Below, piece by piece: positions 1-64,000 of a DNA stretch of 64,000 nucleotides. The first letter of the stretch is position 1. Every line of letters begins with the position of its first letter. Under the pieces are notes generated by a model, which saw only the letters and a program-made list of their open reading frames with translations, was not told where the DNA came from and did no database searches. Source of the stretch: Candidatus Electrothrix rattekaaiensis (GTDB taxonomy: Bacteria > Desulfobacterota > Desulfobulbia > Desulfobulbales > Desulfobulbaceae); NCBI GenBank assembly GCA_032595675.1, contig JAVQMD010000001.1, positions 496,001 through 560,000 of the forward strand, in the 5' to 3' direction. A program made the translations under genes and the position numbers.

Positions 1-316
1 AAGATTTAACTCTCTGAAAAAAAATGAAAATAATTTACTTGATTTTGTTTTGAGTTATGTACACTATATTGAGTTCAGGGTCGACATAATTATCAGAACC
101 CGTTATACTCTTTTTAAGTTTTTTTGAGATGAAATAATGGGTAAAGTCGCTCTGATTTTATCCTCTTGAGTTCCTATAAGACCTCGCATCTTCAACCTGT
201 TTTAACGATAAAAAGAGAGGGAGTTTTTTTGTTGTGTTGTCCATGGTCGATAGTAGGCTGGGGTTGAACAGTATCGCTGATTATGGCTGAATGAACTGAT
301 CAGTAGGAGTGAATTT
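1..316. other. AT-rich intergenic region upstream of tolQ
   Basis: No open reading frame with a recognisable product is seen here. The stretch is AT-rich and precedes the tol cluster, so it probably holds that cluster's promoter, but I could not single out a convincing -35/-10 pair. An AGGAG ribosome binding site at 305-309 serves the tolQ GTG start. Confidence 0.5.
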
Positions 317-1009
317 GTGAATCTTTCTGTGTTTAGCATGATGGCGCATGCCGGCTTGGTGGTGAAGCTGGTTATGCTTATCCTGCTCATTTTTTCCGTA
401 CTTTCTTGGTGGATTATTGTATCCAAATATATCCTGTTTTCTCGGGCTCGTTATGCATCGGAAGATTTTTTGGCGGACTTCTGGGAGTCCAAGACGCTGA
501 ATAACGCCTATGAGGCGGCGCAAAATTTTACGCTCAGTCCAGAGGCATCGGTCTTTGTCTCGGGTTTTAACGAGCTGCGTAAGCTCAGTGCTGCACGCAG
601 CGAGCGGGCCAAGGTAGAGACCCTGCAAGGCAAGCTGGCCTCTATGGAAAACCTGAGCAGGGCGATCCGCAAGGCCCAACTGGTGGAAACTGATCGCCTA
701 GAGCGTTCTCTTGCCTTTTTGGCCACAACAGGGAGTGCCACACCCTTTATTGGCCTTTTCGGAACCGTGTGGGGTATCTTGACCTCATTTCAGGAAATCG
801 GAGCGCACGGGTCAGCCTCTTTGGCTGTTGTTGCTCCGGGTATTGCCGAGGCCTTGGTCGCCACTGCGGCAGGATTGGCTGTGGCGATACCGGCGGTTAT
901 TTTTTATAATTTTTATTCCAATAAATTGGCTGGGTTTGAATCGGATATTGAGAATTTTTCTTTTGATTTTTTAAATCTGGTTGAACGTGATATGCTGTCA
1001 AGAGAGTAG
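317..1009 (+). CDS. tolQ: TolQ/ExbB-type proton channel protein
   Basis: This is an inner-membrane MotA/TolQ/ExbB family protein, which with TolR forms the proton-driven motor that energises TolA. The sequence shows three hydrophobic segments at about residues 13-36, 133-157 and 168-198, with the family-typical stretch GSATPFIGLFGTVWGI leading into TM2 and a small-residue-rich TM3. At 230 residues it is of normal length. The GTG start at 317 follows AGGAG at 305-309 with good spacing. It is followed by tolR, tolA, tolB and a cpoB-like gene on the same strand, which favours TolQ over ExbB. Confidence 0.92.
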   Translation: MNLSVFSMMAHAGLVVKLVMLILLIFSVLSWWIIVSKYILFSRARYASEDFLADFWESKTLNNAYEAAQNFTLSPEASVFVSGFNELRKLSAARSERAKVETLQGKLASMENLSRAIRKAQLVETDRLERSLAFLATTGSATPFIGLFGTVWGILTSFQEIGAHGSASLAVVAPGIAEALVATAAGLAVAIPAVIFYNFYSNKLAGFESDIENFSFDFLNLVERDMLSRE

Positions 1010-1076
1010 TCGCAACGTATCCAGGAATTTTTTGGTGTAGCTGACAATATTCATTTATCACTGAGTTGTATTTTTT

Positions 1077-1496
1077 ATGGGACCTTCCGGGGGGAGAGGC
1101 CGAAAAGGCCTGAACGCTGAAATCAATGTGACCCCGCTTGTGGATGTCATGTTGGTGTTGCTGATTATCTTTATGGTGACAGCCCCGATGATGACCCAGG
1201 GGGTGGATGTTGATCTGCCGAAAACCACGTCGAGGGCCCTGCGCCAGCAGGAAGAGCCTATGGTGGTGGAGATAGACAAGGAAGGAAGAATTCATCTGGG
1301 AAAAACAGAGGTTCATCTGGCTCTTATGCGGCAGGAACTGGAAAAAATGCCGCAGGAAAAAAAGAAAGAACCAATCTATCTGCGGGCGGATGAAAAGATT
1401 TCTTACGGTCTGGTGGTTCAGGTGATGGCCCAGATAAAGCAGGCCGGTTTTGAAAAGCTGGGTATGGTGACCGAACCGGACGACAAGGAGAAGTAA
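1077..1496 (+). CDS. tolR: TolR/ExbD-type biopolymer transport protein
   Basis: ExbD/TolR family, 139 residues. One N-terminal transmembrane helix (about residues 20-38) contains the conserved proton-pathway aspartate in the motif TPLVDVMLVLLIIF (Asp23). A periplasmic domain follows, ending in a region with the typical pattern of a conserved Y-G turn and QVMAQIKQAGF. It partners TolQ in the motor that drives TolA. It lies 67 nt after tolQ and 36 nt before tolA, consistent with one operon. The order after TolQ and before a TolA-like gene decides TolR over ExbD. Confidence 0.92.
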   Translation: MGPSGGRGRKGLNAEINVTPLVDVMLVLLIIFMVTAPMMTQGVDVDLPKTTSRALRQQEEPMVVEIDKEGRIHLGKTEVHLALMRQELEKMPQEKKKEPIYLRADEKISYGLVVQVMAQIKQAGFEKLGMVTEPDDKEK

Positions 1497-1532
1497 CAGA
1501 CTAAGAACAGACCAAGCGGCATTGAAAAAACT

Positions 1533-2777
1533 GTGAAGAAGACAAAGAACGGCTTGTACATCGGTGATACTTGGGAGGAGTTCGTGGCGCAGCGGGAAAG
1601 GCTGCCGAACTGGAAAATTCCCCTGAGTATAGCGGCTGTTCTTCATCTTGTTGTTTTTACGAGTGCTGCTGTTTTTCCGGATATCGGTAAAAAGTTTAAT
1701 CCGGATAATGTGATCACTATTGATCTGCTCTCTTTGCCTTCGGGAGCTGGACCGGAAGAGGATGAAAAACCGGCAGAGCAGCCTGCCCCGGAAGTTAAAG
1801 AGGTTGCGGAGGCGGCAGAACCAACCCCGGTGCTTCCTGTTGTTGCACCGAAAAAAAAATTGAAAGTTGCACCAAAGGTTACGCCAAAGGTTACACCAAA
1901 AGTTGCACCAAAGGTTGTGCCGAAAATTGTAGCAAAACCGGCAGCTTCTCCTGAACCGGTTGCTCAGGTTAAACCTGTTTCACTTCAGCCTGTAAAACGA
2001 AAGAAAAAGCTTGCTGAAGATATTCGGCTGACCGAGGTGAATGAGCTGGAAAAACGAGAAAAACAGCAAGCGCAACTAAAACTCCAACAAGAGCGGGAGC
2101 AGCTTGCCGCCTTGGAAAAAAAACGCCTTGCTGAAGAGCAGAAGAGAAAAAAGGCTGCTGAGCAGGAAAAAAAGCTAGCGGCCCGAAAGAAAAAGCAGCA
2201 GAAAGCAGAAGAGAAAAAGAGGCTGGCAGCGCAGCAGCGAAAAGAGAGAGCAATTATCGAAGCCGCTCGTTTGGCGCGGCAGGCGGAGGAGGCTGCGGAA
2301 CAGGCCCGTCTGGAAGCTGCTCAGGTGAGACGGGAGTACGCTTCTGTGGCCCAGGCCGTTTCAGATCTTAATACCCCGTTGGTGTCTGGGAATACAGGGT
2401 TTTATTCAGACGACTTCTCAAACAGCAATAGCAGGGCGGAAAGCGGTGGGTACGGAGATCATGGGGGCGAGCGGATAAATCCGGTTGTGCTCAATCAGTA
2501 TGCCGCATCGCTCAATGGTCGGATAAGTAGCCATTGGCAGCTTCCAGGAATTGTCAAAACAAAGCCTTATCTCAGAACGATGCTGGCTCTGACCCTTCGT
2601 CGGGACGGCTCCATAGAAGATATGCGGATTGAAGAAAAATCCGGGGACAGTTTTTTTGATCAATCCGTGATCAAAGCTCTGCGGAACTCGGAACCTTTTC
2701 CGGGGTTTCCGGCTCTTATGAAGCAGCGTACCCAGGAATTTGTGCTGAGTTTCACCCCGCAGGGCCTGAGTCTGTGA
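1533..2777 (+). CDS. tolA: TolA-like cell envelope energy transducer
   Basis: 414 residues with GTG start at 1533. A single N-terminal membrane helix at about residues 29-48 includes the Ser...His face (S32, H38) that TolA/TonB proteins use to contact the TolQR motor. A Pro/Lys-rich stretch with short tandem xPKV repeats follows (residues about 110-135, nucleotides about 1865-1935). A long Lys/Glu/Ala-rich helical domain (about 155-275) matches TolA domain II. The C-terminal 90 residues form a TonB/TolA C-terminal fold (LNGRISSHWQLPG through the end). The protein spans the periplasm and links the motor to TolB and outer-membrane partners. TolA rather than TonB is inferred from the helical rod and the tolB neighbour. 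Confidence 0.88.
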   Translation: MKKTKNGLYIGDTWEEFVAQRERLPNWKIPLSIAAVLHLVVFTSAAVFPDIGKKFNPDNVITIDLLSLPSGAGPEEDEKPAEQPAPEVKEVAEAAEPTPVLPVVAPKKKLKVAPKVTPKVTPKVAPKVVPKIVAKPAASPEPVAQVKPVSLQPVKRKKKLAEDIRLTEVNELEKREKQQAQLKLQQEREQLAALEKKRLAEEQKRKKAAEQEKKLAARKKKQQKAEEKKRLAAQQRKERAIIEAARLARQAEEAAEQARLEAAQVRREYASVAQAVSDLNTPLVSGNTGFYSDDFSNSNSRAESGGYGDHGGERINPVVLNQYAASLNGRISSHWQLPGIVKTKPYLRTMLALTLRRDGSIEDMRIEEKSGDSFFDQSVIKALRNSEPFPGFPALMKQRTQEFVLSFTPQGLSL

Positions 2778-2871
2778 TTGTTTTTTGGTGGTATTTTTTT
2801 TCGTTACCCCAAACGTAACCTTAAATGTGACCTTTAATCTTTGTCCGTTGTTTTAACTCATTTTTTCTGAC

Positions 2872-4197
2872 GTGCATGTAATGAACCTTTTTCAGTCCCT
2901 GTTTCGTAGTTGTGCGATTCATAGTTTTGTAATTGTTTCACTTGTTATGGTGAATGTCTTTTTTTTCGTCCCCGGTATTTCTGCGGAACGGATTTATCTG
3001 GATATTGCCAGCTCCGGTGTGCGCAAGCTCGTTGTTGCTATCCCCTCTTTTGTGGATGCCTCAGGTGATCAGAATACAGCAACAGGTCGCGATCTTGCTC
3101 GATTGATGGAGGAGGGATTGTGGTTTCACGGATTTGTTCAGATCCTGGATTCTCATCGTTATGAAGGACAAGGTAGACCGGACTGGCGTGCTCTTGGTGC
3201 AGATTACGTCGTCATGGGCAACTATACGCTGGCAGGAGAGCGGATGACCGTTGCTGGGAGTCTGTTTGATGTCGTGAGCGGTGACAAGTTTGCTGCAAGA
3301 AATTATAAAGGAAATTCAGCGCAGCGAGAAGAAATAGCCTTGCGCCTTGTTGATGCGATGGTTGAAGAGTTTACCGGTGAGCTGGGAGTTGCCGGAAGTT
3401 CAATAGCCTTTGTTTCCGATAAAACCGGGCGCAAGGAGATCTATGTAGCAGATGTATTTGGTAGGCATGTCCGGCAGATAACACGACATGATCATCTCTG
3501 TGTCTCCCCGCGTTTTACAGCTGACGGGAAAAAATTGGCTTATACCTCTTACCATCGGGGAAATCAGGATCTTTACCTGACAGATCTGGATCAGAATAAA
3601 AAGACCCGGACCCTGTCTAGGCGTAGGGGACTGAATCTGGCCCCGGCGTTTTCACCGGATAATCGGACAGCGGTGGTCACCCTGAGTAAAGATGGTAATC
3701 CTGATCTCTACCTTATTGATATGGAAGGAAACATCATCCGGCGGCTGACAAAGCGGGCTGGCATTAACGTTTCCCCGTCGTTTTCTCCTGACGGCAGGGC
3801 TATATGCTTTGTTTCTGATCGGAGTGGTAAACCGCAGGTCTATATTATGGATCTGCAAACCATGCGGGTGCAGCGCCTGACCTTTAAGGGAAAAGAGAAT
3901 GTTGAGCCTTCGTGGTCACCTCGGGGAGATAAAATAGTTTATACGCATCTTGCCGAAGGGCAGTATCATATTTATACTGTTCCTGTCAGCGGCGGACCCC
4001 CTACTCGCATAACCTCAGGGGCCGGGAGTTGTGAATCGCCGACCTGGTCTCCTGACGGCAGGATGATTGCTTTTGCCCGAGACGTAAATGGAAAAATGGA
4101 GCTTTATGTTGTTCAAGCCAACGGAGAGGGAATGCGTGCCCTGTTCGCCTTGGAGGGGAACCAATCATATCCGCGTTGGTCTCCTCGTTTGTATTGA
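2872..4197 (+). CDS. tolB: Tol-Pal system beta-propeller protein TolB
   Basis: 441-residue periplasmic protein. A hydrophobic signal sequence ends near residue 38 (…VPGISAERIYL). The TolB N-terminal domain follows (about 40-170, with GADYVVMGNYTLAGERM). Then come at least five PD40/WD40-like repeats with the recurrent signature SPSFSPDGRxIxFVSDRSG. TolB normally docks to Pal and TolA during outer-membrane constriction. GTG at 2872 and ATG at 2881 are both usable starts; neither has a clear Shine-Dalgarno sequence. It lies 94 nt after tolA and 63 nt before the cpoB-like gene. No pal gene follows, which is unusual. Confidence 0.93.
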   Translation: MHVMNLFQSLFRSCAIHSFVIVSLVMVNVFFFVPGISAERIYLDIASSGVRKLVVAIPSFVDASGDQNTATGRDLARLMEEGLWFHGFVQILDSHRYEGQGRPDWRALGADYVVMGNYTLAGERMTVAGSLFDVVSGDKFAARNYKGNSAQREEIALRLVDAMVEEFTGELGVAGSSIAFVSDKTGRKEIYVADVFGRHVRQITRHDHLCVSPRFTADGKKLAYTSYHRGNQDLYLTDLDQNKKTRTLSRRRGLNLAPAFSPDNRTAVVTLSKDGNPDLYLIDMEGNIIRRLTKRAGINVSPSFSPDGRAICFVSDRSGKPQVYIMDLQTMRVQRLTFKGKENVEPSWSPRGDKIVYTHLAEGQYHIYTVPVSGGPPTRITSGAGSCESPTWSPDGRMIAFARDVNGKMELYVVQANGEGMRALFALEGNQSYPRWSPRLY

Positions 4198-4260
4198 GCC
4201 TGATTAATGAAAAATACGAGAAAAAACTTTTAACTCAGCTGTACATATAAGGAAAGAAAT

Positions 4261-5520
4261 ATGAAAAAAATAAAAACTATTGCGTTTGCCGGTTGCTCGG
4301 TTCTCCTACTCTGTCAATGCGCAAGTGTGGATGATGTGCGAAGGTTGAATTATCAGCTCCGCACCATGAACCAGAAAGTTAAGGAGGTAGAATCTAGCAC
4401 GAAAAATCAGGTGTTGAAACGAACAGCTGAATCTTCCAGTCAGTTGGACAGCGTGGCTGAGGAAACGCGTGAGTTGCGGACAATAACCGAGGAAAATTTA
4501 GAAGCGATCACTCGGATGAGAGAGCAGGATGCGCAAAAAATTACAGAGCTGGAAGAGGCCTTGCAACAGCTGCGGCGAGAAAATCAGCAGATCCGTTCGC
4601 AAAGTGATCAGATTCTCTCGCAAAGTGATGAGGTCCGCTTGCAAAGCAGTCAGGTTCGGCGAGAAAATGAGCAGCTCATTCAAGTGCTTGAAGGGAAAAT
4701 TAATAAATTATCCGGTAATATACAGCGATTAAGTCAGGCTAGGGTCTACGCAGCGGAAAAGAAGGCCCGGCAGGCGGCTGAGCGGGCGGAAAAGGCCAAG
4801 AGAAGGGCCGTGGTAGCGGCGCAAACCCGAGCGAGCGAAAAGACAACTCTGCTGCCGAGTAACAGAAAGGTTCGGAAGAATTACGGAACAGTCGTGGATG
4901 CAGAGCCACAGCAGCAGACGCAGCTGAGGATTAATAAGCCGGTTGTCAATACCTCTTCCACCTATCCCCGGATTACACCGCAGAGGCAGAAGGAGGCAGT
5001 GAGTTCGTCTCAGCAGCAGCCACGGCAGCAAGTGCAGGTACAACAGCCGCCGATACAAGAAGTCCGAGAGGTTGAGGAAATTAAGGAGATACCTGCTGTC
5101 CAGCGGCAACCTCCTGTTGCTGAGTATCCGCCGCAGAGTCAGGGGACGGATATGGGGGATGATTTGTTGGCGCAGGGGGTTTCTCAGTTTAAAGCCAAAG
5201 AGTACAAAACAGCGTATAAAACTTTTGAGCAGGTTCTTGCTGGTCGTCCTGCGAGTGATCAGGCCGCCAAAACTTTGTATTTTATGGGAGAGTGCCTTTT
5301 TAATCTGGATGAGTATGATCTGGCCATTCTTGATTACCAAAAGGTGATCTCTAATTACAGTAGAAATCCTCATAGTTCTGCGGCATTATTGCGCCAAGGG
5401 ATGTCTTTTGAAAAATTAACCGACCATGAGACTGCCAAGATTATCTACACGAAGTTGATAGCTGATTACCCGAACAGCAGAGAGGCTGGGGTGGCGCGGC
5501 AGCGGCTGGAAGGACTGTAA
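4261..5520 (+). CDS. cpoB: CpoB/YbgF-like Tol-system TPR protein
   Basis: 419 residues. The N-terminus has a signal-like hydrophobic stretch ending in CQCAS; the second cysteine could be lipidated, but Gln at -1 makes the lipobox non-canonical. A long coiled coil (about residues 25-190) contains near-repeats of SQSDQILSQSDEV. A Gln/Pro-rich linker follows, then a C-terminal block of about three TPR units (about 300-419: GVSQFKAKEYKTAYKTFEQV and following repeats), as in YbgF/CpoB. CpoB couples peptidoglycan synthesis with outer-membrane constriction through TolA. The E. coli protein is about 260 residues; the excess here is coiled coil and linker. It closes the tol cluster; tlyA starts 11 nt later. 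Confidence 0.82.
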   Translation: MKKIKTIAFAGCSVLLLCQCASVDDVRRLNYQLRTMNQKVKEVESSTKNQVLKRTAESSSQLDSVAEETRELRTITEENLEAITRMREQDAQKITELEEALQQLRRENQQIRSQSDQILSQSDEVRLQSSQVRRENEQLIQVLEGKINKLSGNIQRLSQARVYAAEKKARQAAERAEKAKRRAVVAAQTRASEKTTLLPSNRKVRKNYGTVVDAEPQQQTQLRINKPVVNTSSTYPRITPQRQKEAVSSSQQQPRQQVQVQQPPIQEVREVEEIKEIPAVQRQPPVAEYPPQSQGTDMGDDLLAQGVSQFKAKEYKTAYKTFEQVLAGRPASDQAAKTLYFMGECLFNLDEYDLAILDYQKVISNYSRNPHSSAALLRQGMSFEKLTDHETAKIIYTKLIADYPNSREAGVARQRLEGL

Positions 5521-5531
5521 AAGGTACACAT

Positions 5532-6287
5532 TTGCCAGGAAAAAAGCGCTTGGATCAATTGCTGACGGAACGTGGTCTTGCTGTTGATTTGAAAAAGGCA
5601 CAAGCTCTGATTGGGGCGGGCCAAGTCATCGTGAACACCAGGAGTGATTATAAGGCGGGAAGCCTTGTTCCTGATGATAGTGAAATTCGGCTGAGGAAAA
5701 GCTCTACTTTTGTCAGTCGGGGCGGGGAGAAACTGGCCGGAGGTCTTAAGCAGCTAGCAATTGAGCCAGCAAACTGGGTGTGCGCAGATATCGGTTGTTC
5801 AACTGGTGGGTTTACGGATTGCCTGCTCCAGAGCGGAGCCACCCGAGTCTATGCTGTGGATGTGGGATACGGCCTGCTGGCTTGGAAGCTACGGCAGGAT
5901 GAGCGGGTTATTCTCCATGAACGGACAAATGCCCGTTATCTGACCCGGCAACATATAGCTGAGCCTCTGGACTTGGCTGTCTTGGATGCTTCGTTTATCT
6001 CATTGCGTTCCTTGCTTCCGCCGCTTCTCCCACTGTTTGGTGGGGTTGTTCGCATATTGGCTTTAGTAAAACCGCAGTTTGAGCTTGCCAAGGACAAGGT
6101 CGGAGACGGAGGCGTTGTGCGGGAGAGCCAATTGCATAAAGAGGCTGTTGATGCAGTGAAACAATGTGCTGAGGAGCTGGGATTGAGCTGTAGAGGTGAA
6201 GCGGCTTCGTTGATCTGCGGAGTCAAGGGTAATCAGGAGTTTCTTTTGTACTTTACAGCTGCTGACAATGTCGAGAAAAAAACCTGA
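5532..6287 (+). CDS. tlyA: TlyA-family rRNA 2'-O-methyltransferase (hemolysin A family)
   Basis: 251 residues with a TTG start at 5532. An N-terminal S4 RNA-binding domain (RLDQLLTERGL…KAQALIGAGQV) is followed by an FtsJ-like Rossmann methyltransferase with the SAM-binding motif ADIGCSTGGFTDCLL and the downstream KPQFELAKDKVGDGGVVR signature. TlyA proteins methylate ribosomal cytidines; the older hemolysin name is historical. It sits 11 nt after the cpoB-like gene and its 3' end runs up to the SH3 gene, so it is probably cotranscribed with the tol cluster. Confidence 0.9.
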   Translation: MPGKKRLDQLLTERGLAVDLKKAQALIGAGQVIVNTRSDYKAGSLVPDDSEIRLRKSSTFVSRGGEKLAGGLKQLAIEPANWVCADIGCSTGGFTDCLLQSGATRVYAVDVGYGLLAWKLRQDERVILHERTNARYLTRQHIAEPLDLAVLDASFISLRSLLPPLLPLFGGVVRILALVKPQFELAKDKVGDGGVVRESQLHKEAVDAVKQCAEELGLSCRGEAASLICGVKGNQEFLLYFTAADNVEKKT

Positions 6288-6318
6288 AAAGAAAATTGGT
6301 AAAAATAAGGAGAATCTA

Positions 6319-6789
6319 ATGCGATGCCAAACTCTTAAGGAGGGTGTGAGAGTCTGTACTTTAACAGCGGTTCTGGCAATAATGCTGAGCGGAGTCGCCG
6401 GAGCTGCTGAATTTGTATCAGTCGTGAAAGACGGGGTTAATCTTCGTTCCGGCCCGACAACCACTCATGAGATCCTCTTTCAGTTGCCTGCAGGCTATCC
6501 GCTCAAGGTGCTGGAGCGGGATAAGAAATGGATCAAGGTCAGTGATTATGAGAACGATAAGGGGTGGATTTATGCAGGTCTTGTTTCCGAAGCTTCTTAT
6601 GTCATTGTGAACACAAATGAAGGTAATGTTCGGTCTGGCCCTGGGACAAGTTACGATAAGATCGGGAAAGTTGTTCGCGATGTTATCCTGAAAAAGGTGG
6701 AAACAGAAGGGGATTGGTTTAAGGTCAGTCACCCTGAATTGACCGGTTGGATATACCGCAATCTTGTTTGGCCAAAAGACGCAAGCTGA
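6319..6789 (+). CDS. Exported protein with two bacterial SH3 domains
   Basis: 156 residues from the ATG at 6319, chosen because AAGGAG lies at 6307-6312 and the product then begins with a signal peptide (hydrophobic TLTAVLAIMLSGVAGAAE). An ATG at 6268 in the same frame would add 17 charged residues before the signal and overlap tlyA. Two SH3b repeats follow (VNLRSGPTTTHEILFQLPAG and GNVRSGPGTSYDKIGKV), each ending in a W-x-K/F-V-S…GWIY strand. Such domains usually bind peptidoglycan or act as adaptors in the periplasm. The exact role is unknown. Confidence 0.85.
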   Translation: MRCQTLKEGVRVCTLTAVLAIMLSGVAGAAEFVSVVKDGVNLRSGPTTTHEILFQLPAGYPLKVLERDKKWIKVSDYENDKGWIYAGLVSEASYVIVNTNEGNVRSGPGTSYDKIGKVVRDVILKKVETEGDWFKVSHPELTGWIYRNLVWPKDAS

Positions 6790-6867
6790 GCAAGGGAAAA
6801 GGTGGACGGAACGGTGGATGCAATAGCAGCCGGAGTCGGCCTGATGAAGGATAATGAAAGAAGGATA

Positions 6868-8361
6868 ATGGGAAAAAAAAAGTATATGTATCTTTGGGCG
6901 TGTCTGCTGCTCTGTGGCACAGCTGCGTCAGCTGAATCCTTGGGTTCTGCGAATGAGGGTATCCAAAAGAATTTTAATCGTTTGGTAACGACCAAGCAAT
7001 GCCCGGGTTGTGATTTGCGGGGGGCTGTCCTGACCAGAATGGATTTACGGGAGGCGGATCTGCAAGGTGCTGATCTTTCCGAAGCTAAGCTCAATCTGAC
7101 CAATTTATCCAAGGCCAATCTGAAAAACGCCGTCCTGCGGGGGGCTGCCCTTGGCGGGGCGGATTTTGCCGGAGCGGATCTTCGAGGCGTTGATCTGACG
7201 GATGCACAGCTGGCTGGAGCGTATCTGAAAGAGGCTCTTTTGGATAAGGAAATTATCCCTGAAAAGCCGTACGAACCAGAGGAGCTTCCTGAAGCTTTGC
7301 CCGAGGTGGTTGAACGCCCTGAGACATCAACTCAGGCATCAACTCAGGCATCGCCCCAGCCTCCTGCTCAGGAACTCATAACTCCAGAACAGGAACAGGA
7401 AGCGGATGCTGCCGCTCCTGCTGCTGAGGAAGAGGTTCAGGAAGAGGAAATTCTCCCTTCCACTGTTCCTTCTGCTGATTTAGGGGATGAGGCGTTGCGT
7501 CCTGCCGAAACTCCTGCTGACGACAGATCAGCAGGCATTGAAGAAAGCAGCGCAGTATTTGCCTCTCCTGAACCGTCCGAAAAGACGGCGCAGGAATCTG
7601 GAGAAAAAGAAAAGGAAGCGGTAAGGCTGTCTGAGCTGCCTGAGTCTAAGCTGCCTGATATTGAAGGAAGGACTGCAACAACCGTGCGCTCTAAGGAACT
7701 GGTTCCTATCGCAGAGGCTCAGGTCGTCAATGCTGATCGGTCGGATAACCTTAACCTGTCTAATACCCTGCCTGAAATAGTGCAGTCAGAGAAAAAATCG
7801 GTAGGGCTTGATCAAATTCCGGTGATTGATACTGCGCCTGAGCAAAAAAAAAGCGGGGCTGAGGGCGGGGAAGCTGAGCTGAGTCTCTGGGACACCTTCA
7901 CCTCTTTGTTTGGTTCTGATACTGCGGACAAGGAAAAAACAGACAAAGCGGCAGAGAAGTCCGGGGCGGAACAGCAGGTCCAGGCCTACACCGTAGAGAC
8001 CTTTGAGCAGCGTCGCGCCGGAGTGCGGACCTTGCTCAAAAAACTGCATAAAGAGAAGCGTTGCGTGGCCTGCGATTTAGCCGGTGCGGATCTGACCGGT
8101 GAAGACCTCGAAGAGGTTGATCTTGAACGGGCGGATCTCAGCGGAGCCAAATTGGAGAGGACGGATCTGCGAGCTGCTAACCTGAAAGGTGTGAATTTTA
8201 CCGATGCAAATCTGAAAAAGGCAGATCTGCGCAAGGCTGATTTATACCTTGCTGATTTTACCAATGCCGATCTTGCCGGGGCACAGTTGCATGGGGCATT
8301 GATTGACTCGACCACTTTTACCGGTGCGGTCGGGGTACAGGTTGAGGCTGCTCATGAGTAA
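6868..8361 (+). CDS. Exported pentapeptide-repeat protein with two repeat blocks
   Basis: 497 residues from the ATG at 6868, preceded by AAAGAAGGA; the upstream in-frame GTG at 6802 would bury the signal peptide (MYLWACLLLCGTAASAES). Two pentapeptide-repeat blocks, A(D/N)LxxA type, lie near residues 40-130 and 410-490. Both open with the same pattern: a QxxxxxRLxxxKxC-like helix, a CxxCDL motif (CPGCDLRGA and CVACDLAGA), then repeats. Between them is about 280 residues of acidic, Pro/Glu/Ala-rich low-complexity linker. Pentapeptide blocks fold as right-handed beta-helices. The CxxC caps may be redox-active or bind metal; this is inference. Function is unknown. Confidence 0.8.
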   Translation: MGKKKYMYLWACLLLCGTAASAESLGSANEGIQKNFNRLVTTKQCPGCDLRGAVLTRMDLREADLQGADLSEAKLNLTNLSKANLKNAVLRGAALGGADFAGADLRGVDLTDAQLAGAYLKEALLDKEIIPEKPYEPEELPEALPEVVERPETSTQASTQASPQPPAQELITPEQEQEADAAAPAAEEEVQEEEILPSTVPSADLGDEALRPAETPADDRSAGIEESSAVFASPEPSEKTAQESGEKEKEAVRLSELPESKLPDIEGRTATTVRSKELVPIAEAQVVNADRSDNLNLSNTLPEIVQSEKKSVGLDQIPVIDTAPEQKKSGAEGGEAELSLWDTFTSLFGSDTADKEKTDKAAEKSGAEQQVQAYTVETFEQRRAGVRTLLKKLHKEKRCVACDLAGADLTGEDLEEVDLERADLSGAKLERTDLRAANLKGVNFTDANLKKADLRKADLYLADFTNADLAGAQLHGALIDSTTFTGAVGVQVEAAHE

Positions 8362-8402
8362 GCATGAAAGTCAGCGAAAAACGTGTCGTTGAGTAAATAG
8401 AG

Positions 8403-8431
8403 TTGACAAGAGGTATTTATTCAGCTATACG
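8403..8431 (+). promoter_or_regulatory. Sigma70-type promoter for rpsT
   Basis: A perfect TTGACA (8403-8408) is separated by 17 nt from TATACG (8426-8431). Transcription would start near 8438 and give a leader of about 220 nt before rpsT. Confidence 0.6.
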
Positions 8432-8496
8432 ATATAGCTTATATGAAAATGCCCGAAGACTTCCCGAGTCACTCGACAATTTTCATTTTTTGTTGT

Positions 8497-8515
8497 CCCT
8501 CCCCAGAGGGGAGGG
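8497..8515. repeat. Perfect hairpin in the rpsT leader
   Basis: CCCTCCCC, AGA loop, GGGGAGGG: an 8-bp GC-rich stem in the leader between the promoter and the rpsT start. No T-run follows directly, so it is not a standard terminator. It may be a leader structure used in ribosomal protein regulation or mRNA stability. Confidence 0.5.
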
Positions 8516-8658
8516 ATGGGTGTTTATTTTAAAATGGTTTTTTGCGGAGAAAGAAAGGTCTTCGTCTAAGAAATTTCGTTCCGTTATTTCGTCATAAGCA
8601 GCTATCCGTCAGGGGTAGCTCTCTGGATTATATTTATAGAAAGGATCAAGGAGTTTTC

Positions 8659-8931
8659 ATGGCTAATCATAAGTCAGCGATTAAGAGGCACAAGCAATCC
8701 CAGGTACGTCGTATGCGTAATCGAATCAACAAATCAAAAATGAATACTGCCGTTCGCCGTGTTGAAGAAGCATTAGTGGCCGGTGTTGAGGATGCAGCTC
8801 AGGAAGCTCTGAAGATTGCTATACCCGTTATTCAGAAGACTGCCGGGAAAGGGACTATTCATAAGAAGACAGCATCCCGCAAGATTTCCAGACTGACCGG
8901 CCGAGTTAACCGCATGATGCCCATCGGTTGA
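8659..8931 (+). CDS. rpsT: 30S ribosomal protein S20
   Basis: 90 residues starting MANHKSAIKRHKQSQ, the hallmark S20 N-terminus, basic throughout, and ending in SRKISRLTGRVNRM. S20 binds 16S rRNA during early 30S assembly. The ATG at 8659 is preceded by AAGGAG at 8648-8653; a longer in-frame reading from 8542 is rejected because it lies in the untranslated leader. The gene is monocistronic, with its own promoter (8403-8431) and a terminator (8981-9012). Confidence 0.97.
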   Translation: MANHKSAIKRHKQSQVRRMRNRINKSKMNTAVRRVEEALVAGVEDAAQEALKIAIPVIQKTAGKGTIHKKTASRKISRLTGRVNRMMPIG

Positions 8932-8980
8932 TCAGATCGGTTCCCGCTGGGAATCCTTTGACTTCATAGAGGGATTATGA

Positions 8981-9012
8981 GCCATGGAAGCTGGACTTCC
9001 GTGGCTTTTTTT
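8981..9012 (+). terminator. Rho-independent terminator after rpsT
   Basis: Stem GCCATGGAAG / CTTCCGTGGC (10 bp with one G-T wobble), 5-nt loop, followed by a run of seven T. Confidence 0.85.
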
Positions 9013-9109
9013 GTTTGAGGCTGCGCTCATTGCTGCTGCACCGCCTGAGAGGCGGGTGCCCCGAGGCAGAGAACGCGTTTCTGCTCATCGTATTTATTGA
9101 TAGGTCATC

Positions 9110-10651
9110 ATGTATTCTCCTGATTTGGAATCCTTTTCCGAGATGATCGAACAGGCCGGGCTTGTTCCCCTTCACCGGACAATTGTCGCAGATCTTGATA
9201 CCCCTCTGACCATCTTTGCCAAGGTGGCGGAAAGGGAAAAACACGCCTTTCTGTTTGAGTCTATGGAGGGCGGGGAAAAATGGGGACGGTATTCCTTTAT
9301 CGGACTGGACCCGCTGCTGTCTTTTTCATCTGTCGGGGACGCCGTGACTCTGCGCCGAGCCGGTTCCGAGACTGAGCCTAAAACTGAGCCTGATGTTAAG
9401 CTTGAGGATATCCGGGAGGGCGTGAACCCGTTTCAGGAACTGCGGGATTTACTGGCTTCCTTTAATGCCAGCACGGCACCGGGCCTGCCCCGTTTTTACG
9501 GGGGTGCAGTGGGATTTCTCGGCTATGATATGATCCGTTTTATTGAAGAAATTCCAGATCAGCATGCGCCGCTTGATTTTCCTGATTCCTCCTTTATCGT
9601 ACCCCGGTTGGTTCTGATTCATGACTCGGTTGATCAAACCTTGACTGTGGTTTGCAATGTGGTACCGGGCAAGGGGGCTGATGCGTCAGATTCGTCTGGT
9701 ACGGTCGATACTACGGCACTTTATCAGGACGGTTGCCAGCGCATTGATAAGATTATCGAGCTGATCAGAAGCCCTTTGCCGATGTCGCTCGCCGCCCATG
9801 CAGCAGGCTGTCCGCCGCATAGTTTTACCTCCAATATGGACGAGGCAACCTATGCCGGTATGGTCGAGCAGGCCAAGGAGTATATTCTCTCCGGTGACAT
9901 CATTCAGGTGGTGTTGTCCCAGCGGTTTCATACTGAAACCACGATGGATCCCTTTTTACTCTATCGTTCCCTGCGCCATATTAACCCCAGTCCCTACCTG
10001 TTCTATCTCCGTCTGGATGATCTTATCCTGATTGGTTCTTCACCGGAAATTTTAGTGCGCTTGGAAGACGGTGAGATTGAGCTTCGTCCCATTGCCGGAA
10101 CCCGCAAACGGGGGGCAACTGCGCAGGAAGATAAGGAGCTGGAAGAAGAACTGCTTGCTGACCCCAAAGAACGGGCCGAGCATCTGATGTTGGTGGACTT
10201 GGGCCGTAATGATGTGGGCCGGGTGGCAGCTGGAGGCACGGTTGCTGCTGGTGATTTGCTGGTTGTTGAGCAGTACAGCCATGTGATGCATATTGTTTCT
10301 GGTGTGCATGGCAAACTGGCTGAAGGCAAGGATCAATTCGACGTGCTGGAAGCCTGTTTTCCGGCCGGAACGGTCAGCGGGGCACCAAAGATTCGGGCCA
10401 TGCAAATCATCGACGAACTGGAACCGGCGCGGCGCGGCCCCTATGCCGGGGCAGTGGGTTATTTTGGGTTTTCCGGCAACATGGATTTCTGCATCACCAT
10501 CCGCACCTTTGTTATGAAGGGAAACGATCTCTGGATTCAGGCCGGGGCAGGCATTGTGTCTGACTCTGTACCGGAAAAAGAATTCGAGGAAACGGTCAAC
10601 AAAGCCAAAGGCTTGCGCCGGGCTGTCGAACTTGCTGAACAGGGGATATAA
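9110..10651 (+). CDS. trpE: Anthranilate synthase component I
   Basis: 513 residues. This chorismate-binding enzyme makes anthranilate from chorismate with ammonia supplied by the TrpG partner, the first step of tryptophan synthesis. The N-terminal domain carries FLFESMEGGEKWGRYSFIG, matching the LLES-type tryptophan feedback site. The C-terminal catalytic domain has PSPYLFYL, the GTRKRG motif (PIAGTRKRGAT) and GTVSGAPKIRAMQIIDELE. The 3' end is followed 2 nt later by a glutamine amidotransferase gene. PabB is the main alternative, but the feedback motif and length favour TrpE. No trpD or other trp genes follow. Confidence 0.9.
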   Translation: MYSPDLESFSEMIEQAGLVPLHRTIVADLDTPLTIFAKVAEREKHAFLFESMEGGEKWGRYSFIGLDPLLSFSSVGDAVTLRRAGSETEPKTEPDVKLEDIREGVNPFQELRDLLASFNASTAPGLPRFYGGAVGFLGYDMIRFIEEIPDQHAPLDFPDSSFIVPRLVLIHDSVDQTLTVVCNVVPGKGADASDSSGTVDTTALYQDGCQRIDKIIELIRSPLPMSLAAHAAGCPPHSFTSNMDEATYAGMVEQAKEYILSGDIIQVVLSQRFHTETTMDPFLLYRSLRHINPSPYLFYLRLDDLILIGSSPEILVRLEDGEIELRPIAGTRKRGATAQEDKELEEELLADPKERAEHLMLVDLGRNDVGRVAAGGTVAAGDLLVVEQYSHVMHIVSGVHGKLAEGKDQFDVLEACFPAGTVSGAPKIRAMQIIDELEPARRGPYAGAVGYFGFSGNMDFCITIRTFVMKGNDLWIQAGAGIVSDSVPEKEFEETVNKAKGLRRAVELAEQGI

Positions 10652-10653
10652 CC

Positions 10654-11271
10654 GTGATTGTTATTATTGATAACTACGATTCGTTTACCTTTAATATTGT
10701 CCAGACCTTGGCTGCGGCCCCTCCGGGTGCATCCGCTGATTGGCAGCAGCCTGATATCCGGGTTTTTCGTAATGATACGATTACGGTGCAGGAAATTGCC
10801 GACATGGCGCCGGATCGCCTGTTGATCTCCCCCGGTCCCTGTACGCCCAAAGAGGCCGGAATTTCTGTTGAAGCCATTCAGTATTTCAGCGGTAAGATTC
10901 CCATCCTCGGTGTCTGTCTGGGGCATCAGTCCATCGGCGAGGCCTTTGGCGGCAAGGTGATCCGGGCGGGCAGGGTGATGCACGGCAAAACCAGTCCTAT
11001 GCATCATGATAACCGGGGTGTGTTCACCGGGTTGGACAATCCCTTTGCCGGGATGCGCTATCATTCCTTGGTGGTTGAAGAATCTTCCCTGCCTGATTGC
11101 CTTGAGGCCACAGCCCATACGGATCAGGGTGAGTTGATGGGTATACGCCACAAAACTCTGGATGTGGAAGGGGTGCAGTTTCACCCGGAATCCATTATGA
11201 CCGATGTGGGGGCCGTGCTGCTGCATAATTTCCTGCGGGAGGATTATCCGGGCTTGATGCGGAAGGGGTGA
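10654..11271 (+). CDS. trpG: Anthranilate synthase component II (glutamine amidotransferase)
   Basis: 205 residues with a GTG start 2 nt after trpE. Class I glutamine amidotransferase with oxyanion/nucleophile motif GVCLGHQSIGEAFGG (Cys88) and the catalytic His-x-Glu in GVQFHPESIMT. It hydrolyses glutamine to feed ammonia to TrpE; in some bacteria the same subunit also serves PabB. The N-terminal IIDNYDSFTFN is typical of TrpG/PabA. The pair stands apart from other trp genes in this window. Confidence 0.92.
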   Translation: MIVIIDNYDSFTFNIVQTLAAAPPGASADWQQPDIRVFRNDTITVQEIADMAPDRLLISPGPCTPKEAGISVEAIQYFSGKIPILGVCLGHQSIGEAFGGKVIRAGRVMHGKTSPMHHDNRGVFTGLDNPFAGMRYHSLVVEESSLPDCLEATAHTDQGELMGIRHKTLDVEGVQFHPESIMTDVGAVLLHNFLREDYPGLMRKG

Positions 11272-11291
11272 TTCTTTTCTGAGGGATGCAC

Positions 11292-11345
11292 AGGAAGGTT
11301 TTTCCCCTTTATGTCGGGTGACGTAGGGCGTGCCTTCCTTTATTG
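11292..11345 (+). terminator. Possible stem-loop after trpG
   Basis: AGGAAGG at 11292-11298 can pair with CCTTCCT at 11333-11339 across a long loop, followed by a short T-rich stretch. It is only a weak terminator candidate at the boundary between trpEG and the Rpn genes. Confidence 0.3.
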
Positions 11346-11385
11346 GCAGGACGTTTTTCCTATGAATTTAACTAGGTGAAGAGCA

Positions 11386-12198
11386 ATGAAGAAAGTAGCA
11401 TCCCTGAAGTACGGTGTTGTTTTTAAAAAGGCTTTCTGCGACCCGGAAATTTTCTCGGCTTTTGCCCAGGCTATGATTGGTCGGCCCATCAGCATTGATC
11501 ATGTGGAGACGGAAAAGGAGTTTGATCCGCCTATCGGCTATATCAAACCCCGCTTTGATCTCTTTGCCGAAGACACTGAGCATCGGCTTATTGTCGATAT
11601 CCAGCATGCCCGGCTGAACGACCATTATGATCGTTTTCTTTACTATCATTGCGCGGCCTTATTGGAACAGGTAGCAAGCTCTAAAAATTATCGTCCTCCC
11701 TTGACGGTGTATACTGTGGTTGTCCTTACATCAGGTGACCGTCATCAGCGGGATATTGCAGTGGTTGATTTTGATCCCCATGACCTGGCAGGCAAGCCGC
11801 TTCAGGAAGTTTCCCATAAGGTGATTTATCTCTGTCCGAAATACGTTTCCGAAGCAACACCGGAGCCGTACCGGGAATGGCTGCGGGCTATTGACGACAC
11901 CCTAGATGAAGAAGTGGATGAAAGTCTGTATGCCCAAGACGTTATCCAAAGGCTGTTTGAATTCATCCGACGAGATCACCTGTCGCCGGAGGAACGGGCT
12001 AGGATGATAGAAGAATATCATCAGGAAGAGCTTCAGCAGACCAAGTTTGAAGAAGGCGTCAAAGAGGGTAAGAAGGAGGAAAAACAGTTTATTGCAACGA
12101 ACTTTCTTCAAAAAGGTGTTGCTCCTGAGCTTGTGGCTGAGGCGACCGGTTTATCAATGGCGGAGATTACAGCCTTGGAAGAAACCCGGAATTCATGA
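11386..12198 (+). CDS. Rpn-family recombination-promoting nuclease / putative transposase, copy 1
   Basis: 270 residues resembling the Rpn/YhgA-like PD-(D/E)XK nuclease family. The N-terminus has KYGVVFKKAFCDPEIFSAFA. The putative active site is PRFDLFAEDTEHRLIVDIQHAR, with Asp of the beta-hairpin and D-I-Q replacing the usual E-x-K, as often in this family. The C-terminus is a Lys/Glu-rich coiled segment and a helix ending in LVAEATGLSMAEITALE, typical of Rpn proteins. These proteins nick or cut DNA and have been linked to recA-independent recombination or phage defence. ATG at 11386 follows AGGTGAAGAGCA. A close paralogue begins 25 nt downstream. Confidence 0.8.
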   Translation: MKKVASLKYGVVFKKAFCDPEIFSAFAQAMIGRPISIDHVETEKEFDPPIGYIKPRFDLFAEDTEHRLIVDIQHARLNDHYDRFLYYHCAALLEQVASSKNYRPPLTVYTVVVLTSGDRHQRDIAVVDFDPHDLAGKPLQEVSHKVIYLCPKYVSEATPEPYREWLRAIDDTLDEEVDESLYAQDVIQRLFEFIRRDHLSPEERARMIEEYHQEELQQTKFEEGVKEGKKEEKQFIATNFLQKGVAPELVAEATGLSMAEITALEETRNS

Positions 12199-12223
12199 TG
12201 AGTGATGACCTTGGTGAACGTAA

Positions 12224-13030
12224 ATGAAGAAGGTAGCTTCACTCAAGTACGGTGTTGTTTTTAAAAAGGCTTTCTGCGACCCGGAAATTTTCTCGGCTTT
12301 TTCCCAAGATATGATCGGTCGTCCTGTCAGCATTGATTATGTTGAGACGGAAAAAGAATTTGATCCGCCCATCGGCTATGTGAAGCCCCGGTTTGATCTT
12401 TTTGCTGAAGACACCGAGCATCGACTTGTTGTTGATATCCAGCATGCCCGAACAAACGATCATTATGATCGCTTCCTCTATTACCACTGTGCAGCTCTGC
12501 TGGAGCAGGTGGCCAGTTCTAAAAATTACCGTCCGCCGCTGTCCGTATTTACCCTTGTTGTCCTTACATCAGGCGACCGCCATCAGCGGGATATTGCGGT
12601 GATTGATTTTGATCCGCATGATCTGGCTGGGCAGCCGCTCCGGGAAGTTTCCCATAAGGTTATCTATCTTTGCCCGAAATACGTTTCCGAAGCAACGCCA
12701 GAGCCGTGTCGGGAATGGTTGCGGGCTATTAATGATACTTTGGATGAAGAGGTGGATGAGAGCCAGTATGGTGAAGGGGTTATTCAGAAGTTGTTCGAGG
12801 CCATCCGGCGGGATCACCTGTCGCCGGAAGAACGGGCCAGGATGATTGAGGAGTATCATCAGGAGGAGCTTCAGCAGACGAAATTTGAGGAAGGCAGGAA
12901 GGAAGAAAAACAGCTGATTGCAAAGAATTTGCTGTTGAAAGGGATTACCCCTGATCTTGTTGCTGAGGCTACTGGTTTGTCGGCTTCGGAGATTGCGGGG
13001 TTGGAGGAAGGAAGGGGAAGCCGTGTGTGA
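12224..13030 (+). CDS. Rpn-family recombination-promoting nuclease / putative transposase, copy 2
   Basis: 268 residues, a tandem paralogue of the preceding gene. The first 26 residues are identical and the core carries the same putative PD-(D/E)XK site (PRFDLFAEDTEHRLVVDIQHAR). Differences concentrate in the C-terminal third, where the Lys/Glu coil is four residues shorter. At the DNA level a run of about 57 bases beginning in codon 8 is identical in both copies, while the rest differs at many third positions. This suggests duplication with a local gene-conversion tract. It likely has the same nuclease role; subfunctionalisation is possible. Confidence 0.8.
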   Translation: MKKVASLKYGVVFKKAFCDPEIFSAFSQDMIGRPVSIDYVETEKEFDPPIGYVKPRFDLFAEDTEHRLVVDIQHARTNDHYDRFLYYHCAALLEQVASSKNYRPPLSVFTLVVLTSGDRHQRDIAVIDFDPHDLAGQPLREVSHKVIYLCPKYVSEATPEPCREWLRAINDTLDEEVDESQYGEGVIQKLFEAIRRDHLSPEERARMIEEYHQEELQQTKFEEGRKEEKQLIAKNLLLKGITPDLVAEATGLSASEIAGLEEGRGSRV

Positions 13031-13166
13031 TGAGAAGGAGGCAAGAGAGGTTAGCTGCTAATTTATAATGAGCTTCTTAGCACCTTTGATAGGATTGTCG
13101 CAGTACGCTTTTGGAGTGCTGTTTTGAAATAACTAGTTACATAACCACTTTTCAAGGTCACTGATT

Positions 13167-14273
13167 ATGACATATTTCGATAGGTTACAAATGTCCGAAG
13201 ATGAAAAGAGGGATATAGCCTTTCAGTCAATTGTAAGCCTTAGAGATACTATCGGGATAGCTTTAGATAGACAACAGCCGCCGACTTATGAACAAGCATT
13301 TAGTGTGCTTCATGAACATTCACCTGAGCTATATGATGATTTCACTAAGTTAATTACGCATAAAAATGAAAGCGATACAGTTAAATTTTATAGAGAAAAA
13401 GCAGAGTTGCGAACGATTAAGACTGGTGCGAAAGTAGAGCCAATCGACTTGGTTAATCAGGAAATAATAGAGCTGAGTGAACTTTTAAGTTCTTACCGAG
13501 AACTATCAGATGAAGATAAAGGTAAGAAGAAGTATATAAATCAAAAATTAGCACAACTTTATACAGCAAAGGAAAATCTTGAACCAAGAAAATTAACTGA
13601 AAATAGGATTCTCAATAGAGATTATTCTAAAGTTGATAGAACAGATTTGTTTGGGGAGAAGGAGTTTGAGAATGATTTTTATATTGATTATAAATTGAAT
13701 GGTGAAAAATATTTAAGATTAAGGCTGCTACATCCTGATAAACCAGAGCACTTAATAGGAGCAGATTTGGTATATGAACAGTATGATATAGCAAATGAAA
13801 GAGTTCGCTTTGTTTTTTTGCAATACAAAACATGGGATAATGGCGTTTTATATTTTAGTAATGGAAATTTGATTAAACAAATACAAAAGTTAAAAGAAGC
13901 ACTCTGTGATCAGAATATTTGTAGAGAAGGAACACAATCAGAAGGTGGTAATTTTAGATTTCCATGTTGCAGTGGTTTTTTGCGTCCTACCGACAAAATG
14001 CAACATGCTGATAGTAAAATGATAAGCACTGGTTATCATATTCCTGTCTGTATCGCGTTAGATATGGCGAGCAAACAAAATAAAATAGAGAAAAATGTAA
14101 TAAAAAACAACTCAGTTAATCATAAAATATTTGAGGATCTTTTCAGGTTGGGTTTAATAGGTTCAAGGTGGGTAACTATACCTAATGCTAATGATTTGTA
14201 TAAAAAATATGATATCATAAAGCCAACCGAGACAATCAGATATTTTGCTAGAGAATTCATTAATGGTAACTGA
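13167..14273 (+). CDS. Unknown AT-rich protein with PD-(D/E)XK-like signature
   Basis: 368 residues that I do not recognise as a named family. The N-terminal third is helical and charged. The middle carries EHLIGADLVYEQYD followed about 13 residues later by FVFLQYK; the Asp…Gln-x-Lys spacing is like Mrr-type or other PD-(D/E)XK nucleases (inference). A Cys-Cys pair in RFPCCSGFLRPTDKM follows. Codon use is strongly A/T-rich compared with trpEG and the lol genes, suggesting transfer. The next gene, 111 nt away on the same strand, is an AAA ATPase, so the two may form a nuclease-ATPase defence pair. Confidence 0.6.
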   Translation: MTYFDRLQMSEDEKRDIAFQSIVSLRDTIGIALDRQQPPTYEQAFSVLHEHSPELYDDFTKLITHKNESDTVKFYREKAELRTIKTGAKVEPIDLVNQEIIELSELLSSYRELSDEDKGKKKYINQKLAQLYTAKENLEPRKLTENRILNRDYSKVDRTDLFGEKEFENDFYIDYKLNGEKYLRLRLLHPDKPEHLIGADLVYEQYDIANERVRFVFLQYKTWDNGVLYFSNGNLIKQIQKLKEALCDQNICREGTQSEGGNFRFPCCSGFLRPTDKMQHADSKMISTGYHIPVCIALDMASKQNKIEKNVIKNNSVNHKIFEDLFRLGLIGSRWVTIPNANDLYKKYDIIKPTETIRYFAREFINGN

Positions 14274-14384
14274 TACCCCTAAAAAAGAGGAGTCTGCTTG
14301 TTTTCGAATGTCCCTTTAAATATAGTTTTCATTGAGAACAGTAAAGCTGTTTAATACAAATAAGTTGTGCTCTAATTGCAAGTG

Positions 14385-15563
14385 ATGAACGAACTGCTTA
14401 TTAACTCATTCCAGCCCTTACGCCTTCGGATTGAAGGAAATGGTCCGTTTCCAGGAAATCCCTATGAGATAGATTTTACAGATGAAGATGGGCAACCGTG
14501 CAATGTTTTTCTCCTTATGTCAGAAAACGGCAGGGGTAAGACAACCGTGCTCGAAATTATGAGTGGCATGATGGAGATGCTTGGCAAGCAGAATGTAACC
14601 TCTTATGGCGTTGCAGGCTTGGACAATGGAGAATTTACTGCTCAGTGGGATATATTGGTTCATCTTGTTGAAGGCAAAAAGAAACATATTATTGTGTTAT
14701 CGTTACTTGCAGGTAAATTTATAGTTGCTTCTGATTCTCGCTTTATCTGGCCTAAAAATAAACTCCAGAAACATGGGGCAGAAAAACAGGAAATAATAGA
14801 GGTTCTCTTGATGCCAAGTCTTCCTCCGACACCCCATTATACCTTCGTAAATCAAATGGAAAATCTTTTCCGAGAATGGAAGGGACCCGGGTCAGAGCAT
14901 GTTGAATCCTTTGGGCTTCCAAGTTTACTCCACTTCAGCGCATACCGCGATATTCCGAAGATAACCTCGCAAAGACGACAGATTTCAGAACCTGATTATT
15001 GGGGTTACAGCCCTGTCCGAAAGTTTTCCTCACACAGCACATCCTGGGAAAATTCTCTGGACAATGTGCTGGTCTGGATGAAATGGCTGGACGATGGTCG
15101 CCTGGAAAAAGCCGTTGATATTATCAATAAACGTGTCTTTCAGGGCAGTACGACCTTTCTCAAAGGAGTACGTAAAACTCCGCCGGAGGCAATTGTTGTT
15201 TCCAAAGGGCAGGAACATGGGCTGGACCGGTTGAGTAGCGGGGAAAAAAACTTGGTCCAGCTGTTCTTACGTATCGGAGCGCATTGTACTCGTAATTCCA
15301 TCATTCTGATTGATGAGCCGGAAATTCATCTCCACCCGAATTGGCAAAAACGACTGATGAAACAGCTGCGGGAGTTTGCTCAGGAGCATCCGGGAATCAC
15401 CATTATTCTTGCCACCCATTCCATAGAAATGCTACGAGCCTTCGGCTTTGAGCATAAAGAGAAGGGCCTGCGCAAAGGTGGTGAGATCGTAGAAGAGAAT
15501 ATTGTCGGTCAGGAACAGTTCTCGGCGAAGATTTTGAACAACACCCGGAATGGAGTATTGTAG
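14385..15563 (+). CDS. AAA/OLD-like ABC-type ATPase, putative defence ATPase
   Basis: 392 residues from ATG 14385 (in-frame TTG 14376 and GTG 14382 are alternatives; no start has a strong ribosome binding site). The Walker A is ENGRGKTTVLE, an ABC-like signature is present in DRLSSGEKNLVQLFLRIG, the Walker B is SIILIDEPEIHLHPNWQ, and a switch histidine lies in ILATHSIEMLRAFG. This is the SMC/RecF/OLD-like architecture of many anti-phage ATPases. No TOPRIM domain is visible, so it is not a full OLD nuclease. It follows the PD-(D/E)XK-like gene and overlaps the leader of the next small gene. Codon use is closer to the host than in the upstream gene. Confidence 0.75.
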   Translation: MNELLINSFQPLRLRIEGNGPFPGNPYEIDFTDEDGQPCNVFLLMSENGRGKTTVLEIMSGMMEMLGKQNVTSYGVAGLDNGEFTAQWDILVHLVEGKKKHIIVLSLLAGKFIVASDSRFIWPKNKLQKHGAEKQEIIEVLLMPSLPPTPHYTFVNQMENLFREWKGPGSEHVESFGLPSLLHFSAYRDIPKITSQRRQISEPDYWGYSPVRKFSSHSTSWENSLDNVLVWMKWLDDGRLEKAVDIINKRVFQGSTTFLKGVRKTPPEAIVVSKGQEHGLDRLSSGEKNLVQLFLRIGAHCTRNSIILIDEPEIHLHPNWQKRLMKQLREFAQEHPGITIILATHSIEMLRAFGFEHKEKGLRKGGEIVEENIVGQEQFSAKILNNTRNGVL

Positions 15564-15618
15564 AAAGAAGTGCGGTGGGAAGGAAAAATGCGCAAGAAGT
15601 TATATAGGAGGTGCAGCG

Positions 15619-15837
15619 ATGGCTATGACATTTGAACAGGTGGTGGAAACCGTGAAACAGTTTTCACCAAAACAACGGGAACTTTTATCTGATCTGATGA
15701 GTAAGTGGGAAACTGAAGCTGTGCGGCACGAAATTGCCAGAGATGCGCAAGAATCTTTGACGATGTTCCGGCAAGGAGAACTCAAGCCCCAATCAGCACA
15801 GAGTGCGATTAAAGAGAGCTACGGGACTACAAAATAA
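15619..15837 (+). CDS. Small antitoxin-like protein, orphan
   Basis: 72 residues from ATG 15619, chosen because AGGAGG lies at 15606-15611; an in-frame ATG at 15550 would overlap the ATPase gene. The pattern FEQVVETVKQFSPKQ … RHEIARDAQESLTMF … GELKPQSAQSAI resembles small antitoxin-like proteins often encoded beside RelE/ParE- or PIN-type toxins. No toxin gene follows: lolC/E starts 28 nt downstream. It may instead be an accessory of the ATPase. Function is inferred only from sequence feel and context. Confidence 0.55.
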   Translation: MAMTFEQVVETVKQFSPKQRELLSDLMSKWETEAVRHEIARDAQESLTMFRQGELKPQSAQSAIKESYGTTK

Positions 15838-15865
15838 TGAGGAAAATACATGAGGATGAACATTA

Positions 15866-17092
15866 ATGTCCTTTGAACGTTTTGTCAGCTTCCGCTATTT
15901 GCGGGCTAAGCGCAAACAGAAATTTATTTCCCTGATCTCGGTGATCTCCGTGCTCGGAGTTGCTGTCGGGGTAATGGCGCTGATTGTGGTGCTCTCCGTC
16001 TATACCGGCTTTACCGAGGGCCTGCGGGACCAGATTATCGGCATCAATGCCCATGTCATGATTCATCGTCCGGGCAGCGGAATCGCTGATCCAGATCAAC
16101 TGAAACAGGAGGTCGAAGCGGTAGAGGGGGTGCAGGCCGCCACCTCGAATATCTTTGGTCAGGCCCTGATCACCTCGGGCCAGCATTCCTCCGGGATAGC
16201 GATTCGCGGCATTGACCCTGCGACTGCGGGTAAGGTACTTACCCTGGAATCCAAGATGATCAGCGGCAGGCTGATTGATCTGGCGGATGATTCCGGTCTG
16301 CCCATGATCTTCCTTGGGCGGGAGCTGGCAACCCAATTGCGGGTGGATATGGGTTGGAAGGTTCGGCTCTTGTCACCCAACGGAACGCTTACCCCTATGG
16401 GCGTGTTGCCCAAGGTGCAGACTTGTGTGGTCGGCGGGATCTTTGCCACAGGCATGTATGAATACGATTCCACCATCGGGTTTGTCACTTTAGAGACAGC
16501 ACGACGGCTTGTCGGGATTGACAACGACGGTGTGCAGAGCTTGGAGCTGCGGGTGAAGGAGATTGATAAGGCGGATGCCGTGGCTGCGGCAGTGCGCAAG
16601 CATATCGGCCCGTCTTATCTGGTACGAGACTGGAAACAGGCCAATCAGAATCTCTTTGCCGCCTTGAAGCTGGAAAAAATCGGTATCTTTATCGCCTTGG
16701 CACTCATTATTCTCGTGGCCTCTCTGAATATCATCAGTGCCTTGGTGATGGTGGTGATGGAAAAGAATAAGGATATTGCTATCCTCAAGTCTATGGGAGC
16801 CAGCACGGGTTCCATTATGCGTATCTTTTTTTATCAAGGAGCAGTGATCGGCTTTACTGGCACCGTGCTCGGGGTCGGAGCAGGGCTGGGGCTCTGTTCC
16901 CTGCTCAAACGCTATAAAATTATTGAACTGCCCAGCAATGTCTATCCCATGTCCACTCTGCCCATCAAGGTGGTGCCTGATGATATAATGGTCGTCGCGA
17001 TTGTCGCTATTTTGATCACTCTGCTCGCAACCCTTTATCCCTCCTGGAAGGCATCCAGGATACGACCGGCTGATGCCCTGACCTATGAGTAA
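15866..17092 (+). CDS. lolC: Lipoprotein-releasing ABC transporter permease LolC/LolE
   Basis: 408 residues. The MacB-like periplasmic core is flanked by four transmembrane helices (about residues 22-45, 270-295, 315-345 and 370-395) as in FtsX/LolC/LolE permeases. The N-terminus FERFVSFRYLRAKRKQKFISLISVISVLGVAVGV is the family hallmark, split here between TM1 and its leader. With LolD it extracts mature lipoproteins from the inner membrane for transfer to LolA. A single permease gene with a LolD gene suggests a homodimeric LolF-like arrangement or a second permease elsewhere. It overlaps lolD by 8 nt. Confidence 0.9.
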   Translation: MSFERFVSFRYLRAKRKQKFISLISVISVLGVAVGVMALIVVLSVYTGFTEGLRDQIIGINAHVMIHRPGSGIADPDQLKQEVEAVEGVQAATSNIFGQALITSGQHSSGIAIRGIDPATAGKVLTLESKMISGRLIDLADDSGLPMIFLGRELATQLRVDMGWKVRLLSPNGTLTPMGVLPKVQTCVVGGIFATGMYEYDSTIGFVTLETARRLVGIDNDGVQSLELRVKEIDKADAVAAAVRKHIGPSYLVRDWKQANQNLFAALKLEKIGIFIALALIILVASLNIISALVMVVMEKNKDIAILKSMGASTGSIMRIFFYQGAVIGFTGTVLGVGAGLGLCSLLKRYKIIELPSNVYPMSTLPIKVVPDDIMVVAIVAILITLLATLYPSWKASRIRPADALTYE

Positions 17093-17786
17093 ACACGCTA
17101 CAAAGAAACAAGGTGGGAATGTTCTCCTTCAGGCTGTTAATATCCATAAGAGCTACGGAACAAAGGAAAATCCGGTACAGGTTTTACGCCGGGTCAACCT
17201 GGAAATTACGCCCGGTGAAATGCTGGCTATTGTCGGTGCTTCAGGATCAGGAAAAACCACCCTGTTGCAGATTCTCGGCAGTCTTGATGTCCCGGATAAG
17301 GGCGAGATCTGGTTTGACGGGCAGGGATTGAATGAGCTTTCAGAGAATCAACTGGCAGTGCATAGAAATAAGAATATTGGCTTTATCTTTCAGTTTCATT
17401 ATCTGCTCCCGGAGTTTTCTGCGTTGGAGAACGTGATGATGCCCGGCTTGATCGCTGGTCTGCCTGTAAAAAATTTGGAAGAGGATGCGCACCGGTTGCT
17501 GAAGCAGGTCGGATTGGAGCATCGGATTACACACCGCAGCGGCGAATTGTCTGGCGGGGAGCAGCAGCGGGTTGCCCTAGCGAGGGCTTTGATTATGCAG
17601 CCTGTTCTTTTGCTGGCTGATGAGCCCACCGGCAACCTGGATTCGGCCAGCGGTCAGCAGGTTTTTGAACTGCTGACAGAGCTTTGTCAAACTCGCTCCA
17701 TGTCCGTGGTTATGGTGACCCATAATATGGAATTGGCTGGTGCCATGGATCGCTGTGTAACCTTGAAAGACGGGCGGTTGGAATAG
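17085..17786 (+). CDS. lolD: Lipoprotein-releasing ABC transporter ATP-binding protein LolD
   Basis: 233 residues. ABC ATPase with Walker [11 protein letters not shown]-loop [21 protein letters not shown], signature [15 protein letters not shown], Walker [13 protein letters not shown] and switch His in VMVTHNMEL. The Q-loop and ENVMMP stretch are characteristic of the LolD/MacB subfamily. The ATG at 17085 lies inside the end of the permease gene, so the two are translationally coupled. Together they power lipoprotein release to the outer membrane. Confidence 0.93.
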
Positions 17787-17946
17787 TGATGAGAGCAGAA
17801 AAATGCCCAGAGATAAACGGCTTTCTGTGTTCCTCGGATCTTGCTTTGCTGCATGAAAAAAGAGCGGCAGATGATAAAAAGATATCCCGGCAGAGACGCT
17901 GATTTACCGGGAATTTACCGGGAGATTTGGTTATTCGGTGTTTTTG

Positions 17947-17976
17947 TTGATTTCTTCTGTTCAGAAGCAGTATACT
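17947..17976 (+). promoter_or_regulatory. Promoter of lon with internal palindrome
   Basis: TTGATT (17947-17952), 18-nt spacer, TATACT (17971-17976). The spacer contains a perfect inverted repeat CTTCTG-TT-CAGAAG (17954-17967), well placed for a repressor operator. Upstream, at about 17901-17922, the phrase ATTTACCGGGA occurs twice in tandem. The transcript would begin near 17983, about 70 nt before lon. Confidence 0.5.
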
Positions 17977-18052
17977 GTCACAATGAATAAAGGGATGAAC
18001 GAATAGAGTGGTTCCATCAAAAAATAAAAAAAGGTGAATTTCCGGAGAACAT

Positions 18053-20437
18053 ATGGACGATCAATCACAAAATAATCAAAATAAACAGCAAGATCCGACC
18101 TTGCTTCCGATACCGAAAGAGTTGCCTATTCTTCCTCTGCACGGATTTGTCTTTTTTCCGGGCATGGGTTTTCCGCTCCAGATTGCCAGTGCCACCTCTA
18201 GGCAGTTGGTGGACGAGGCTATGGAAGGCGATCAGATGATCGGGTTGGTACTCTGTCATAAAAAACAGGTGGGGAATAACGATACCATCTCCAGTGCTGA
18301 TCTGCATCGAGTCGGTGCAGTGGGCTATGTTCACAAGGTGTCAACCACTGAAGAGGGCTATTATCAGGTCCTGGTCAGCGGTATTCATAAGCTCAGTGTT
18401 GATAAGTTCACCGCAGAAATGCCATATATTAAAGGTGAGATCAGCATTCTTCCGATGGAGGTGAATGACGGGGATCGCGAGACTGAGGCCTTGGTTCTCG
18501 GTATTCGTAATGAGTTTAAAAAACTCGGCGAGCTGATCAATCTGCCTGCGGAAATCATGGCCACTATGGATGCGATCTCTGATCCCTTTCATGTTGGCTA
18601 TCTGGTCTCTTCTCAGTTGAACCTTAGGGTGAATAAGGAGCAAGAAATCCTTGAGATCGTCGAGGTTAACCTGTTGCTGCATCGAGTGGCTCGTGAATTG
18701 AACAGGCGGGTGAACACCGCTGAGATGAGCAATAAGTTGCAGGAAGATATCAAGAAGGATATGGATGGCAAGCAGCGGGAATTTTTTCTCCGCCAGCAGA
18801 TGCAGGCCATTCGTAAGGAGTTGGGTGAAGAATCTGACGGCAAGGTGGAGCTTCAGGAACTGCGGGAACGGGCTGCCGAGTCCGGTTTGAGCGAGGAAGC
18901 GAACAAGGCCGTGGAAAAAGAGCTGACGCGTCTGGATCGAATTTCTCCTTCTTCCCCGGAATATTCTGTTTCCCGTAATTATATCGACTGGATTCTGGAT
19001 TTGCCTTGGAGCACATCCTCTGATGATACCTTGGATTTGGACAAGGCGGAGAGTGATCTGGAAGAGGAGCATTACGGACTTGAAAAGATCAAGAAGCGGA
19101 TTCTGGAATTCTTGGCTGTGCGCAAGCTGAAAAACGATATCCACGGCCCGATTCTCTGTCTGGCTGGCCCTCCAGGAGTGGGAAAGACCTCTTTGGGCCA
19201 ATCCATTGCCCGCACTATGAATCGAAAGTTTTCCCGTATGGCCCTGGGCGGTATGCGTGACGAGGCCGAAATTCGTGGCCATCGGCGAACCTACATCGGT
19301 GCGTTGCCTGGTCGGATTATCCAGAATCTGAAAAAGGTGGGCACGAATAATCCGGTTATCCTTTTGGATGAGATCGATAAACTGGGCAATGATTTTCGCG
19401 GCGATCCCGCTTCCGCCCTGCTGGAGGTACTGGACCCAGAGCAGAACTCGACCTTTACCGATCATTACCTGGATATTGAATTTGATCTGTCCAAGGTCAT
19501 GTTTATCGCCACCGCTAATATGCTGGAGACCATTCCCGGTCCTCTGCGGGACAGGATGGAAGTGGTGCAGCTCTCCAGTTACACGGAAGATGAAAAGCTG
19601 GCCATTGCCCGCAAATATTTGCTGAAAAAGCAGCTCAAGGAGCATGCGCTTACAGCAGAAAATTTGGAAATGGATGACGAGGCCCTGCTGGCCGTTATCC
19701 GCTCCTATACCAGAGAAGCGGGTGTGCGTAATCTGGAGCGTCAACTGGCGGCTATCTGTCGTGGGGTTGCGGCGAATCTCGCCCGAGGTCGGACCGAGAA
19801 AACCGTGGTTACGGCGGATAATCTGTACGACTTCCTCGGGGTGGTGAGTTACACCTCTGAAATGAAGGCACGCACTTGGGGGCCGGGACTCTCCACCGGT
19901 CTGGCTTGGACCCCAGTGGGTGGTCAGATCCTCTTTATCGAGACTTCCAAGATGAAGGGCAAAGGCGGGCTTGCTTTAACCGGGAAGCTCGGCGATGTGA
20001 TGAAGGAATCCGCTTCTGCGGCCCTGACCTATATTCGCTCCAACGCGCACTCCTTGAGCGTTGACGAGGATGTTTTTTCGCAGATTGATCTCCATGTCCA
20101 TGTGCCGGACGGCGCAACACCCAAGGACGGTCCTTCCGCTGGTGTGGCTATGGTCAGTTCTCTGATTTCGGTGATCAGTGACCGGACAGTGCGTCAGGAT
20201 GTGGCCATGACCGGAGAAATTACCCTGCGCGGCGATGTCCTGCCTGTGGGCGGTATCGCGGAAAAAGTCCTGGCTGCCTTACGCGCTGGCATCAATGAAC
20301 TGGTCCTGCCGGTTCTCAATGAAAAGGATGTGCTGGAGATTCCGGAAGAGGTCCGTGAAGGCGTTATTTTCCATTATCCGCACACCATTGAAGAAGCTCT
20401 GGGGTTTGTTCTGGAGAAAGAAACGGATAATACATAA
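18053..20437 (+). CDS. lon: ATP-dependent protease Lon
   Basis: 794 residues. An N-terminal LON substrate-binding domain (LPILPLHGFVFFPGMGFPL) is followed by a helical linker, then an AAA module with Walker A GPPGVGKTS and Walker B VILLDEIDK. The C-terminal serine protease domain has the Ser-Lys dyad: Ser in KDGPSAGVAMV and Lys in VGGIAEKVLAALRAG. Lon degrades misfolded and specific regulatory proteins in the cytoplasm. It has its own promoter with a palindromic spacer. The stop codon overlaps the ftsY start by one base, coupling the two genes. Confidence 0.97.
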   Translation: MDDQSQNNQNKQQDPTLLPIPKELPILPLHGFVFFPGMGFPLQIASATSRQLVDEAMEGDQMIGLVLCHKKQVGNNDTISSADLHRVGAVGYVHKVSTTEEGYYQVLVSGIHKLSVDKFTAEMPYIKGEISILPMEVNDGDRETEALVLGIRNEFKKLGELINLPAEIMATMDAISDPFHVGYLVSSQLNLRVNKEQEILEIVEVNLLLHRVARELNRRVNTAEMSNKLQEDIKKDMDGKQREFFLRQQMQAIRKELGEESDGKVELQELRERAAESGLSEEANKAVEKELTRLDRISPSSPEYSVSRNYIDWILDLPWSTSSDDTLDLDKAESDLEEEHYGLEKIKKRILEFLAVRKLKNDIHGPILCLAGPPGVGKTSLGQSIARTMNRKFSRMALGGMRDEAEIRGHRRTYIGALPGRIIQNLKKVGTNNPVILLDEIDKLGNDFRGDPASALLEVLDPEQNSTFTDHYLDIEFDLSKVMFIATANMLETIPGPLRDRMEVVQLSSYTEDEKLAIARKYLLKKQLKEHALTAENLEMDDEALLAVIRSYTREAGVRNLERQLAAICRGVAANLARGRTEKTVVTADNLYDFLGVVSYTSEMKARTWGPGLSTGLAWTPVGGQILFIETSKMKGKGGLALTGKLGDVMKESASAALTYIRSNAHSLSVDEDVFSQIDLHVHVPDGATPKDGPSAGVAMVSSLISVISDRTVRQDVAMTGEITLRGDVLPVGGIAEKVLAALRAGINELVLPVLNEKDVLEIPEEVREGVIFHYPHTIEEALGFVLEKETDNT

Positions 20438-21633
20438 TGCTTGGTTGGTTTAAGAAAAAACTCTCGGGAAGGAAAGAAGAGGCAGCGGTTGAGGAGACCG
20501 CTGCTCAAGCCGATGTTGGGATCGCGGCTGCTGAGGAACCTGCAACCTCTGCTGCAACAGCAGAGAAAAAACCGGAGCAAGAGGCGGACAAAACGGTTCC
20601 GGCTGCCGAACCTGCTTTGTCGGCAACGGCGGAAGCCAAAGCCGAGGCGGAACCTCCGGCTGAAGGACATGCTGGCGGGCAGGAGCAGGAAAAACCGCAG
20701 CGTTCGATGTTTAGGCGTTTGCAGGAGCGGCTGGGAAAAAGCCGGAATCACTTTGTTCATCGCCTGGACACGCTCTTTCGCGGGAGAAAAGAGATTGATC
20801 AGGAGCTGTTTGATGAACTGGAAGAAATCCTGATCACGGCTGATCTCGGAGTGAACACGGCAATGGAATTGCTGGATGAGGCCAAGAGCAGTGTGAAACG
20901 CCAGGATCTCAGTGATCCCCAAGCCCTAAAAAAAGTGCTGCGCGACAAGATTCTTTCTTTTCTCCAAGAATCTTCTCAACCGGCGGAACTGGTTCTGCCA
21001 GACTCGGGCCCCTTTGTCATTATGGTGGTCGGTGTCAACGGGGTGGGCAAGACCACCTCCATTGGCAAGATCGCTGCCAAGTTTGCCAAGGCAGGGCAAT
21101 CTGTGCTCCTGGTGGCTGGTGATACCTTCAGGGCAGCGGCCATTGATCAGCTCAAGATCTGGGGTGATCGTGTCGGAGTGGAGGTGGTTGCCGGACCGCC
21201 GAAATCCGATCCTTCCTCTGTCGTTTTTGACGGAGTGGCCAAAGGTGTGGCCAAGGATTATGATGTGGTCATTATCGATACTGCCGGTCGTCTGCACACC
21301 TCTGTCAACCTGATGGCAGAGCTGAAAAAGATTAAGCGGGTGGTTGGGAAGAACCTATCAACTGCTCCCCACGAGGTGATGTTGGTGGTTGATGCCACCA
21401 CGGGCCAGAATGCGATTTCCCAGGCCAAGATGTTTAATGAAGCTGTGGGCATTACTGGCCTGACTCTGACCAAACTGGACGGCACAGCCAAGGGCGGTAT
21501 TGTCGCCAATATTTGTCATGAATTAAAAATCCCGGTTCGTTTTATCGGCATCGGTGAGCAGGTCGAAGACCTGCGGGATTTTGATCCTGAAGAGTTTGTT
21601 GATGCCCTGTTCAGCGTAGAGGAGGGGAGTTAA
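20437..21633 (+). CDS. ftsY: Signal recognition particle receptor FtsY
   Basis: 398 residues. An acidic Ala/Glu/Pro-rich A domain covers about residues 10-90, the helical N domain about 95-190, and the GTPase G domain the rest, with G1 VGVNGVGKTTSIGK, GDTFRAAA, DTAGRLHT and TKLDGTAKGG motifs. FtsY docks SRP-ribosome complexes at the Sec translocon. ATG at 20437 shares its A with the lon stop codon. The lon-ftsY arrangement implies cotranscription. Confidence 0.95.
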   Translation: MLGWFKKKLSGRKEEAAVEETAAQADVGIAAAEEPATSAATAEKKPEQEADKTVPAAEPALSATAEAKAEAEPPAEGHAGGQEQEKPQRSMFRRLQERLGKSRNHFVHRLDTLFRGRKEIDQELFDELEEILITADLGVNTAMELLDEAKSSVKRQDLSDPQALKKVLRDKILSFLQESSQPAELVLPDSGPFVIMVVGVNGVGKTTSIGKIAAKFAKAGQSVLLVAGDTFRAAAIDQLKIWGDRVGVEVVAGPPKSDPSSVVFDGVAKGVAKDYDVVIIDTAGRLHTSVNLMAELKKIKRVVGKNLSTAPHEVMLVVDATTGQNAISQAKMFNEAVGITGLTLTKLDGTAKGGIVANICHELKIPVRFIGIGEQVEDLRDFDPEEFVDALFSVEEGS

Positions 21634-21696
21634 TCCACTGATCAGACTCCCTGATCTCCTCTCCCGACCCCTGCAACCTTTTCCCTGCCTTCCCTC

Positions 21697-22554
21697 ATGC
21701 AACGCCAGTACAGCTATAATAGCAACCAGCCGGGCTGCGGCGGTTGTCTTCTTATCGTCATCCTCATCCTGCTGGCCACCGGTGGCTGGCAGGCTGTGGG
21801 GAGTTTTTTTTCCGTTCTTATCTACTCCGGTCTGTTCGCGGTATTAGCTCTCGTTGTGGCCTTTTTCGGTTTTACCCGATATATCCAGAGCCGAGCCGCA
21901 GCCTATGCGCAATCCCAGACCGAAAGTCATAATCGCTTTGTCTTTCTTCTGGTCAATATCTTGGTCTGTGTCGCCAAGGTAGACGGCCATTTCACCAAAT
22001 CCGAGTTGCGGACCATGCTGAACTTTTTTCAGCACTCGCTCCATTATAATCAGGACCAGATGTATTGGGTCAAACAGCTGATTAAGGATGCCCGTGATGA
22101 TGAGCAGGATCTGGATGCTTTGCTGACAGAATTTCGCAACAGTTTTGCTTATGAGCCCCGCCTGATCCTGCTGGAGCTGATCTATCAGTTGATCTTTGCC
22201 AAGAAACCGGTCAATGAAGGAGAGCTTAATCTTGCCCGCAAGATTGGGCAATTTCTCGGTATTCGGGAGTATGAGCGACAGACTATTGAAAATAAATACC
22301 GCTATGGACATCAGTACCAGCGTGGGGCTGCTGGCGGTGGTGCGCCTTCCGAGCAGCAGTATTACGCCGTGCTCGGGGTGACTTCCGGGGCGGAATTTCC
22401 CGAGATTAAAAAGGCCTATCGTAAGCTCTCTATGCAGTATCACCCGGATAAGGTAGCCCATTTAGGTGATGAGTTCAAGGGGGTTGCTGAGGAGAAGATG
22501 AAGGAAATTAATGCGGCGTATGATTATTTTCGGAAGAAGTATGATGGGAGTTAG
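21697..22554 (+). CDS. Membrane TerB/J-domain co-chaperone (DjlA-like)
   Basis: 285 residues. The N-terminus is hydrophobic, with two likely membrane segments around residues 15-50 (CGGCLLIVILILLATGG and the following LIYSGLFAVLALVVAFFG). A TerB-like helical domain covers about 80-200 (VAKVDGHFTKSEL…). A C-terminal J domain covers about 215-280 with YYAVLGVTSGAEFPEIKKAYR and the HPD motif in MQYHPDKVAH. This matches DjlA, a membrane-anchored DnaK partner. DjlA normally has one transmembrane segment, so topology is uncertain. A 21-bp repeat array begins right after its stop. Confidence 0.85.
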   Translation: MQRQYSYNSNQPGCGGCLLIVILILLATGGWQAVGSFFSVLIYSGLFAVLALVVAFFGFTRYIQSRAAAYAQSQTESHNRFVFLLVNILVCVAKVDGHFTKSELRTMLNFFQHSLHYNQDQMYWVKQLIKDARDDEQDLDALLTEFRNSFAYEPRLILLELIYQLIFAKKPVNEGELNLARKIGQFLGIREYERQTIENKYRYGHQYQRGAAGGGAPSEQQYYAVLGVTSGAEFPEIKKAYRKLSMQYHPDKVAHLGDEFKGVAEEKMKEINAAYDYFRKKYDGS

Positions 22555-22560
22555 GTGATG

Positions 22561-22791
22561 GATGAGGAAGTCTATTCCGACTGTTTCGAGGTGTATTTTT
22601 TTGATGAGAAAGTCTAATTTTTTGATTTAAAAGTCCACTGGATAGATTAAGAAGTCCAGTGATTGGACTTTCTTATCTAAAATTTGGATTTGGTTGTCTG
22701 AAGATTTGATCCTGAAATCGAAGTTTTTGATTTTTTTGTTGAGATACTTGACGGGGTGATGGTGGAATGTGATCTGGCTATCAGTAGAGCC
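22561..22791. repeat. 21-bp periodic repeat array
   Basis: Eleven consecutive windows of exactly 21 nt, starting at 22561 and ending at 22791. All begin with GAT or GAC except the second (TGT). The best-conserved units start at 22603, 22624 and 22645 and read GAT-N4-AAGTCYA, mostly followed by a T-rich end. Read in the djlA frame, codon 4 of each unit is GTN or ATN and codon 7 is mostly hydrophobic, but units contain TAA or TGA stops. This fills the gap between the DjlA-like gene and the ABC-3C system. Confidence 0.7.
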
Positions 22792-22890
22792 TCGTATCAT
22801 GCTATGAATTGTAAGATGGAAAAATTCTCCAAAAGCTGGAAGTTGGCTTGGTGAGCTGCAAAGAGAGCAAGAAGATATATAGAGCCATTT

Positions 22891-23850
22891 ATGAACCGAC
22901 AGGAATATTTTAATTTCATTGAAGAGAAGCTTTCATTCCTTGCATTCCGTATTGAGATGCGAGGTGGGTTAAATATTTTAGATTTAAATTTGCATTCTGA
23001 GAATTTTTATCTACATTTCTTTAATTTGCTTTTTGATTGGAATCTTAAGAATTTGAATACGGTAGAGAAAAATTCTGCTGGTATTGATCTGATTGATACT
23101 GCAAATAAAATTATTGTCCAAGTCTCTGCTACAGCAACAAGACAGAAGGTTGAATCTGCTCTTTCAAAAGATCTTTTGAAATACAGTGGCTATAATTTCA
23201 AGTTTATATCAATTTCTAAAGATGCCAAAAGATTACGAGAGCAAACATTTTCTAATCCCCATAATTTGACATTTTCGCCTGCCACGGATATTTTTGATAC
23301 TTCATCTCTCTTGAGCATTATCAGTACTATGGATATTGACCAGCAGAGAGGGATCTATAACTTTTTAAAAAAAGAACTCAGATCTGAACCGGATCCTAAA
23401 AAAATTGAGTCAAATCTAACGACAATCATTAAAATCCTTTCCAAGGAAGATTGGAGTCAGGGAACGATGGGTTTTGAAATAATACCGTATGATATTGAGA
23501 TAAAGATTTTCTATAATCAGTTAGAGAAAGCCAAGGTACTTATAGACGATTATAAGGTTCATTATCATCGAATAGATAAAGTTTATTCAGAATTTGATAA
23601 ACAAGGCGTGAATAAAAGCATTTCTATTTTAAATGGTATCCGAACAGAATATCTTGCTTTAGGAAAAAATTTGTCCCCGGATCATTGTTTTTTTTCTATT
23701 ATTGATAAAGTCATCCACAAGATCCGGGAGAGTGCTAATTATACAGCTATTCCTGATGAGGAACTTACGTTATGTGTTCAAATTCTTGTCGTTGATGCTT
23801 TTATACGATGCAAAATTTTCAAAAATCCCTCAGGAGGTGGTTCATGCTGA
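22891..23850 (+). CDS. SMEK-domain protein of an ABC-three-component system
   Basis: 319 residues. The N-terminal region (FNFIEEKLSFLAFRIEMRGG…LNILDLNLHSENFY…NSAGIDLID…IIVQVSATATRQKVES) matches the SMEK domain seen in ABC-3C conflict systems; the IDLID…VQVS pattern resembles a nuclease-like core (inference). The C-terminal half is helical. It overlaps the next gene by 7 nt and all three genes are AT-rich relative to lon-ftsY, consistent with a transferred cassette. The SMEK protein is presumably the sensor or effector released by the ATPase and middle component. Family recognition is from memory of the pattern, not a search. Confidence 0.78.
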   Translation: MNRQEYFNFIEEKLSFLAFRIEMRGGLNILDLNLHSENFYLHFFNLLFDWNLKNLNTVEKNSAGIDLIDTANKIIVQVSATATRQKVESALSKDLLKYSGYNFKFISISKDAKRLREQTFSNPHNLTFSPATDIFDTSSLLSIISTMDIDQQRGIYNFLKKELRSEPDPKKIESNLTTIIKILSKEDWSQGTMGFEIIPYDIEIKIFYNQLEKAKVLIDDYKVHYHRIDKVYSEFDKQGVNKSISILNGIRTEYLALGKNLSPDHCFFSIIDKVIHKIRESANYTAIPDEELTLCVQILVVDAFIRCKIFKNPSGGGSC

Positions 23851-24071
23851 TTCCTGATAATATTCATCCAGAACAGACCATATATTTTAATGGTGCTTTT
23901 GTATTGAAAACAATTCAAAAACATCGAATGATGGATATGCTTGAGTTATATGTACAGACAAGATCTGAACGAAACATGACAATGCCGGTGTTTATGCTAT
24001 GTATTGACTGGCTTTATCTCCTTAATCTAGTAACGTTAAACGATAAAGGAATGGTGGAATTATGTTCCTGA
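23844..24071 (+). CDS. ABC-3C system middle component 6-like protein
   Basis: 75 residues from ATG 23844, chosen because AGGAGG sits just upstream inside the end of the SMEK gene (23832-23837). The pattern LIPDNIHPEQTIYFNGAFVL … DMLELYVQT … FMLCIDWLYLLNLVTL matches the short middle components of ABC-3C systems, probably type 6. Position between SMEK and DUF2326 ATPase genes, with overlaps of 7 and 10 nt, supports this. It likely bridges the ATPase and the SMEK component. Confidence 0.72.
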   Translation: MLIPDNIHPEQTIYFNGAFVLKTIQKHRMMDMLELYVQTRSERNMTMPVFMLCIDWLYLLNLVTLNDKGMVELCS

Positions 24072-25780
24072 AGTCACTAACCATAACCCGTGGGGATGGA
24101 AGCATAATTCGAGACATCCCTTTTCATTCGGGTCTTAATTTTATTGTTGACGAAACACCTATAGAGAGCGGTAAAGAAACAGGAAACAATGTTGGTAAGA
24201 CAACGGTTTTAAAACTGGTTGATTTCTGTCTTGGTGCCAAGGCCAAGGGGATATATTCAGATCAAGAAAACAAACGGAATGAATATAAACTTGTCAAAGA
24301 TTTCCTTGTGGAAAATCAAGTGATGGTTTCGCTTCTTCTTAAAGAAGATCTTTTTCAAGAAGCATCTCGGGAAGTGCTTATCGAACGTAATTTTCTGTAC
24401 CGTAAAAATAAAATACAGCGTATAGACGGTCAAGATAAAAAAAATGATGAGTTTGAAGAAGCACTCACCGACCTCCTTTTCCCAGGACATTATGGCAAAA
24501 AACCGACATTTCGCCAAATAATTGCACATAATATTCGCTATGAAGATTTAAGCATCAATAATACGTTAAAAAATCTGGATCGCTATACTCGGGATGATGA
24601 GTATGAGACACTCTACCTCTTTCTTTTTGGCTGTGATTTTGAACAAGGAGATACCAAACAAGCATTACGTGCTCAAATTAATCTCGAAGAGAACTTTCGG
24701 AAACGTCTTGAGTCTGAACAAACAAAATCAGGATATGAAGCGGCGTTAAATCTTATTCAAACGGACATTGATGAACTCGAACGTCAAAAGGCATCACTCA
24801 ATCTCAATCCAAATTTTGAATCTGATTTGGAGAAACTTAACCAAATTAAATACCAAATAAATCTTGCTTCATCCGAAATAGGCAGGCTTGAGCTTCGTAA
24901 AGAATTGATTTTGGAAGCTCAAAAAGATATGCAAGCAAGTAAATCCCATATAGACTTGCAGCAGTTACAACAACTGTATCAGCAGGCGAGTTCTTTAGTG
25001 AACGGACTCCAAAAAACTTTTCAAGATCTTTATGAGTTCCACAACCGAATGGTGGAGTCTAAGACTGAGTTCGTTGCAAAGGATTTGCCTGAAATTGATG
25101 CAAAACTTGCCATAAAGCGTCAACACTTAAACCGTCTCCTGGCCGAAGAAAAAGAATTAAGTAGAGTTATTATTAGAAGTGATTCCTTTAATGTACTTGA
25201 GCAATTGATTGTAGCTCTTAACACCAAATACCAAAAAAAAGGTGACTACGAAAACACATTGCGTCAATTAAATTCTGTAGAGTCAAAGCTGGATGAACTG
25301 AACAATGATCTCATTAAAATTGATGATGAACTTTTTTCAGATGAATTTTATTTGAAAATTAAAGGTCAGCTAAACGAATTTAACAAATATTTCTCCTCTG
25401 TATCGAATGAGTTGTACAATGAAAAATATGCATTGAAAGTAGATCCAAAAACAGTAAAAGGTCGCAGGGTCTATGAATTCACTGCATTTAATCTTAATTT
25501 TAGCTCAGGAAAAAAACAAGGGGAAATATCTTGCTTTGATATAGCATATACACTCTTTGCTGATGAGGAGAATATTCCTTGTATGCATTTCTTGCTTAAC
25601 GATAAAAAAGAGTTGATGCATGGTAATCAGCTCATAAAAATTGCTAAGCTAGTCAATGCAAAAGGAATACAATTTGTTGCTTCAATTTTAAAAGATAAAC
25701 TGCCAGAAGAATTGAATAGAGACGAATACGTGATTTTGAAATTATCACAAAGTGATAAGTTTTTTAGAATTGAATCCTAG
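24062..25780 (+). CDS. DUF2326-type ABC ATPase of an ABC-3C system
   Basis: 572 residues. The SMC/RecN-like N-lobe has Walker A ETGNNVGKTTVLKLVDFCLG. A long coiled coil covers about residues 195-430. The C-terminal DUF2326 region includes EISCFDIAYTLFADEENIPCMHFLLND, the place of the Walker B/D-loop lobe. It is AT-rich with long asparagine/lysine runs, unlike neighbouring housekeeping genes. In ABC-3C systems this ATPase is the core scaffold of an anti-phage or conflict module. The gene starts 10 nt before the middle-component stop. Confidence 0.8.
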   Translation: MFLKSLTITRGDGSIIRDIPFHSGLNFIVDETPIESGKETGNNVGKTTVLKLVDFCLGAKAKGIYSDQENKRNEYKLVKDFLVENQVMVSLLLKEDLFQEASREVLIERNFLYRKNKIQRIDGQDKKNDEFEEALTDLLFPGHYGKKPTFRQIIAHNIRYEDLSINNTLKNLDRYTRDDEYETLYLFLFGCDFEQGDTKQALRAQINLEENFRKRLESEQTKSGYEAALNLIQTDIDELERQKASLNLNPNFESDLEKLNQIKYQINLASSEIGRLELRKELILEAQKDMQASKSHIDLQQLQQLYQQASSLVNGLQKTFQDLYEFHNRMVESKTEFVAKDLPEIDAKLAIKRQHLNRLLAEEKELSRVIIRSDSFNVLEQLIVALNTKYQKKGDYENTLRQLNSVESKLDELNNDLIKIDDELFSDEFYLKIKGQLNEFNKYFSSVSNELYNEKYALKVDPKTVKGRRVYEFTAFNLNFSSGKKQGEISCFDIAYTLFADEENIPCMHFLLNDKKELMHGNQLIKIAKLVNAKGIQFVASILKDKLPEELNRDEYVILKLSQSDKFFRIES

Positions 25781-25809
25781 TCGACGAGGATGCGTCTCCG
25801 TATCATGTA

Positions 25810-25963
25810 ATGGAAACTCTATGGGATTCTTTTTTACACGACGAAGCCGATATTGAATTTCCAGAATGGCATAAGGATATTTTGTCCGACAGAAAAGAAA
25901 ATCGAAGAAGGCAAGGCCGAATTTGTTTCGATTAAAGAGTTGAGATCTGATAGTCGGCTATGA
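25810..25963 (+). pseudogene. Decayed addiction-module antitoxin (TIGR02574-like)
   Basis: The reading from 25810 gives METLWDSF…PEWHKDILSDRK and then, after a shift by one base near 25900, continues as IEEGKAEFVSIKELRSDSRL to a stop at 25961-25963. The joined product matches the C-terminal two-thirds of the putative addiction-module component family; the N-terminal third is missing. Truncation plus frameshift indicates a relic. Confidence 0.65.
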
Positions 25964-25972
25964 AGATTAAAG

Positions 25973-26040
25973 ATGTTCTTGTCTCTGAAAGAAGCCGTAG
26001 CCGACTTGAACGACGACGCACAACCCTAACTTGCCCAACT
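25973..26040 (+). pseudogene. Remnant of a ParE/RelE-type toxin
   Basis: Immediately after the antitoxin relic, the frame from 25985 reads LKEAVADLND, the typical start of a RelE/ParE toxin, and then runs into a stop. The rest of the toxin cannot be found in the following AT-rich stretch to 26232, which otherwise holds nothing recognisable. Confidence 0.45.
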
Positions 26041-26232
26041 CTGTATCACATATCCCCCCCCGAAAATTATCCCCTCCTCATTACAACGAAAAACAATCTG
26101 GACCGCGACGATATTAGACTTGTCTCTTTCTTCAAATGAGTTAAATTGCCAAGGGAAAATAAAATGGAAAAACCGTGGGTTGAGTAAATTTTATACAATT
26201 CAACCTGAATAAACCCAATTCGGTGGATAATA

Positions 26233-27330
26233 GTGTATCGTCGTAATGCAGTATTTGTTGTTACAGAAGAACATTCCTGTCCTTTGTATCAGGTGGGAGA
26301 TGAATGTATCATACGTGATTCAACAATCTCGGCAGGTCAGAACAAGGAACTCTGCGTGTGGCTGGTGCAGGAGCTGTTAACAGCAATGCGCGACAGCAAT
26401 CTCCTGAAGCGCCGTTTTACACATCCGGGAGCAAGGCAAATTAAATTTGAGTGCGGCGGATGTACCGGGTTGGTTCGATTTGAATACAAAAAGGAGACCT
26501 CCTATTCAACCCTACAGATGAATCTTCTTGAGGCATCAAAAAAACGTGCAAAAAATCAACTTGTCGGGAAGTTCTTCGGTCTTCTTAGGGAGATGAAACT
26601 CTTTGAACCCCTTGACGATTTCGATCTACAGGATCTGGCTCTCCTGATGAAGTTGGAAAAATATCCGGCAAATAATATACTTCTTGAAGCCGGTACGGTG
26701 GGTACGCATTTTTATGTCGTTTTATCTGGAGAAGTGAATGTAGTACGGGACGATAACGGGGTGATTGCCGAACTCGGGCCCGGAGATATTTTTGGCGAGA
26801 TGAGTCTTCTTTCTGGCGAATCGACCTATTCTTCGGTGCATTCAAAAACACCGGTGGAACTGGCCACATTAAAAGCGATAGAATTTAAACGGATACTTTC
26901 ACTCTATCCGGTTTTGCAGGTTTTTTTCTATCGGGTTCTTGTTGAGCGTGTGCAGAAGAACGCTATTCTGGCCGGAAACATCACTTCCGGCATGAACGGT
27001 GAACTCTCGGATATCAACGCGGTGGAACTTTTTCAATTGATCAATTCCGGCGGTAAAACCGGGAGGATTGATCTTGTTTTTGATGAATGCAGGGGGCGTG
27101 TTCTGTTTAATGCAGGAGAAATAGTTTATTGCAAATGCGGTGAATATGAAGGGAAAAATGCTATTTTTTATATACTCGCAAAAAAAGAAGGCCAGTTCGC
27201 CTATGTCAAGGGGATCTCTGAGGAGGAAAAAGAATTGCCGGTTCTGGGAGGATTTATGGGCCTGATCATGGAGGGTTTACATCGTATAGACGAAAATGAA
27301 GCTGGAGAAGAGGGACGGGATGTCTTATGA
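26233..27330 (+). CDS. Cyclic-nucleotide-binding regulator with PATAN (DUF4388) domain
   Basis: 365 residues with GTG start at 26233. An N-terminal domain of about 90 residues carries several cysteines, ending in FECGGCTGLVRFEY; I do not recognise it firmly. A cNMP-binding (CRP-type) beta-barrel covers about 125-245 with LGPGDIFGEMSLLSGE, the phosphate-binding cassette region, though the usual Arg of cAMP sites is not obvious. A C-terminal DUF4388/PATAN domain (about 255-345: GELSDINAVELFQLINSGGKTGRIDL) follows. No helix-turn-helix is seen, so it is probably a signalling adaptor rather than a DNA-binding CRP. It converges on the smr gene. Confidence 0.78.
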   Translation: MYRRNAVFVVTEEHSCPLYQVGDECIIRDSTISAGQNKELCVWLVQELLTAMRDSNLLKRRFTHPGARQIKFECGGCTGLVRFEYKKETSYSTLQMNLLEASKKRAKNQLVGKFFGLLREMKLFEPLDDFDLQDLALLMKLEKYPANNILLEAGTVGTHFYVVLSGEVNVVRDDNGVIAELGPGDIFGEMSLLSGESTYSSVHSKTPVELATLKAIEFKRILSLYPVLQVFFYRVLVERVQKNAILAGNITSGMNGELSDINAVELFQLINSGGKTGRIDLVFDECRGRVLFNAGEIVYCKCGEYEGKNAIFYILAKKEGQFAYVKGISEEEKELPVLGGFMGLIMEGLHRIDENEAGEEGRDVL

Positions 27331-27420
27331 ACAAGCCCTCTGCATTAGTAGTGCAAACGTGTTGCAAAAGGAGAGAGACTGAACTGTGGAGAGCCCGCAC
27401 TTGGTAGCTCTGGTAAGCCT

Positions 27421-27864
27421 TTAGAGAATTACCAAGGTTATCCCGCGATTGCCTCTGTTGAGGTCACTGTGCTGACGAAGAAAGGGGAAACGACGCACCA
27501 TGTTGCGTCCGGGGCCGTTGCCGGTGCTGAAGTTCTCACCGTCTAACACATCGTTAATCTCGCCGCGATATTTGAGATATTGCAATTTCTCCCGAATTTC
27601 TTCCCTGATTACACCGCCGCGACCTGATGAACCGTAACCGTGGATCAGCGTGAGCACGCGGCATCTTTCTTTTCTGGCCTGCTCCAGTTCTCGTTCAAGT
27701 CGCCCCAAGGCCTGCTCCACAGTGGGCATGCCCCGTTTCAGTTTGACCTCCCGGTGTGGAATGCCCCGTCCAGAGGGAGAGAATTTCAGCTCGGACTCGC
27801 AAAAAGGACAACGGCTGATACCCGAGTCCACCTCGTTGCCGCAGACCTCACAAAAAAGCTGCAT
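27421..27864 (-). CDS. Zinc-ribbon Smr-domain protein
   Basis: 147 residues. The N-terminus is a C4 zinc ribbon (CEVCGNEVDSGISRCPFCES). The rest is a short Smr (MutS2-type) domain with the signature LTLIHGYGSSGRGGVIREEI. Smr domains act as nucleases or nucleic-acid binders. The zinc-ribbon plus Smr form is a small stand-alone type. It lies 6 nt downstream of the rel gene on the same strand and is likely cotranscribed with it. Confidence 0.8.
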   Translation of the reverse strand: MQLFCEVCGNEVDSGISRCPFCESELKFSPSGRGIPHREVKLKRGMPTVEQALGRLERELEQARKERCRVLTLIHGYGSSGRGGVIREEIREKLQYLKYRGEINDVLDGENFSTGNGPGRNMVRRFPFLRQHSDLNRGNRGITLVIL

Positions 27865-27870
27865 CTCACC

Positions 27871-30033
27871 CTACCGCCTGCGCACTTCGATCATATCCGG
27901 CATCTGCTGGAGATGGATCAGTAATTTTTGCAGATGGTCTGTGTCGGTAATTTCGAGAACAACGCGGAACTCAGCAATATTCTCCGCATTTGTCCGAGAA
28001 CTGAACTCAACAACATCGGCATCATCACTGGAGATTAATGAGCTGATATCTGCCAGCAGGTTTTTTCTGTCTTCGGCGCGTAAAAAGAGTTCGGTTCGGT
28101 GTCTGCCCTGCATATTGCTGGACCAGTTGACTTCAACCCAGCGAGTCGGATCTGTGGCCAGCAGGCTGGGGCAATCGGCCTTATGCACGGAGATTCCCAC
28201 CCCGGTGGTGATAAAACCGATAACCTCGTCGCCCGGCACCGGCTTACAGCATTGGCTGATTTTGATCAGCATATCATCAACACCGTCAATCTGGACCGCA
28301 CCTTTGGCCGTCGGCGCAGGCTGCTGCGGCCCCGCCTCAACGAACTGCTCCGGCAGCTCTTCTTCCCGGCTCTGCTCTTCCTGCTGTTGCAGTTCTTTGG
28401 GGAGCAGGGCACGTTCAAGATGGCGGAATGTAATTGCTCCGGTTCCCGTCTTGGCCAGCATGTCATCCAGAGAGTTACAGCGCAACTCTTGTAACAAGAG
28501 ACGAATATGGCCGCTCTTTATCAGTTTTTTCAGGCTGGTGCCAAGCTGCTTCAGCCCCCGTTCACAGATCTCGCGTCCTTCCTCTAGAGTCTTTTCTTTT
28601 TCCTCCCGCCGTAGCCATTGCCGGATCTTTGCTCTGGCCCGACTGGTCTTGACCAGTTGCAGCCATGCCTGCTTGGGATGCTGATTTTTTGAGGTGATGA
28701 TTTCGACAATGTCGCCGTTCTGCAATTCATATTTGAGTTGCACCAGACGACCGTTCACTCTGGCACCGGTACATCGGTCGCCGACAGCAGTATGGATGGC
28801 ATAGGCAAAATCAATAGGCGTGGACCCTCTGGGCATCTCGCGTACTTCGCCTGTCGGGGTCAGGGCGTACACATCCGGGTCAAAAAGCTCGCCGCGCACC
28901 GAGTCAAGAAATTCGCCGGGATCTTCAACTTCCTGAAGACTTTTGACCAGTTTCTTGAGATCCTTGAAAAGGCGGGCATCCCGGGAGTTGATCTTCTGCC
29001 CTTCTTTATAGGCCCAGTGGGCCGCAACACCTTCCTGCGCCACCCTGTCCATTTCTTCCGTGCGGATCTGGATCTCGATGAAATGGCCACCGGGTCCGGC
29101 CACCGTGGTGTGCAGCGACTGGTAGTTGTTGGATTTAGGCGCGGAAATGAAATCCTTGATTCGACCCGGAACCGGTGTCCAGTTGCCATGAATGGTGCCC
29201 AAGGCCTCGTAGCACTCTTTGACCGTGTTCACGATAATACGAAAAGCCACCTTATCGTACACCTGCTCAATGGGAATATTCTGGACAATCAGCTTTTTAT
29301 AAATGGAATACAAATGCTTGGGCCGTCCTATGACCCGAACTGGAATGACCTGGTTCTTTTTCAACTTTTTGCGGAGAATACCGATGACCTCATCGACATA
29401 CTTTTCCCGTTCTCCCAGGGTGCTGACCAGATGGCCCATCAACTCCTTATATTCCGCCGGAAAAAGGTACTGAAACGAGAGATCCTCAAGCTCCCGCTTG
29501 AGCCAGTCTATACCGAGCCGGCTAGCCAGCGGCGCATAGAGGTCCATGGTTTCCCGAGACAGCTGCCGCTGTTTTTTTTCGCTTTCCTGATGGAGGAGGA
29601 GCATGTCATGCAGGCGATCGGCAAGCTTGACCAGGAGAACTCGGATATCCGATCCCATAGCCAGGAACAGTTTGCGGATGTTTTCCGCCTGATAGGCCAT
29701 TTTGGAATCATAGCGGACATTGGTTATCTTTGTGGTTCCGTTGATAATATTGGCTACGTCATGGCCGAATTTTCCTTCCAGCTCCTCCGGTGTCGCAACA
29801 CCTTCCTTCAAGACTCCGTGGAGCAGGCTTGCAATGATCGTATCCAGATCCAAATGCATGGAGGCCACAGTATTGGCCACGTTCAGCAGATGGCTGATAT
29901 ACGATCTTCCCGAGGAGTGGAGAAGTACCCTGTGCCGTTCAACGGCAAAGGTATAGGCATCCTCAAGATTACCCAGATCATCCTCGGAAAGGTATTCGCC
30001 TGCCGTGTTTTTCAGTTCGTCAAAATCAACCAT
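27871..30033 (-). CDS. rel: Long RelA/SpoT homologue, hydrolase site degenerate
   Basis: 720 residues with the full architecture. The N-terminal HD hydrolase region is followed by the (p)ppGpp synthetase (VYDKVAFRIIV…GRIKDFISAPKSNNYQSLHT…EIQIRT), TGS (VYALTPTGEVREMPRGSTPIDFAYAIHTAVG), a helical/CC part and a C-terminal ACT domain. The synthetase has the RxKD charge motif usual in Rel/SpoT rather than the ExDD of RelA. In the hydrolase domain the catalytic His-Asp pair reads LLHG (His72, Gly73) and the following EDT reads KEG, while His48 and Asp139 remain. Hydrolysis is therefore probably lost, making this a synthetase-biased enzyme. Confidence 0.9.
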   Translation of the reverse strand: MVDFDELKNTAGEYLSEDDLGNLEDAYTFAVERHRVLLHSSGRSYISHLLNVANTVASMHLDLDTIIASLLHGVLKEGVATPEELEGKFGHDVANIINGTTKITNVRYDSKMAYQAENIRKLFLAMGSDIRVLLVKLADRLHDMLLLHQESEKKQRQLSRETMDLYAPLASRLGIDWLKRELEDLSFQYLFPAEYKELMGHLVSTLGEREKYVDEVIGILRKKLKKNQVIPVRVIGRPKHLYSIYKKLIVQNIPIEQVYDKVAFRIIVNTVKECYEALGTIHGNWTPVPGRIKDFISAPKSNNYQSLHTTVAGPGGHFIEIQIRTEEMDRVAQEGVAAHWAYKEGQKINSRDARLFKDLKKLVKSLQEVEDPGEFLDSVRGELFDPDVYALTPTGEVREMPRGSTPIDFAYAIHTAVGDRCTGARVNGRLVQLKYELQNGDIVEIITSKNQHPKQAWLQLVKTSRARAKIRQWLRREEKEKTLEEGREICERGLKQLGTSLKKLIKSGHIRLLLQELRCNSLDDMLAKTGTGAITFRHLERALLPKELQQQEEQSREEELPEQFVEAGPQQPAPTAKGAVQIDGVDDMLIKISQCCKPVPGDEVIGFITTGVGISVHKADCPSLLATDPTRWVEVNWSSNMQGRHRTELFLRAEDRKNLLADISSLISSDDADVVEFSSRTNAENIAEFRVVLEITDTDHLQKLLIHLQQMPDMIEVRRR

Positions 30034-30082
30034 TTTTATCAGGATTATCAGAAAACGGGAAACGTTTATCCGCAGCTTGTTA

Positions 30083-31810
30083 TTAAAGGGCGTTCAGCTC
30101 ATCTCGGATGAAGGTGGTTATTGTTGATGCGGCCTGTTCATAGGCAAGCAGGGTGGTTGTGCCGTCGCGTCGTGTCCGCAACTCCACCTGTCCTTCTTTT
30201 TCCCAGGTTTTCCCGACTGTCACCCGATAGGGAATGCCGAGAAGATCAGCATCCTTGAACTTTGATCCTGGACGCTCGTCCCGGTCATCCAGAAGAACTT
30301 CCAGACCTGCGGCTTGAAGATCCTGGTAGAGTTTTTCTGCGGCTGCGGTGGTCTCCTCGTTTTTTATGTTCAGATTCAGGACAATGACCTGAACCGGTGC
30401 CAAAGGCAGGGGGAAAATGATGCCGTTCTCATCATGATTCTGCTCAATGGCGGCAGCCACCACCCGGCTGATTCCGATACCGTAGCAGCCCATGACCATA
30501 GCCTGTTCCTTGCCTTCCTGATCCTGATACACTGCATGCATGGCCTCAGAGTAGTTGGTCCCCAGTTTGAAAATATGACCGACTTCAATGCCCTCGGTTA
30601 ATTCCAAGGCACCTCGGCAGACAGGGCAGCGATCCTGTTCCGTGATCTGACGGAGATCACCCACAGCAATCGGGGTGAAATCCCTGCCCGGATGAACACC
30701 GGTCAGGTGATGTCCTTTTTCATTGGCTCCGGCAACGGCATTGATCATGGTCATAACCTCTTGATCTGCGACCAGCTTGATGGGAATACCAACCGGTCCG
30801 ATATAGCCCACAGGCAGTTTGGTCAGCTTCCAGACCGTGTCATCTTCAGCCAATTCAACCTCAGCGACATCAAGCAGGTTTTTCAGTTTTACGGATTGCA
30901 CCTCACGATCCCCGCGCACCAGCACAGCCACCGGTTCGTCATCGGCAAGGTAGATCATGGTCTTGATGACCTCCCTGGGTGTGACCTTGAGGAATTCCGC
31001 CACCCGGTCCACCTTTTTCATGCCCGGTGTTTCGACCTTGATGCAGTCCTGTGCTTCGTCTGCCGGGGTATCTTTTGACTCTGTCTCAGCGAGAACCACC
31101 TTGGCCTTTTCTACATTGGCAGCATACTCGCATTCCTGACAGATGACCAAAGTGTCTTCTCCTGTATCGGCCAGCACCATGAATTCATGGGAAAAGGATC
31201 CGCCAATGCTGCCGGAATCCGCTTCCACAGCACGGAATTCAAGCCCGCAACGTTGAAAAATACGGGTGTACGCATCGCGCATGGTCTGGTAACTTTGATT
31301 GGCCGCTTCATCGCTGACGTCAAAGGAGTAGGCATCCTTCATGATAAACTCGCGTCCGCGCATCAGGCCGAAGCGGGGACGGATCTCGTCGCGGAACTTG
31401 GTCTGCATCTGATACAGATTCACAGGCAGCTGGCGATAGGAATGCAGCTCGCGGCGGGCGATATCGGTAATAACCTCTTCATGGGTGGGGCCGAGACAGT
31501 ACTCTCGATTATGTCGATCTTGGAAGCGGAGCAGTTCAGGACCGTATTTCACCCATCGCCCTGACTCCTGCCAGAGGTCGGCAGGCTGGACCATAGGCAT
31601 AAGCAGTTCTTGGGCACCGGATCGGTTCATCTCCTCGCGGACAATGGTTTCTACTTTTCTGATTGCTGCTAGCCCGAGCGGAAGGTAGGTATACAGACCT
31701 GAAGTCAGTTTGCGGATACAACCGGCCCGCAGCAGCAGCTGATGACTGATAACTTCGGCTTCGGCTGGTATTTCTTTGGCCGTGCGGATGAGCATCTGAG
31801 AATAACGCAT
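30083..31810 (-). CDS. proS: Prolyl-tRNA synthetase, bacterial type
   Basis: 575 residues. Class II synthetase with motif 1 region in LGLAAIRKVETIVREEMNRSGAQELLMP, motif 2 around QMQTKFRDEIRPRFGLMRGREFIMKD, motif 3 GCYGIGISRVVAAAIEQNHDENG, an INS editing insertion between motifs 2 and 3 (with the DRVAEFLKVTPREVIKTMIY YbaK-like stretch), and a C-terminal anticodon-binding domain. It charges tRNA-Pro. It lies 49 nt upstream of rel on the same strand. The first 300 bp upstream separate it from the divergent sensor kinase. Confidence 0.97.
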   Translation of the reverse strand: MRYSQMLIRTAKEIPAEAEVISHQLLLRAGCIRKLTSGLYTYLPLGLAAIRKVETIVREEMNRSGAQELLMPMVQPADLWQESGRWVKYGPELLRFQDRHNREYCLGPTHEEVITDIARRELHSYRQLPVNLYQMQTKFRDEIRPRFGLMRGREFIMKDAYSFDVSDEAANQSYQTMRDAYTRIFQRCGLEFRAVEADSGSIGGSFSHEFMVLADTGEDTLVICQECEYAANVEKAKVVLAETESKDTPADEAQDCIKVETPGMKKVDRVAEFLKVTPREVIKTMIYLADDEPVAVLVRGDREVQSVKLKNLLDVAEVELAEDDTVWKLTKLPVGYIGPVGIPIKLVADQEVMTMINAVAGANEKGHHLTGVHPGRDFTPIAVGDLRQITEQDRCPVCRGALELTEGIEVGHIFKLGTNYSEAMHAVYQDQEGKEQAMVMGCYGIGISRVVAAAIEQNHDENGIIFPLPLAPVQVIVLNLNIKNEETTAAAEKLYQDLQAAGLEVLLDDRDERPGSKFKDADLLGIPYRVTVGKTWEKEGQVELRTRRDGTTTLLAYEQAASTITTFIRDELNAL

Positions 31811-32021
31811 AATAGAGTAACTGTATCTGAAGGTTGGATGTATTAAGCATATGAGAGAAAAAGAGAACGGTTCCGTCAGGCCGGAACAACTGGTCGGAAA
31901 GAGCTTGAAAACTTCATTCAGCTGAACAGGTTACGTTCTCTCACTGAAAATACCATAGAACCTCCTGAATGACAATGGACTTTGGTGCAAGGGTTTGTTC
32001 TTGTCAAAACAGGTTCTCTGT

Positions 32022-32051
32022 TTGACTTCGTTTCAGCTCTTTTGATATTAT
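32022..32051 (+). promoter_or_regulatory. Promoter candidate for the sensor kinase pair
   Basis: TTGACT (32022-32027), 18-nt spacer, TATTAT (32046-32051), about 60 nt before the kinase start, inside the 299-nt gap between divergent proS and the kinase gene. Confidence 0.5.
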
Positions 32052-32109
32052 AAGGCTAATGCATGCTTCCGGTTGTATTTTTTGAAAAAACTGGTCAGGA
32101 GAACAGGCA

Positions 32110-35100
32110 TTGATGACATTGATGATACACCGTTGTGGAAAAGTGAAGTTACGCAATCATGTCCTGCTGTTGTGGATATGCCTGACCTGTATTCTTCTGG
32201 CGACAATTTATTTTGTATTCACCCTGCTCATTTATCGTCATTATCAGGAGCAGGCCCGGAAGCGGATTGAGCAGGGAATTCTTACCCTGGAGCAAAAGCT
32301 GAAACAGGGAGAAGGAGAGCCGACCCCGGGTTTTCTTGCGGAACAGATCACTTCGGAACTTTTAGAGCATATTGCCTATGAGAACGGGTGTGATATTTAT
32401 CTGTATGCGGCCCCAGCAGACTCTGCGAATTTTGCGAATTTTGCGGATTCGCAAATGCTTGCGAGCAGCCTTGCCGCTAGCAGTCCGCCCTTGTATGCCA
32501 AAGGTTATCCTGTGGATAATTTGCCCGTTTTGGACACCGGGGTTGAACAATGGCAGGCTCGACAGATCAGTGATGAAAATAATATCATGTACGGAGCACG
32601 GCTTCTTCTGCGGGAAAAGGAACAGGAAAAGGGACATGCCGTGCTGCTGTTTGCACAGTCGCTGGATTTTGTGCATCAGGGTGTTGCGGTGCTCAGAGAA
32701 ACCCTTGTTCTTGCTTTTATCATAGTCTTTTTGCTGTTTTTTCCTATTGCGGCATTTTTTGTTCGTTATTCAGTGACCCGCCCTGTGGAACGCCTTATTG
32801 CAGCGATGAATTCTTTTGATACAAAACAGTATCTACATCTTGAAGAAGAAGTGGGGACTGTTGAATTCTCTTCGTTAGCTTCAGCATTTAATCGGATGGT
32901 GAATGTGTTGCGGCATCATGATCAACAGGTCAACATCCTTTCGACAGCGGTTGAGCAGAGTCCCGCTGCTGTTGTGATTACTGATCTTGAAGGGAAGATT
33001 GAATATGTTAACTCCAGGATGGAGCAGTTGACCGGCTACACGGCTGAGGAGTTGAAAGGACGTTCCACCAGTGTCTTTCAATCAGGATATACTCCGGAGG
33101 AAAAATATGACGAGCTTTGGCAAACCGTTACCGGTGGCAGGATCTGGAAAGAAGAATTACTGAATAAACGGAAAGGCGGTGCCTTGTTCTGGGAATCCGT
33201 TGTTGTCGCCCCTATTTTTTCTGAAGATTCGATAATTATTAAATTTGTCGCTCTAAAAGAGGATATCACGGAGCGTAAAAAGACGCAGGAACTGTTGCGA
33301 CAGAGCGAAAGACGGTATCGCCAGACCTTTGAAACAAATATGGCGGTGAAGCTGATTATTGATCCAACAGACGGTACTATTGTCGAGGCCAATCAGGCCG
33401 CTGCCGCCTATTATGGATATTCGGTGGAGCGGCTTGTCGCTATGCGTATAACTGATATCAATCAGCTTTCTCCCGAAGAAGTGCAGAAGGAAATGGTCTG
33501 GGCTGAACAGGAAGAACGGCTGTATTTCAACTTTCGCCATAAATTGGCTTCTGGAGAAGTGCGTGATGTGGAAGTGTATTCGGGCCCCCTGCAAAACGGA
33601 GAGCGGACATTACTCTACTCTATTATTCATGATATTACAGACCGCCGACAGGCGGAAAAGCAGCTTGTTGCGGCAAAAGAACAGGCTGAATCCGCCAGTC
33701 GCGCCAAATCTGTTTTTTTGGCCAATATAACGCATGAACTGCGTACCCCTTTAAATGCGATTCTCGGATATACACAGCTTCTCGGGAGAGACAAAACTTT
33801 AACCTTAAAACAGCTGAACAATGTGCAGATTATCAGGAATTCAGGCGAATACCTGTTGATGCTTATTAATGATATCCTTGATCTTTCAAAAATAGAGGCA
33901 GGGAAAATAGAACTCGTCCCGAAGGTGTTCAGGTTACCTGGTTTTTTTTCTGGAATAGTGGATATTTTCAGGGCAGAGGCAGAATTTAAGAAAGTAACGC
34001 TGCAATGCCGAGAAGGCCCTCAGCAACCGACATTTGTGCAGGCAGATGAATTACGAATACGTCAGGTTGCTTTCAACCTGCTTTCTAATGCGGTAAAGTT
34101 TACCCCCAAGAGGGGGCATTGTCTCTTGCATTCTGAGGTGAAAAGAACCGGTGAGAAAAAGGCACTTCTGACAGTAAGGGTTGAAGATAACGGACCTGGT
34201 ATTCCCCGTACAATGCAGGAAAAAATTTTTGAGCCCTTCAGGCAGAGTGGGGAACGTTTGCAATACTCGGAAGGCTTCGGGATCGGCCTTGCCATCAGTC
34301 ATAAATTGGTTCGCCTCATGGGAGGAGAACTACAGGTCAAGAGTCCGCTTAATCTGCATTATCAGCAGGGTGAGGAATTTGAGGAGCCGGGAAGTCGTTT
34401 TTCCTTCACAATCCCGGTCGAAATCATGGAGCAAGATAGACCCGATCAAGAAGTTCAGCCTGTTGTTACCGGGTATAGGGCTATCAAGGGGGATACACCG
34501 AAAAAAATTCTGATTATATCCGATAGTGCATCAAACCAGCTAGTTTTGGAGAATATCCTTTCTTCTTTTGGATTTCAAGTGGATGAACTGGTCAATAAAG
34601 ACATGCTGGCTGATGTATGGGAACAGAAACAGTTCAGACCCGACGCGATTCTGGCAGTATTGCCCACAGTAGAATGTGAAGAGTTGGCTATCTTGCAGCA
34701 GATAAAAAAACAGGAGAGCTACAACCTGCTACCAGTCATCGCCCTTGCCGATGAATCAGTTTTTTCCGCTTTAGAAGAAAAACAACAGGAAAAACTTTAT
34801 ACAGCCCATGTTGTCAAACCATTTTCCGGCTTTGACCTGCTCTCTGTGCTGGCGGAACACCTCCCCATAGTGCTGGTATATGATAATGATAGAAAAAAAG
34901 CTGAGAAGAGCGAGCCGGAGTTTGTAGTCCCTCCGTGTGAAGAACTGGAGGCATTGCTTCTCAAAGTCCGGCAGGGTGATGTGGCCGGGATTGATCGGCA
35001 GGTTTCCTTTTTATTATCGATGGATTCAGGAAAGTATAAGGAATTTGCCATGCAGGTTAAGCTGCTTGCAGAAGATTTTCAACTGAATATGATCGCCGAT

Positions 35101-35130
35101 TTAGTTAAACGATACGGAATTATTCAATGA
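32110..35130 (+). CDS. Membrane hybrid sensor histidine kinase with pseudo-receiver
   Basis: 1006 residues. TM1 covers about 18-42, then a periplasmic sensor of about 150 residues, TM2 about 200-222, HAMP, and two PAS domains (about 275-400 and 405-520). HisKA follows with FLANITHELRTPLNAILGYTQLL, then HATPase_c (N box FNLLSNAVKF, G1 VEDNGPGIP, G2 EGFGIGLAISH). A receiver-like C-terminal domain (about 800-925) lacks the phospho-acceptor Asp: the beta3 end reads DAILAVLP, and the acidic pair after beta1 is SDS. A helical tail resembling an HPt follows but lacks a clear His motif. It overlaps the next kinase gene by 4 nt (ATGA), so the two proteins probably act together. Confidence 0.88.
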   Translation: MMTLMIHRCGKVKLRNHVLLLWICLTCILLATIYFVFTLLIYRHYQEQARKRIEQGILTLEQKLKQGEGEPTPGFLAEQITSELLEHIAYENGCDIYLYAAPADSANFANFADSQMLASSLAASSPPLYAKGYPVDNLPVLDTGVEQWQARQISDENNIMYGARLLLREKEQEKGHAVLLFAQSLDFVHQGVAVLRETLVLAFIIVFLLFFPIAAFFVRYSVTRPVERLIAAMNSFDTKQYLHLEEEVGTVEFSSLASAFNRMVNVLRHHDQQVNILSTAVEQSPAAVVITDLEGKIEYVNSRMEQLTGYTAEELKGRSTSVFQSGYTPEEKYDELWQTVTGGRIWKEELLNKRKGGALFWESVVVAPIFSEDSIIIKFVALKEDITERKKTQELLRQSERRYRQTFETNMAVKLIIDPTDGTIVEANQAAAAYYGYSVERLVAMRITDINQLSPEEVQKEMVWAEQEERLYFNFRHKLASGEVRDVEVYSGPLQNGERTLLYSIIHDITDRRQAEKQLVAAKEQAESASRAKSVFLANITHELRTPLNAILGYTQLLGRDKTLTLKQLNNVQIIRNSGEYLLMLINDILDLSKIEAGKIELVPKVFRLPGFFSGIVDIFRAEAEFKKVTLQCREGPQQPTFVQADELRIRQVAFNLLSNAVKFTPKRGHCLLHSEVKRTGEKKALLTVRVEDNGPGIPRTMQEKIFEPFRQSGERLQYSEGFGIGLAISHKLVRLMGGELQVKSPLNLHYQQGEEFEEPGSRFSFTIPVEIMEQDRPDQEVQPVVTGYRAIKGDTPKKILIISDSASNQLVLENILSSFGFQVDELVNKDMLADVWEQKQFRPDAILAVLPTVECEELAILQQIKKQESYNLLPVIALADESVFSALEEKQQEKLYTAHVVKPFSGFDLLSVLAEHLPIVLVYDNDRKKAEKSEPEFVVPPCEELEALLLKVRQGDVAGIDRQVSFLLSMDSGKYKEFAMQVKLLAEDFQLNMIADLVKRYGIIQ

Positions 35131-37436
35131 ACCATCAGGGAAAAGATATTATTCTGATCGTAGATGATCAGCCCATTAATCTCAAGATTCTGCTCTCCTT
35201 TTTGCAAGAGCAGGATTTTGAGCTGCGTATATTGCAGAGCGGTGTTCAAGCCCTTGCTTTGTTGCAGGAGACCATTCCAGATATTATCCTGCTTGATGTG
35301 ATGATGCCGGATTTGGACGGCTTCGAGACCTGTCGCAGAATTAAAGCCGATGAGCGGCTTGTTGATATACCAGTTATTTTTATGACCGCTCTTGATACCG
35401 TAGAAGATAAGGTGACCGGTTTTAAAGCCGGTGGTGTTGATTATATTACGAAGCCTTTTCAGCAAACAGAGGTTTTGATTCGTATCAATACCCATATCAA
35501 TCTGCGTAAAAAAGCATTGAAACTGAAAGAGACGCAGGAGGAACTTCTGCTTCAGAAAAATAAGCTGGAGTCCTTGATTAATTCCATTCCAGATCCCATC
35601 TATATCAAAGATTTGGACAATAAATACATCGGTTGTAATAGGGCCTTTGAAGAGACAGCAGGAAAGCCGGAACAGGAGATTATTGGGAAAGAAGACGCTG
35701 TTGTTTTTTCTTCGGAAGTGGCTGCTTCCTTTAGAATAAAGGATCAGGAGATGCTTGCCTTTGGAGAAGCAAAACGGACAGAAGAGCTGATTGTCGCCCC
35801 TAGCGGAGAAAAATTGTTTTTTGATATTCGGAAAACACCCTATATCGGACCTGATGGTAACCTGCTCGGATTGATAGGTATTTTTCGTAATATTAATGAG
35901 CTGAAGAAGGCGCAGCAGGAGGCGGAAGAGGAACGGGAGCGGCTCAGTGTGACCTTGCAGTCTATCGGTGACGGGGTTATTACCACGGATGTGTATGGAA
36001 AAACAGTGTTTATCAACAGAGCCGCAGAGCAGTTGACAGGCTGGGAAAACGCCGATGCCGTCGGGAAAGCTTCTGATGAGATATTTAGAATTTTTGACGA
36101 AAAAACAGGTGAGAAAGCTCCGAGCCCGGTTGCAAGAGTTTTGCGGGCCGGGAAGCGATTAGCCCTGTCCCGGGATGCTGTTTTGCACCCTAAGGGCGGA
36201 ACAAAAATGAGTATCGCCGACAGTGGTGCCCCTATCCGGGATAGAGAAAACCAAGTCATCGGTGTTGTTATTATTTTTCGGGATATTACGCAGGAAAAAA
36301 AGATGGAGCAGGAGCGGGTCAAGATGCGCAAACTGGAGTCAGTTGGAGTCCTTGCTGGTGGCATTGCGCATGATTTTAACAACCTGCTTTCAGCGATTCT
36401 TGGTAATATTGAATTGGCCGCTTCCGGGGTCAAAGAGGATAGCAAGATATCGTCCCTGCTTGCCGATGCGCAGAAGGCGACTGAAAGAGCTACAAAACTG
36501 ACCTATCAGTTGCTGACCTTTTCTAAGGGTGGTGAGCCTATTAAAGAAAAAACCTCTCTGCCCGATCTGGTCAGTGAGTCAGCAAATTTTGTTCTGCATG
36601 GCTCCTTGGTGTCCTGTGAGTTTTCCTTTGCTGACGATCTGTGGATGATCTACGCAGACAGCGGACAAATGAGTCAGGTTATTCAAAACATTACTCTGAA
36701 TGCCAAAGATGCCATGCCCAACGGTGGGAGGATACGAGTGGAATGCAGTAATGTGAAAGATCTGGCTTCAGGCCTGTTGTTGCGTCGGCATAAAGGGAAT
36801 TTTGTCCGGATTACTCTTCAGGATACCGGCGTCGGTATTCCCCGTGATATCATAGATAGTATTTTTGACCCGTATTTTACCACCAAGAAAGAGGGGAATG
36901 GGCTCGGCCTAGCTATCTGTCATTCTATTATCAAGAAACACGGTGGTCATATTACTGTTCATTCGGAAGCACAACAGGGAACAATTTTTTCCATATATCT
37001 CCCTGCTCTTCCCGTCCCTAAAAGTAAGGCGGCTGAACCGCAGGATCAGGAAAAGATGGTCTCTTCAACAAAAATCATGGTTATGGACGACGATTTAATG
37101 CTGCGTAATCTGGCCCGTTCCCAGCTGGCAGCATTGGGACATGATGCGGTTCTTGTTAAGGACGGAGCCGAGGCTATCAGTACGTATCAGGAGATGCAGG
37201 AGAGTGATAGCCCGATTGATCTTGTTATCTTGGACCTGACTATTCCGGGTGGTATGGGGGGCAAGGAGACTGCACAAAAATTGCTTCAGCTGAACCCGGA
37301 GGCGAAACTCATTGTTGCCAGCGGCTACTCCAATGACCCGGTCATGGCGGGATATAGTGAGTACGGTTTTCGGGCAGCGGTGGCTAAGCCCTTTACCCTG
37401 AAGGAATTGCGCAAGGCCATTGCTGCGGCCCATTAA
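35127..37436 (+). CDS. Cytoplasmic REC-PAS-PAS-kinase-REC hybrid
   Basis: 769 residues, no transmembrane segment. The N-terminal receiver is intact (LIVDDQ…[15 protein letters not shown]…TKPF), followed by two PAS domains (about 145-265 and 270-395). An NtrB-like kinase core has the phospho-His in [19 protein letters not shown], HATPase_c has [11 protein letters not shown] and DTGVGIP…GNGLGLAIC, and a C-terminal receiver has MDDDLMLRN…[15 protein letters not shown] and a conserved Lys. The receiver of the preceding kinase appears dead, so this protein's N-terminal receiver may be its phosphorylation target. No DNA-binding output is present in either. Confidence 0.88.
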
Positions 37437-37514
37437 CGGGTTTATTATTGATTCATCAACGGCAGAGGAAAGCAGACATTCAGTTTATTAAACAGGTCTC
37501 AGATTACCATGTGC

Positions 37515-38492
37515 TCAGTCCGCCTGTTTCCTGCTGTATGTTTCCTTGAGTAATGCATCCAATTTTTTCGGCGATGACAGGCACTCACGACCTAGGCCGC
37601 ATTCAGCCATAATTGTACAGAAGCGTAAGAATTCGTTCATAAGCCGGGTCGTGGTTTTGTCCTTATGCTGAATTATTGAGAGCTGCCGTCGCATATTAAT
37701 ATCCTTGATGGACAGGCCTTTGAGCCAACCGTGCTCCTCTTCCCGACAGATAGTCAGTTCGGAAAGACAGGCCGCTCCCAGGCCAGCTTCTACCGCTTTT
37801 TTAATAGCTTCCGTGTGGCCAATCCGGGTCACGACATTGAGCAGTGCAGCATGTTCCCCTAGTTTATTTTTGAAGATTTCCGCTGTGCCGGAGCCGTCTT
37901 CACGGAGAACCCAGGCTGTTTTGACGAGGTCATCTGGGAGAGCGAACAGTTTTTGCTCAGCAAGGGCATGGGAAGAACTGACAATAATCCGCAGTTCATC
38001 CTCAAACCAAGGCGTCATCTGAACAGCCTCGTCTGTAATGCCGCCCTCAACAAAGCCGAGATCCATTATTCCCTGCGCAACAAGTCGTTCTGCCTGCTTG
38101 GTGTTCGCCACCATCATATTGATATGCGCTTCAGGATACAGCCGCATAAAAAGAGCAATGGGGTAGGGCAGGACGTAATTGCCGATTGTCGAACTGGCAA
38201 TGATCTCCAGTGATCCGGCAATAACCTCTTTTTTCTCGCTCAACAGGGCTTCAATATTGTGAACCTGATGGGTGATGTTTTTGGCCATGGGTAGCAGGTA
38301 GCGGCCTCGGTCATTGAGCAGCAGGCTGCGACCATGTCGGTCAAAGAGCGGGCCGCCCAGCTGATTTTCCAATTCAGCAAGAGCCATGCTGACCGCAGAT
38401 TGGGTGAGGAAAAGTTTTTTACTGGCCCTGGTGACCTGTTTGGTCTCTGCGACAGCTATAAATATTTGAAATTGTCTGAGCGTGATAGCCAT
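37515..38492 (-). CDS. LysR-family transcriptional regulator
   Basis: 325 residues from the ATG at 38492, preceded by AAGGAA; an in-frame ATG at 38591 would add 33 non-homologous residues. The N-terminal winged helix-turn-helix is typical (TLRQFQIFIAVAETKQVTRASKKLFLTQSAVSMALAELE…LFDRHGRSLLLNDRG). The LysR substrate-binding domain follows from about residue 90 (SLEIIASSTIGNYVLPYPIALF), resembling CysB/CbbR-type regulators of inorganic metabolism. It is convergent with the kinase gene and divergent from dsbD, with 390 nt between, so dsbD could be a target; this is inference. Confidence 0.9.
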   Translation of the reverse strand: MAITLRQFQIFIAVAETKQVTRASKKLFLTQSAVSMALAELENQLGGPLFDRHGRSLLLNDRGRYLLPMAKNITHQVHNIEALLSEKKEVIAGSLEIIASSTIGNYVLPYPIALFMRLYPEAHINMMVANTKQAERLVAQGIMDLGFVEGGITDEAVQMTPWFEDELRIIVSSSHALAEQKLFALPDDLVKTAWVLREDGSGTAEIFKNKLGEHAALLNVVTRIGHTEAIKKAVEAGLGAACLSELTICREEEHGWLKGLSIKDINMRRQLSIIQHKDKTTTRLMNEFLRFCTIMAECGLGRECLSSPKKLDALLKETYSRKQAD

Positions 38493-38882
38493 TATCGTTC
38501 CTTGGCTTCTGGGGGGTTGGTTCGTAACGTCTCTTTCTTGTAAGATAGTGGCTTTTAGAGAGGTTGTACAATACTTATTCTCCACATTCATGTAAAAAAA
38601 GAGTATTTTCCCTGTGATCCCGGCGGGACGGGAAAAGATAATGCAGCTTTTAGTCAGAAGCTAAGGTGTCTCTGCTCGGCGTTTTGCCCTTGTTTTTCCC
38701 GTATACATACAGTAAGACTTGCCCAGGGATTTTTTTCATAGCCGGAAGTGTTCATGCAACCGCTCATCCCATCTTATAATACAAGGGGCGGCTCGCGAAC
38801 CGCCCTTACTTTGAACAAGAAGAACCCGTAGAGGGTTTGCCTTCCTCCTCTCGGAGTTCTCAAGAACTTATATTTTGTAACC
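38493..38882. other. Intergenic region between lysR and dsbD
   Basis: No gene is seen. The stretch holds a GC-rich palindrome at 38786-38805 (GGGCGG…CCGCCC) related to the repeat at 40841-40906, and a small hairpin AACCC-GTAGA-GGGTT just before dsbD (from about 38823). Promoters for the divergent lysR and dsbD genes must lie here, but I could not assign them. Confidence 0.5.
38786..38805. repeat. Solitary copy of GGGCG-type palindromic repeat
   Basis: GGGCGG, an 8-nt palindromic centre (one C/A mismatch) and CCGCCC. Its composition and ends (GGGGCGG…CCGCCCTTA) match the hairpins of the compound element at 40841-40906. Confidence 0.5.
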
Positions 38883-40763
38883 ATGTTGGATAGCAAAAAG
38901 ATATTCTCTTTGTTGATGCTTGCTGTACTGCTTCTGCTGATGCCCGGTCGGGATTGCAAAGCGGTATCCGAGGTAGAGGCTTCTTCGACCGGAAAAGCCG
39001 TTAATGTACAAGCCATTTGGTCTGTCACTGCGGCACATCCCGGTGATCAGGCTGTTCTCGCTGTTGTTCTTCAGATTAATAAAGGTTTTCATGTTAATGC
39101 AGATGAACGGCAGATCACCCCGGTAGAAGATCTCAAGCTCTTTCCCACCAAGGTCGCTGTGACCGGGGCCGATAAAGGGCTCAAGATCGAAGCACCTCTT
39201 TATCCTTCGGCAGTTCCTCTTAGGGTGCCTTATCTTGCAGATAGAGTCATGTCTTTCAAGGGGAAGACTGTTGTGTACCTGCCTGTTCGTCTGGAGGACT
39301 CTTTGTCTGCCGGGGGACAAGTAGGATTGAGTCTGCAAGTTCAATATCAGCCCTGTTCTGAAGAGTATTGTCTGCTTCCGGAAAAGATAGAGATTGAGTC
39401 GAGCTTGTCAATTGTCGATCCAGACACGGTGGTTGAAAAAATTCATCAGGAGCTTTTTGTTGGCTATGAACCCGGAATTGTCCCGGAGGTATCAAAGGTA
39501 TCAAAGGATATAGCTTTTGGTATGTTCGGCTGGACCTTTTCCGTTGACAGCTCCTCATGGGGCGGGGTGGTCTTGTTGTTGATTATTGCGGCTTTCGGCG
39601 GTATGTTGCTTAATTTTACCCCCTGCGTGCTCCCCCTGATTCCTATTAAAATCATCAGCCTCTCTTATGCGGCAAAGAATCGACGGCAGTGCATTATGCT
39701 CGGTGTCTTTATGTCGCTGGGTGTCTTGGTTTTCTGGCTCGGCCTAGGTGTTCTGATCGCGCTGGTCAGTGGCTTTAGTGCTACAAATCAGCTGTTTCAG
39801 TACCCTGTTTTCACTATCACTGTTGGGCTTATTATCGCTGTCATGGCCGGGGGGATGTTTGATTTCTTCTCCCTGCAATTGCCAGCATTCGTGTATATGA
39901 TTCATCCGGAGCAGGACACTCTGAAAGGCTCCTTTGGTTTGGGGATCCTTGCCGCTGTTCTTTCCACTCCCTGCACCGCACCCTTTATGGGGGCCGCAGC
40001 AGCTTGGGCCGCGACCCAGCCTCCTGCCTCCACCTTGGCTGTCTTTGCCGCAATAGGTATCGGCATGGCTTTACCCTATTTATTCCTCTCTGTTTCACCG
40101 CATTTGGTCAGCAAGATGCCGAAAACCGGCCCAGCCAGTGTTCTGGTTAAGCAGGTTATGGGGTTACTTATGCTGGCCGCAGCTGCCTATTTTGTCGGGG
40201 TCGGGGTGGAAGTACTGCTGTCGTCTCCTGCGGATCCACCAGGAAAACTCTATTGGTGGCCAGTCATGTTTTTTTCTTTCTGCGCGGGTGGGTGGACAGC
40301 TTGGAGGACAGTGCAGATTGCCTCTGGGAAGAAGGCAAAATATTTTTTTACCGGGCTGGGACTGACTCTTATGCTGGTTTCTGTGCTCGGGGTTTTTCGT
40401 CTTACTCATACCGGTCCCATTGACTGGACCTATTATACACCGGAGCGTCTTGAATTGGCCCAGGAAGAAGGGCAAACTGTTGTTATGGTTTTTACAGCGG
40501 AATGGTGCCTGAACTGTAAGGTTTTAGAGCAGGGAATCCTGGGTAGTTCCAAGATTGTCAAGCTCCTGAATGATGAGCGGGTTCTGCCCATGAAGGTTGA
40601 TATCACGGGTAGTAATCCAGAAGGCAAGGCGAAGCTCAAGGAAGTGGGCAGCCTGACCATCCCCCTCCTGGTTGTGGTGGATGCAAAGGGGAAGCAGGTC
40701 TATAAGAGCGATTTTTACACGGTTAATCAGCTTTATAATGCGGTGCAGGGTACCTTGAAGTGA
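38883..40763 (+). CDS. dsbD: Thiol:disulfide interchange protein DsbD
   Basis: 626 residues. The signal peptide ends near residue 28. The periplasmic alpha domain (about 40-190) has the redox pair in PCSEEYC. The eight-helix membrane beta domain (about 215-500) has the two essential cysteines in NFTPCVLPLIP and LSTPCTAPFMG. The C-terminal thioredoxin-like gamma domain has the WCLNC active site (about residues 540-544). It transfers reducing power from cytoplasmic thioredoxin to the periplasm, for disulfide isomerisation and cytochrome c maturation. All three cysteine pairs are present. Confidence 0.95.
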   Translation: MLDSKKIFSLLMLAVLLLLMPGRDCKAVSEVEASSTGKAVNVQAIWSVTAAHPGDQAVLAVVLQINKGFHVNADERQITPVEDLKLFPTKVAVTGADKGLKIEAPLYPSAVPLRVPYLADRVMSFKGKTVVYLPVRLEDSLSAGGQVGLSLQVQYQPCSEEYCLLPEKIEIESSLSIVDPDTVVEKIHQELFVGYEPGIVPEVSKVSKDIAFGMFGWTFSVDSSSWGGVVLLLIIAAFGGMLLNFTPCVLPLIPIKIISLSYAAKNRRQCIMLGVFMSLGVLVFWLGLGVLIALVSGFSATNQLFQYPVFTITVGLIIAVMAGGMFDFFSLQLPAFVYMIHPEQDTLKGSFGLGILAAVLSTPCTAPFMGAAAAWAATQPPASTLAVFAAIGIGMALPYLFLSVSPHLVSKMPKTGPASVLVKQVMGLLMLAAAAYFVGVGVEVLLSSPADPPGKLYWWPVMFFSFCAGGWTAWRTVQIASGKKAKYFFTGLGLTLMLVSVLGVFRLTHTGPIDWTYYTPERLELAQEEGQTVVMVFTAEWCLNCKVLEQGILGSSKIVKLLNDERVLPMKVDITGSNPEGKAKLKEVGSLTIPLLVVVDAKGKQVYKSDFYTVNQLYNAVQGTLK

Positions 40764-40793
40764 GCTGGGATCTTCTTCGCCTTCTGGGGAAGA

Positions 40794-40838
40794 ATAAGGG
40801 GTTCAATAAGAAGAATGTTGCCCCTTATGCCGGGTTTT
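40794..40838 (+). terminator. Terminator candidate after dsbD
   Basis: ATAAGGGG (40794-40801) pairs with CCCCTTAT (40821-40828) across a 19-nt loop, followed within a few bases by a run of six T. Confidence 0.5.
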
Positions 40839-40840
40839 TT

Positions 40841-40906
40841 GTAGGGGCGAACCGATGTGTTCGCCCTGCCCTGTTATAGCGGGCAGACACGCAGGTCTGC
40901 CCCTAC
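40841..40906. repeat. 66-bp compound palindromic repeat element
   Basis: Bounded by GTAGGGGC (40841-40848) and its inverse GCCCCTAC (40899-40906). Inside are two hairpins, each with an 8-bp stem and 6-nt loop: GGGCGAAC/GTTCGCCC (40845-40866) and GGGCAGAC/GTCTGCCC (40881-40902). It sits between the convergent dsbD and DUF1566 genes, the usual niche of REP/MITE-like dispersed repeats. Confidence 0.75.
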
Positions 40907-40915
40907 ATCGTCCGC

Positions 40916-42232
40916 TTACTCTATTGTTCGTACGCAACGGACATAATTGAACACATAACGCAGATCTCCCTGTGGCCCGAAATATTGCGGGTAGTCGTCA
41001 GGATTCCCTCCTTTCGGATCACTGCGCTGGGCCCCGGCACCATGCACATCCAAAAGCATATCATTTATTATACCTTGGGCCTCGCCAAAGGCGATATAGA
41101 CAGCACCGTCATAATGATTCATCCCGTCCTGATGGTTGGTTCCGGTCCAGAAATAAGGGTACTGGGAATTACCGTCTGGATCAGTAATCTCGGTTGTGGA
41201 AAAGAGCGGATCAATGGCCGGTGAAGCTGTGGTCTGCGGCGAACGCGTATAGTCGACAATGCTTTGCAACTCCTTGGCATTGGGCAATCGCCAGTCTGAA
41301 TATCCGGCTAATTCCAAATTCTCAGCATATTCTAAGGCATCGTGCCAGTCCAAGGCAAGTCCCTGATCTGCCTGTTGCCACATTAAGCCGGTGGCCAGAT
41401 CGGAGATGGTTCCGTCTCCGTTATCCATAAAGTTGTTTTTTCCGTAAGCCGTATTACCCCTAACCAAACGAAAATAGGCATTGCGTTCCTGCTGAGTACC
41501 CGGCTCATATTTGGGATACCCTTTGATCCTGCCGTCGATAAAGTTCACCCCGAATACTGTTGCGTCTCCGTTCATGGTCGTGCCGACATATTCTGTCCCT
41601 GACCAAGTTTGGGCGTCAATGAGGCGCCAGCCGCTGCTGGTATCGCCAAAGGGCTGGATGAAATAAGCTGTATCGAGGTACAGGGTGTAGGTTTCTTTGT
41701 TTACGCCATCTCCATTGGCTCCAGTAAAGAGGATCAGCGAGTAAAGCTCTTTGATGGTTGGGATCCTCCAGTCTGTATAGCCTGCCAACTCAGAGCTGTC
41801 AGCTAGAGCATGAGCCTCTGACCAAGTTATCTGATCGCCCATGTCCTGCTGCCACATCAGACCGGTCACATTATCGGTGACTGTGCCGTCTTCGTTATCA
41901 GTGTAGGAAGGCTGGTTGCCGGTGTATTGCCCGTCTTGACCGTAGAAGTTCTCTCCTTCAGAGGGTGCGGAGATGATGGCGTAGTTGTTGTAAAAGTCAG
42001 TCACACCGGTGTCAACGATGGGGTAGGGGATGGGATCGTCTTCTGCGGGCGTTTTGTTGAGCAGCAGCATGTAAACGGCAGGTAAGGCACCGGGCATTCC
42101 TCCTCCTCTTCCTTCCGCTGCGGTGCTTGCCGGGCCGAACGGGAGGGAGATTGACATGCATCCGAGGGGAAGAAGGGTTAGCAGGGTGGTCGCGATGGTT
42201 CTCTTCAGTGAAGAGGAGTTTGTTGTTTTCAT
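40916..42232 (-). CDS. Exported DUF1566 (Lcl-domain) protein
   Basis: 438 residues from the ATG at 42232, which follows AAGGAGG; the upstream ATG at 42277 is less likely. A signal sequence (TIATTLLTLLPLGCMS) may give a lipoprotein, though Pro at -3 is unusual. Two Lcl/DUF1566 domains are present: one at about 115-265 (TVTDNVTGLMWQQDMGD…WRIPTIKELYSL) and one at about 275-435 (TISDLATGLMWQQADQG…WRLPNAKELQSI). Both carry the D-x-x-T-G-L-M-W-Q and D-W-R-x-P motifs. Such proteins are surface or periplasmic with C-lectin-like folds. Role is unknown. Confidence 0.85.
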   Translation of the reverse strand: MKTTNSSSLKRTIATTLLTLLPLGCMSISLPFGPASTAAEGRGGGMPGALPAVYMLLLNKTPAEDDPIPYPIVDTGVTDFYNNYAIISAPSEGENFYGQDGQYTGNQPSYTDNEDGTVTDNVTGLMWQQDMGDQITWSEAHALADSSELAGYTDWRIPTIKELYSLILFTGANGDGVNKETYTLYLDTAYFIQPFGDTSSGWRLIDAQTWSGTEYVGTTMNGDATVFGVNFIDGRIKGYPKYEPGTQQERNAYFRLVRGNTAYGKNNFMDNGDGTISDLATGLMWQQADQGLALDWHDALEYAENLELAGYSDWRLPNAKELQSIVDYTRSPQTTASPAIDPLFSTTEITDPDGNSQYPYFWTGTNHQDGMNHYDGAVYIAFGEAQGIINDMLLDVHGAGAQRSDPKGGNPDDYPQYFGPQGDLRYVFNYVRCVRTIE

Positions 42233-42541
42233 GGTTCCCTCCTTGGGGGTGATGGATTTATGGAGAGCTGTCGGCACTCTTCCTGTCTGTTCTCAGCGTA
42301 GTATAGAGAGATGACAGGATGGGGGGAGGGAAGATGAAAAGAATGTCATTTATAAGAAATAGCGGGGCAATAGGGTAATAGGAATCCGGGCCCTATTACT
42401 CTCAGCTTCAATCGCCTCTAGAATGCGCATCGTCTTGGGCAGTATGGAATTCAAGGCCCGCTGAAAGGCCGTCCCCGGCGACGCGCAGGCGGATGTTCCT
42501 CCGGCTCAGGGAAAAAAGGCGGCTCCGCTGATGGTGCTTCT

Positions 42542-43350
42542 CTATATCCCCACATCCAAAATATCCACCATCCTGCCGTGATAACTGCTGCGGATCAGTG
42601 TAACCAAGTCGGCATAATTTTCCACCTTGACGCTCAGGCTGCTGACAGCTGAACCGTTGAAGCCGGGCAGCATATAATCGCCGTTGGCAGCGACCATGAC
42701 CGTATCGCCTGCCGCACCGTGCTTCTGCATGGCTAGCAGACTGAGCATGAGCTGGCCGCTCTGAGCATCAAGCACAGCCTGAATGCGAATTTGTTCGTCT
42801 GCGCTCATCTCAGCGGCAGTGGCCTTTACATACGGGGCCGCAGCATCGCCGGTCAAGATGCCGACATCCTGCGGGTTGTTCGCGCCAAAGCCGTTCAAGA
42901 TCAAGGGTGAGCGGAGCAGTCGCCTGTAGGTGCCAGTGCGCAGGCTGCCGTTCTCGGTGTATCGCGTACTGACGGCGGCAGGCGTTCGATGTGCGCGGCT
43001 CGGCGCACGGCCTTGATAAAGGGCTGCGAGGCCGAGACAGTGATATCCAACAGCTTGTCCATCGGCGGCAGCGGGTCATCGGGTGAGTCTAAGCGTGCGT
43101 GCAGAGAGGGCCGGAACGTGAAGGCGTTTTCCAGCGTGACCTGCATCCCCTCGATGAGCATCTCGCCGATCTCCTCCATGCCGTCCATCAGGATCGCCTT
43201 GATCATATCGACAGGCCAGTTGGGGTTCTTCAAAGCAAGCCGGGCCGCGACCTCGTCGTAGCCGCCGATGCCCTGATGGACAAAGCGGAGCTTGTAGGAT
43301 GGGGGCGTGGTCAGCGGGTTCAGCTCAGGCCGACACCGGATCGTTTTCAT
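42542..43350 (-). pseudogene. Frameshifted HU-like / DUF4469-type DNA-binding protein
   Basis: The first part (43350 to about 42975) reads as an HU-like domain with DEVAARLA…VDMIKAILMDGMEEIGEMLIEGMQVTLENAFTF and ends properly in AAHIERLPPSV. The same frame then degenerates to a stop at 42901, whereas a frame shifted by one base gives TENGSLRTGTYRRLL and continues into ILNGFGANNPQDVGIL down to 42542. A single indel in a GCCGCCG context at about 42975 explains this. The start at 43350 has a GGAGGAC ribosome site. The joined product would be about 269 residues. It could be a true pseudogene or a sequencing error. Confidence 0.6.
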
Positions 43351-43442
43351 AATGTCCTCCCAATCAGTTTAACATACTGATGACAGCGGATTAAAAGACC
43401 TATTTTGCAGCATACGGAGCGCGGCCCGGCTTGTCAAGAGAA

Positions 43443-43603
43443 AAGACGGTATGCTCGAACGTATATATGTCAGAAAGAGTAACGAAGGTAAGTCCGGCTG
43501 ACTTACGTATATAAGTCCGGCGGACTTACACATATAAGTCTTTGGGACTAACGTAGGTAAGTCCGAGGGACTTGTGTACGTTAGTGGGAAGGGGGATGCA
43601 GGG
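43443..43603. repeat. 23-bp tandem palindromic repeat array
   Basis: Four clear units of exactly 23 nt start at 43489, 43512, 43535 and 43558. Most units hold TAAGTCC-N3-GGACTT, a 15-bp palindrome, then a linker like ACGTATA that is itself part of a second overlapping palindrome with the next unit. Weaker units extend one or two periods on each side. It lies upstream of the SEC-C gene in the 490-nt gap after the frameshifted HU gene. Confidence 0.75.
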
Positions 43604-43839
43604 GGTGAGTTTTTTTCAGGCGGGGGTTCGGGGGTGGAAGATGCAGGAAGATGAGACAGCCCGGATGGATTTCCGAGAAGTCTTCATTTCTTCAGAACCA
43701 ATCGCTGTTGACGCTTTGCTCAATCGAGATTATAAAAAGGAACTTGTTGTTAGCATCATAACATCGTCTGAGGTGACATGTCGTTACGGTGTTGTTGTGC
43801 CGTAATTGAAAGAGCAAAAGACAGTACAGAGGAAAAGTA
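43604..43839. other. Intergenic stretch before the SEC-C gene
   Basis: A short reading frame at 43572-43805 starts within the repeat array and shows no family resemblance, so I do not call it. No promoter was assigned. Confidence 0.4.
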
Positions 43840-44625
43840 ATGGAGTCACATCAATACAACGAACCAGTGAGCAAGTTGCTCAGCTGCGGCCCTGTGGCTT
43901 GGCATTCGGAACCGTTTGATTACCGGGAGCTTGGCGTGTCGCAGGAAGATGTCCCTGAATTAATCAGAATGAGCACCGATGAAGAACTAGATCAGGCTGA
44001 TTCGGAAAGCGATGAGGTCTGGGCACCGGTCCATGCCTGGCGGGCTTTGGGCCAGCTTCGGGCTGCGGAAGCTGTCCCCCCTCTGCTTGAGCATCTCTGT
44101 CGGATTAATGAAGGCGACGATTGGGCCGGAACAGAATTGCCGGATGTGTTCGCGATGATCGGTGATGCAGCTATTCCGGGACTTAAAGGTTATCTTGCTG
44201 ACAAACAGAAATCGCTCCAAGTGCGGATGGTGGTGACTGAGGCCTTGGCGAAAGTCGGTATTAAAAAACCGGAAACCCGGGATGCCTGCGTTGCTGTCCT
44301 TGAAAAAGAGCTGGCCCGGTTTAGCGAAAATGATCCAGAGCTCAACGGCTCCCTTATTTGGTCTCTCCTAGATCTTCACGCGGTAGAGGCTCTGCCCACT
44401 ATGGAAGTCGCCTATCAGAAGGGCTGTGTTGATTTGGCTGTGTGTGGTGATTTTGAGGATGTGGAAATTGCCCTGGGTGTACGGGAGAAGCGTTCAGCAC
44501 CCAAGCCCCAACTCTGGGAATTTGCGCCTCCTGCTGGGCAGGCCACAAAGAAGAAGGTCGGCAGAAACGAACCTTGTCCCTGCGGGAGTGGGAAAAAGTA
44601 TAAGAAATGTTGTCGTAATACATAA
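43840..44625 (+). CDS. SEC-C motif protein with HEAT-like repeats
   Basis: 261 residues. The C-terminus is a SEC-C zinc-binding motif ([18 protein letters not shown]), as at the end of SecA. The body (about 45-200) is alpha-helical with HEAT-like phrasing ([46 protein letters not shown]). Such proteins are common in deltaproteobacteria, but their function is not established. ATG at 43840 follows AGGAAAAGTA. Confidence 0.82.
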
Positions 44626-44631
44626 GCGAGA

Positions 44632-44679
44632 AGGAGGCAACGTGACCTGAAGAGCGGTTCCGGCAGGCCTCCTCTTTTT
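44632..44679 (+). terminator. Terminator after the SEC-C gene
   Basis: AGGAGGC (44632-44638) pairs with GCCTCCT (44667-44673), long internal loop, followed by CTTTTT. Confidence 0.5.
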
Positions 44680-44758
44680 CCTCTCAACATCTTTTCTCTG
44701 CTCTCATGGTCTCTTTCTTTTCAATTTCGCTCAATTTTCCAAAAAAAACTCGCCCTGT

Positions 44759-44787
44759 TTGACTTTTCTTTTTCACTCGGCTATAGT
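44759..44787 (+). promoter_or_regulatory. Sigma70-type promoter for purA
   Basis: TTGACT (44759-44764), exactly 17 nt, TATAGT (44782-44787). The predicted transcript start near 44794 gives a leader of about 80 nt. Confidence 0.65.
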
Positions 44788-44857
44788 ACCAAACCTGTTT
44801 GCGGTCTGCTGAATTTCGTTGTGAAGAGTGCAGGCCTTTTTCTTGTGTTATCAGTAG

Positions 44858-46180
<1,323 letters not shown>

Positions 46181-46193
46181 TTAATAAGGGAAC

Positions 46194-46230
46194 AATCTCC
46201 CAAGGTCGGTCGGGGAGGATTGATTTTTTA
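46194..46230 (+). terminator. Terminator after purA
   Basis: AATCTCCC pairs imperfectly with GGGGAGGATT (one bulge) across a GC-rich loop, followed by TTTTTT at about 46224-46229. Confidence 0.55.
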
Positions 46231-46322
46231 GCAGTTTCAGATTTTTCTGATTATATTTTAGAAGAGAGAGTGCCTGGCGAATTTTTTATTCGTCAGGTTC
46301 TTTCTGTTCAGGAGAGTGGAGT

Positions 46323-46601
46323 ATGGCTCGTATTACCGTGGAAGATTGTCTTGCCCAAGTTGGTGATGATAACCGTTTTGCTTTAGTGCATCTCGCTGTA
46401 GAGCGGATTCGCCAGCATCGCAAAGGAGAACCGTTTCTTGTCGAGGGTAAAAACAAGGAGGTGGTTATGACGCTACGTGAGATTGCTAGCGGACATGTGA
46501 CTTTTGATAATATCAAAGATTTGCCTGCTGAACGCCGGGCCCGAGAAGCAGCTGAACGGACCGGGGATATTGAGAAAAAAAGTGAAGCCGCGCAGGCATA
46601 A
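46323..46601 (+). CDS. rpoZ: RNA polymerase omega subunit
   Basis: 92 residues beginning [23 protein letters not shown], the omega hallmark, with [15 protein letters not shown]. Omega assists RNA polymerase assembly and in proteobacteria contributes to ppGpp binding, so it connects functionally with rel and the DksA-like gene in this window. It is followed 21 nt later by dnaJ. Confidence 0.95.
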
Positions 46602-46622
46602 CTTAGGACATTAGAGCCAGCT

Positions 46623-47750
46623 ATGAGTAGAGATTATTATGAAATCCTGAATGTCTCTCGGGATGCTGACGGAGATGTCATTAAAAAAGCGTATCGTAAG
46701 CTTGCGATGAAGTATCATCCAGATCGTAATCCAGATGATAAAGAGGCGGAAAATCGTTTTAAAGAAGCTGCAGAAGCATACGAAGTGCTCAGCGATGCGC
46801 AGAAACGGCAGGTTTACGACACCTACGGTCACGACGGGCTGAAGAACACAGGGTATTCTGGACCGGGCAATGCCAGTGATATCTTTTCACATATTAACGA
46901 AATGTTCGGTGATATGTTTGGATTCGGCGGAGGCCGTGGGCGGCAGCGGGATCCTAACGGGCCTGTTCAGGGAAATGACCTTCGGTATGATTTGGAAATA
47001 TCTTTCATGGACGCTGTTCACGGGGTTGAGAAAGAGGTCGAAATCAGCAAGCCTGAAACATGCTGGACCTGTGAGGGATCAGGTGCTCGTCCTGGCCATC
47101 AGCCGCAGACCTGCCCGACCTGTCAGGGCCGGGGACAGGTGATTCGTTCGCAGGGCTTTTTTCAAGTCAGCAGCACCTGTCCGCAATGTCGGGGTGCCGG
47201 TCAGATTGTGGTTGAACCCTGTGCTGATTGTAACGGCGAAGGCCTGATGAATAAGAAGAAAAAGGTCATGCTTAAGATTCCGGCTGGTGTTGACACCGGA
47301 GCCAGAATGCGACTGAGTGGAGAGGGGGAAGGTGGGCGTCGAGGCGGACATGCCGGGGATCTCTATGTGATCATTCATGTTCAGGAGCATGAGTACTTTC
47401 TTCGTGACGGTCGGACGATCTATCTTCGTTATCCTGTTTCTATGGTCAAAGCCGCCTTGGGCTGCGAGGTTGATGTTCCTACGATCAACGAAAGTGCCAA
47501 GCTGAAAATCAAGGCTGGGACGCAGTCGGGTGAACGGTTGACGCTTCGCGGTGAAGGCGTTGTCGGTCTGCGTGGAGGGCGTCCGGGAGATATGATTGTT
47601 GAGGTGCAGGTCCAAACTCCTACAGATCTGAGCAAAAAGCAGAAGGAATTGCTTCGGGAATTTGATGAGCACTGCGAGCAAAAGGAAGAAGGCTTTTTTT
47701 CCAAGATATTGCACGGACATTTTACAGGGAAGGAAAAGGATAATGCCTGA
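46623..47750 (+). CDS. dnaJ: Chaperone protein DnaJ
   Basis: 375 residues with all class I DnaJ parts: J domain ([25 protein letters not shown] in [10 protein letters not shown]), Gly/Phe-rich segment (about 75-115, FGFGGGRG), four zinc-finger CxxCxGxG motifs ([32 protein letters not shown]), and the C-terminal substrate-binding domains. It delivers unfolded proteins to DnaK. Neither dnaK nor grpE is adjacent. Confidence 0.97.
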
Positions 47751-47785
47751 TTTTTATCTGTCCGAATGCCTTGATTTGAGATAGT

Positions 47786-48268
47786 ATGAGCGTGGCACAC
47801 GAGTTAACTCATTTTGATGATGCCGGGAATGCCCGCATGGTGAATGTCGGTCTCAAAGATGAGTCCGAACGGATTGCTGTGGCTGAAGGGCGTATTACCA
47901 TGACGCCTGTTGCCTATGCGATGGTACGGGCAGGCACGATGAAAAAAGGTGATGTTCTCGGTGTAGCCAGAATAGCCGGTATAATGGCGACCAAAAAGGT
48001 CGACACCTTGATTCCACTTTGTCATCCCTTGGCGATTACTAGGGCGGATATATCCTTTTCCTTTGATGATGACGAGAATGCGGTCGGGATTGAGGCTACA
48101 GTCGGCATTGTCGGAAGAACCGGCGTGGAAATGGAAGCATTAACAGCTGTTTCTGTCGCGGCTCTGACCATCTATGATATGTGCAAGGCCGTAGATAAGG
48201 GGATGGAAATCTTTGATATTCGTCTGGTAAGAAAAAGCGGCGGTAAAAGCGGTGATTACAGCCGATAG
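47786..48268 (+). CDS. moaC: Cyclic pyranopterin monophosphate synthase MoaC
   Basis: 160 residues with the signature [17 protein letters not shown], the active-site [26 protein letters not shown] and the terminal KSGGKSG. It completes the first stage of molybdenum cofactor synthesis together with MoaA. No other moa gene is in the window. It lies 35 nt after dnaJ and 24 nt before the dksA-like gene. Confidence 0.95.
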
Positions 48269-48292
48269 AGTCGGTGATTGGAGGAGTGACTC

Positions 48293-48655
48293 ATGGAAAA
48301 AGAACAACTGCAAGAATTCAGAGAGCAGCTTGAGGCAATGCGAGGAGAGATTATCTCCGACGTTGAACAAACGCTCACGGATATGACTAGCCAACACGGC
48401 AATATTCCTGATCCTAACGATAGGGCGACCATTGAGTCGGATCGCGAGTTTGAATTGCGCCTGCGTAGCAGGGAGCGTAAGTTGCTGAATAAAATAGAAT
48501 CGGCTATCGGCAGGATTGATAACGGAACCTATGGTATCTGTGCCGACTGTGAAGAACCTATAGGTATGAAGCGTTTGCAGGCTCGGCCAGTTGCAAGCTA
48601 CTGTATTGACTGCAAGCTTGAGCAGGAACGGCGGGAAAAAAACCTGGGGAAATAA
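48293..48655 (+). CDS. dksA: DksA/TraR-type zinc-finger transcription factor
   Basis: 120 residues. The N-terminal coiled coil has the tip motif DPNDRAT, matching the DxxDxA of DksA that enters the RNA polymerase secondary channel. The C-terminal C4 zinc finger is CADCEEPIGMKRLQARP…CIDC. Shorter than E. coli DksA (151), but the tip motif supports a real DksA function with ppGpp. The stop codon directly abuts the galT ATG. Confidence 0.85.
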   Translation: MEKEQLQEFREQLEAMRGEIISDVEQTLTDMTSQHGNIPDPNDRATIESDREFELRLRSRERKLLNKIESAIGRIDNGTYGICADCEEPIGMKRLQARPVASYCIDCKLEQERREKNLGK

Positions 48656-49657
48656 ATGCCTGAATTACGGAAGGATCCTATTCTCGGGCGTTGGATAATT
48701 ATTGCCAGGGAGCGAAGTAAACGACCAACGGATTTTGTTGTTGATACTCCGGTAACTGGCGGCGGTTTCTGTCCTCTTTGTCCGGAAAACGAAAAGACCA
48801 CACCCGGTGAAGTCTTGGTTTATGGGCGTGATCCGCACAGACCGGCCAATACATCGGGCTGGAAACTCCGGGTTGTGCCAAATAAGTATCCGGCCCTGGT
48901 GATCGAAGGGGAACTTGATAAGCAGGGAGAAGGGCTGTATGATCGTATGAATGGGATCGGCGCCCATGAGGTCGTGATTGAAAGCCCTGACCATGCTGAT
49001 CAGTTTGCCTTTCTCCCGCATGAGCAAATGATTCTCACTTTCAGGGCCTTTCAGGAGCGTATTCGGGATCTGTCTCATGATGACCGCTTTGTCTATGTGA
49101 TGGTGTTCAAGAATAACGGCAGAGCAGCAGGTGCCTCTCTTGAACATACCCATTCCCAGCTCGTTGCACTGCCGGTGATGCCACGTATGTTAGCGGCCGA
49201 GCTTGAAGGAAGTAAATCCTATTACGATTATAAGGATCGTTGCGTCTTTTGTGATATTATTCGCCAGGAGATTCAACAGGATACACGTTTGGTTTGTGAG
49301 AACGAACGCTTTGTTACTTTGGCCCCCTTTGCACCCCGCACACCCTTTGAGATGTGGATTTTGCCGAAGAAGCATAGCTCGTCCTATGTGAGTCAGGATG
49401 AGGCCTCGCTGGCTGACCTGACCCGTATTTTTTCCGAGACACTCAGGCGACTTGATGCCTGCATTCCGGGAATTCCCTATAATTTTGTCCTTCATACCCA
49501 ACCCCTTCAATCAGGTGCGCTTGATCATTATCATTGGCATTTTGAAATTGTCCCTAAACTGACCAATATTGCCGGATTTGAATGGGGAACGGGATTTTAT
49601 ATCAATCCGATGCCTCCTGAGGATGCGTGTCGGTATTTACGTCAGGTCGAACTGTAG
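48656..49657 (+). CDS. galT: Galactose-1-phosphate uridylyltransferase
   Basis: 333 residues. The N-terminal zinc pair (FCPLCPEN), NKYPAL, the GAHEVVIESPDH stretch and the HTHSQ motif (EHTHSQLVALPV) are followed by CVFCDI and a second HYHWHFEI segment. It exchanges UMP between UDP-glucose and galactose-1-phosphate in the Leloir pathway. In anaerobic deltaproteobacteria this family may also act as an ADP/UTP-glucose phosphorylase-like enzyme. The start follows the dksA-like stop without a gap. Confidence 0.88.
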   Translation: MPELRKDPILGRWIIIARERSKRPTDFVVDTPVTGGGFCPLCPENEKTTPGEVLVYGRDPHRPANTSGWKLRVVPNKYPALVIEGELDKQGEGLYDRMNGIGAHEVVIESPDHADQFAFLPHEQMILTFRAFQERIRDLSHDDRFVYVMVFKNNGRAAGASLEHTHSQLVALPVMPRMLAAELEGSKSYYDYKDRCVFCDIIRQEIQQDTRLVCENERFVTLAPFAPRTPFEMWILPKKHSSSYVSQDEASLADLTRIFSETLRRLDACIPGIPYNFVLHTQPLQSGALDHYHWHFEIVPKLTNIAGFEWGTGFYINPMPPEDACRYLRQVEL

Positions 49658-49669
49658 GAGATAAATACT

Positions 49670-50026
49670 GTGAAAAAAAAAAAGGTACTGCTTGTTGATG
49701 ACGAGGAGAGTATCCTCCTGTTGTACAGCGAGGAAATAGAGGAAGAGGGGTTTGCTGTGGAGGTTGCCCATAATGGTGACCAGGCTTTGGAAGTCTTTAA
49801 GGCTTCTCCACCGGATTTAGTGATTCTTGATATCAATATGCCGGGAATGAACGGCATTGAGGTACTCCGCCAAATGAAGGATATTAATAGTGAGCTCCCT
49901 GTGATCCTCAGTTCTGCGTACCCAGAATATAAAGAAGATTTGGGGGCTTGGGCTTCAGACGAGTATATCGTCAAGTCCGCCAACACAGACGAGTTGAAAG
50001 CTGCTGTCCATAAGTATCTCGACTAA
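49670..50026 (+). CDS. Single-domain response regulator
   Basis: 118 residues with a GTG start. Receiver domain only: acidic pocket LVDDEES, phospho-acceptor Asp in LVILDINMPGMNG, conserved Ser in ILSSAY and Lys in YIVKSAN. No output domain. It lies 12 nt after galT. The partner kinase is unknown; the orphan hybrid kinases at 32-37 kb are candidates only. Confidence 0.9.
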   Translation: MKKKKVLLVDDEESILLLYSEEIEEEGFAVEVAHNGDQALEVFKASPPDLVILDINMPGMNGIEVLRQMKDINSELPVILSSAYPEYKEDLGAWASDEYIVKSANTDELKAAVHKYLD

Positions 50027-50158
50027 AAAGTATCTCACTATAAGCCGGAGACTGAACTCTGTGGAGACAGTCCTTTCGCCATTTTCGCCAGTCTCTTTTG
50101 TGGATCGTGCTGGTTTTTTGCATTTCTATGACTGCCTTTTTGACAGTCAGTCTCTGTC

Positions 50159-50836
50159 ATGAAAGATATTCAGAACCTTCAGGATGATCGCCGAATCAGT
50201 ATTCGTAAGGTCGGCGTAAAAACTATTTCCTACCCCATTACCGTACTGGACCGACAAAAGAAGCTGCAACATACTGTGGCCACAGTGGACATGTATGTGA
50301 ACCTGCCCCATCGCTTCAAAGGGACGCATATGAGTCGTTTTGTCGAGATTCTGAACAGATTCCACGGTAAATTTGATCTACACAAGTTTCATTTGATTCT
50401 TCAGGACATGAAGAACCAGCTTGATGCCGAGGCAGCCCATCTGGAAGTACGGTTTCCCTATTTCCTTGAGCTCTCCGTTGAAGACGGTTCCGGTATGGAA
50501 CGCTATGAATGTCGTCTGCACGGTTCGTTGCAGGAACGCGACGATTTGGTCATGGAACTGAATGTGCCGATCACGTTGCCGAAATCTATGGGGCGTTGGG
50601 GCTATGCCCAGGTCTCTGTTCGCTTTCATGAATTTATCTGGCTTGAAGACCTGATCGGCAAAGTCCAGCAGGCTATTCGAGCTGGTTCGGAACAGACTGC
50701 ATCTGTTGAATCCCTGTGCGAGCAGCTTGGTGATACCCTGAAAGCCACCTCGGAGATCAGCTGGTTCCACGTTGAAGTGGAAAATCTTGCCAATGGCTGT
50801 TCCACCTTTGCTACGGTTGAAAGTACCCTTTGCTGA
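50159..50836 (+). CDS. FolE2-family GTP cyclohydrolase homologue lacking catalytic residues
   Basis: 225 residues. The N-terminal half is plainly FolE2: MKDIQNLQDDRR…KVGVKTISYP…QHTVATVDMYVNLPH…KGTHMSRFVEIL and LDAEAAHLEVRFPYF. But the catalytic CPCSK stretch is reduced to ITLPKSMG, the GAHNQRS motif reads GYAQVSV, the internal insertion near the active site is missing, and the C-terminal ESIHNH reads LANGCST. Thus the catalytic Cys, the zinc ligand His residues and the Glu are all gone. Typical FolE2 is about 255-270 residues. It is most likely a pseudoenzyme or a protein of new function. No clear ribosome site precedes the ATG. Confidence 0.82.
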   Translation: MKDIQNLQDDRRISIRKVGVKTISYPITVLDRQKKLQHTVATVDMYVNLPHRFKGTHMSRFVEILNRFHGKFDLHKFHLILQDMKNQLDAEAAHLEVRFPYFLELSVEDGSGMERYECRLHGSLQERDDLVMELNVPITLPKSMGRWGYAQVSVRFHEFIWLEDLIGKVQQAIRAGSEQTASVESLCEQLGDTLKATSEISWFHVEVENLANGCSTFATVESTLC

Positions 50837-51027
50837 TGAGTTCTTTATGTAGGTATTCATACATGTTGATTTTTTCCGATGAACTGACAATAGTACGAAT
50901 CATGCCAGAAAAAACCTAAGTTGGATAATAACTACTTCTTAGTTTACTTGAAAAAAATTGTGTCAACGCATTTATTTCTGTTTTTTCGCAGATTGAGTTC
51001 AGAATCATGAAAAAAAAATGACAGGAC

Positions 51028-51056
51028 TTGCCTGACGTTTTAATATATATTATATA
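51028..51056 (+). promoter_or_regulatory. Promoter upstream of the riboswitch
   Basis: TTGCCT (51028-51033), exactly 17 nt, TATATA (51051-51056). The transcript would start near 51063, about 40 nt before the riboswitch aptamer. Confidence 0.55.
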
Positions 51057-51100
51057 ACAGCTCGTTTACTGAGCAGATATCTCTGCTTTCTGGCTGGAGC

Positions 51101-51190
51101 CGGAAAGTTGATAAAGCCACAGTCGTCGTGAGGCGATGTCGGAAAGCCACGGATCTCCCTGAATGAGACAGCCGGGTTACCTACTTTTAC
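51101..51190 (+). promoter_or_regulatory. c-di-GMP-I (GEMM) riboswitch
   Basis: The plus strand holds the conserved layout: GATAAAGCCA; a P2 hairpin TCGTC-GTGA-GGCGA closed by a GNRA tetraloop (51122-51135); the J2/3 stretch GTCGGAAAGCCACGG; a P3 stem CGGATCTC/GAGACAGCCG; and the 3' GCCGGGTTACC. P1 can close by AAAGT (51104-51108) with ACTTT (51183-51187). GNRA loop, AAAGCCACGG and GACAGCCGGGTTACC are the recognisable GEMM signatures. Covariance scoring was not possible here. Confidence 0.75.
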
Positions 51191-51214
51191 TTCTGAGTGC
51201 CGGAGTGTAGAGCT

Positions 51215-51370
51215 ATGTTTATCCAAAATACGTCCCATCCTTCTGTAGTTCCAGTTATCTTTCTTTCCGCCTTTTTCTCACTTATCTTTTTAGAAGAAGC
51301 TCTGCGTACTTGTTTGGGTACTGCCGAATATTGCACTCTTATGCCTTTCGTGACAGGAAGAGTCAGATAA
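51215..51370 (+). CDS. Possible small membrane peptide downstream of the riboswitch
   Basis: 51-residue reading frame from ATG 51215, with GGAG at 51202-51205 upstream. The product has a hydrophobic core (VVPVIFLSAFFSLIFL) that could cross the membrane and no recognised homologue. It is the first ORF after the riboswitch, 25 nt downstream, so it could be the regulated gene. It may equally be a chance frame. Confidence 0.3.
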   Translation: MFIQNTSHPSVVPVIFLSAFFSLIFLEEALRTCLGTAEYCTLMPFVTGRVR

Positions 51371-51464
51371 GTTTTGCAGTTTCAGGGTGGTGGAATAAAT
51401 AGTTAATGGTGATTTGGTGTCGAGATCAGATTGCCAGTTATTCTCTCTCTGTTTTTATCATGGG

Positions 51465-51494
51465 TTGACAACCATCGCCTAATTGTTTTATTAT
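51465..51494 (+). promoter_or_regulatory. Second promoter-like pair in the intergenic region
   Basis: Perfect TTGACA (51465-51470), 18-nt spacer, TATTAT (51489-51494), about 500 nt before the oxidoreductase start. It may provide riboswitch-independent transcription. Confidence 0.45.
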
Positions 51495-51994
51495 TATAGT
51501 AATAAAAGATTTTTTTTTGCGTGATTAAGAGTTGCAACCTGAGACCTTTCTGATGAGGATACCCACCAAAATGTGCCTACCCTGCTCTCGGTAGTTTTTT
51601 CTGCCGGGATTCTTTGCACAATATGTGCAGATAGTTAATGCTTATTTGCTGTTTATAATCAGGTGCTCATCTGCACTAGTATCTAGTTATGACGAAAATT
51701 TAGGGCTGTTGTATCAAAACAGAATCCACAGATTAATCGGAAGTGATACAGCCAATCCTATTTTCTAGCTTTCTATATCATCCTATATGCTTGAGATTTT
51801 AAAAAACAGGAACGTATTGAGAATACACATGGCTAAAACGGCTTAATCTTAACACCTGAAAAGGAGGTGCTTGGCTTTTACTACTATTCCGTGTGCTTAA
51901 AGAAATATGTCGTGTGTTATCAAGACACTTGACGATGTATATTGTATGCCTAAAGAGTGCGAGCCCAGTGCCGATGATACAAGAGGAGAACCAA

Positions 51995-53794
51995 ATGATT
52001 TCACGCAGAGATTTTCTAAGAATATCAGCGATGGCTTCAGCAGCGGCACTCGTGAATTGGCAGTGTCCAACAAAAAGAGCAAGAGCAGCGGACGAAGACG
52101 GATATAATGCAATCATCATCGGTGCCGGACTGGGTGGGCTGTCCTGTGCAGCATTGCTTGCAAGCAAAGGGTTCAGGCCGCTTGTTATTGATAAACGGAA
52201 TGTCCCCGGGGGGTACGCCACCTCGTTTCAACGACAGGAGGGATATGGCACGTCGTTTCAGCCCGGAAGCCCCGGAGGGTTGTTTACCTGCGAGGCATCC
52301 TTGCACGGCATTACAGGAAACCCGTTGGGTATAGCGTTATTAAGCCAGCTGTTCGGGATGCTGCCGGAACAAATAAAAGCCGCAATGCTCGTCCCGCACG
52401 ACTATAGCTGGAGTTCACTTTATCCCGACTTTCCGCTGAATATACCGCAGCCTCAGGAAGGGACTTCTCCCGAGGAAACCTTGACAAGGCTTGGTGGGAT
52501 GCTGGTCTCTATGTTTCCTGATGAGACAGAGGGAATCACAGGATACATGCAATGCTGGGGCGGCTTGCTTACCGACATAGCAAGATTTTACGATCCCGAT
52601 AATGGTGGTATTCCCGATGACATGTCCGAATTTCCGGTTATGTATCCTACATGGACAAGCATGCTGTGGGAAGAAAAGAAGAAGAAAACAAAAACAGAAA
52701 CAAAAACACTGACAGACCTTTTTAAAGAATACAAGATCAAGAATCCGCAACTACAGACTATTCTTGGTCAATCCTGGCCGTATTACGGACTTCCACCGTC
52801 AGAAATTCCGGCTTGGCTCTATCTGATGTACACCGGATTCTATCATGCCTATGGTAATTATTATATCAAAGGGACTTCTCAGAGTTTGAGCGATGCCTTA
52901 AAGAATTTGATTGAATACAACGGTGGTACGTTCCTCCCTAATACTGAAGTGACAGAAATTCTGCTTGACGAGACCGGTCGAGCCGTCGGTGTTCAAACAC
53001 AAAACGGTGATAACGGTGATGCATATTATGCCAATGCTGTTGTAAGTAATGCGGCTGTTCCTCAGACCTTCAGCCTCATCCCGAAATCAGCCGGTATGCC
53101 GACGGAGTATAATGAATATCTTGACATGATATCTTCGTACAAACCGAGTACCAGTCATTTCAATGTCTGGCTGGGGCTGGATATGTCTGAAGGCGATGAT
53201 GGATTTCTTGATAGCTATAAAAATATTCTCAGATCAAATACGTTGGTTTATACCGGTTACAAACACCTCCATGCCTATCAGGCATCTCTGCAATGTGCTC
53301 CTGAACGATCTGGATTTTCCATATTGGCCTACGACAAGTTAAGCGGAGATATTCCACATTCACCGGAAGGCTACGCTTCGATCACTCTCTCCATGCTTTC
53401 CGACTACAGACCTTGGAAACGGTTTGAAGCGGATTACTTGGCTGGAAACAAGACTGCGTATCACGTAGAGAAAAACCGCATTGCCGAAACCTTGATCAGC
53501 TTGGCTGAAGAGCGGGTGCTGCCGGGTCTTTCAGGAAGAATACGAATGCGGGAGGCATCTACACCGTTGACCAATGTTCGCTTTACCTCTAATAATCAGG
53601 GCGCAATATACGGATATGACCAAACAGAGGATAATTCAGGTTTGACTCGGCTCGGTAATCGAACACCTGTACCGGGTCTTTACCTTGCAAGTGCATGGAC
53701 CAATCCGGGCGGCGGTTTTGAGATGGTTATGCTCTCCGGTACAGAAGCTGTTAAATGTATGGCTGAGGACGGGTGCCTGATTCCTCCAAGCTGA
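51995..53794 (+). CDS. Tat-exported FAD-dependent oxidoreductase, phytoene desaturase-like
   Basis: 599 residues from ATG 51995, chosen because AAGAGGAG is 6 nt upstream and the product then opens with a twin-arginine signal (SRRDFLRISAMASAAALVNW). The dinucleotide-binding motif IIIGAGLGGLSCAALLASKGF with the following acidic residue (VIDKR) marks a CrtI/NAD(P)-binding Rossmann FAD enzyme. The C-terminal YLASAWTNPGGGFEMVMLSG is the second FAD motif of the phytoene desaturase/all-trans-retinol saturase group. Export to the periplasm is unusual for carotenoid enzymes, so the substrate is unknown. The upstream 1.1 kb carries the riboswitch. Confidence 0.85.
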   Translation: MISRRDFLRISAMASAAALVNWQCPTKRARAADEDGYNAIIIGAGLGGLSCAALLASKGFRPLVIDKRNVPGGYATSFQRQEGYGTSFQPGSPGGLFTCEASLHGITGNPLGIALLSQLFGMLPEQIKAAMLVPHDYSWSSLYPDFPLNIPQPQEGTSPEETLTRLGGMLVSMFPDETEGITGYMQCWGGLLTDIARFYDPDNGGIPDDMSEFPVMYPTWTSMLWEEKKKKTKTETKTLTDLFKEYKIKNPQLQTILGQSWPYYGLPPSEIPAWLYLMYTGFYHAYGNYYIKGTSQSLSDALKNLIEYNGGTFLPNTEVTEILLDETGRAVGVQTQNGDNGDAYYANAVVSNAAVPQTFSLIPKSAGMPTEYNEYLDMISSYKPSTSHFNVWLGLDMSEGDDGFLDSYKNILRSNTLVYTGYKHLHAYQASLQCAPERSGFSILAYDKLSGDIPHSPEGYASITLSMLSDYRPWKRFEADYLAGNKTAYHVEKNRIAETLISLAEERVLPGLSGRIRMREASTPLTNVRFTSNNQGAIYGYDQTEDNSGLTRLGNRTPVPGLYLASAWTNPGGGFEMVMLSGTEAVKCMAEDGCLIPPS

Positions 53795-53811
53795 AAAAAG
53801 GCGTTTTTCAT

Positions 53812-53857
53812 ATGAAAATGTCAGGTGACTCGTCCGATTCACCTGACTCATTTTCAT
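53812..53857. terminator. Strong hairpin after the oxidoreductase gene
   Basis: ATGAAAATG-TCAGGTGA pairs with TCACCTGA-CTCATTTTCAT (one bulge), 10-nt loop, followed by GTTTTG. It could work as a bidirectional terminator; the T-run is modest. Confidence 0.55.
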
Positions 53858-53918
53858 GTTTTGTTGTGGCTGCTGGTCATATGATTATTATTGGCATATC
53901 GTTTTAAAGCGATTGCAG

Positions 53919-54051
53919 CGGGCTTGGTTCTAACTTTGGCCACCTTGCTAAATCAACCTGCGCCCGTGTATTTATCTTGTTGATTCTGTAGTCTTCTTTT
54001 AATGCTAAGTGTCAGTCGTAAATCAATTGGCCGAACTTAGAACCAAGCCCG
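53919..54051. mobile_element. MITE-like element with 15-bp perfect terminal inverted repeats
   Basis: CGGGCTTGGTTCTAA at 53919-53933 is exactly inverted at 54037-54051 (TTAGAACCAAGCCCG), with further partial complementarity inside (TTTGGCCA / TGGCCGAA). The 133-bp unit has an AT-rich non-coding core. No target-site duplication is obvious. It lies between the convergent oxidoreductase and flavodoxin genes, where a large two-ended stem could also act as a terminator. Confidence 0.55.
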
Positions 54052-54099
54052 AAAAAAGTAAGAATACTGGAAATCCATGCCTTTTCTAAGTTGATATTT

Positions 54100-55587
54100 T
54101 TAGGAATAATATTTATTTTTTTTGTTGGGTTTATCAAGATAAGGCGTGTCAAGCATTGCTTGTTGAGAAAGCCCATTTTTGAGGCCCTCCTTTTTCCACG
54201 CCCAATTTGATGTTTTTATAAAAAAATAGCACCAACTAGCCCACGAAACACAAGGCACGGGTTTCTGAGCCATCAGCCGGACGGCTTTTTCCGGTACGGT
54301 CTGACCTGCTGCAAGAGCTGAAGTCGTTATATTCAACGCATGTATTACATTGAGCAAAGGGAGACGGCGCAGTCCCTTGCCGCCTTTGAGTCCGCAAGGA
54401 GAGTGACCGCAAAGAAGGGCCTCCCCCGCTCCCAGAGCTAGTCCTCCAGCCCAGATAAAGTCGCTGGCAGAAGCAAAATTGCGGCAAAGAGTTAAGGCCG
54501 GGACGTTCTGCTGGGGTTCTGGGAAACCGTTATTGACAATAGCACATAGCCTCTTTCGGCCAGCAAATGTAACCTCCCTCCATGAGGAAATGATTTCAAG
54601 TGCTTTGGTTGTCAGAAAAGGCAATGCATCAACGTAGAGCGGAAAGGATAATAATATCAGGTCTGCTCTATCTGTTGCATGACACAGCTTATGCTGTCCC
54701 CGTCGGTCCGATAACAGCTCTGCTTTAAGGGAGAATGAATCAGTCTGCCACCCATACCGTTGTTGCAGCCTGTCGATTAGGTATGTTCCCAGGACAGCGG
54801 AGGTGCTCCGGCTCCCAATTTTCGGACTACCCAATATGAGCAACGCTCTCCGCTTTTTTCCTGTCTGAATGGGTTCCGGCGATGCTGATGATACGCATAC
54901 TTGCAATAAATCTTTCTTTGTATAGTGTGGCGGTAGGCGGTCCGTTCGGGCAAGGAGATCTAGAAAATGCTTTTTAAGCGTATCATGGGAATTCGTACTG
55001 CAGACAACTTCTGAGGCGTAGCTTGACGCATGATAATTGATCGCGTTACGCCCTACAAGTAGATTAAAACAGGCGATTGTTTCTTGCCTCGTTTTTTGTT
55101 GAGGAGCGGACTGAACGCCAATCCCCACAAAACGGGGAACTGTAGGGTAGCGGCTGTAATGACGGGTTTCTCCATCCGCTCCACTGAAGAAAGGGAGCAT
55201 CAGTGGTAGAAAACGTTCTAGAATTTTTTTTATTTCCGATGAGACTCCTCCAAAAACGACCGGACTGAAAAAGATAACCGTATCGCTTTGCAAAATGTCC
55301 TGAAGAAGTCCGGCACCCGCATCAGAATGGACGCATTTACCCGGCAACCGATTCCAACAATGAAAACAGCCGATACATTGCTTGAGTCGTATATCCCGCA
55401 ATCTGACCGACTGTACTTCGTGACCGGTTTGCTGCCGGACAATTTTGATCAGGACGGAAAAAATTGTCTCAAGATGAGTGTCGTCGGTTCGTGTACCATC
55501 TAAAATAATTGTTTTGCTGCCGGATAGCTTGTAGCGGGAGCTAGTTCGTATACGGTTTATCAAATAATCTTTGTTTTGCGAGTGCAT
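54100..55587 (-). CDS. Double flavodoxin-like oxidoreductase, copy 2
   Basis: 495 residues with two flavodoxin/NADPH-dependent FMN reductase folds. Domain A opens with IILDGTRTDDTHLETI and has a cysteine cluster CIGCFHCWNRLPGKC, as in iron-sulfur flavoproteins. Domain B opens with ALLILGSPKIGSRSTSAVLGTYL, a second FMN-phosphate loop, without the cysteines. It is paralogous along its length to the upstream gene. The ATG at 55587 lies 47 nt inside that gene, with no independent ribosome site, so translation is probably coupled. Likely a cytoplasmic electron-transfer protein; partner unknown. Confidence 0.75.
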   Translation of the reverse strand: MHSQNKDYLINRIRTSSRYKLSGSKTIILDGTRTDDTHLETIFSVLIKIVRQQTGHEVQSVRLRDIRLKQCIGCFHCWNRLPGKCVHSDAGAGLLQDILQSDTVIFFSPVVFGGVSSEIKKILERFLPLMLPFFSGADGETRHYSRYPTVPRFVGIGVQSAPQQKTRQETIACFNLLVGRNAINYHASSYASEVVCSTNSHDTLKKHFLDLLARTDRLPPHYTKKDLLQVCVSSASPEPIQTGKKRRALLILGSPKIGSRSTSAVLGTYLIDRLQQRYGWQTDSFSLKAELLSDRRGQHKLCHATDRADLILLSFPLYVDALPFLTTKALEIISSWREVTFAGRKRLCAIVNNGFPEPQQNVPALTLCRNFASASDFIWAGGLALGAGEALLCGHSPCGLKGGKGLRRLPLLNVIHALNITTSALAAGQTVPEKAVRLMAQKPVPCVSWASWCYFFIKTSNWAWKKEGLKNGLSQQAMLDTPYLDKPNKKNKYYS

Positions 55588-56908
55588 GCTGTTTCGCCAT
55601 TTTTTTCCATTTTTTGCTGCTTACTTGCATAAACAGCCACCGCCATGCATCAAAGGAAATGAACGGTAAAGGTTTTTTTGCGATGAGTCGTACCGCTTTT
55701 TCAGGTATCGGACATCCCATTGCAATAGCATCAGCGGTAATATTAAGTGCTCGAATCACATAGAGAAGAGGAGGGCGCAAAGCTCCTCCTTTGAAGCCAG
55801 CGAGTGGCTGACCGCTGACCAGAGCTTCGCCTGCTCCCAGTGTGATTGCTCCGCTCCAAGTCATACCGCATTCGGTAGAAAAATTATGACAGATCGCCAA
55901 AGCCACAGCACACTGGAGTGACTCAGGGAACCCGTTATTGATCAAAACGTAAAGTTTTTGTTTTCGATCATTTTTTATTCTTGCACGATGTGAAGCAATG
56001 ATCTCAATCGCCTTTGTCATTAGGAACGGGAGTGAGTCAATATATAGCGGGAATGAAATGATAATTGCATCAGCTTGGTCCACAGCGGCACAGAGCGTAC
56101 TGCGCCCCTTGGAATCTTGTATGTCCTCGGTAAGGCACAGTGACTCAGTTTCCCATTTGTGCCGAACAAGCCTTTTTAGCAGATGTTCTCCTAGGACAGC
56201 GGAGGTACAGGAATCTTTGCGTTTTGGACTACCGATAATGAGCAGTGCCCTGCCGGTATTTGGTGGGGTTTCTGGTTTGGCAACGGTAGCGGGCGGCAGC
56301 AATAGGGCAAGTTCATTACCCCAAGGCAGTCGATCTGTTCTGGCGAGCAGTTCTCGGAAGCGAGCGCGAAGGGTTTCCGGGGAAGCCGATTCGCTGACAA
56401 TTTCTGCGGTATAATCCACATCGGCGTTTATCGCGTTCCTCCCGACAAGTGTTTTGAAACAACGGCGAACCTCTTCTCGGGGCCGAGGGTGAATTCCAAT
56501 TCCAACAAAACGGGGACGCAGCAGATAGCGCGGAGGATGGTGCGTCTCATCGTGCTTCGTTTTTTTAAAGAATGGGAGAGCGACCGGCAGCAGACGGTCC
56601 ACGATTTTTTTTAGCTCGGATGAATAGCCCCCGAAGACAACCGGTGTAATGAGAATGACCGTATCGCTGTTGATGAATTTTTCAAGGATATCGTTTCCGG
56701 CATCAACATAAATGCATTTGCCGGGTGTTTTTGTCCAGCATTGAAAACAGCCGATACAGTGATTGATTTTTATGTCCTTCAACTTGATTCTTTCTGCTTT
56801 CGTTCCGTTATCCTGCAACAAAAAATCGGCCAGAAGATTGCATATTGAATCAAGATTTCCGTCTTCAGCGCGTGTTCCGTCCAAAATTAGTGTTTTCTGT
56901 CGTGACAT
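55541..56908 (-). CDS. Double flavodoxin-like oxidoreductase, copy 1
   Basis: 455 residues from ATG 56908, giving MSRQKTLILDGTRAEDG, which aligns with the paralogue; ATG 56926 would overlap the kinase stop by 10 nt and is an alternative. A GGAG within the kinase's final codons precedes the start. Domain A: flavodoxin fold with CIGCFQCWTKTPGKC. Domain B: ALLIIGSPKRKDSCTSAVLGEHL, then SFPLYIDSLPFLMTKAIEII. Both domains have FMN-binding-like loops. The fused two-flavodoxin design with one cysteine cluster suggests internal electron relay (inference). It is probably an operon partner of the upstream kinase-GGDEF gene. Confidence 0.77.
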   Translation of the reverse strand: MSRQKTLILDGTRAEDGNLDSICNLLADFLLQDNGTKAERIKLKDIKINHCIGCFQCWTKTPGKCIYVDAGNDILEKFINSDTVILITPVVFGGYSSELKKIVDRLLPVALPFFKKTKHDETHHPPRYLLRPRFVGIGIHPRPREEVRRCFKTLVGRNAINADVDYTAEIVSESASPETLRARFRELLARTDRLPWGNELALLLPPATVAKPETPPNTGRALLIIGSPKRKDSCTSAVLGEHLLKRLVRHKWETESLCLTEDIQDSKGRSTLCAAVDQADAIIISFPLYIDSLPFLMTKAIEIIASHRARIKNDRKQKLYVLINNGFPESLQCAVALAICHNFSTECGMTWSGAITLGAGEALVSGQPLAGFKGGALRPPLLYVIRALNITADAIAMGCPIPEKAVRLIAKKPLPFISFDAWRWLFMQVSSKKWKKMAKQHALAKQRLFDKPYTN

Positions 56909-56916
56909 TTCGTCTG

Positions 56917-59900
56917 TTACTCCCATGTTACAACACAGTTTCGACCGAGTTCCTTAACTCTATATAATGCCTTATCCGCATTCTCCACCAGTTCGGTTCT
57001 ATCGTTCCCAGCCAGTTCCGCTACACCGATACTGACGGTGATGTGCAATATATCTTTTCCGTTGTCGCTCTCATGAATGACTTTATTTTTATCGATAGTT
57101 CTATTTATTTTCTCTCCGATTCGCCCGGCCTCTTCTCTGCCGGTTTCAGGAAGAATGACCGCAAACTCATCCCCTCCGTAACGAGCCGCCACATCATGTT
57201 TGCGGATACTTTTTTTAATTTTTTGTGCTACTGTTTTTAAAACAATATCACCGATTTGATGCCCGAAAGTGTCGTTGAATGTTTTAAATTTATCTACATC
57301 AATAAGCAGTAAACTTAATTTTCCGTTGTTCCGCAGAGCTTCCTCAGTACTATGCAGGAGAAAATTGTCAAAATAGGCGCGATTATATATACCCGTCAAA
57401 GCGTCCATAACAGACTGCTTGAACAGACGGGCATTTTCTATGGAAACAGCGGCCTGACTGGAGATCAGCTCCAGAACCCATAGGTCTTCTCTGTTGAACA
57501 GACCACTGATCATCCGGTTGTCCAGATAAATGACTCCCAATAATGTATTTCTGTGCTGTATCGGCACACAAAGGACGGAGCGCATACCGTAGTTGATGAC
57601 GCTTTCCTGTTCTCGAAAGATATTATCCGTAACCGCATCCTCTATTATCAAAGGGACTTTTTCCTGTTCCACTTTTTTGACAATACTACGACTTGTAAAA
57701 AAAGTATCGTCTTCCGGGCCGATACATTCTACATTTCTAGCCACTCTTACTTCCAGCTCTTTCAATCGATTGCTATCCTCAGGATAGAGAAACAATATAC
57801 CCTTTTCTGCCCCGAGCAGCTCTATGGTTTTGTCCATGATTTTTTCCAGCAGCTCGTCTAGGTCCAGGATAGAACTGAGGTAGCGACTGGTTTCCAAGGC
57901 GGTCATAATTTTCCTTTCCGAACTGAATTGCAGTTGTGGTGTTGTTTCCTGTTCGTGAAAGGGCTCCTGCTCAAGTGAAAGTTGTTCTTTGATTCCCGCT
58001 ATCGCGAGCGTTTTTTTATAGTCTGCTTTTGCCCCAATATCCTTAAACAGGTTCTGGGCCTCCGCAAGATATTTCTTCGCCTTCTCTCGATGATCGGGGA
58101 CAGTGTCCTGGATTAGGAAAGAACCTGATTCCATAAGGATATATCCGAGACGATATGCATCCTCGGTTTGTTCACGCAGAAATTGTATGCCGGTTTTCCA
58201 ATAACGGATAGCTTCGTTCTTTTTGCCGACAAGCCAGAAGTACGTACCATTTACTTGGTACGCCCATCCGGCTATGAACTTAAATCGTTTGCTTCTTCGT
58301 AACGCATTATGGCAGAACCAGCGTGCTCGTTTGAAATATTTTCGCTGCTGTTGGTCTGAAAGGTTGTTGATGTTACGCAGACTGTCGAGATATCCTTGGG
58401 CACAGGCAGGGAATAGCTCTAATGTCCACGAACCATAACTATAATGGGTCGGTATCAGCTTAAAGGTCTCTTCAGCAGCTTGGAGAGTATTATGATACTC
58501 TCCTTTTCGTGAGTATACCGAAGTGAGCATTGACGTACCGAAAAGGAAGTTTGCCTTGTCATTTGTTTGATCCAGAAGTAAAATAGCCCTCTTCATTTCT
58601 TCGATGATAGCGTCACCCACTTCTTCCATTAATGCAAGCGATTTTCCACGTAACAACATTGCCCAACCCAGATTTTGCAGTGCTTGCGTTTCTTTTGCCA
58701 GTGTCAGGAATTCTTCACTGACCGAAATAGCTTCATTTAATCTTCCTGTTATTATATTGTATTGAATATTAAATACATAACCTGCGCCAAGATCCCAGTA
58801 TTCTCCTAGCCCTTTAAGCATCCAGATGCCTTTTTGAGAATATTTCAAACCTTCCTGGGTGTTGTTGCACATAAAGTGAACAACGCTTAAGCTGAAATAT
58901 GCACTTCCTTCCAGTAACTTGTCGCCGGTTTCAAGGGTCATCTTCAGGCCTTTCCGTGCATCTCTCAGTGCCCTGGTACTCCAAGAGAGCAAGGACCATA
59001 TAATCCCTCCGAGAATATAGCCATAGGTCAACTCCGAACAGGGGCCTGCTCGTTCCGCCAGATTTAATGACTTGAGATGGCAGTACATACCTTTTTTCAT
59101 GTCATTAAAAGAATATCCCCGGTAAAGTTTGTTCAGCATACGCAACGATGTAATATTATATGGATTGCTGCAGGGGGTGTGCCGAAGGAACAAATTTGGC
59201 AACCATGTATGCAGCATCTGCCGTGCAAATTCTACCGCTATGTGCAGGTTGACCGACAATTCACTTTGAGGAATTCTTATTCCGACCAGCCTTAGGGCCT
59301 GCTCCAGGATATGAAAGCTGTTTTCCAGTTCTCCCTTTTCAAATAATGTATCGCCTATTTTGCTGAGAATTCTACTTTTACTAATAGGATCGGTTTCAGG
59401 GATGAGAGTATTAGATAAATTGAGTATCTCAAGAGATTTCTGAAATTTGCCGATCATTCTGTAGCTTTCCCCGAGATTTTCCAGGAGATTGATGTACAGT
59501 GCCGAGCTGACATTATTTTTTTCGAATATCTCCTGCGCATAGATGTAATAAACTATCGCATCCTGACAGGCATACGTTTCTTTTGCCTTTTCTCCGGCCC
59601 TGATCGCATAGTCCAGCCCCTTTTCCTCATCACCGCCTTCCATCAGGTGATAGGTTAATTCAAAGAGTATCTCCTCCTCCTTACCCTTGTACTGCTTCAA
59701 CAGGAATCGGCTGATTTGCAAATGATATTTTGATCTCTCCTGCTCGGATATCTTTGCAAGAAACGCCTCTCTTATGCGATCATGGGCAAAGTACACCGAT
59801 CCTCTGTCGCTGAGCGAATACTCCAGCAGGTTTCTTTTGACAGCCTGATCTATCAGATTCATGATAGTCATGGAGTCTTTTTCTATCAGCCTGTAGAGCA

Positions 59901-61818
59901 GGTAAAGCTTGAACTCCTTACCAATGACAGCACTTATTTTGAGCAGATGTTCCAGTTCCTCTGGCAGGGCCTTGGTCCGTAGTAACAACATATCAACAAT
60001 GTTGTTTGGCAGATTTAGAGTGTTTATTTTTTTTTGGTCAATTCTGCAAACACCCTGCTCGCGAATAATCGCGTGTTGCTCGACAATTTCTTTGAGCAGG
60101 GTAATGGTGAAAAACGGGTTTCCTTCGGTTTTCTCTGCGAGATATTTTGCAACATCATGGACATGATCGTTTTTTTCCTTGAGCAGGTTCGCCACCATGT
60201 TCACGACCCTGTCCCCAGTAAGGGGCTTCATCTGTATATCGGTTAGAATATCCCCTTGGATGTCCGTTTTCTCCTTTATTTTGCTCAGAGCATGCTGTTC
60301 ATCTACCTCATTACTTCTGTAGGTTCCGAGGATCAGCAGATTGGATGTCCGGATATGGGTTCCTATGTGTTCCAACAGGCGCAGGCTCCCTTCGTCAGCC
60401 CATTGTAGATCATCTAAAAAGAGAATGCCGACCTGATCTTCCCGAACAAGATTACAGATAAAATGGGAGGCTGTTATGATAAACCTGATGTTTTCTTTTT
60501 CCGGATCCAATGTGGGCAGATCAGGCACTGGTCCCAACAGCTCTTCCAGGTTGGGATTCAGTTTCATGAGGACAGCACCGAGTTCTCCGGCCAATGCCCG
60601 TATTCTTTTTGTTTCTTTCTCTCTTTCCTGTACACCTGCTCTGTTTGTTTTTTGAATAAATTCATCTAGAGCATGACTAAAGGACTGGTACGGAATTTTG
60701 TTTTCCCTATCTATACAATGGCTCTCGAAAAATACTTCACCCTTGGTATAACCACGGAGATAAACATATTCCTTGATTGCTTTAACCAATCTGGTCTTTC
60801 CGACTCCGGGTTCTCCTCCGATAAGACAGATGCCCCCCTGTTTGCGTGCGGCCCTGTTGATCAGTTTTTTTATTTGGGTCAGTTCATTCTCTCTGCCCAC
60901 AAGTTTGGTCTGATAGGTGAGCCGTAGCTCGTTCCGGTCCTTCTCCCCTATGACAAAGTCCTGGTCGCCTTGTAAAAATTTTTCAATATCATAAAGGAGT
61001 CCTTTGGCACTCTGATATCGTTCGTCCTGGTCCTTGGCCAGTAGCCGGTTGACCATATGGACGATTACGTCGGGCAGGTGAGGATTCAACTTATGCAGGG
61101 GCGCAGCTTTCATGGCCGCGATCTGGTGAAGCAACTCCGCTGTGTTGGAAGATTGGAAGGGGAGGCGTCTCGTCAGCAGGTAATAAAGAATTACTCCGAC
61201 GGAATAAAGATCACTTCGTTCGTCAAGCTGCTTGCGTATGATACCGGTCGCCTCTGGTGACATATACGCAAAGGTTCCTGACATATCATGTTCTTTGTCA
61301 AAATCACTCAGCTCCATGATATGGGCTAGGCCGAAATCGAGCAGCTTTATTTCAGGTTGCCCCATTGCGCTGTTCACTACAAAGATATTACTTGGTTTGA
61401 CATCCCGATGAATAATATTATGAGAATGAACACAGTCCAGAGCTTCGGCAACTTTACCGATAAGGGCAAAGGCTTCATTTGTGTTGAATTTGGTACTTTT
61501 TTTCAACAAGCCTGCTAGGCTGTCTCCTTCCAGCACCTCCGTGACCAAGTAGGGTATGCCGTTATAATCTCCCGTATCATGGAATTTAATAATATTAGGA
61601 TGATCAAGTTTGCTGACCACCTTGACTTCGTTTCTGAACTTAACGACCAATTCAAGATAAGGGAGTGTATTGACGGGGTTCAGAAATTTGAGCGCAACTT
61701 CTTTGGCATCTTCTTTATCTAGGGCACGATACACCACAGACATCCCACCCTTGCCGAGTTTCTTCAGGATGAGGTACCTGTTGTCAACCAGTTCATTTAT
61801 TTGCAACGTATTCGGCAT
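56917..61818 (-). CDS. Ser/Thr kinase-ATPase-TPR-GAF-diguanylate cyclase
   Basis: 1633 residues. The protein kinase domain (about 13-285) has the Gly loop GKGGMSVVY, VALK lysine, catalytic loop HRDVKPSN and DFGLAH, with an APE-like SPEA, so it appears active. An AAA/STAND-like ATPase (about 315-600) follows with Walker A GGEPGVGKTR and Walker B VGILFLDDLQWAD. TPR-like helices cover about 690-1290. A GAF domain (about 1325-1460) has VLCVPIQHRNTLLGVIYLDNR. The C-terminal GGDEF domain (about 1475-1633) has an intact RYGGDEFAV motif and an SIGVAEL tail. It is the first gene of the cluster and likely links Ser/Thr phosphorylation to c-di-GMP synthesis. Confidence 0.9.
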   Translation of the reverse strand: MPNTLQINELVDNRYLILKKLGKGGMSVVYRALDKEDAKEVALKFLNPVNTLPYLELVVKFRNEVKVVSKLDHPNIIKFHDTGDYNGIPYLVTEVLEGDSLAGLLKKSTKFNTNEAFALIGKVAEALDCVHSHNIIHRDVKPSNIFVVNSAMGQPEIKLLDFGLAHIMELSDFDKEHDMSGTFAYMSPEATGIIRKQLDERSDLYSVGVILYYLLTRRLPFQSSNTAELLHQIAAMKAAPLHKLNPHLPDVIVHMVNRLLAKDQDERYQSAKGLLYDIEKFLQGDQDFVIGEKDRNELRLTYQTKLVGRENELTQIKKLINRAARKQGGICLIGGEPGVGKTRLVKAIKEYVYLRGYTKGEVFFESHCIDRENKIPYQSFSHALDEFIQKTNRAGVQEREKETKRIRALAGELGAVLMKLNPNLEELLGPVPDLPTLDPEKENIRFIITASHFICNLVREDQVGILFLDDLQWADEGSLRLLEHIGTHIRTSNLLILGTYRSNEVDEQHALSKIKEKTDIQGDILTDIQMKPLTGDRVVNMVANLLKEKNDHVHDVAKYLAEKTEGNPFFTITLLKEIVEQHAIIREQGVCRIDQKKINTLNLPNNIVDMLLLRTKALPEELEHLLKISAVIGKEFKLYLLYRLIEKDSMTIMNLIDQAVKRNLLEYSLSDRGSVYFAHDRIREAFLAKISEQERSKYHLQISRFLLKQYKGKEEEILFELTYHLMEGGDEEKGLDYAIRAGEKAKETYACQDAIVYYIYAQEIFEKNNVSSALYINLLENLGESYRMIGKFQKSLEILNLSNTLIPETDPISKSRILSKIGDTLFEKGELENSFHILEQALRLVGIRIPQSELSVNLHIAVEFARQMLHTWLPNLFLRHTPCSNPYNITSLRMLNKLYRGYSFNDMKKGMYCHLKSLNLAERAGPCSELTYGYILGGIIWSLLSWSTRALRDARKGLKMTLETGDKLLEGSAYFSLSVVHFMCNNTQEGLKYSQKGIWMLKGLGEYWDLGAGYVFNIQYNIITGRLNEAISVSEEFLTLAKETQALQNLGWAMLLRGKSLALMEEVGDAIIEEMKRAILLLDQTNDKANFLFGTSMLTSVYSRKGEYHNTLQAAEETFKLIPTHYSYGSWTLELFPACAQGYLDSLRNINNLSDQQQRKYFKRARWFCHNALRRSKRFKFIAGWAYQVNGTYFWLVGKKNEAIRYWKTGIQFLREQTEDAYRLGYILMESGSFLIQDTVPDHREKAKKYLAEAQNLFKDIGAKADYKKTLAIAGIKEQLSLEQEPFHEQETTPQLQFSSERKIMTALETSRYLSSILDLDELLEKIMDKTIELLGAEKGILFLYPEDSNRLKELEVRVARNVECIGPEDDTFFTSRSIVKKVEQEKVPLIIEDAVTDNIFREQESVINYGMRSVLCVPIQHRNTLLGVIYLDNRMISGLFNREDLWVLELISSQAAVSIENARLFKQSVMDALTGIYNRAYFDNFLLHSTEEALRNNGKLSLLLIDVDKFKTFNDTFGHQIGDIVLKTVAQKIKKSIRKHDVAARYGGDEFAVILPETGREEAGRIGEKINRTIDKNKVIHESDNGKDILHITVSIGVAELAGNDRTELVENADKALYRVKELGRNCVVTWE

Positions 61819-62200
61819 GATGCTTTGCAGTGTTATTATCCTATTCTGAGAATGACTGTTTTGATCAAGTCAATAAACAGTTTAATCTGCGTTGTAGAGA
61901 AAGAATGGTAGCTTGAGGCGTATCGATAAACAGTATATTATGAACTCCAGAGGGTAACTAAACATAAATTTGTCTGTTTTTCATTATGAATATCAGAGAT
62001 GCAGGAAAAACCATATGGTTAGCCAGATCCAGGGTAGAGGGGAGTATACAACTTTATTGGCAGAGTCGAGAAAAAGGATTTCACAGTAGGAAGGATTGTT
62101 TGTCGAGGTGCATAAGGTTGTTCATTACGTGTGACTATGTTATTCTAGCCTAACATCGGAGAACAGTGCCGGAAACATATTACTATGCAATCATTTTCAT
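61819..62200. other. Divergent promoter region between the kinase gene and cysS
   Basis: 382 nt without a gene. On the plus strand there is a second promoter-like pair TTGAGG (61913-61918), 17 nt, TATTAT (61936-61941), besides the one called at 62118. On the minus strand only a weak TTGATC/TAGGAT pair with a 19-nt spacer is visible for the kinase gene. Confidence 0.4.
62118..62146 (+). promoter_or_regulatory. Promoter candidate for cysS
   Basis: TTGTTC (62118-62123), exactly 17 nt, TATTCT (62141-62146), giving a leader of about 50 nt. Confidence 0.5.
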
Positions 62201-63682
62201 ATGAAGATATATAACACACTGACACGAAAAAAGGAAATCTTCTTCCCACGTGAAGAAGGCCATGTCCGGCTTTATGTCTGCGGGATAACCTCTTACGATT
62301 ATTGCCATATCGGGCATGCCCGCTCGGTCCTAGTCTTTGATATGGTGGTCCGTTACTTGCGCTATCGCGGATACAAAGTTACTTTTGTACGTAACTTTAC
62401 AGATATCGACGATAAAATCATTGCCAGAGCTGCTGAACAAGGAGTTGATTCCGGTCAGCTTGCAGAGCGATTTATTCATGAATTTTATACGGACATGGAT
62501 GCACTCGGGGTGCTTAGGGCTGATATCGAGCCAAAGGCCACAGAGCATATCCAGGAGATGATTGATCTGGTTCAGGATCTTATCGAGAAAGGACTTGCCT
62601 ATCCTGCTGGCGGGGATGTCTATTATCGGGTACGGAAGTTTGCTGACTACGGAACCCTTTCTGGACGGAAACTGGAAGACATGCAGGCTGGTGCCCGGAT
62701 AGACGTCAATGAGCAGAAGGAAGATCCTATGGATTTTGTTCTCTGGAAGGGAGCAAAGCCTGGGGAGCCCAAATGGGCGAGCCCTTGGGGCGAGGGGCGT
62801 CCAGGCTGGCATATTGAATGTTCTGCTATGAGCCGTAAGTACCTCGGGGAGAATTTTGATATCCACGGTGGCGGCAAGGATCTGATTTTTCCCCATCATG
62901 AAAATGAGCTGGCCCAGTCTGTTGGTGCCAATGAGTGCTCCTTTGCCAATCTCTGGATGCACCACGGCTTTGTCACGATCAAGGATGAAAAGATGTCCAA
63001 GTCCTTGGGAAATTTTTTAACGATCCGTGACGTGCTCAGGGAATATCCGGCAGAAACTTTGCGGCTTTTTATCTTCTCCACCCAGTATCGTAATCCCTTG
63101 GATTTCAGCGAGACTGCCTTGCAGGATGCCCAAATCGGTCTGGACAGGATGTATGATTGCTTGGCCGAAATTACCGGGCTTGTTCAAGCAGCAGATGCCG
63201 ATCTAGGTGGTACTGATGCAGTGGCCCCGGTGATCGGGCAGAAAGATCGGAAGAAGATCGCGTCATTGCAACAGCGTTTTGAGGCGGCAATGGATAATGA
63301 TTTCAATACGGCTCAAGCCCTGGGGCATCTTTTTGACGGAGTCAAGGTGTTAAACAAGGCATGCAGGCTGCTGGACTCACAGCAAGCTGCTGTTGAGGAC
63401 TTGGAGCTTCTTCAGCAGGCCGGAGCGACTTTTCAGGACTTGGCTGGGTTGCTCGGTGTGCTGCAACAAGACCCGGTGCAGTACCTCCAGGATAAAAAAG
63501 ATACGCTCTTAGCCTCGCTCACCCTGTCTGAGGAAGAGATCAACAGCTTCATCAAGGAGAGGAATGCGGCTCGGGAGAAGAAAGACTGGGCTGCAAGCGA
63601 TGCAGTTCGGGATAAGCTGCTGGTGCATAATGTGGAGTTGCACGATGGCCCGTACGGAACAACTTGGGATGTGAAGGCATAG
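62201..63682 (+). CDS. cysS: Cysteinyl-tRNA synthetase
   Basis: 493 residues. Class I synthetase with the zinc-binding [17 protein letters not shown] (HIGH box), [25 protein letters not shown] and KMSKSLGNF (KMSKS) motifs, and a C-terminal DALR-type helical domain (about 360-490). It attaches cysteine to tRNA-Cys. ATG at 62201 gives the usual [13 protein letters not shown]-terminus. Confidence 0.97.
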
Positions 63683-63722
63683 GGTTTGCAGGGGGCGATC
63701 CTTGTGATCGCCCTTTCATGCC

Positions 63723-64000
63723 TTATTTCCTCAACGCATCCTCATGGGCCAGGAACCAGGCATAGGTATCTGCTATACCCTGCTTCAGGGTTATCTGGCT
63801 GCTCCAGCCTAGGGCTGAGAGCCTGGAGACATCAAGGAACTTTCTCGGTGTGCCGTCCGGCATGTTCTTATTATAGCGCACAGCTCCTTCGTAGCCCACC
63901 GCCTCGGCCACAAGGCGGGCCAGCTCGGCAATGCTTACCTCTTCTCCTGACCCTACATTGACGATAGCAGGATCATCGTACTTTTTCATCAGGAAGATAC
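63723..64000 (-). CDS. GDP-L-fucose synthase-like SDR enzyme, 3' part only
   Basis: Only the last 92 residues are in the window; the frame stays open to position 64000 (IFLMKKYDDPAIVNVGSG…). The pattern VNVGSGEEVSIAELARLVAEAVGYEG, then PDGTPRKFLDVSRLSALGW and LKQGIADTYAWFL, matches the C-terminus of GDP-4-keto-6-deoxymannose epimerase/reductase (WcaG/Fcl), used for GDP-fucose and surface polysaccharide synthesis. It is convergent with cysS; 40 nt separate the stops. Confidence 0.85.
   Translation of the reverse strand, partial: IFLMKKYDDPAIVNVGSGEEVSIAELARLVAEAVGYEGAVRYNKNMPDGTPRKFLDVSRLSALGWSSQITLKQGIADTYAWFLAHEDALRK

Follow-up and report, generated by a model that had tools for sequence, protein, structure and literature searches.

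A tandem array with a 21-bp period stands directly downstream of a djlA-like gene in Candidatus Electrothrix rattekaaiensis, and it belongs to a small family of apparently non-coding, dyad-symmetric tandem arrays in the cable bacteria and one neighboring genus. The array is real. In the 64,000-nucleotide stretch of DNA that was analyzed (the window), comparison of positions 22561–22791 with themselves at a lag of 21 nt gave 105 identities out of 210 (z 6.9 relative to dinucleotide shuffles), a value that was matched in none of 2000 shuffles. A lag of 42 gave 97 identities out of 189 (z 6.7), and the runner-up among the lags compared (5 to 60) was 51, with a z of 2.0. When the whole window was scanned in 231-base segments at steps of 10, the top lag-21 identity was found in segments overlapping this array. 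The motif GATNNNNAAGTCY occurs seven times in the window where 1.05 occurrences are expected, and five of the seven fall inside the array, including one minus-strand copy. Tandem Repeats Finder, run with a minimum score of 30, did not include the array in its output. An earlier reading made from the sequence only had described an exact 21-nt spacing at 22561–22791, with ten of eleven units starting GAT or GAC and the first unit lying 6 nt past the djlA-like stop. All of this was reproduced, the stop codon being at 22552–22554 and the first unit beginning at 22561. The features of the locus, identified by lag and dyad-unit analysis for the array and by Pfam for the genes, are as follows:

21697–22554, plus strand: core gene left of the array, DjlA-like, with TerB and DnaJ domains (PF05099, PF00226).
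22561–22590, no strand assigned: degenerate lead-in that keeps the 21-bp phase, beginning GATGAGGAAGTCTATTCCGAC.
22591–22758, no strand assigned: core array of eight 21-bp units, RTCCA-N5-TGGAY-N6.
22643–22679, no strand assigned: local inverted repeat within the array, with 16-nt arms that are 81% complementary and 5 nt apart.
22759–22791, no strand assigned: trailing degenerate units with weak matches to the unit.
22891–25780, plus strand: ABC-3C cassette (SMEK_N+CTD10; MC6; DUF2326), neighboring cargo.
26233–27330, plus strand: gene with cNMP-binding and DUF4388 domains, right of the variable island.

Set in the register RTCCA-N5-TGGAY-N6, the unit is a self-complementary dyad, so each 21 bp carries two inverted half-sites, TGGAY and RTCCA, separated by 10–11 bp. 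The motif GAT-N4-AAGTCY, which had been picked out from the middle units, is present but forms merely part of this self-complementary unit, and the idea of a single AAGTC every two helical turns is replaced by two inverted half-sites per 21 bp. Of 108 units, 99 have A or T at linker column 16 and 101 at linker column 19. Two further inverted-repeat pairs in the array are longer and more widely spaced than the pair at 22643–22679. A stretch nearly identical to the degenerate sequence at 22561–22590 also stands before the corresponding array of another genome of the genus, G004 (the present genome being G000).

Other periodic stretches were noted elsewhere in the window. A second cluster of high lag-21 identity (segment starts 4441–4601) lies inside a 419-aa reading frame judged by eye to encode a coiled coil, and the 21-bp period at 4588–4646 within that frame appears by eye to be ordinary heptad coding. 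A second intergenic tandem array, at 43480–43572, has a period of 23 and is made up of about four palindromes (AAGTCC-N3-GGACTT and variants); it is flanked by divergent frames at 43350 (minus strand) and 43840 (plus strand).

To determine how widely the arrays are distributed, genomes were searched with a two-dyad pattern. With up to 3 mismatches allowed, the pattern was found at 18 places in G000, compared with a single place for its reversal. Three arrays on contig C1 (the window array and those from 639307 and from 2122390 on) account for 13 of these places, and the other five are isolated. Across the genus, up to 2 mismatches gave 49 places in six of eight genomes, against 2 for the control, while among 65 other genomes of the family a limit of 1 mismatch gave one match each in two genomes and a control match in one. 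A covariance model of four units, built on 14 sequences from the genus, detected arrays at E ≤ 0.01 in the same six of eight genomes and in three of the 65 others; similar arrays are thus found in close relatives. The three positive genomes from outside Electrothrix belong to one genus (three of its five genomes), and their arrays lie ∼0.1 kb downstream of aspS. Individual arrays have 5–10 units each, and each positive genome has 1–4 arrays. The model match in the window spans 22612–22689 of the core array (G000 C1 518612–518689; E 1.1e-13). In G003, a weak match (E 0.076) was found downstream of aspS, past a gene for an AAA-ATPase with a PDDEXK_9 domain. For 78 further djlA-bearing loci (L033–L110), the best match to the model reached just E 0.84. 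The nearest relatives of the djlA-like gene are in Ca. Electrothrix aarhusensis (95%), Ca. E. marina (93%) and a Desulfobulbaceae bin (84%), and E. aarhusensis retains both ends of the djlA array, the middle of which appears by eye to be missing. Two candidates from G001 were discarded: a protein match on contig C97 is a different repeat, and a model match on contig C122 is a single unit. Two viral contigs matched a 2.5-unit pattern. The match in L250 looks like a chance tandem. The IMG/VR contig L251 carries at 4747–4830 four tandem 21-bp GTCCA-N5-TGGAC units of the same architecture in G+C-rich surroundings, and these units contain an in-frame stop.

Arrays follow djlA in six species (G000, G002, G004, G005, G006 and G007), G001 and G003 not being represented under these labels among the djlA loci compared. 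They also lie 0.46–1.3 kb from leuA in G002, G006 and G007. An array of G000 beside a PNP_UDP_1 (mtnP-like) gene was at one point counted as a separate locus; this was dropped because its flank can be aligned in part with those at leuA, and the two apparently represent the same ancestral locus. G007 has another array on contig C222, G000 has one ∼6 kb downstream of aspS, and in G006 one array precedes argS and another follows hpt. At the loci examined the arrays sit between long reading frames, except at L140 and L144, where the next frame, if read from its earliest potential start codon, overlaps the end of the array. The names djlA-like, aspS (in G060, G064 and G003), argS, hpt, leuA and mtnP-like are based on Pfam matches, and names given without Pfam were assigned by eye. 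In both G000 (L126 3086–4615) and G003 (L203 1346–2923), aspS is separated from the array by an AAA-ATPase gene with a PDDEXK_9 domain. Near several arrays there are also whole or broken copies of a small protein family that we call TEQ ('TEQIAELLGVEF'), of which a single copy was tested and had no Pfam match: L199 3767–4042, L200 4263–4538, L202 4150 and 5011, L146 5932, L127 2529–2609 and L126 511–624, with others far from arrays. Relatives of TEQ are present in six array-bearing loci. The notion that array and TEQ form one unit was rejected, as complete copies on C2 and C3 of G000 are without an array at E ≤ 1.

The genes that follow the array at djlA differ between species. In the window the array borders the ABC-3C cassette, as had been pointed out before. 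In the same position G007 has a KAP NTPase gene, G004 a periplasmic binding protein gene, E. marina (same contig as G005 C107) a gene without a Pfam match in its first 200 residues, and E. aarhusensis, whose array is reduced, a GMT-wHTH gene and DUF5131. The close relatives G002 and G006 have in common a set that includes DUF2157 (by Pfam in G002 and alike by eye in G006). Counting E. aarhusensis, the island thus comprises six gene sets across seven species. Its right border is the cNMP/DUF4388 gene in the four loci where this gene was seen, with counterparts identified by eye at L041 10584, L140 7509 and L144 7310. The interval from the djlA-like gene to the cNMP/DUF4388 gene (22555–26232) varies in gene content in most Electrothrix examined and represents an island hotspot. 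Because the array persists at djlA beside differing cargo, and because L037 has a SMEK_N+CTD10 gene after djlA without an array, the array goes with the djlA side, and the possibility that it is part of the ABC-3C system was ruled out. These observations fit the earlier suggestion of a boundary, in that the array stays at djlA while the adjoining genes swap between species.

Several comparisons support constraint on the arrays at the nucleotide level. The dyad arms differ at 27 of 280 positions and the loops plus linkers at 78 of 308 (Fisher p 5e-7; totals summed over four of eight comparisons, with G000 and G002 used more than once). Array identity exceeded that of the fourfold sites of the adjacent gene, a yardstick that codon bias may affect, in seven of seven comparisons, and p was below 0.05 in five of them. 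For example, the G000 and G004 djlA arrays are identical at 106 of 126 positions versus 56 of 94 fourfold sites, and the G002 and G007 leuA arrays at 126 of 162 versus 131 of 238. For the closest pair, G002 and G006, p was 0.25 at djlA and 0.08 at leuA. The 159-bp left flank at leuA is about as conserved as the array itself, with identities of 0.837 for the flank and 0.778 for the array between G002 and G007, and 0.935 and 0.951 between G002 and G006. Since the units of one array are kin, and several arrays are orthologous or were reused, these tests are neither fully independent nor selection-free, and the p values serve as guides.

The spacing of the units is also maintained. Alignments of the djlA core arrays contain gaps of 0 or 21 columns in the four comparisons made, such that the djlA arrays differ in length by whole units. 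At leuA, 12 gap columns arose from an offset at the end of the slice, and after re-registration the eight units pair gap-free. Unit-by-unit identity was 0.75 and 0.77 in register, as opposed to 0.46–0.61 when shifted by whole units. Of the 62 strong dyads (with 9 or 10 of 10 matches) that a free-phase scan detected within 400 bp around 17 arrays, 61 lie on one shared 21-bp phase; the arrays themselves had been found by a rule that uses dyad and phase, and the scan covered every phase. The sole off-phase strong dyad stands 376 bp outside its array, and the shared phase holds even beyond degenerate units.

What kind of function might such constraint reflect? The 21-nt period corresponds to seven codons, and a heptad pattern, D-x-x-[IV]-[QH]-x-[LMV], can be read on both strands. 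The arrays could accordingly be decayed or short coding sequence for a coiled coil, an explanation to which we assign little probability. In six of the 17 arrays one strand is free of stops, and at the aspS loci the reading FDLLIK-[HY]-[LF]-DKQ-[TK]-ERF recurs by eye in G000, G003 and G064 with some silent differences. However, stops interrupt each of the 17 arrays on at least one strand and 11 of them on both, including the window array, where the in-frame stops that had been noticed earlier were found again (five on one strand and one on the other). Moreover, C is fixed at the third position of the I/V codon: 97 of 117 array units end this codon in C compared with 184 of 564 codons in nine window genes (ATC for 111 of 279 Ile codons; GTC for 73 of 285 Val codons). 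Because the array finder had used that column, the count was repeated with units chosen independently of it, giving 97 of 115. Changes by codon position are distributed 72:53:84 over eight overlapping comparisons, without a clear third-position excess, and a six-frame search for the heptad consensus in eight genomes returned the arrays and a few weak matches but no evident parent gene. Coding by the arrays is thus unlikely. Of the two options that had originally been left side by side, the decayed heptad extension is disfavored by the stops, the codon endings and the codon-position counts, and the DNA element with helical phasing is favored over it by the 61 of 62 strong dyads in phase. Alternatively, the arrays may be mobile palindromic elements of a REP or MITE-like kind that spread among intergenic sites and are merely tolerated, their likeness resulting from recent copying or conversion. 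In G006, unit-for-unit comparison of the hpt array with the leuA array gave an identity of 0.74 (0.58 at the next shift); the two show no evident flank similarity, and the match implies at least one copying event. The argS array was found in one of eight genomes and the hpt array in one of seven, both in G006 alone, in surveys of loci extending at most 1.5 kb from the gene; the corresponding sites in the close relative G002 are filled by different DNA, 3.5 kb at argS and 2.9 kb at hpt. One transposase-like frame, named by eye, occurs in the argS cargo of G002. Nevertheless, the djlA arrays are at the same place in six species, there are few copies (1–4 arrays per positive genome), and clean insertion with a target duplication was not seen. 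We know of no transposase linked to the arrays. On balance, we judge that simple spread and tolerance is rather improbable as an account of the arrays.

The competing explanation with the most to be said for it is that the array is cotranscribed with the upstream gene and acts as RNA, with hairpins of 5-bp stems and 5-nt loops or one long imperfect hairpin protecting the 3' end of the mRNA or ending transcription. Columns 3 and 11, which pair in the 5-nt-loop stem, have the top mutual information of 325 column pairs, with 72 Watson-Crick combinations versus 41.5 expected among 117 distinct 26-mers. Other pairs of this stem rank lower (5–9 is 13th and 2–12 is 219th), many of the high ranks belong to neighboring linker columns, and the pair 0/14 is without covariation; this last point and the A/T preference at linker columns 16 and 19 count against a fold. 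In a 14-row alignment, three of five measures put the 5-nt-loop stem above shuffles (2/500 each); the two direct counts of double-sided changes did not clearly do so (43/500 and 74/500), and the alternative 6-nt-loop stem was not above shuffles (56/500 or more). Fold predictions for both strands of 14 arrays, with 100 shuffles each, gave z values from −2.5 to −6.1. The arms seen in the second genus differ yet still pair; they include ATCGA/TCGAT, ATTGA/TCAAT and ATCTA/TAGAT. The covarying pair and the substitute paired arms favor a folding strand, be it RNA or single-stranded DNA, over one fixed protein site. Template switching in imperfect palindromes could yield covariation without selection. 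The sense strand at djlA has 43 G-U and 4 A-C combinations in six species, and G-T pairing in REPs has been interpreted, in a passage of PMC3733652, as a sign of RNA function. However, the G-over-C skew is 0.43 in the array and 0.33 in the adjoining intergenic DNA, and the ratios on the leuA strand are weak (5:6, 6:4 and 6:1); the strand comparison was discarded because the skew confounds it. No intrinsic terminator (a G+C-rich stem followed by a T run) was found in 22000–23200, where shuffles led us to expect 1.0, and the array was rejected as one. Likewise, seven array-bearing loci gave no Rfam match at the gathering score. A string of hairpins does not require an exact 21-nt phase across degenerate units, and a phase that is kept across 150–200 bp fits better with helical phasing. 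An RNA array holds distinctly less than an even chance in our estimation, and a docking array is favored.

We infer such docking because dyads recur every 21 bp and inverted half-sites every 10–11 bp, or one helical turn. A putative dimeric DNA-binding protein would bind the phased dyads cooperatively on one helical face and so coat the array. Coated in this way, the array might insulate the core gene from the exchangeable island or form a topological node between them, and binding could also protect the end of the gene beside the island. This phased docking array is the reading that we tentatively prefer, at a confidence approaching but not reaching an even chance. Several results weigh against it: the covariation of columns 3 and 11 and the variant paired arms of the second genus suit a fold better, the argS and hpt arrays were found only in G006, at leuA the left flank matches the array in conservation, and the comparison of G002 with G006 gave p values of 0.25 and 0.08. 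A more specific version, which we consider doubtful but worth stating, is a lineage-specific docking lattice with half-sites at every helical turn and phase kept over ∼150–200 bp. Its reader would be a putative cable-bacterial protein, and it would fix the border between core and island and mark or insulate insertion hotspots.

The array is a conserved intergenic element that is seemingly undescribed for cable bacteria in the open-licence literature searched. Among the matches listed for open-licence full texts on cable bacteria with repeats or palindromes there was no description of such an array, and the portions of PMC10580974 and PMC10926707 that concern repeats deal with protein repeats, insertion sequences and assembly. 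The element adjoins housekeeping genes (djlA-like, aspS and argS), and at djlA it edges an island with species-varying genes. It therefore offers a testable handle on how exchangeable islands get bordered, and if its protein were found it would provide a clean case of helically phased, alternating half-sites.

Known systems resemble the array in different respects. Iteron and parC-type centromere arrays consist of tandem sites that are phased by helical turns and bind protein cooperatively, and the present arrays share with them the tandem, helically phased sites. In contrast to these systems, however, the arrays occur at several chromosomal loci, a ParA-like neighbor is present at L126 alone among 11 loci, and no par or rep gene was found beside the window array among the reading frames and Pfam matches. 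Heptad repeats that encode coiled coils have the same 21-nt period and the D-x-x-[IV]-x-x-L pattern, but the arrays are intergenic and stop-bearing, and their constraint tracks paired bases rather than codons. REPs and BIMEs, like the array with its extragenic dyad RTCCA-N5-TGGAY, are short extragenic palindromes. According to passages of PMC2817692, REPs usually exceed 100 copies, while families of 20–100 units or fewer exist according to a portion of PMC3733652; the arrays number 1–4 per positive genome and keep one fixed 21-bp lattice. The column table of 108 units contains no fixed tetranucleotide corresponding to the terminal GTAG or CGTC tag of REPs, as that tag is given in PMC3733652. 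We accordingly do not file the array as a REP, given the missing tag and the low copy number and notwithstanding the existence of small REP families in the passages cited. BIMEs are REPs arranged at regular spacing in alternating orientation, with reported binding of IHF, gyrase and Pol I (PMC2817692, in part), and by analogy the action of the array would be like that of a BIME.
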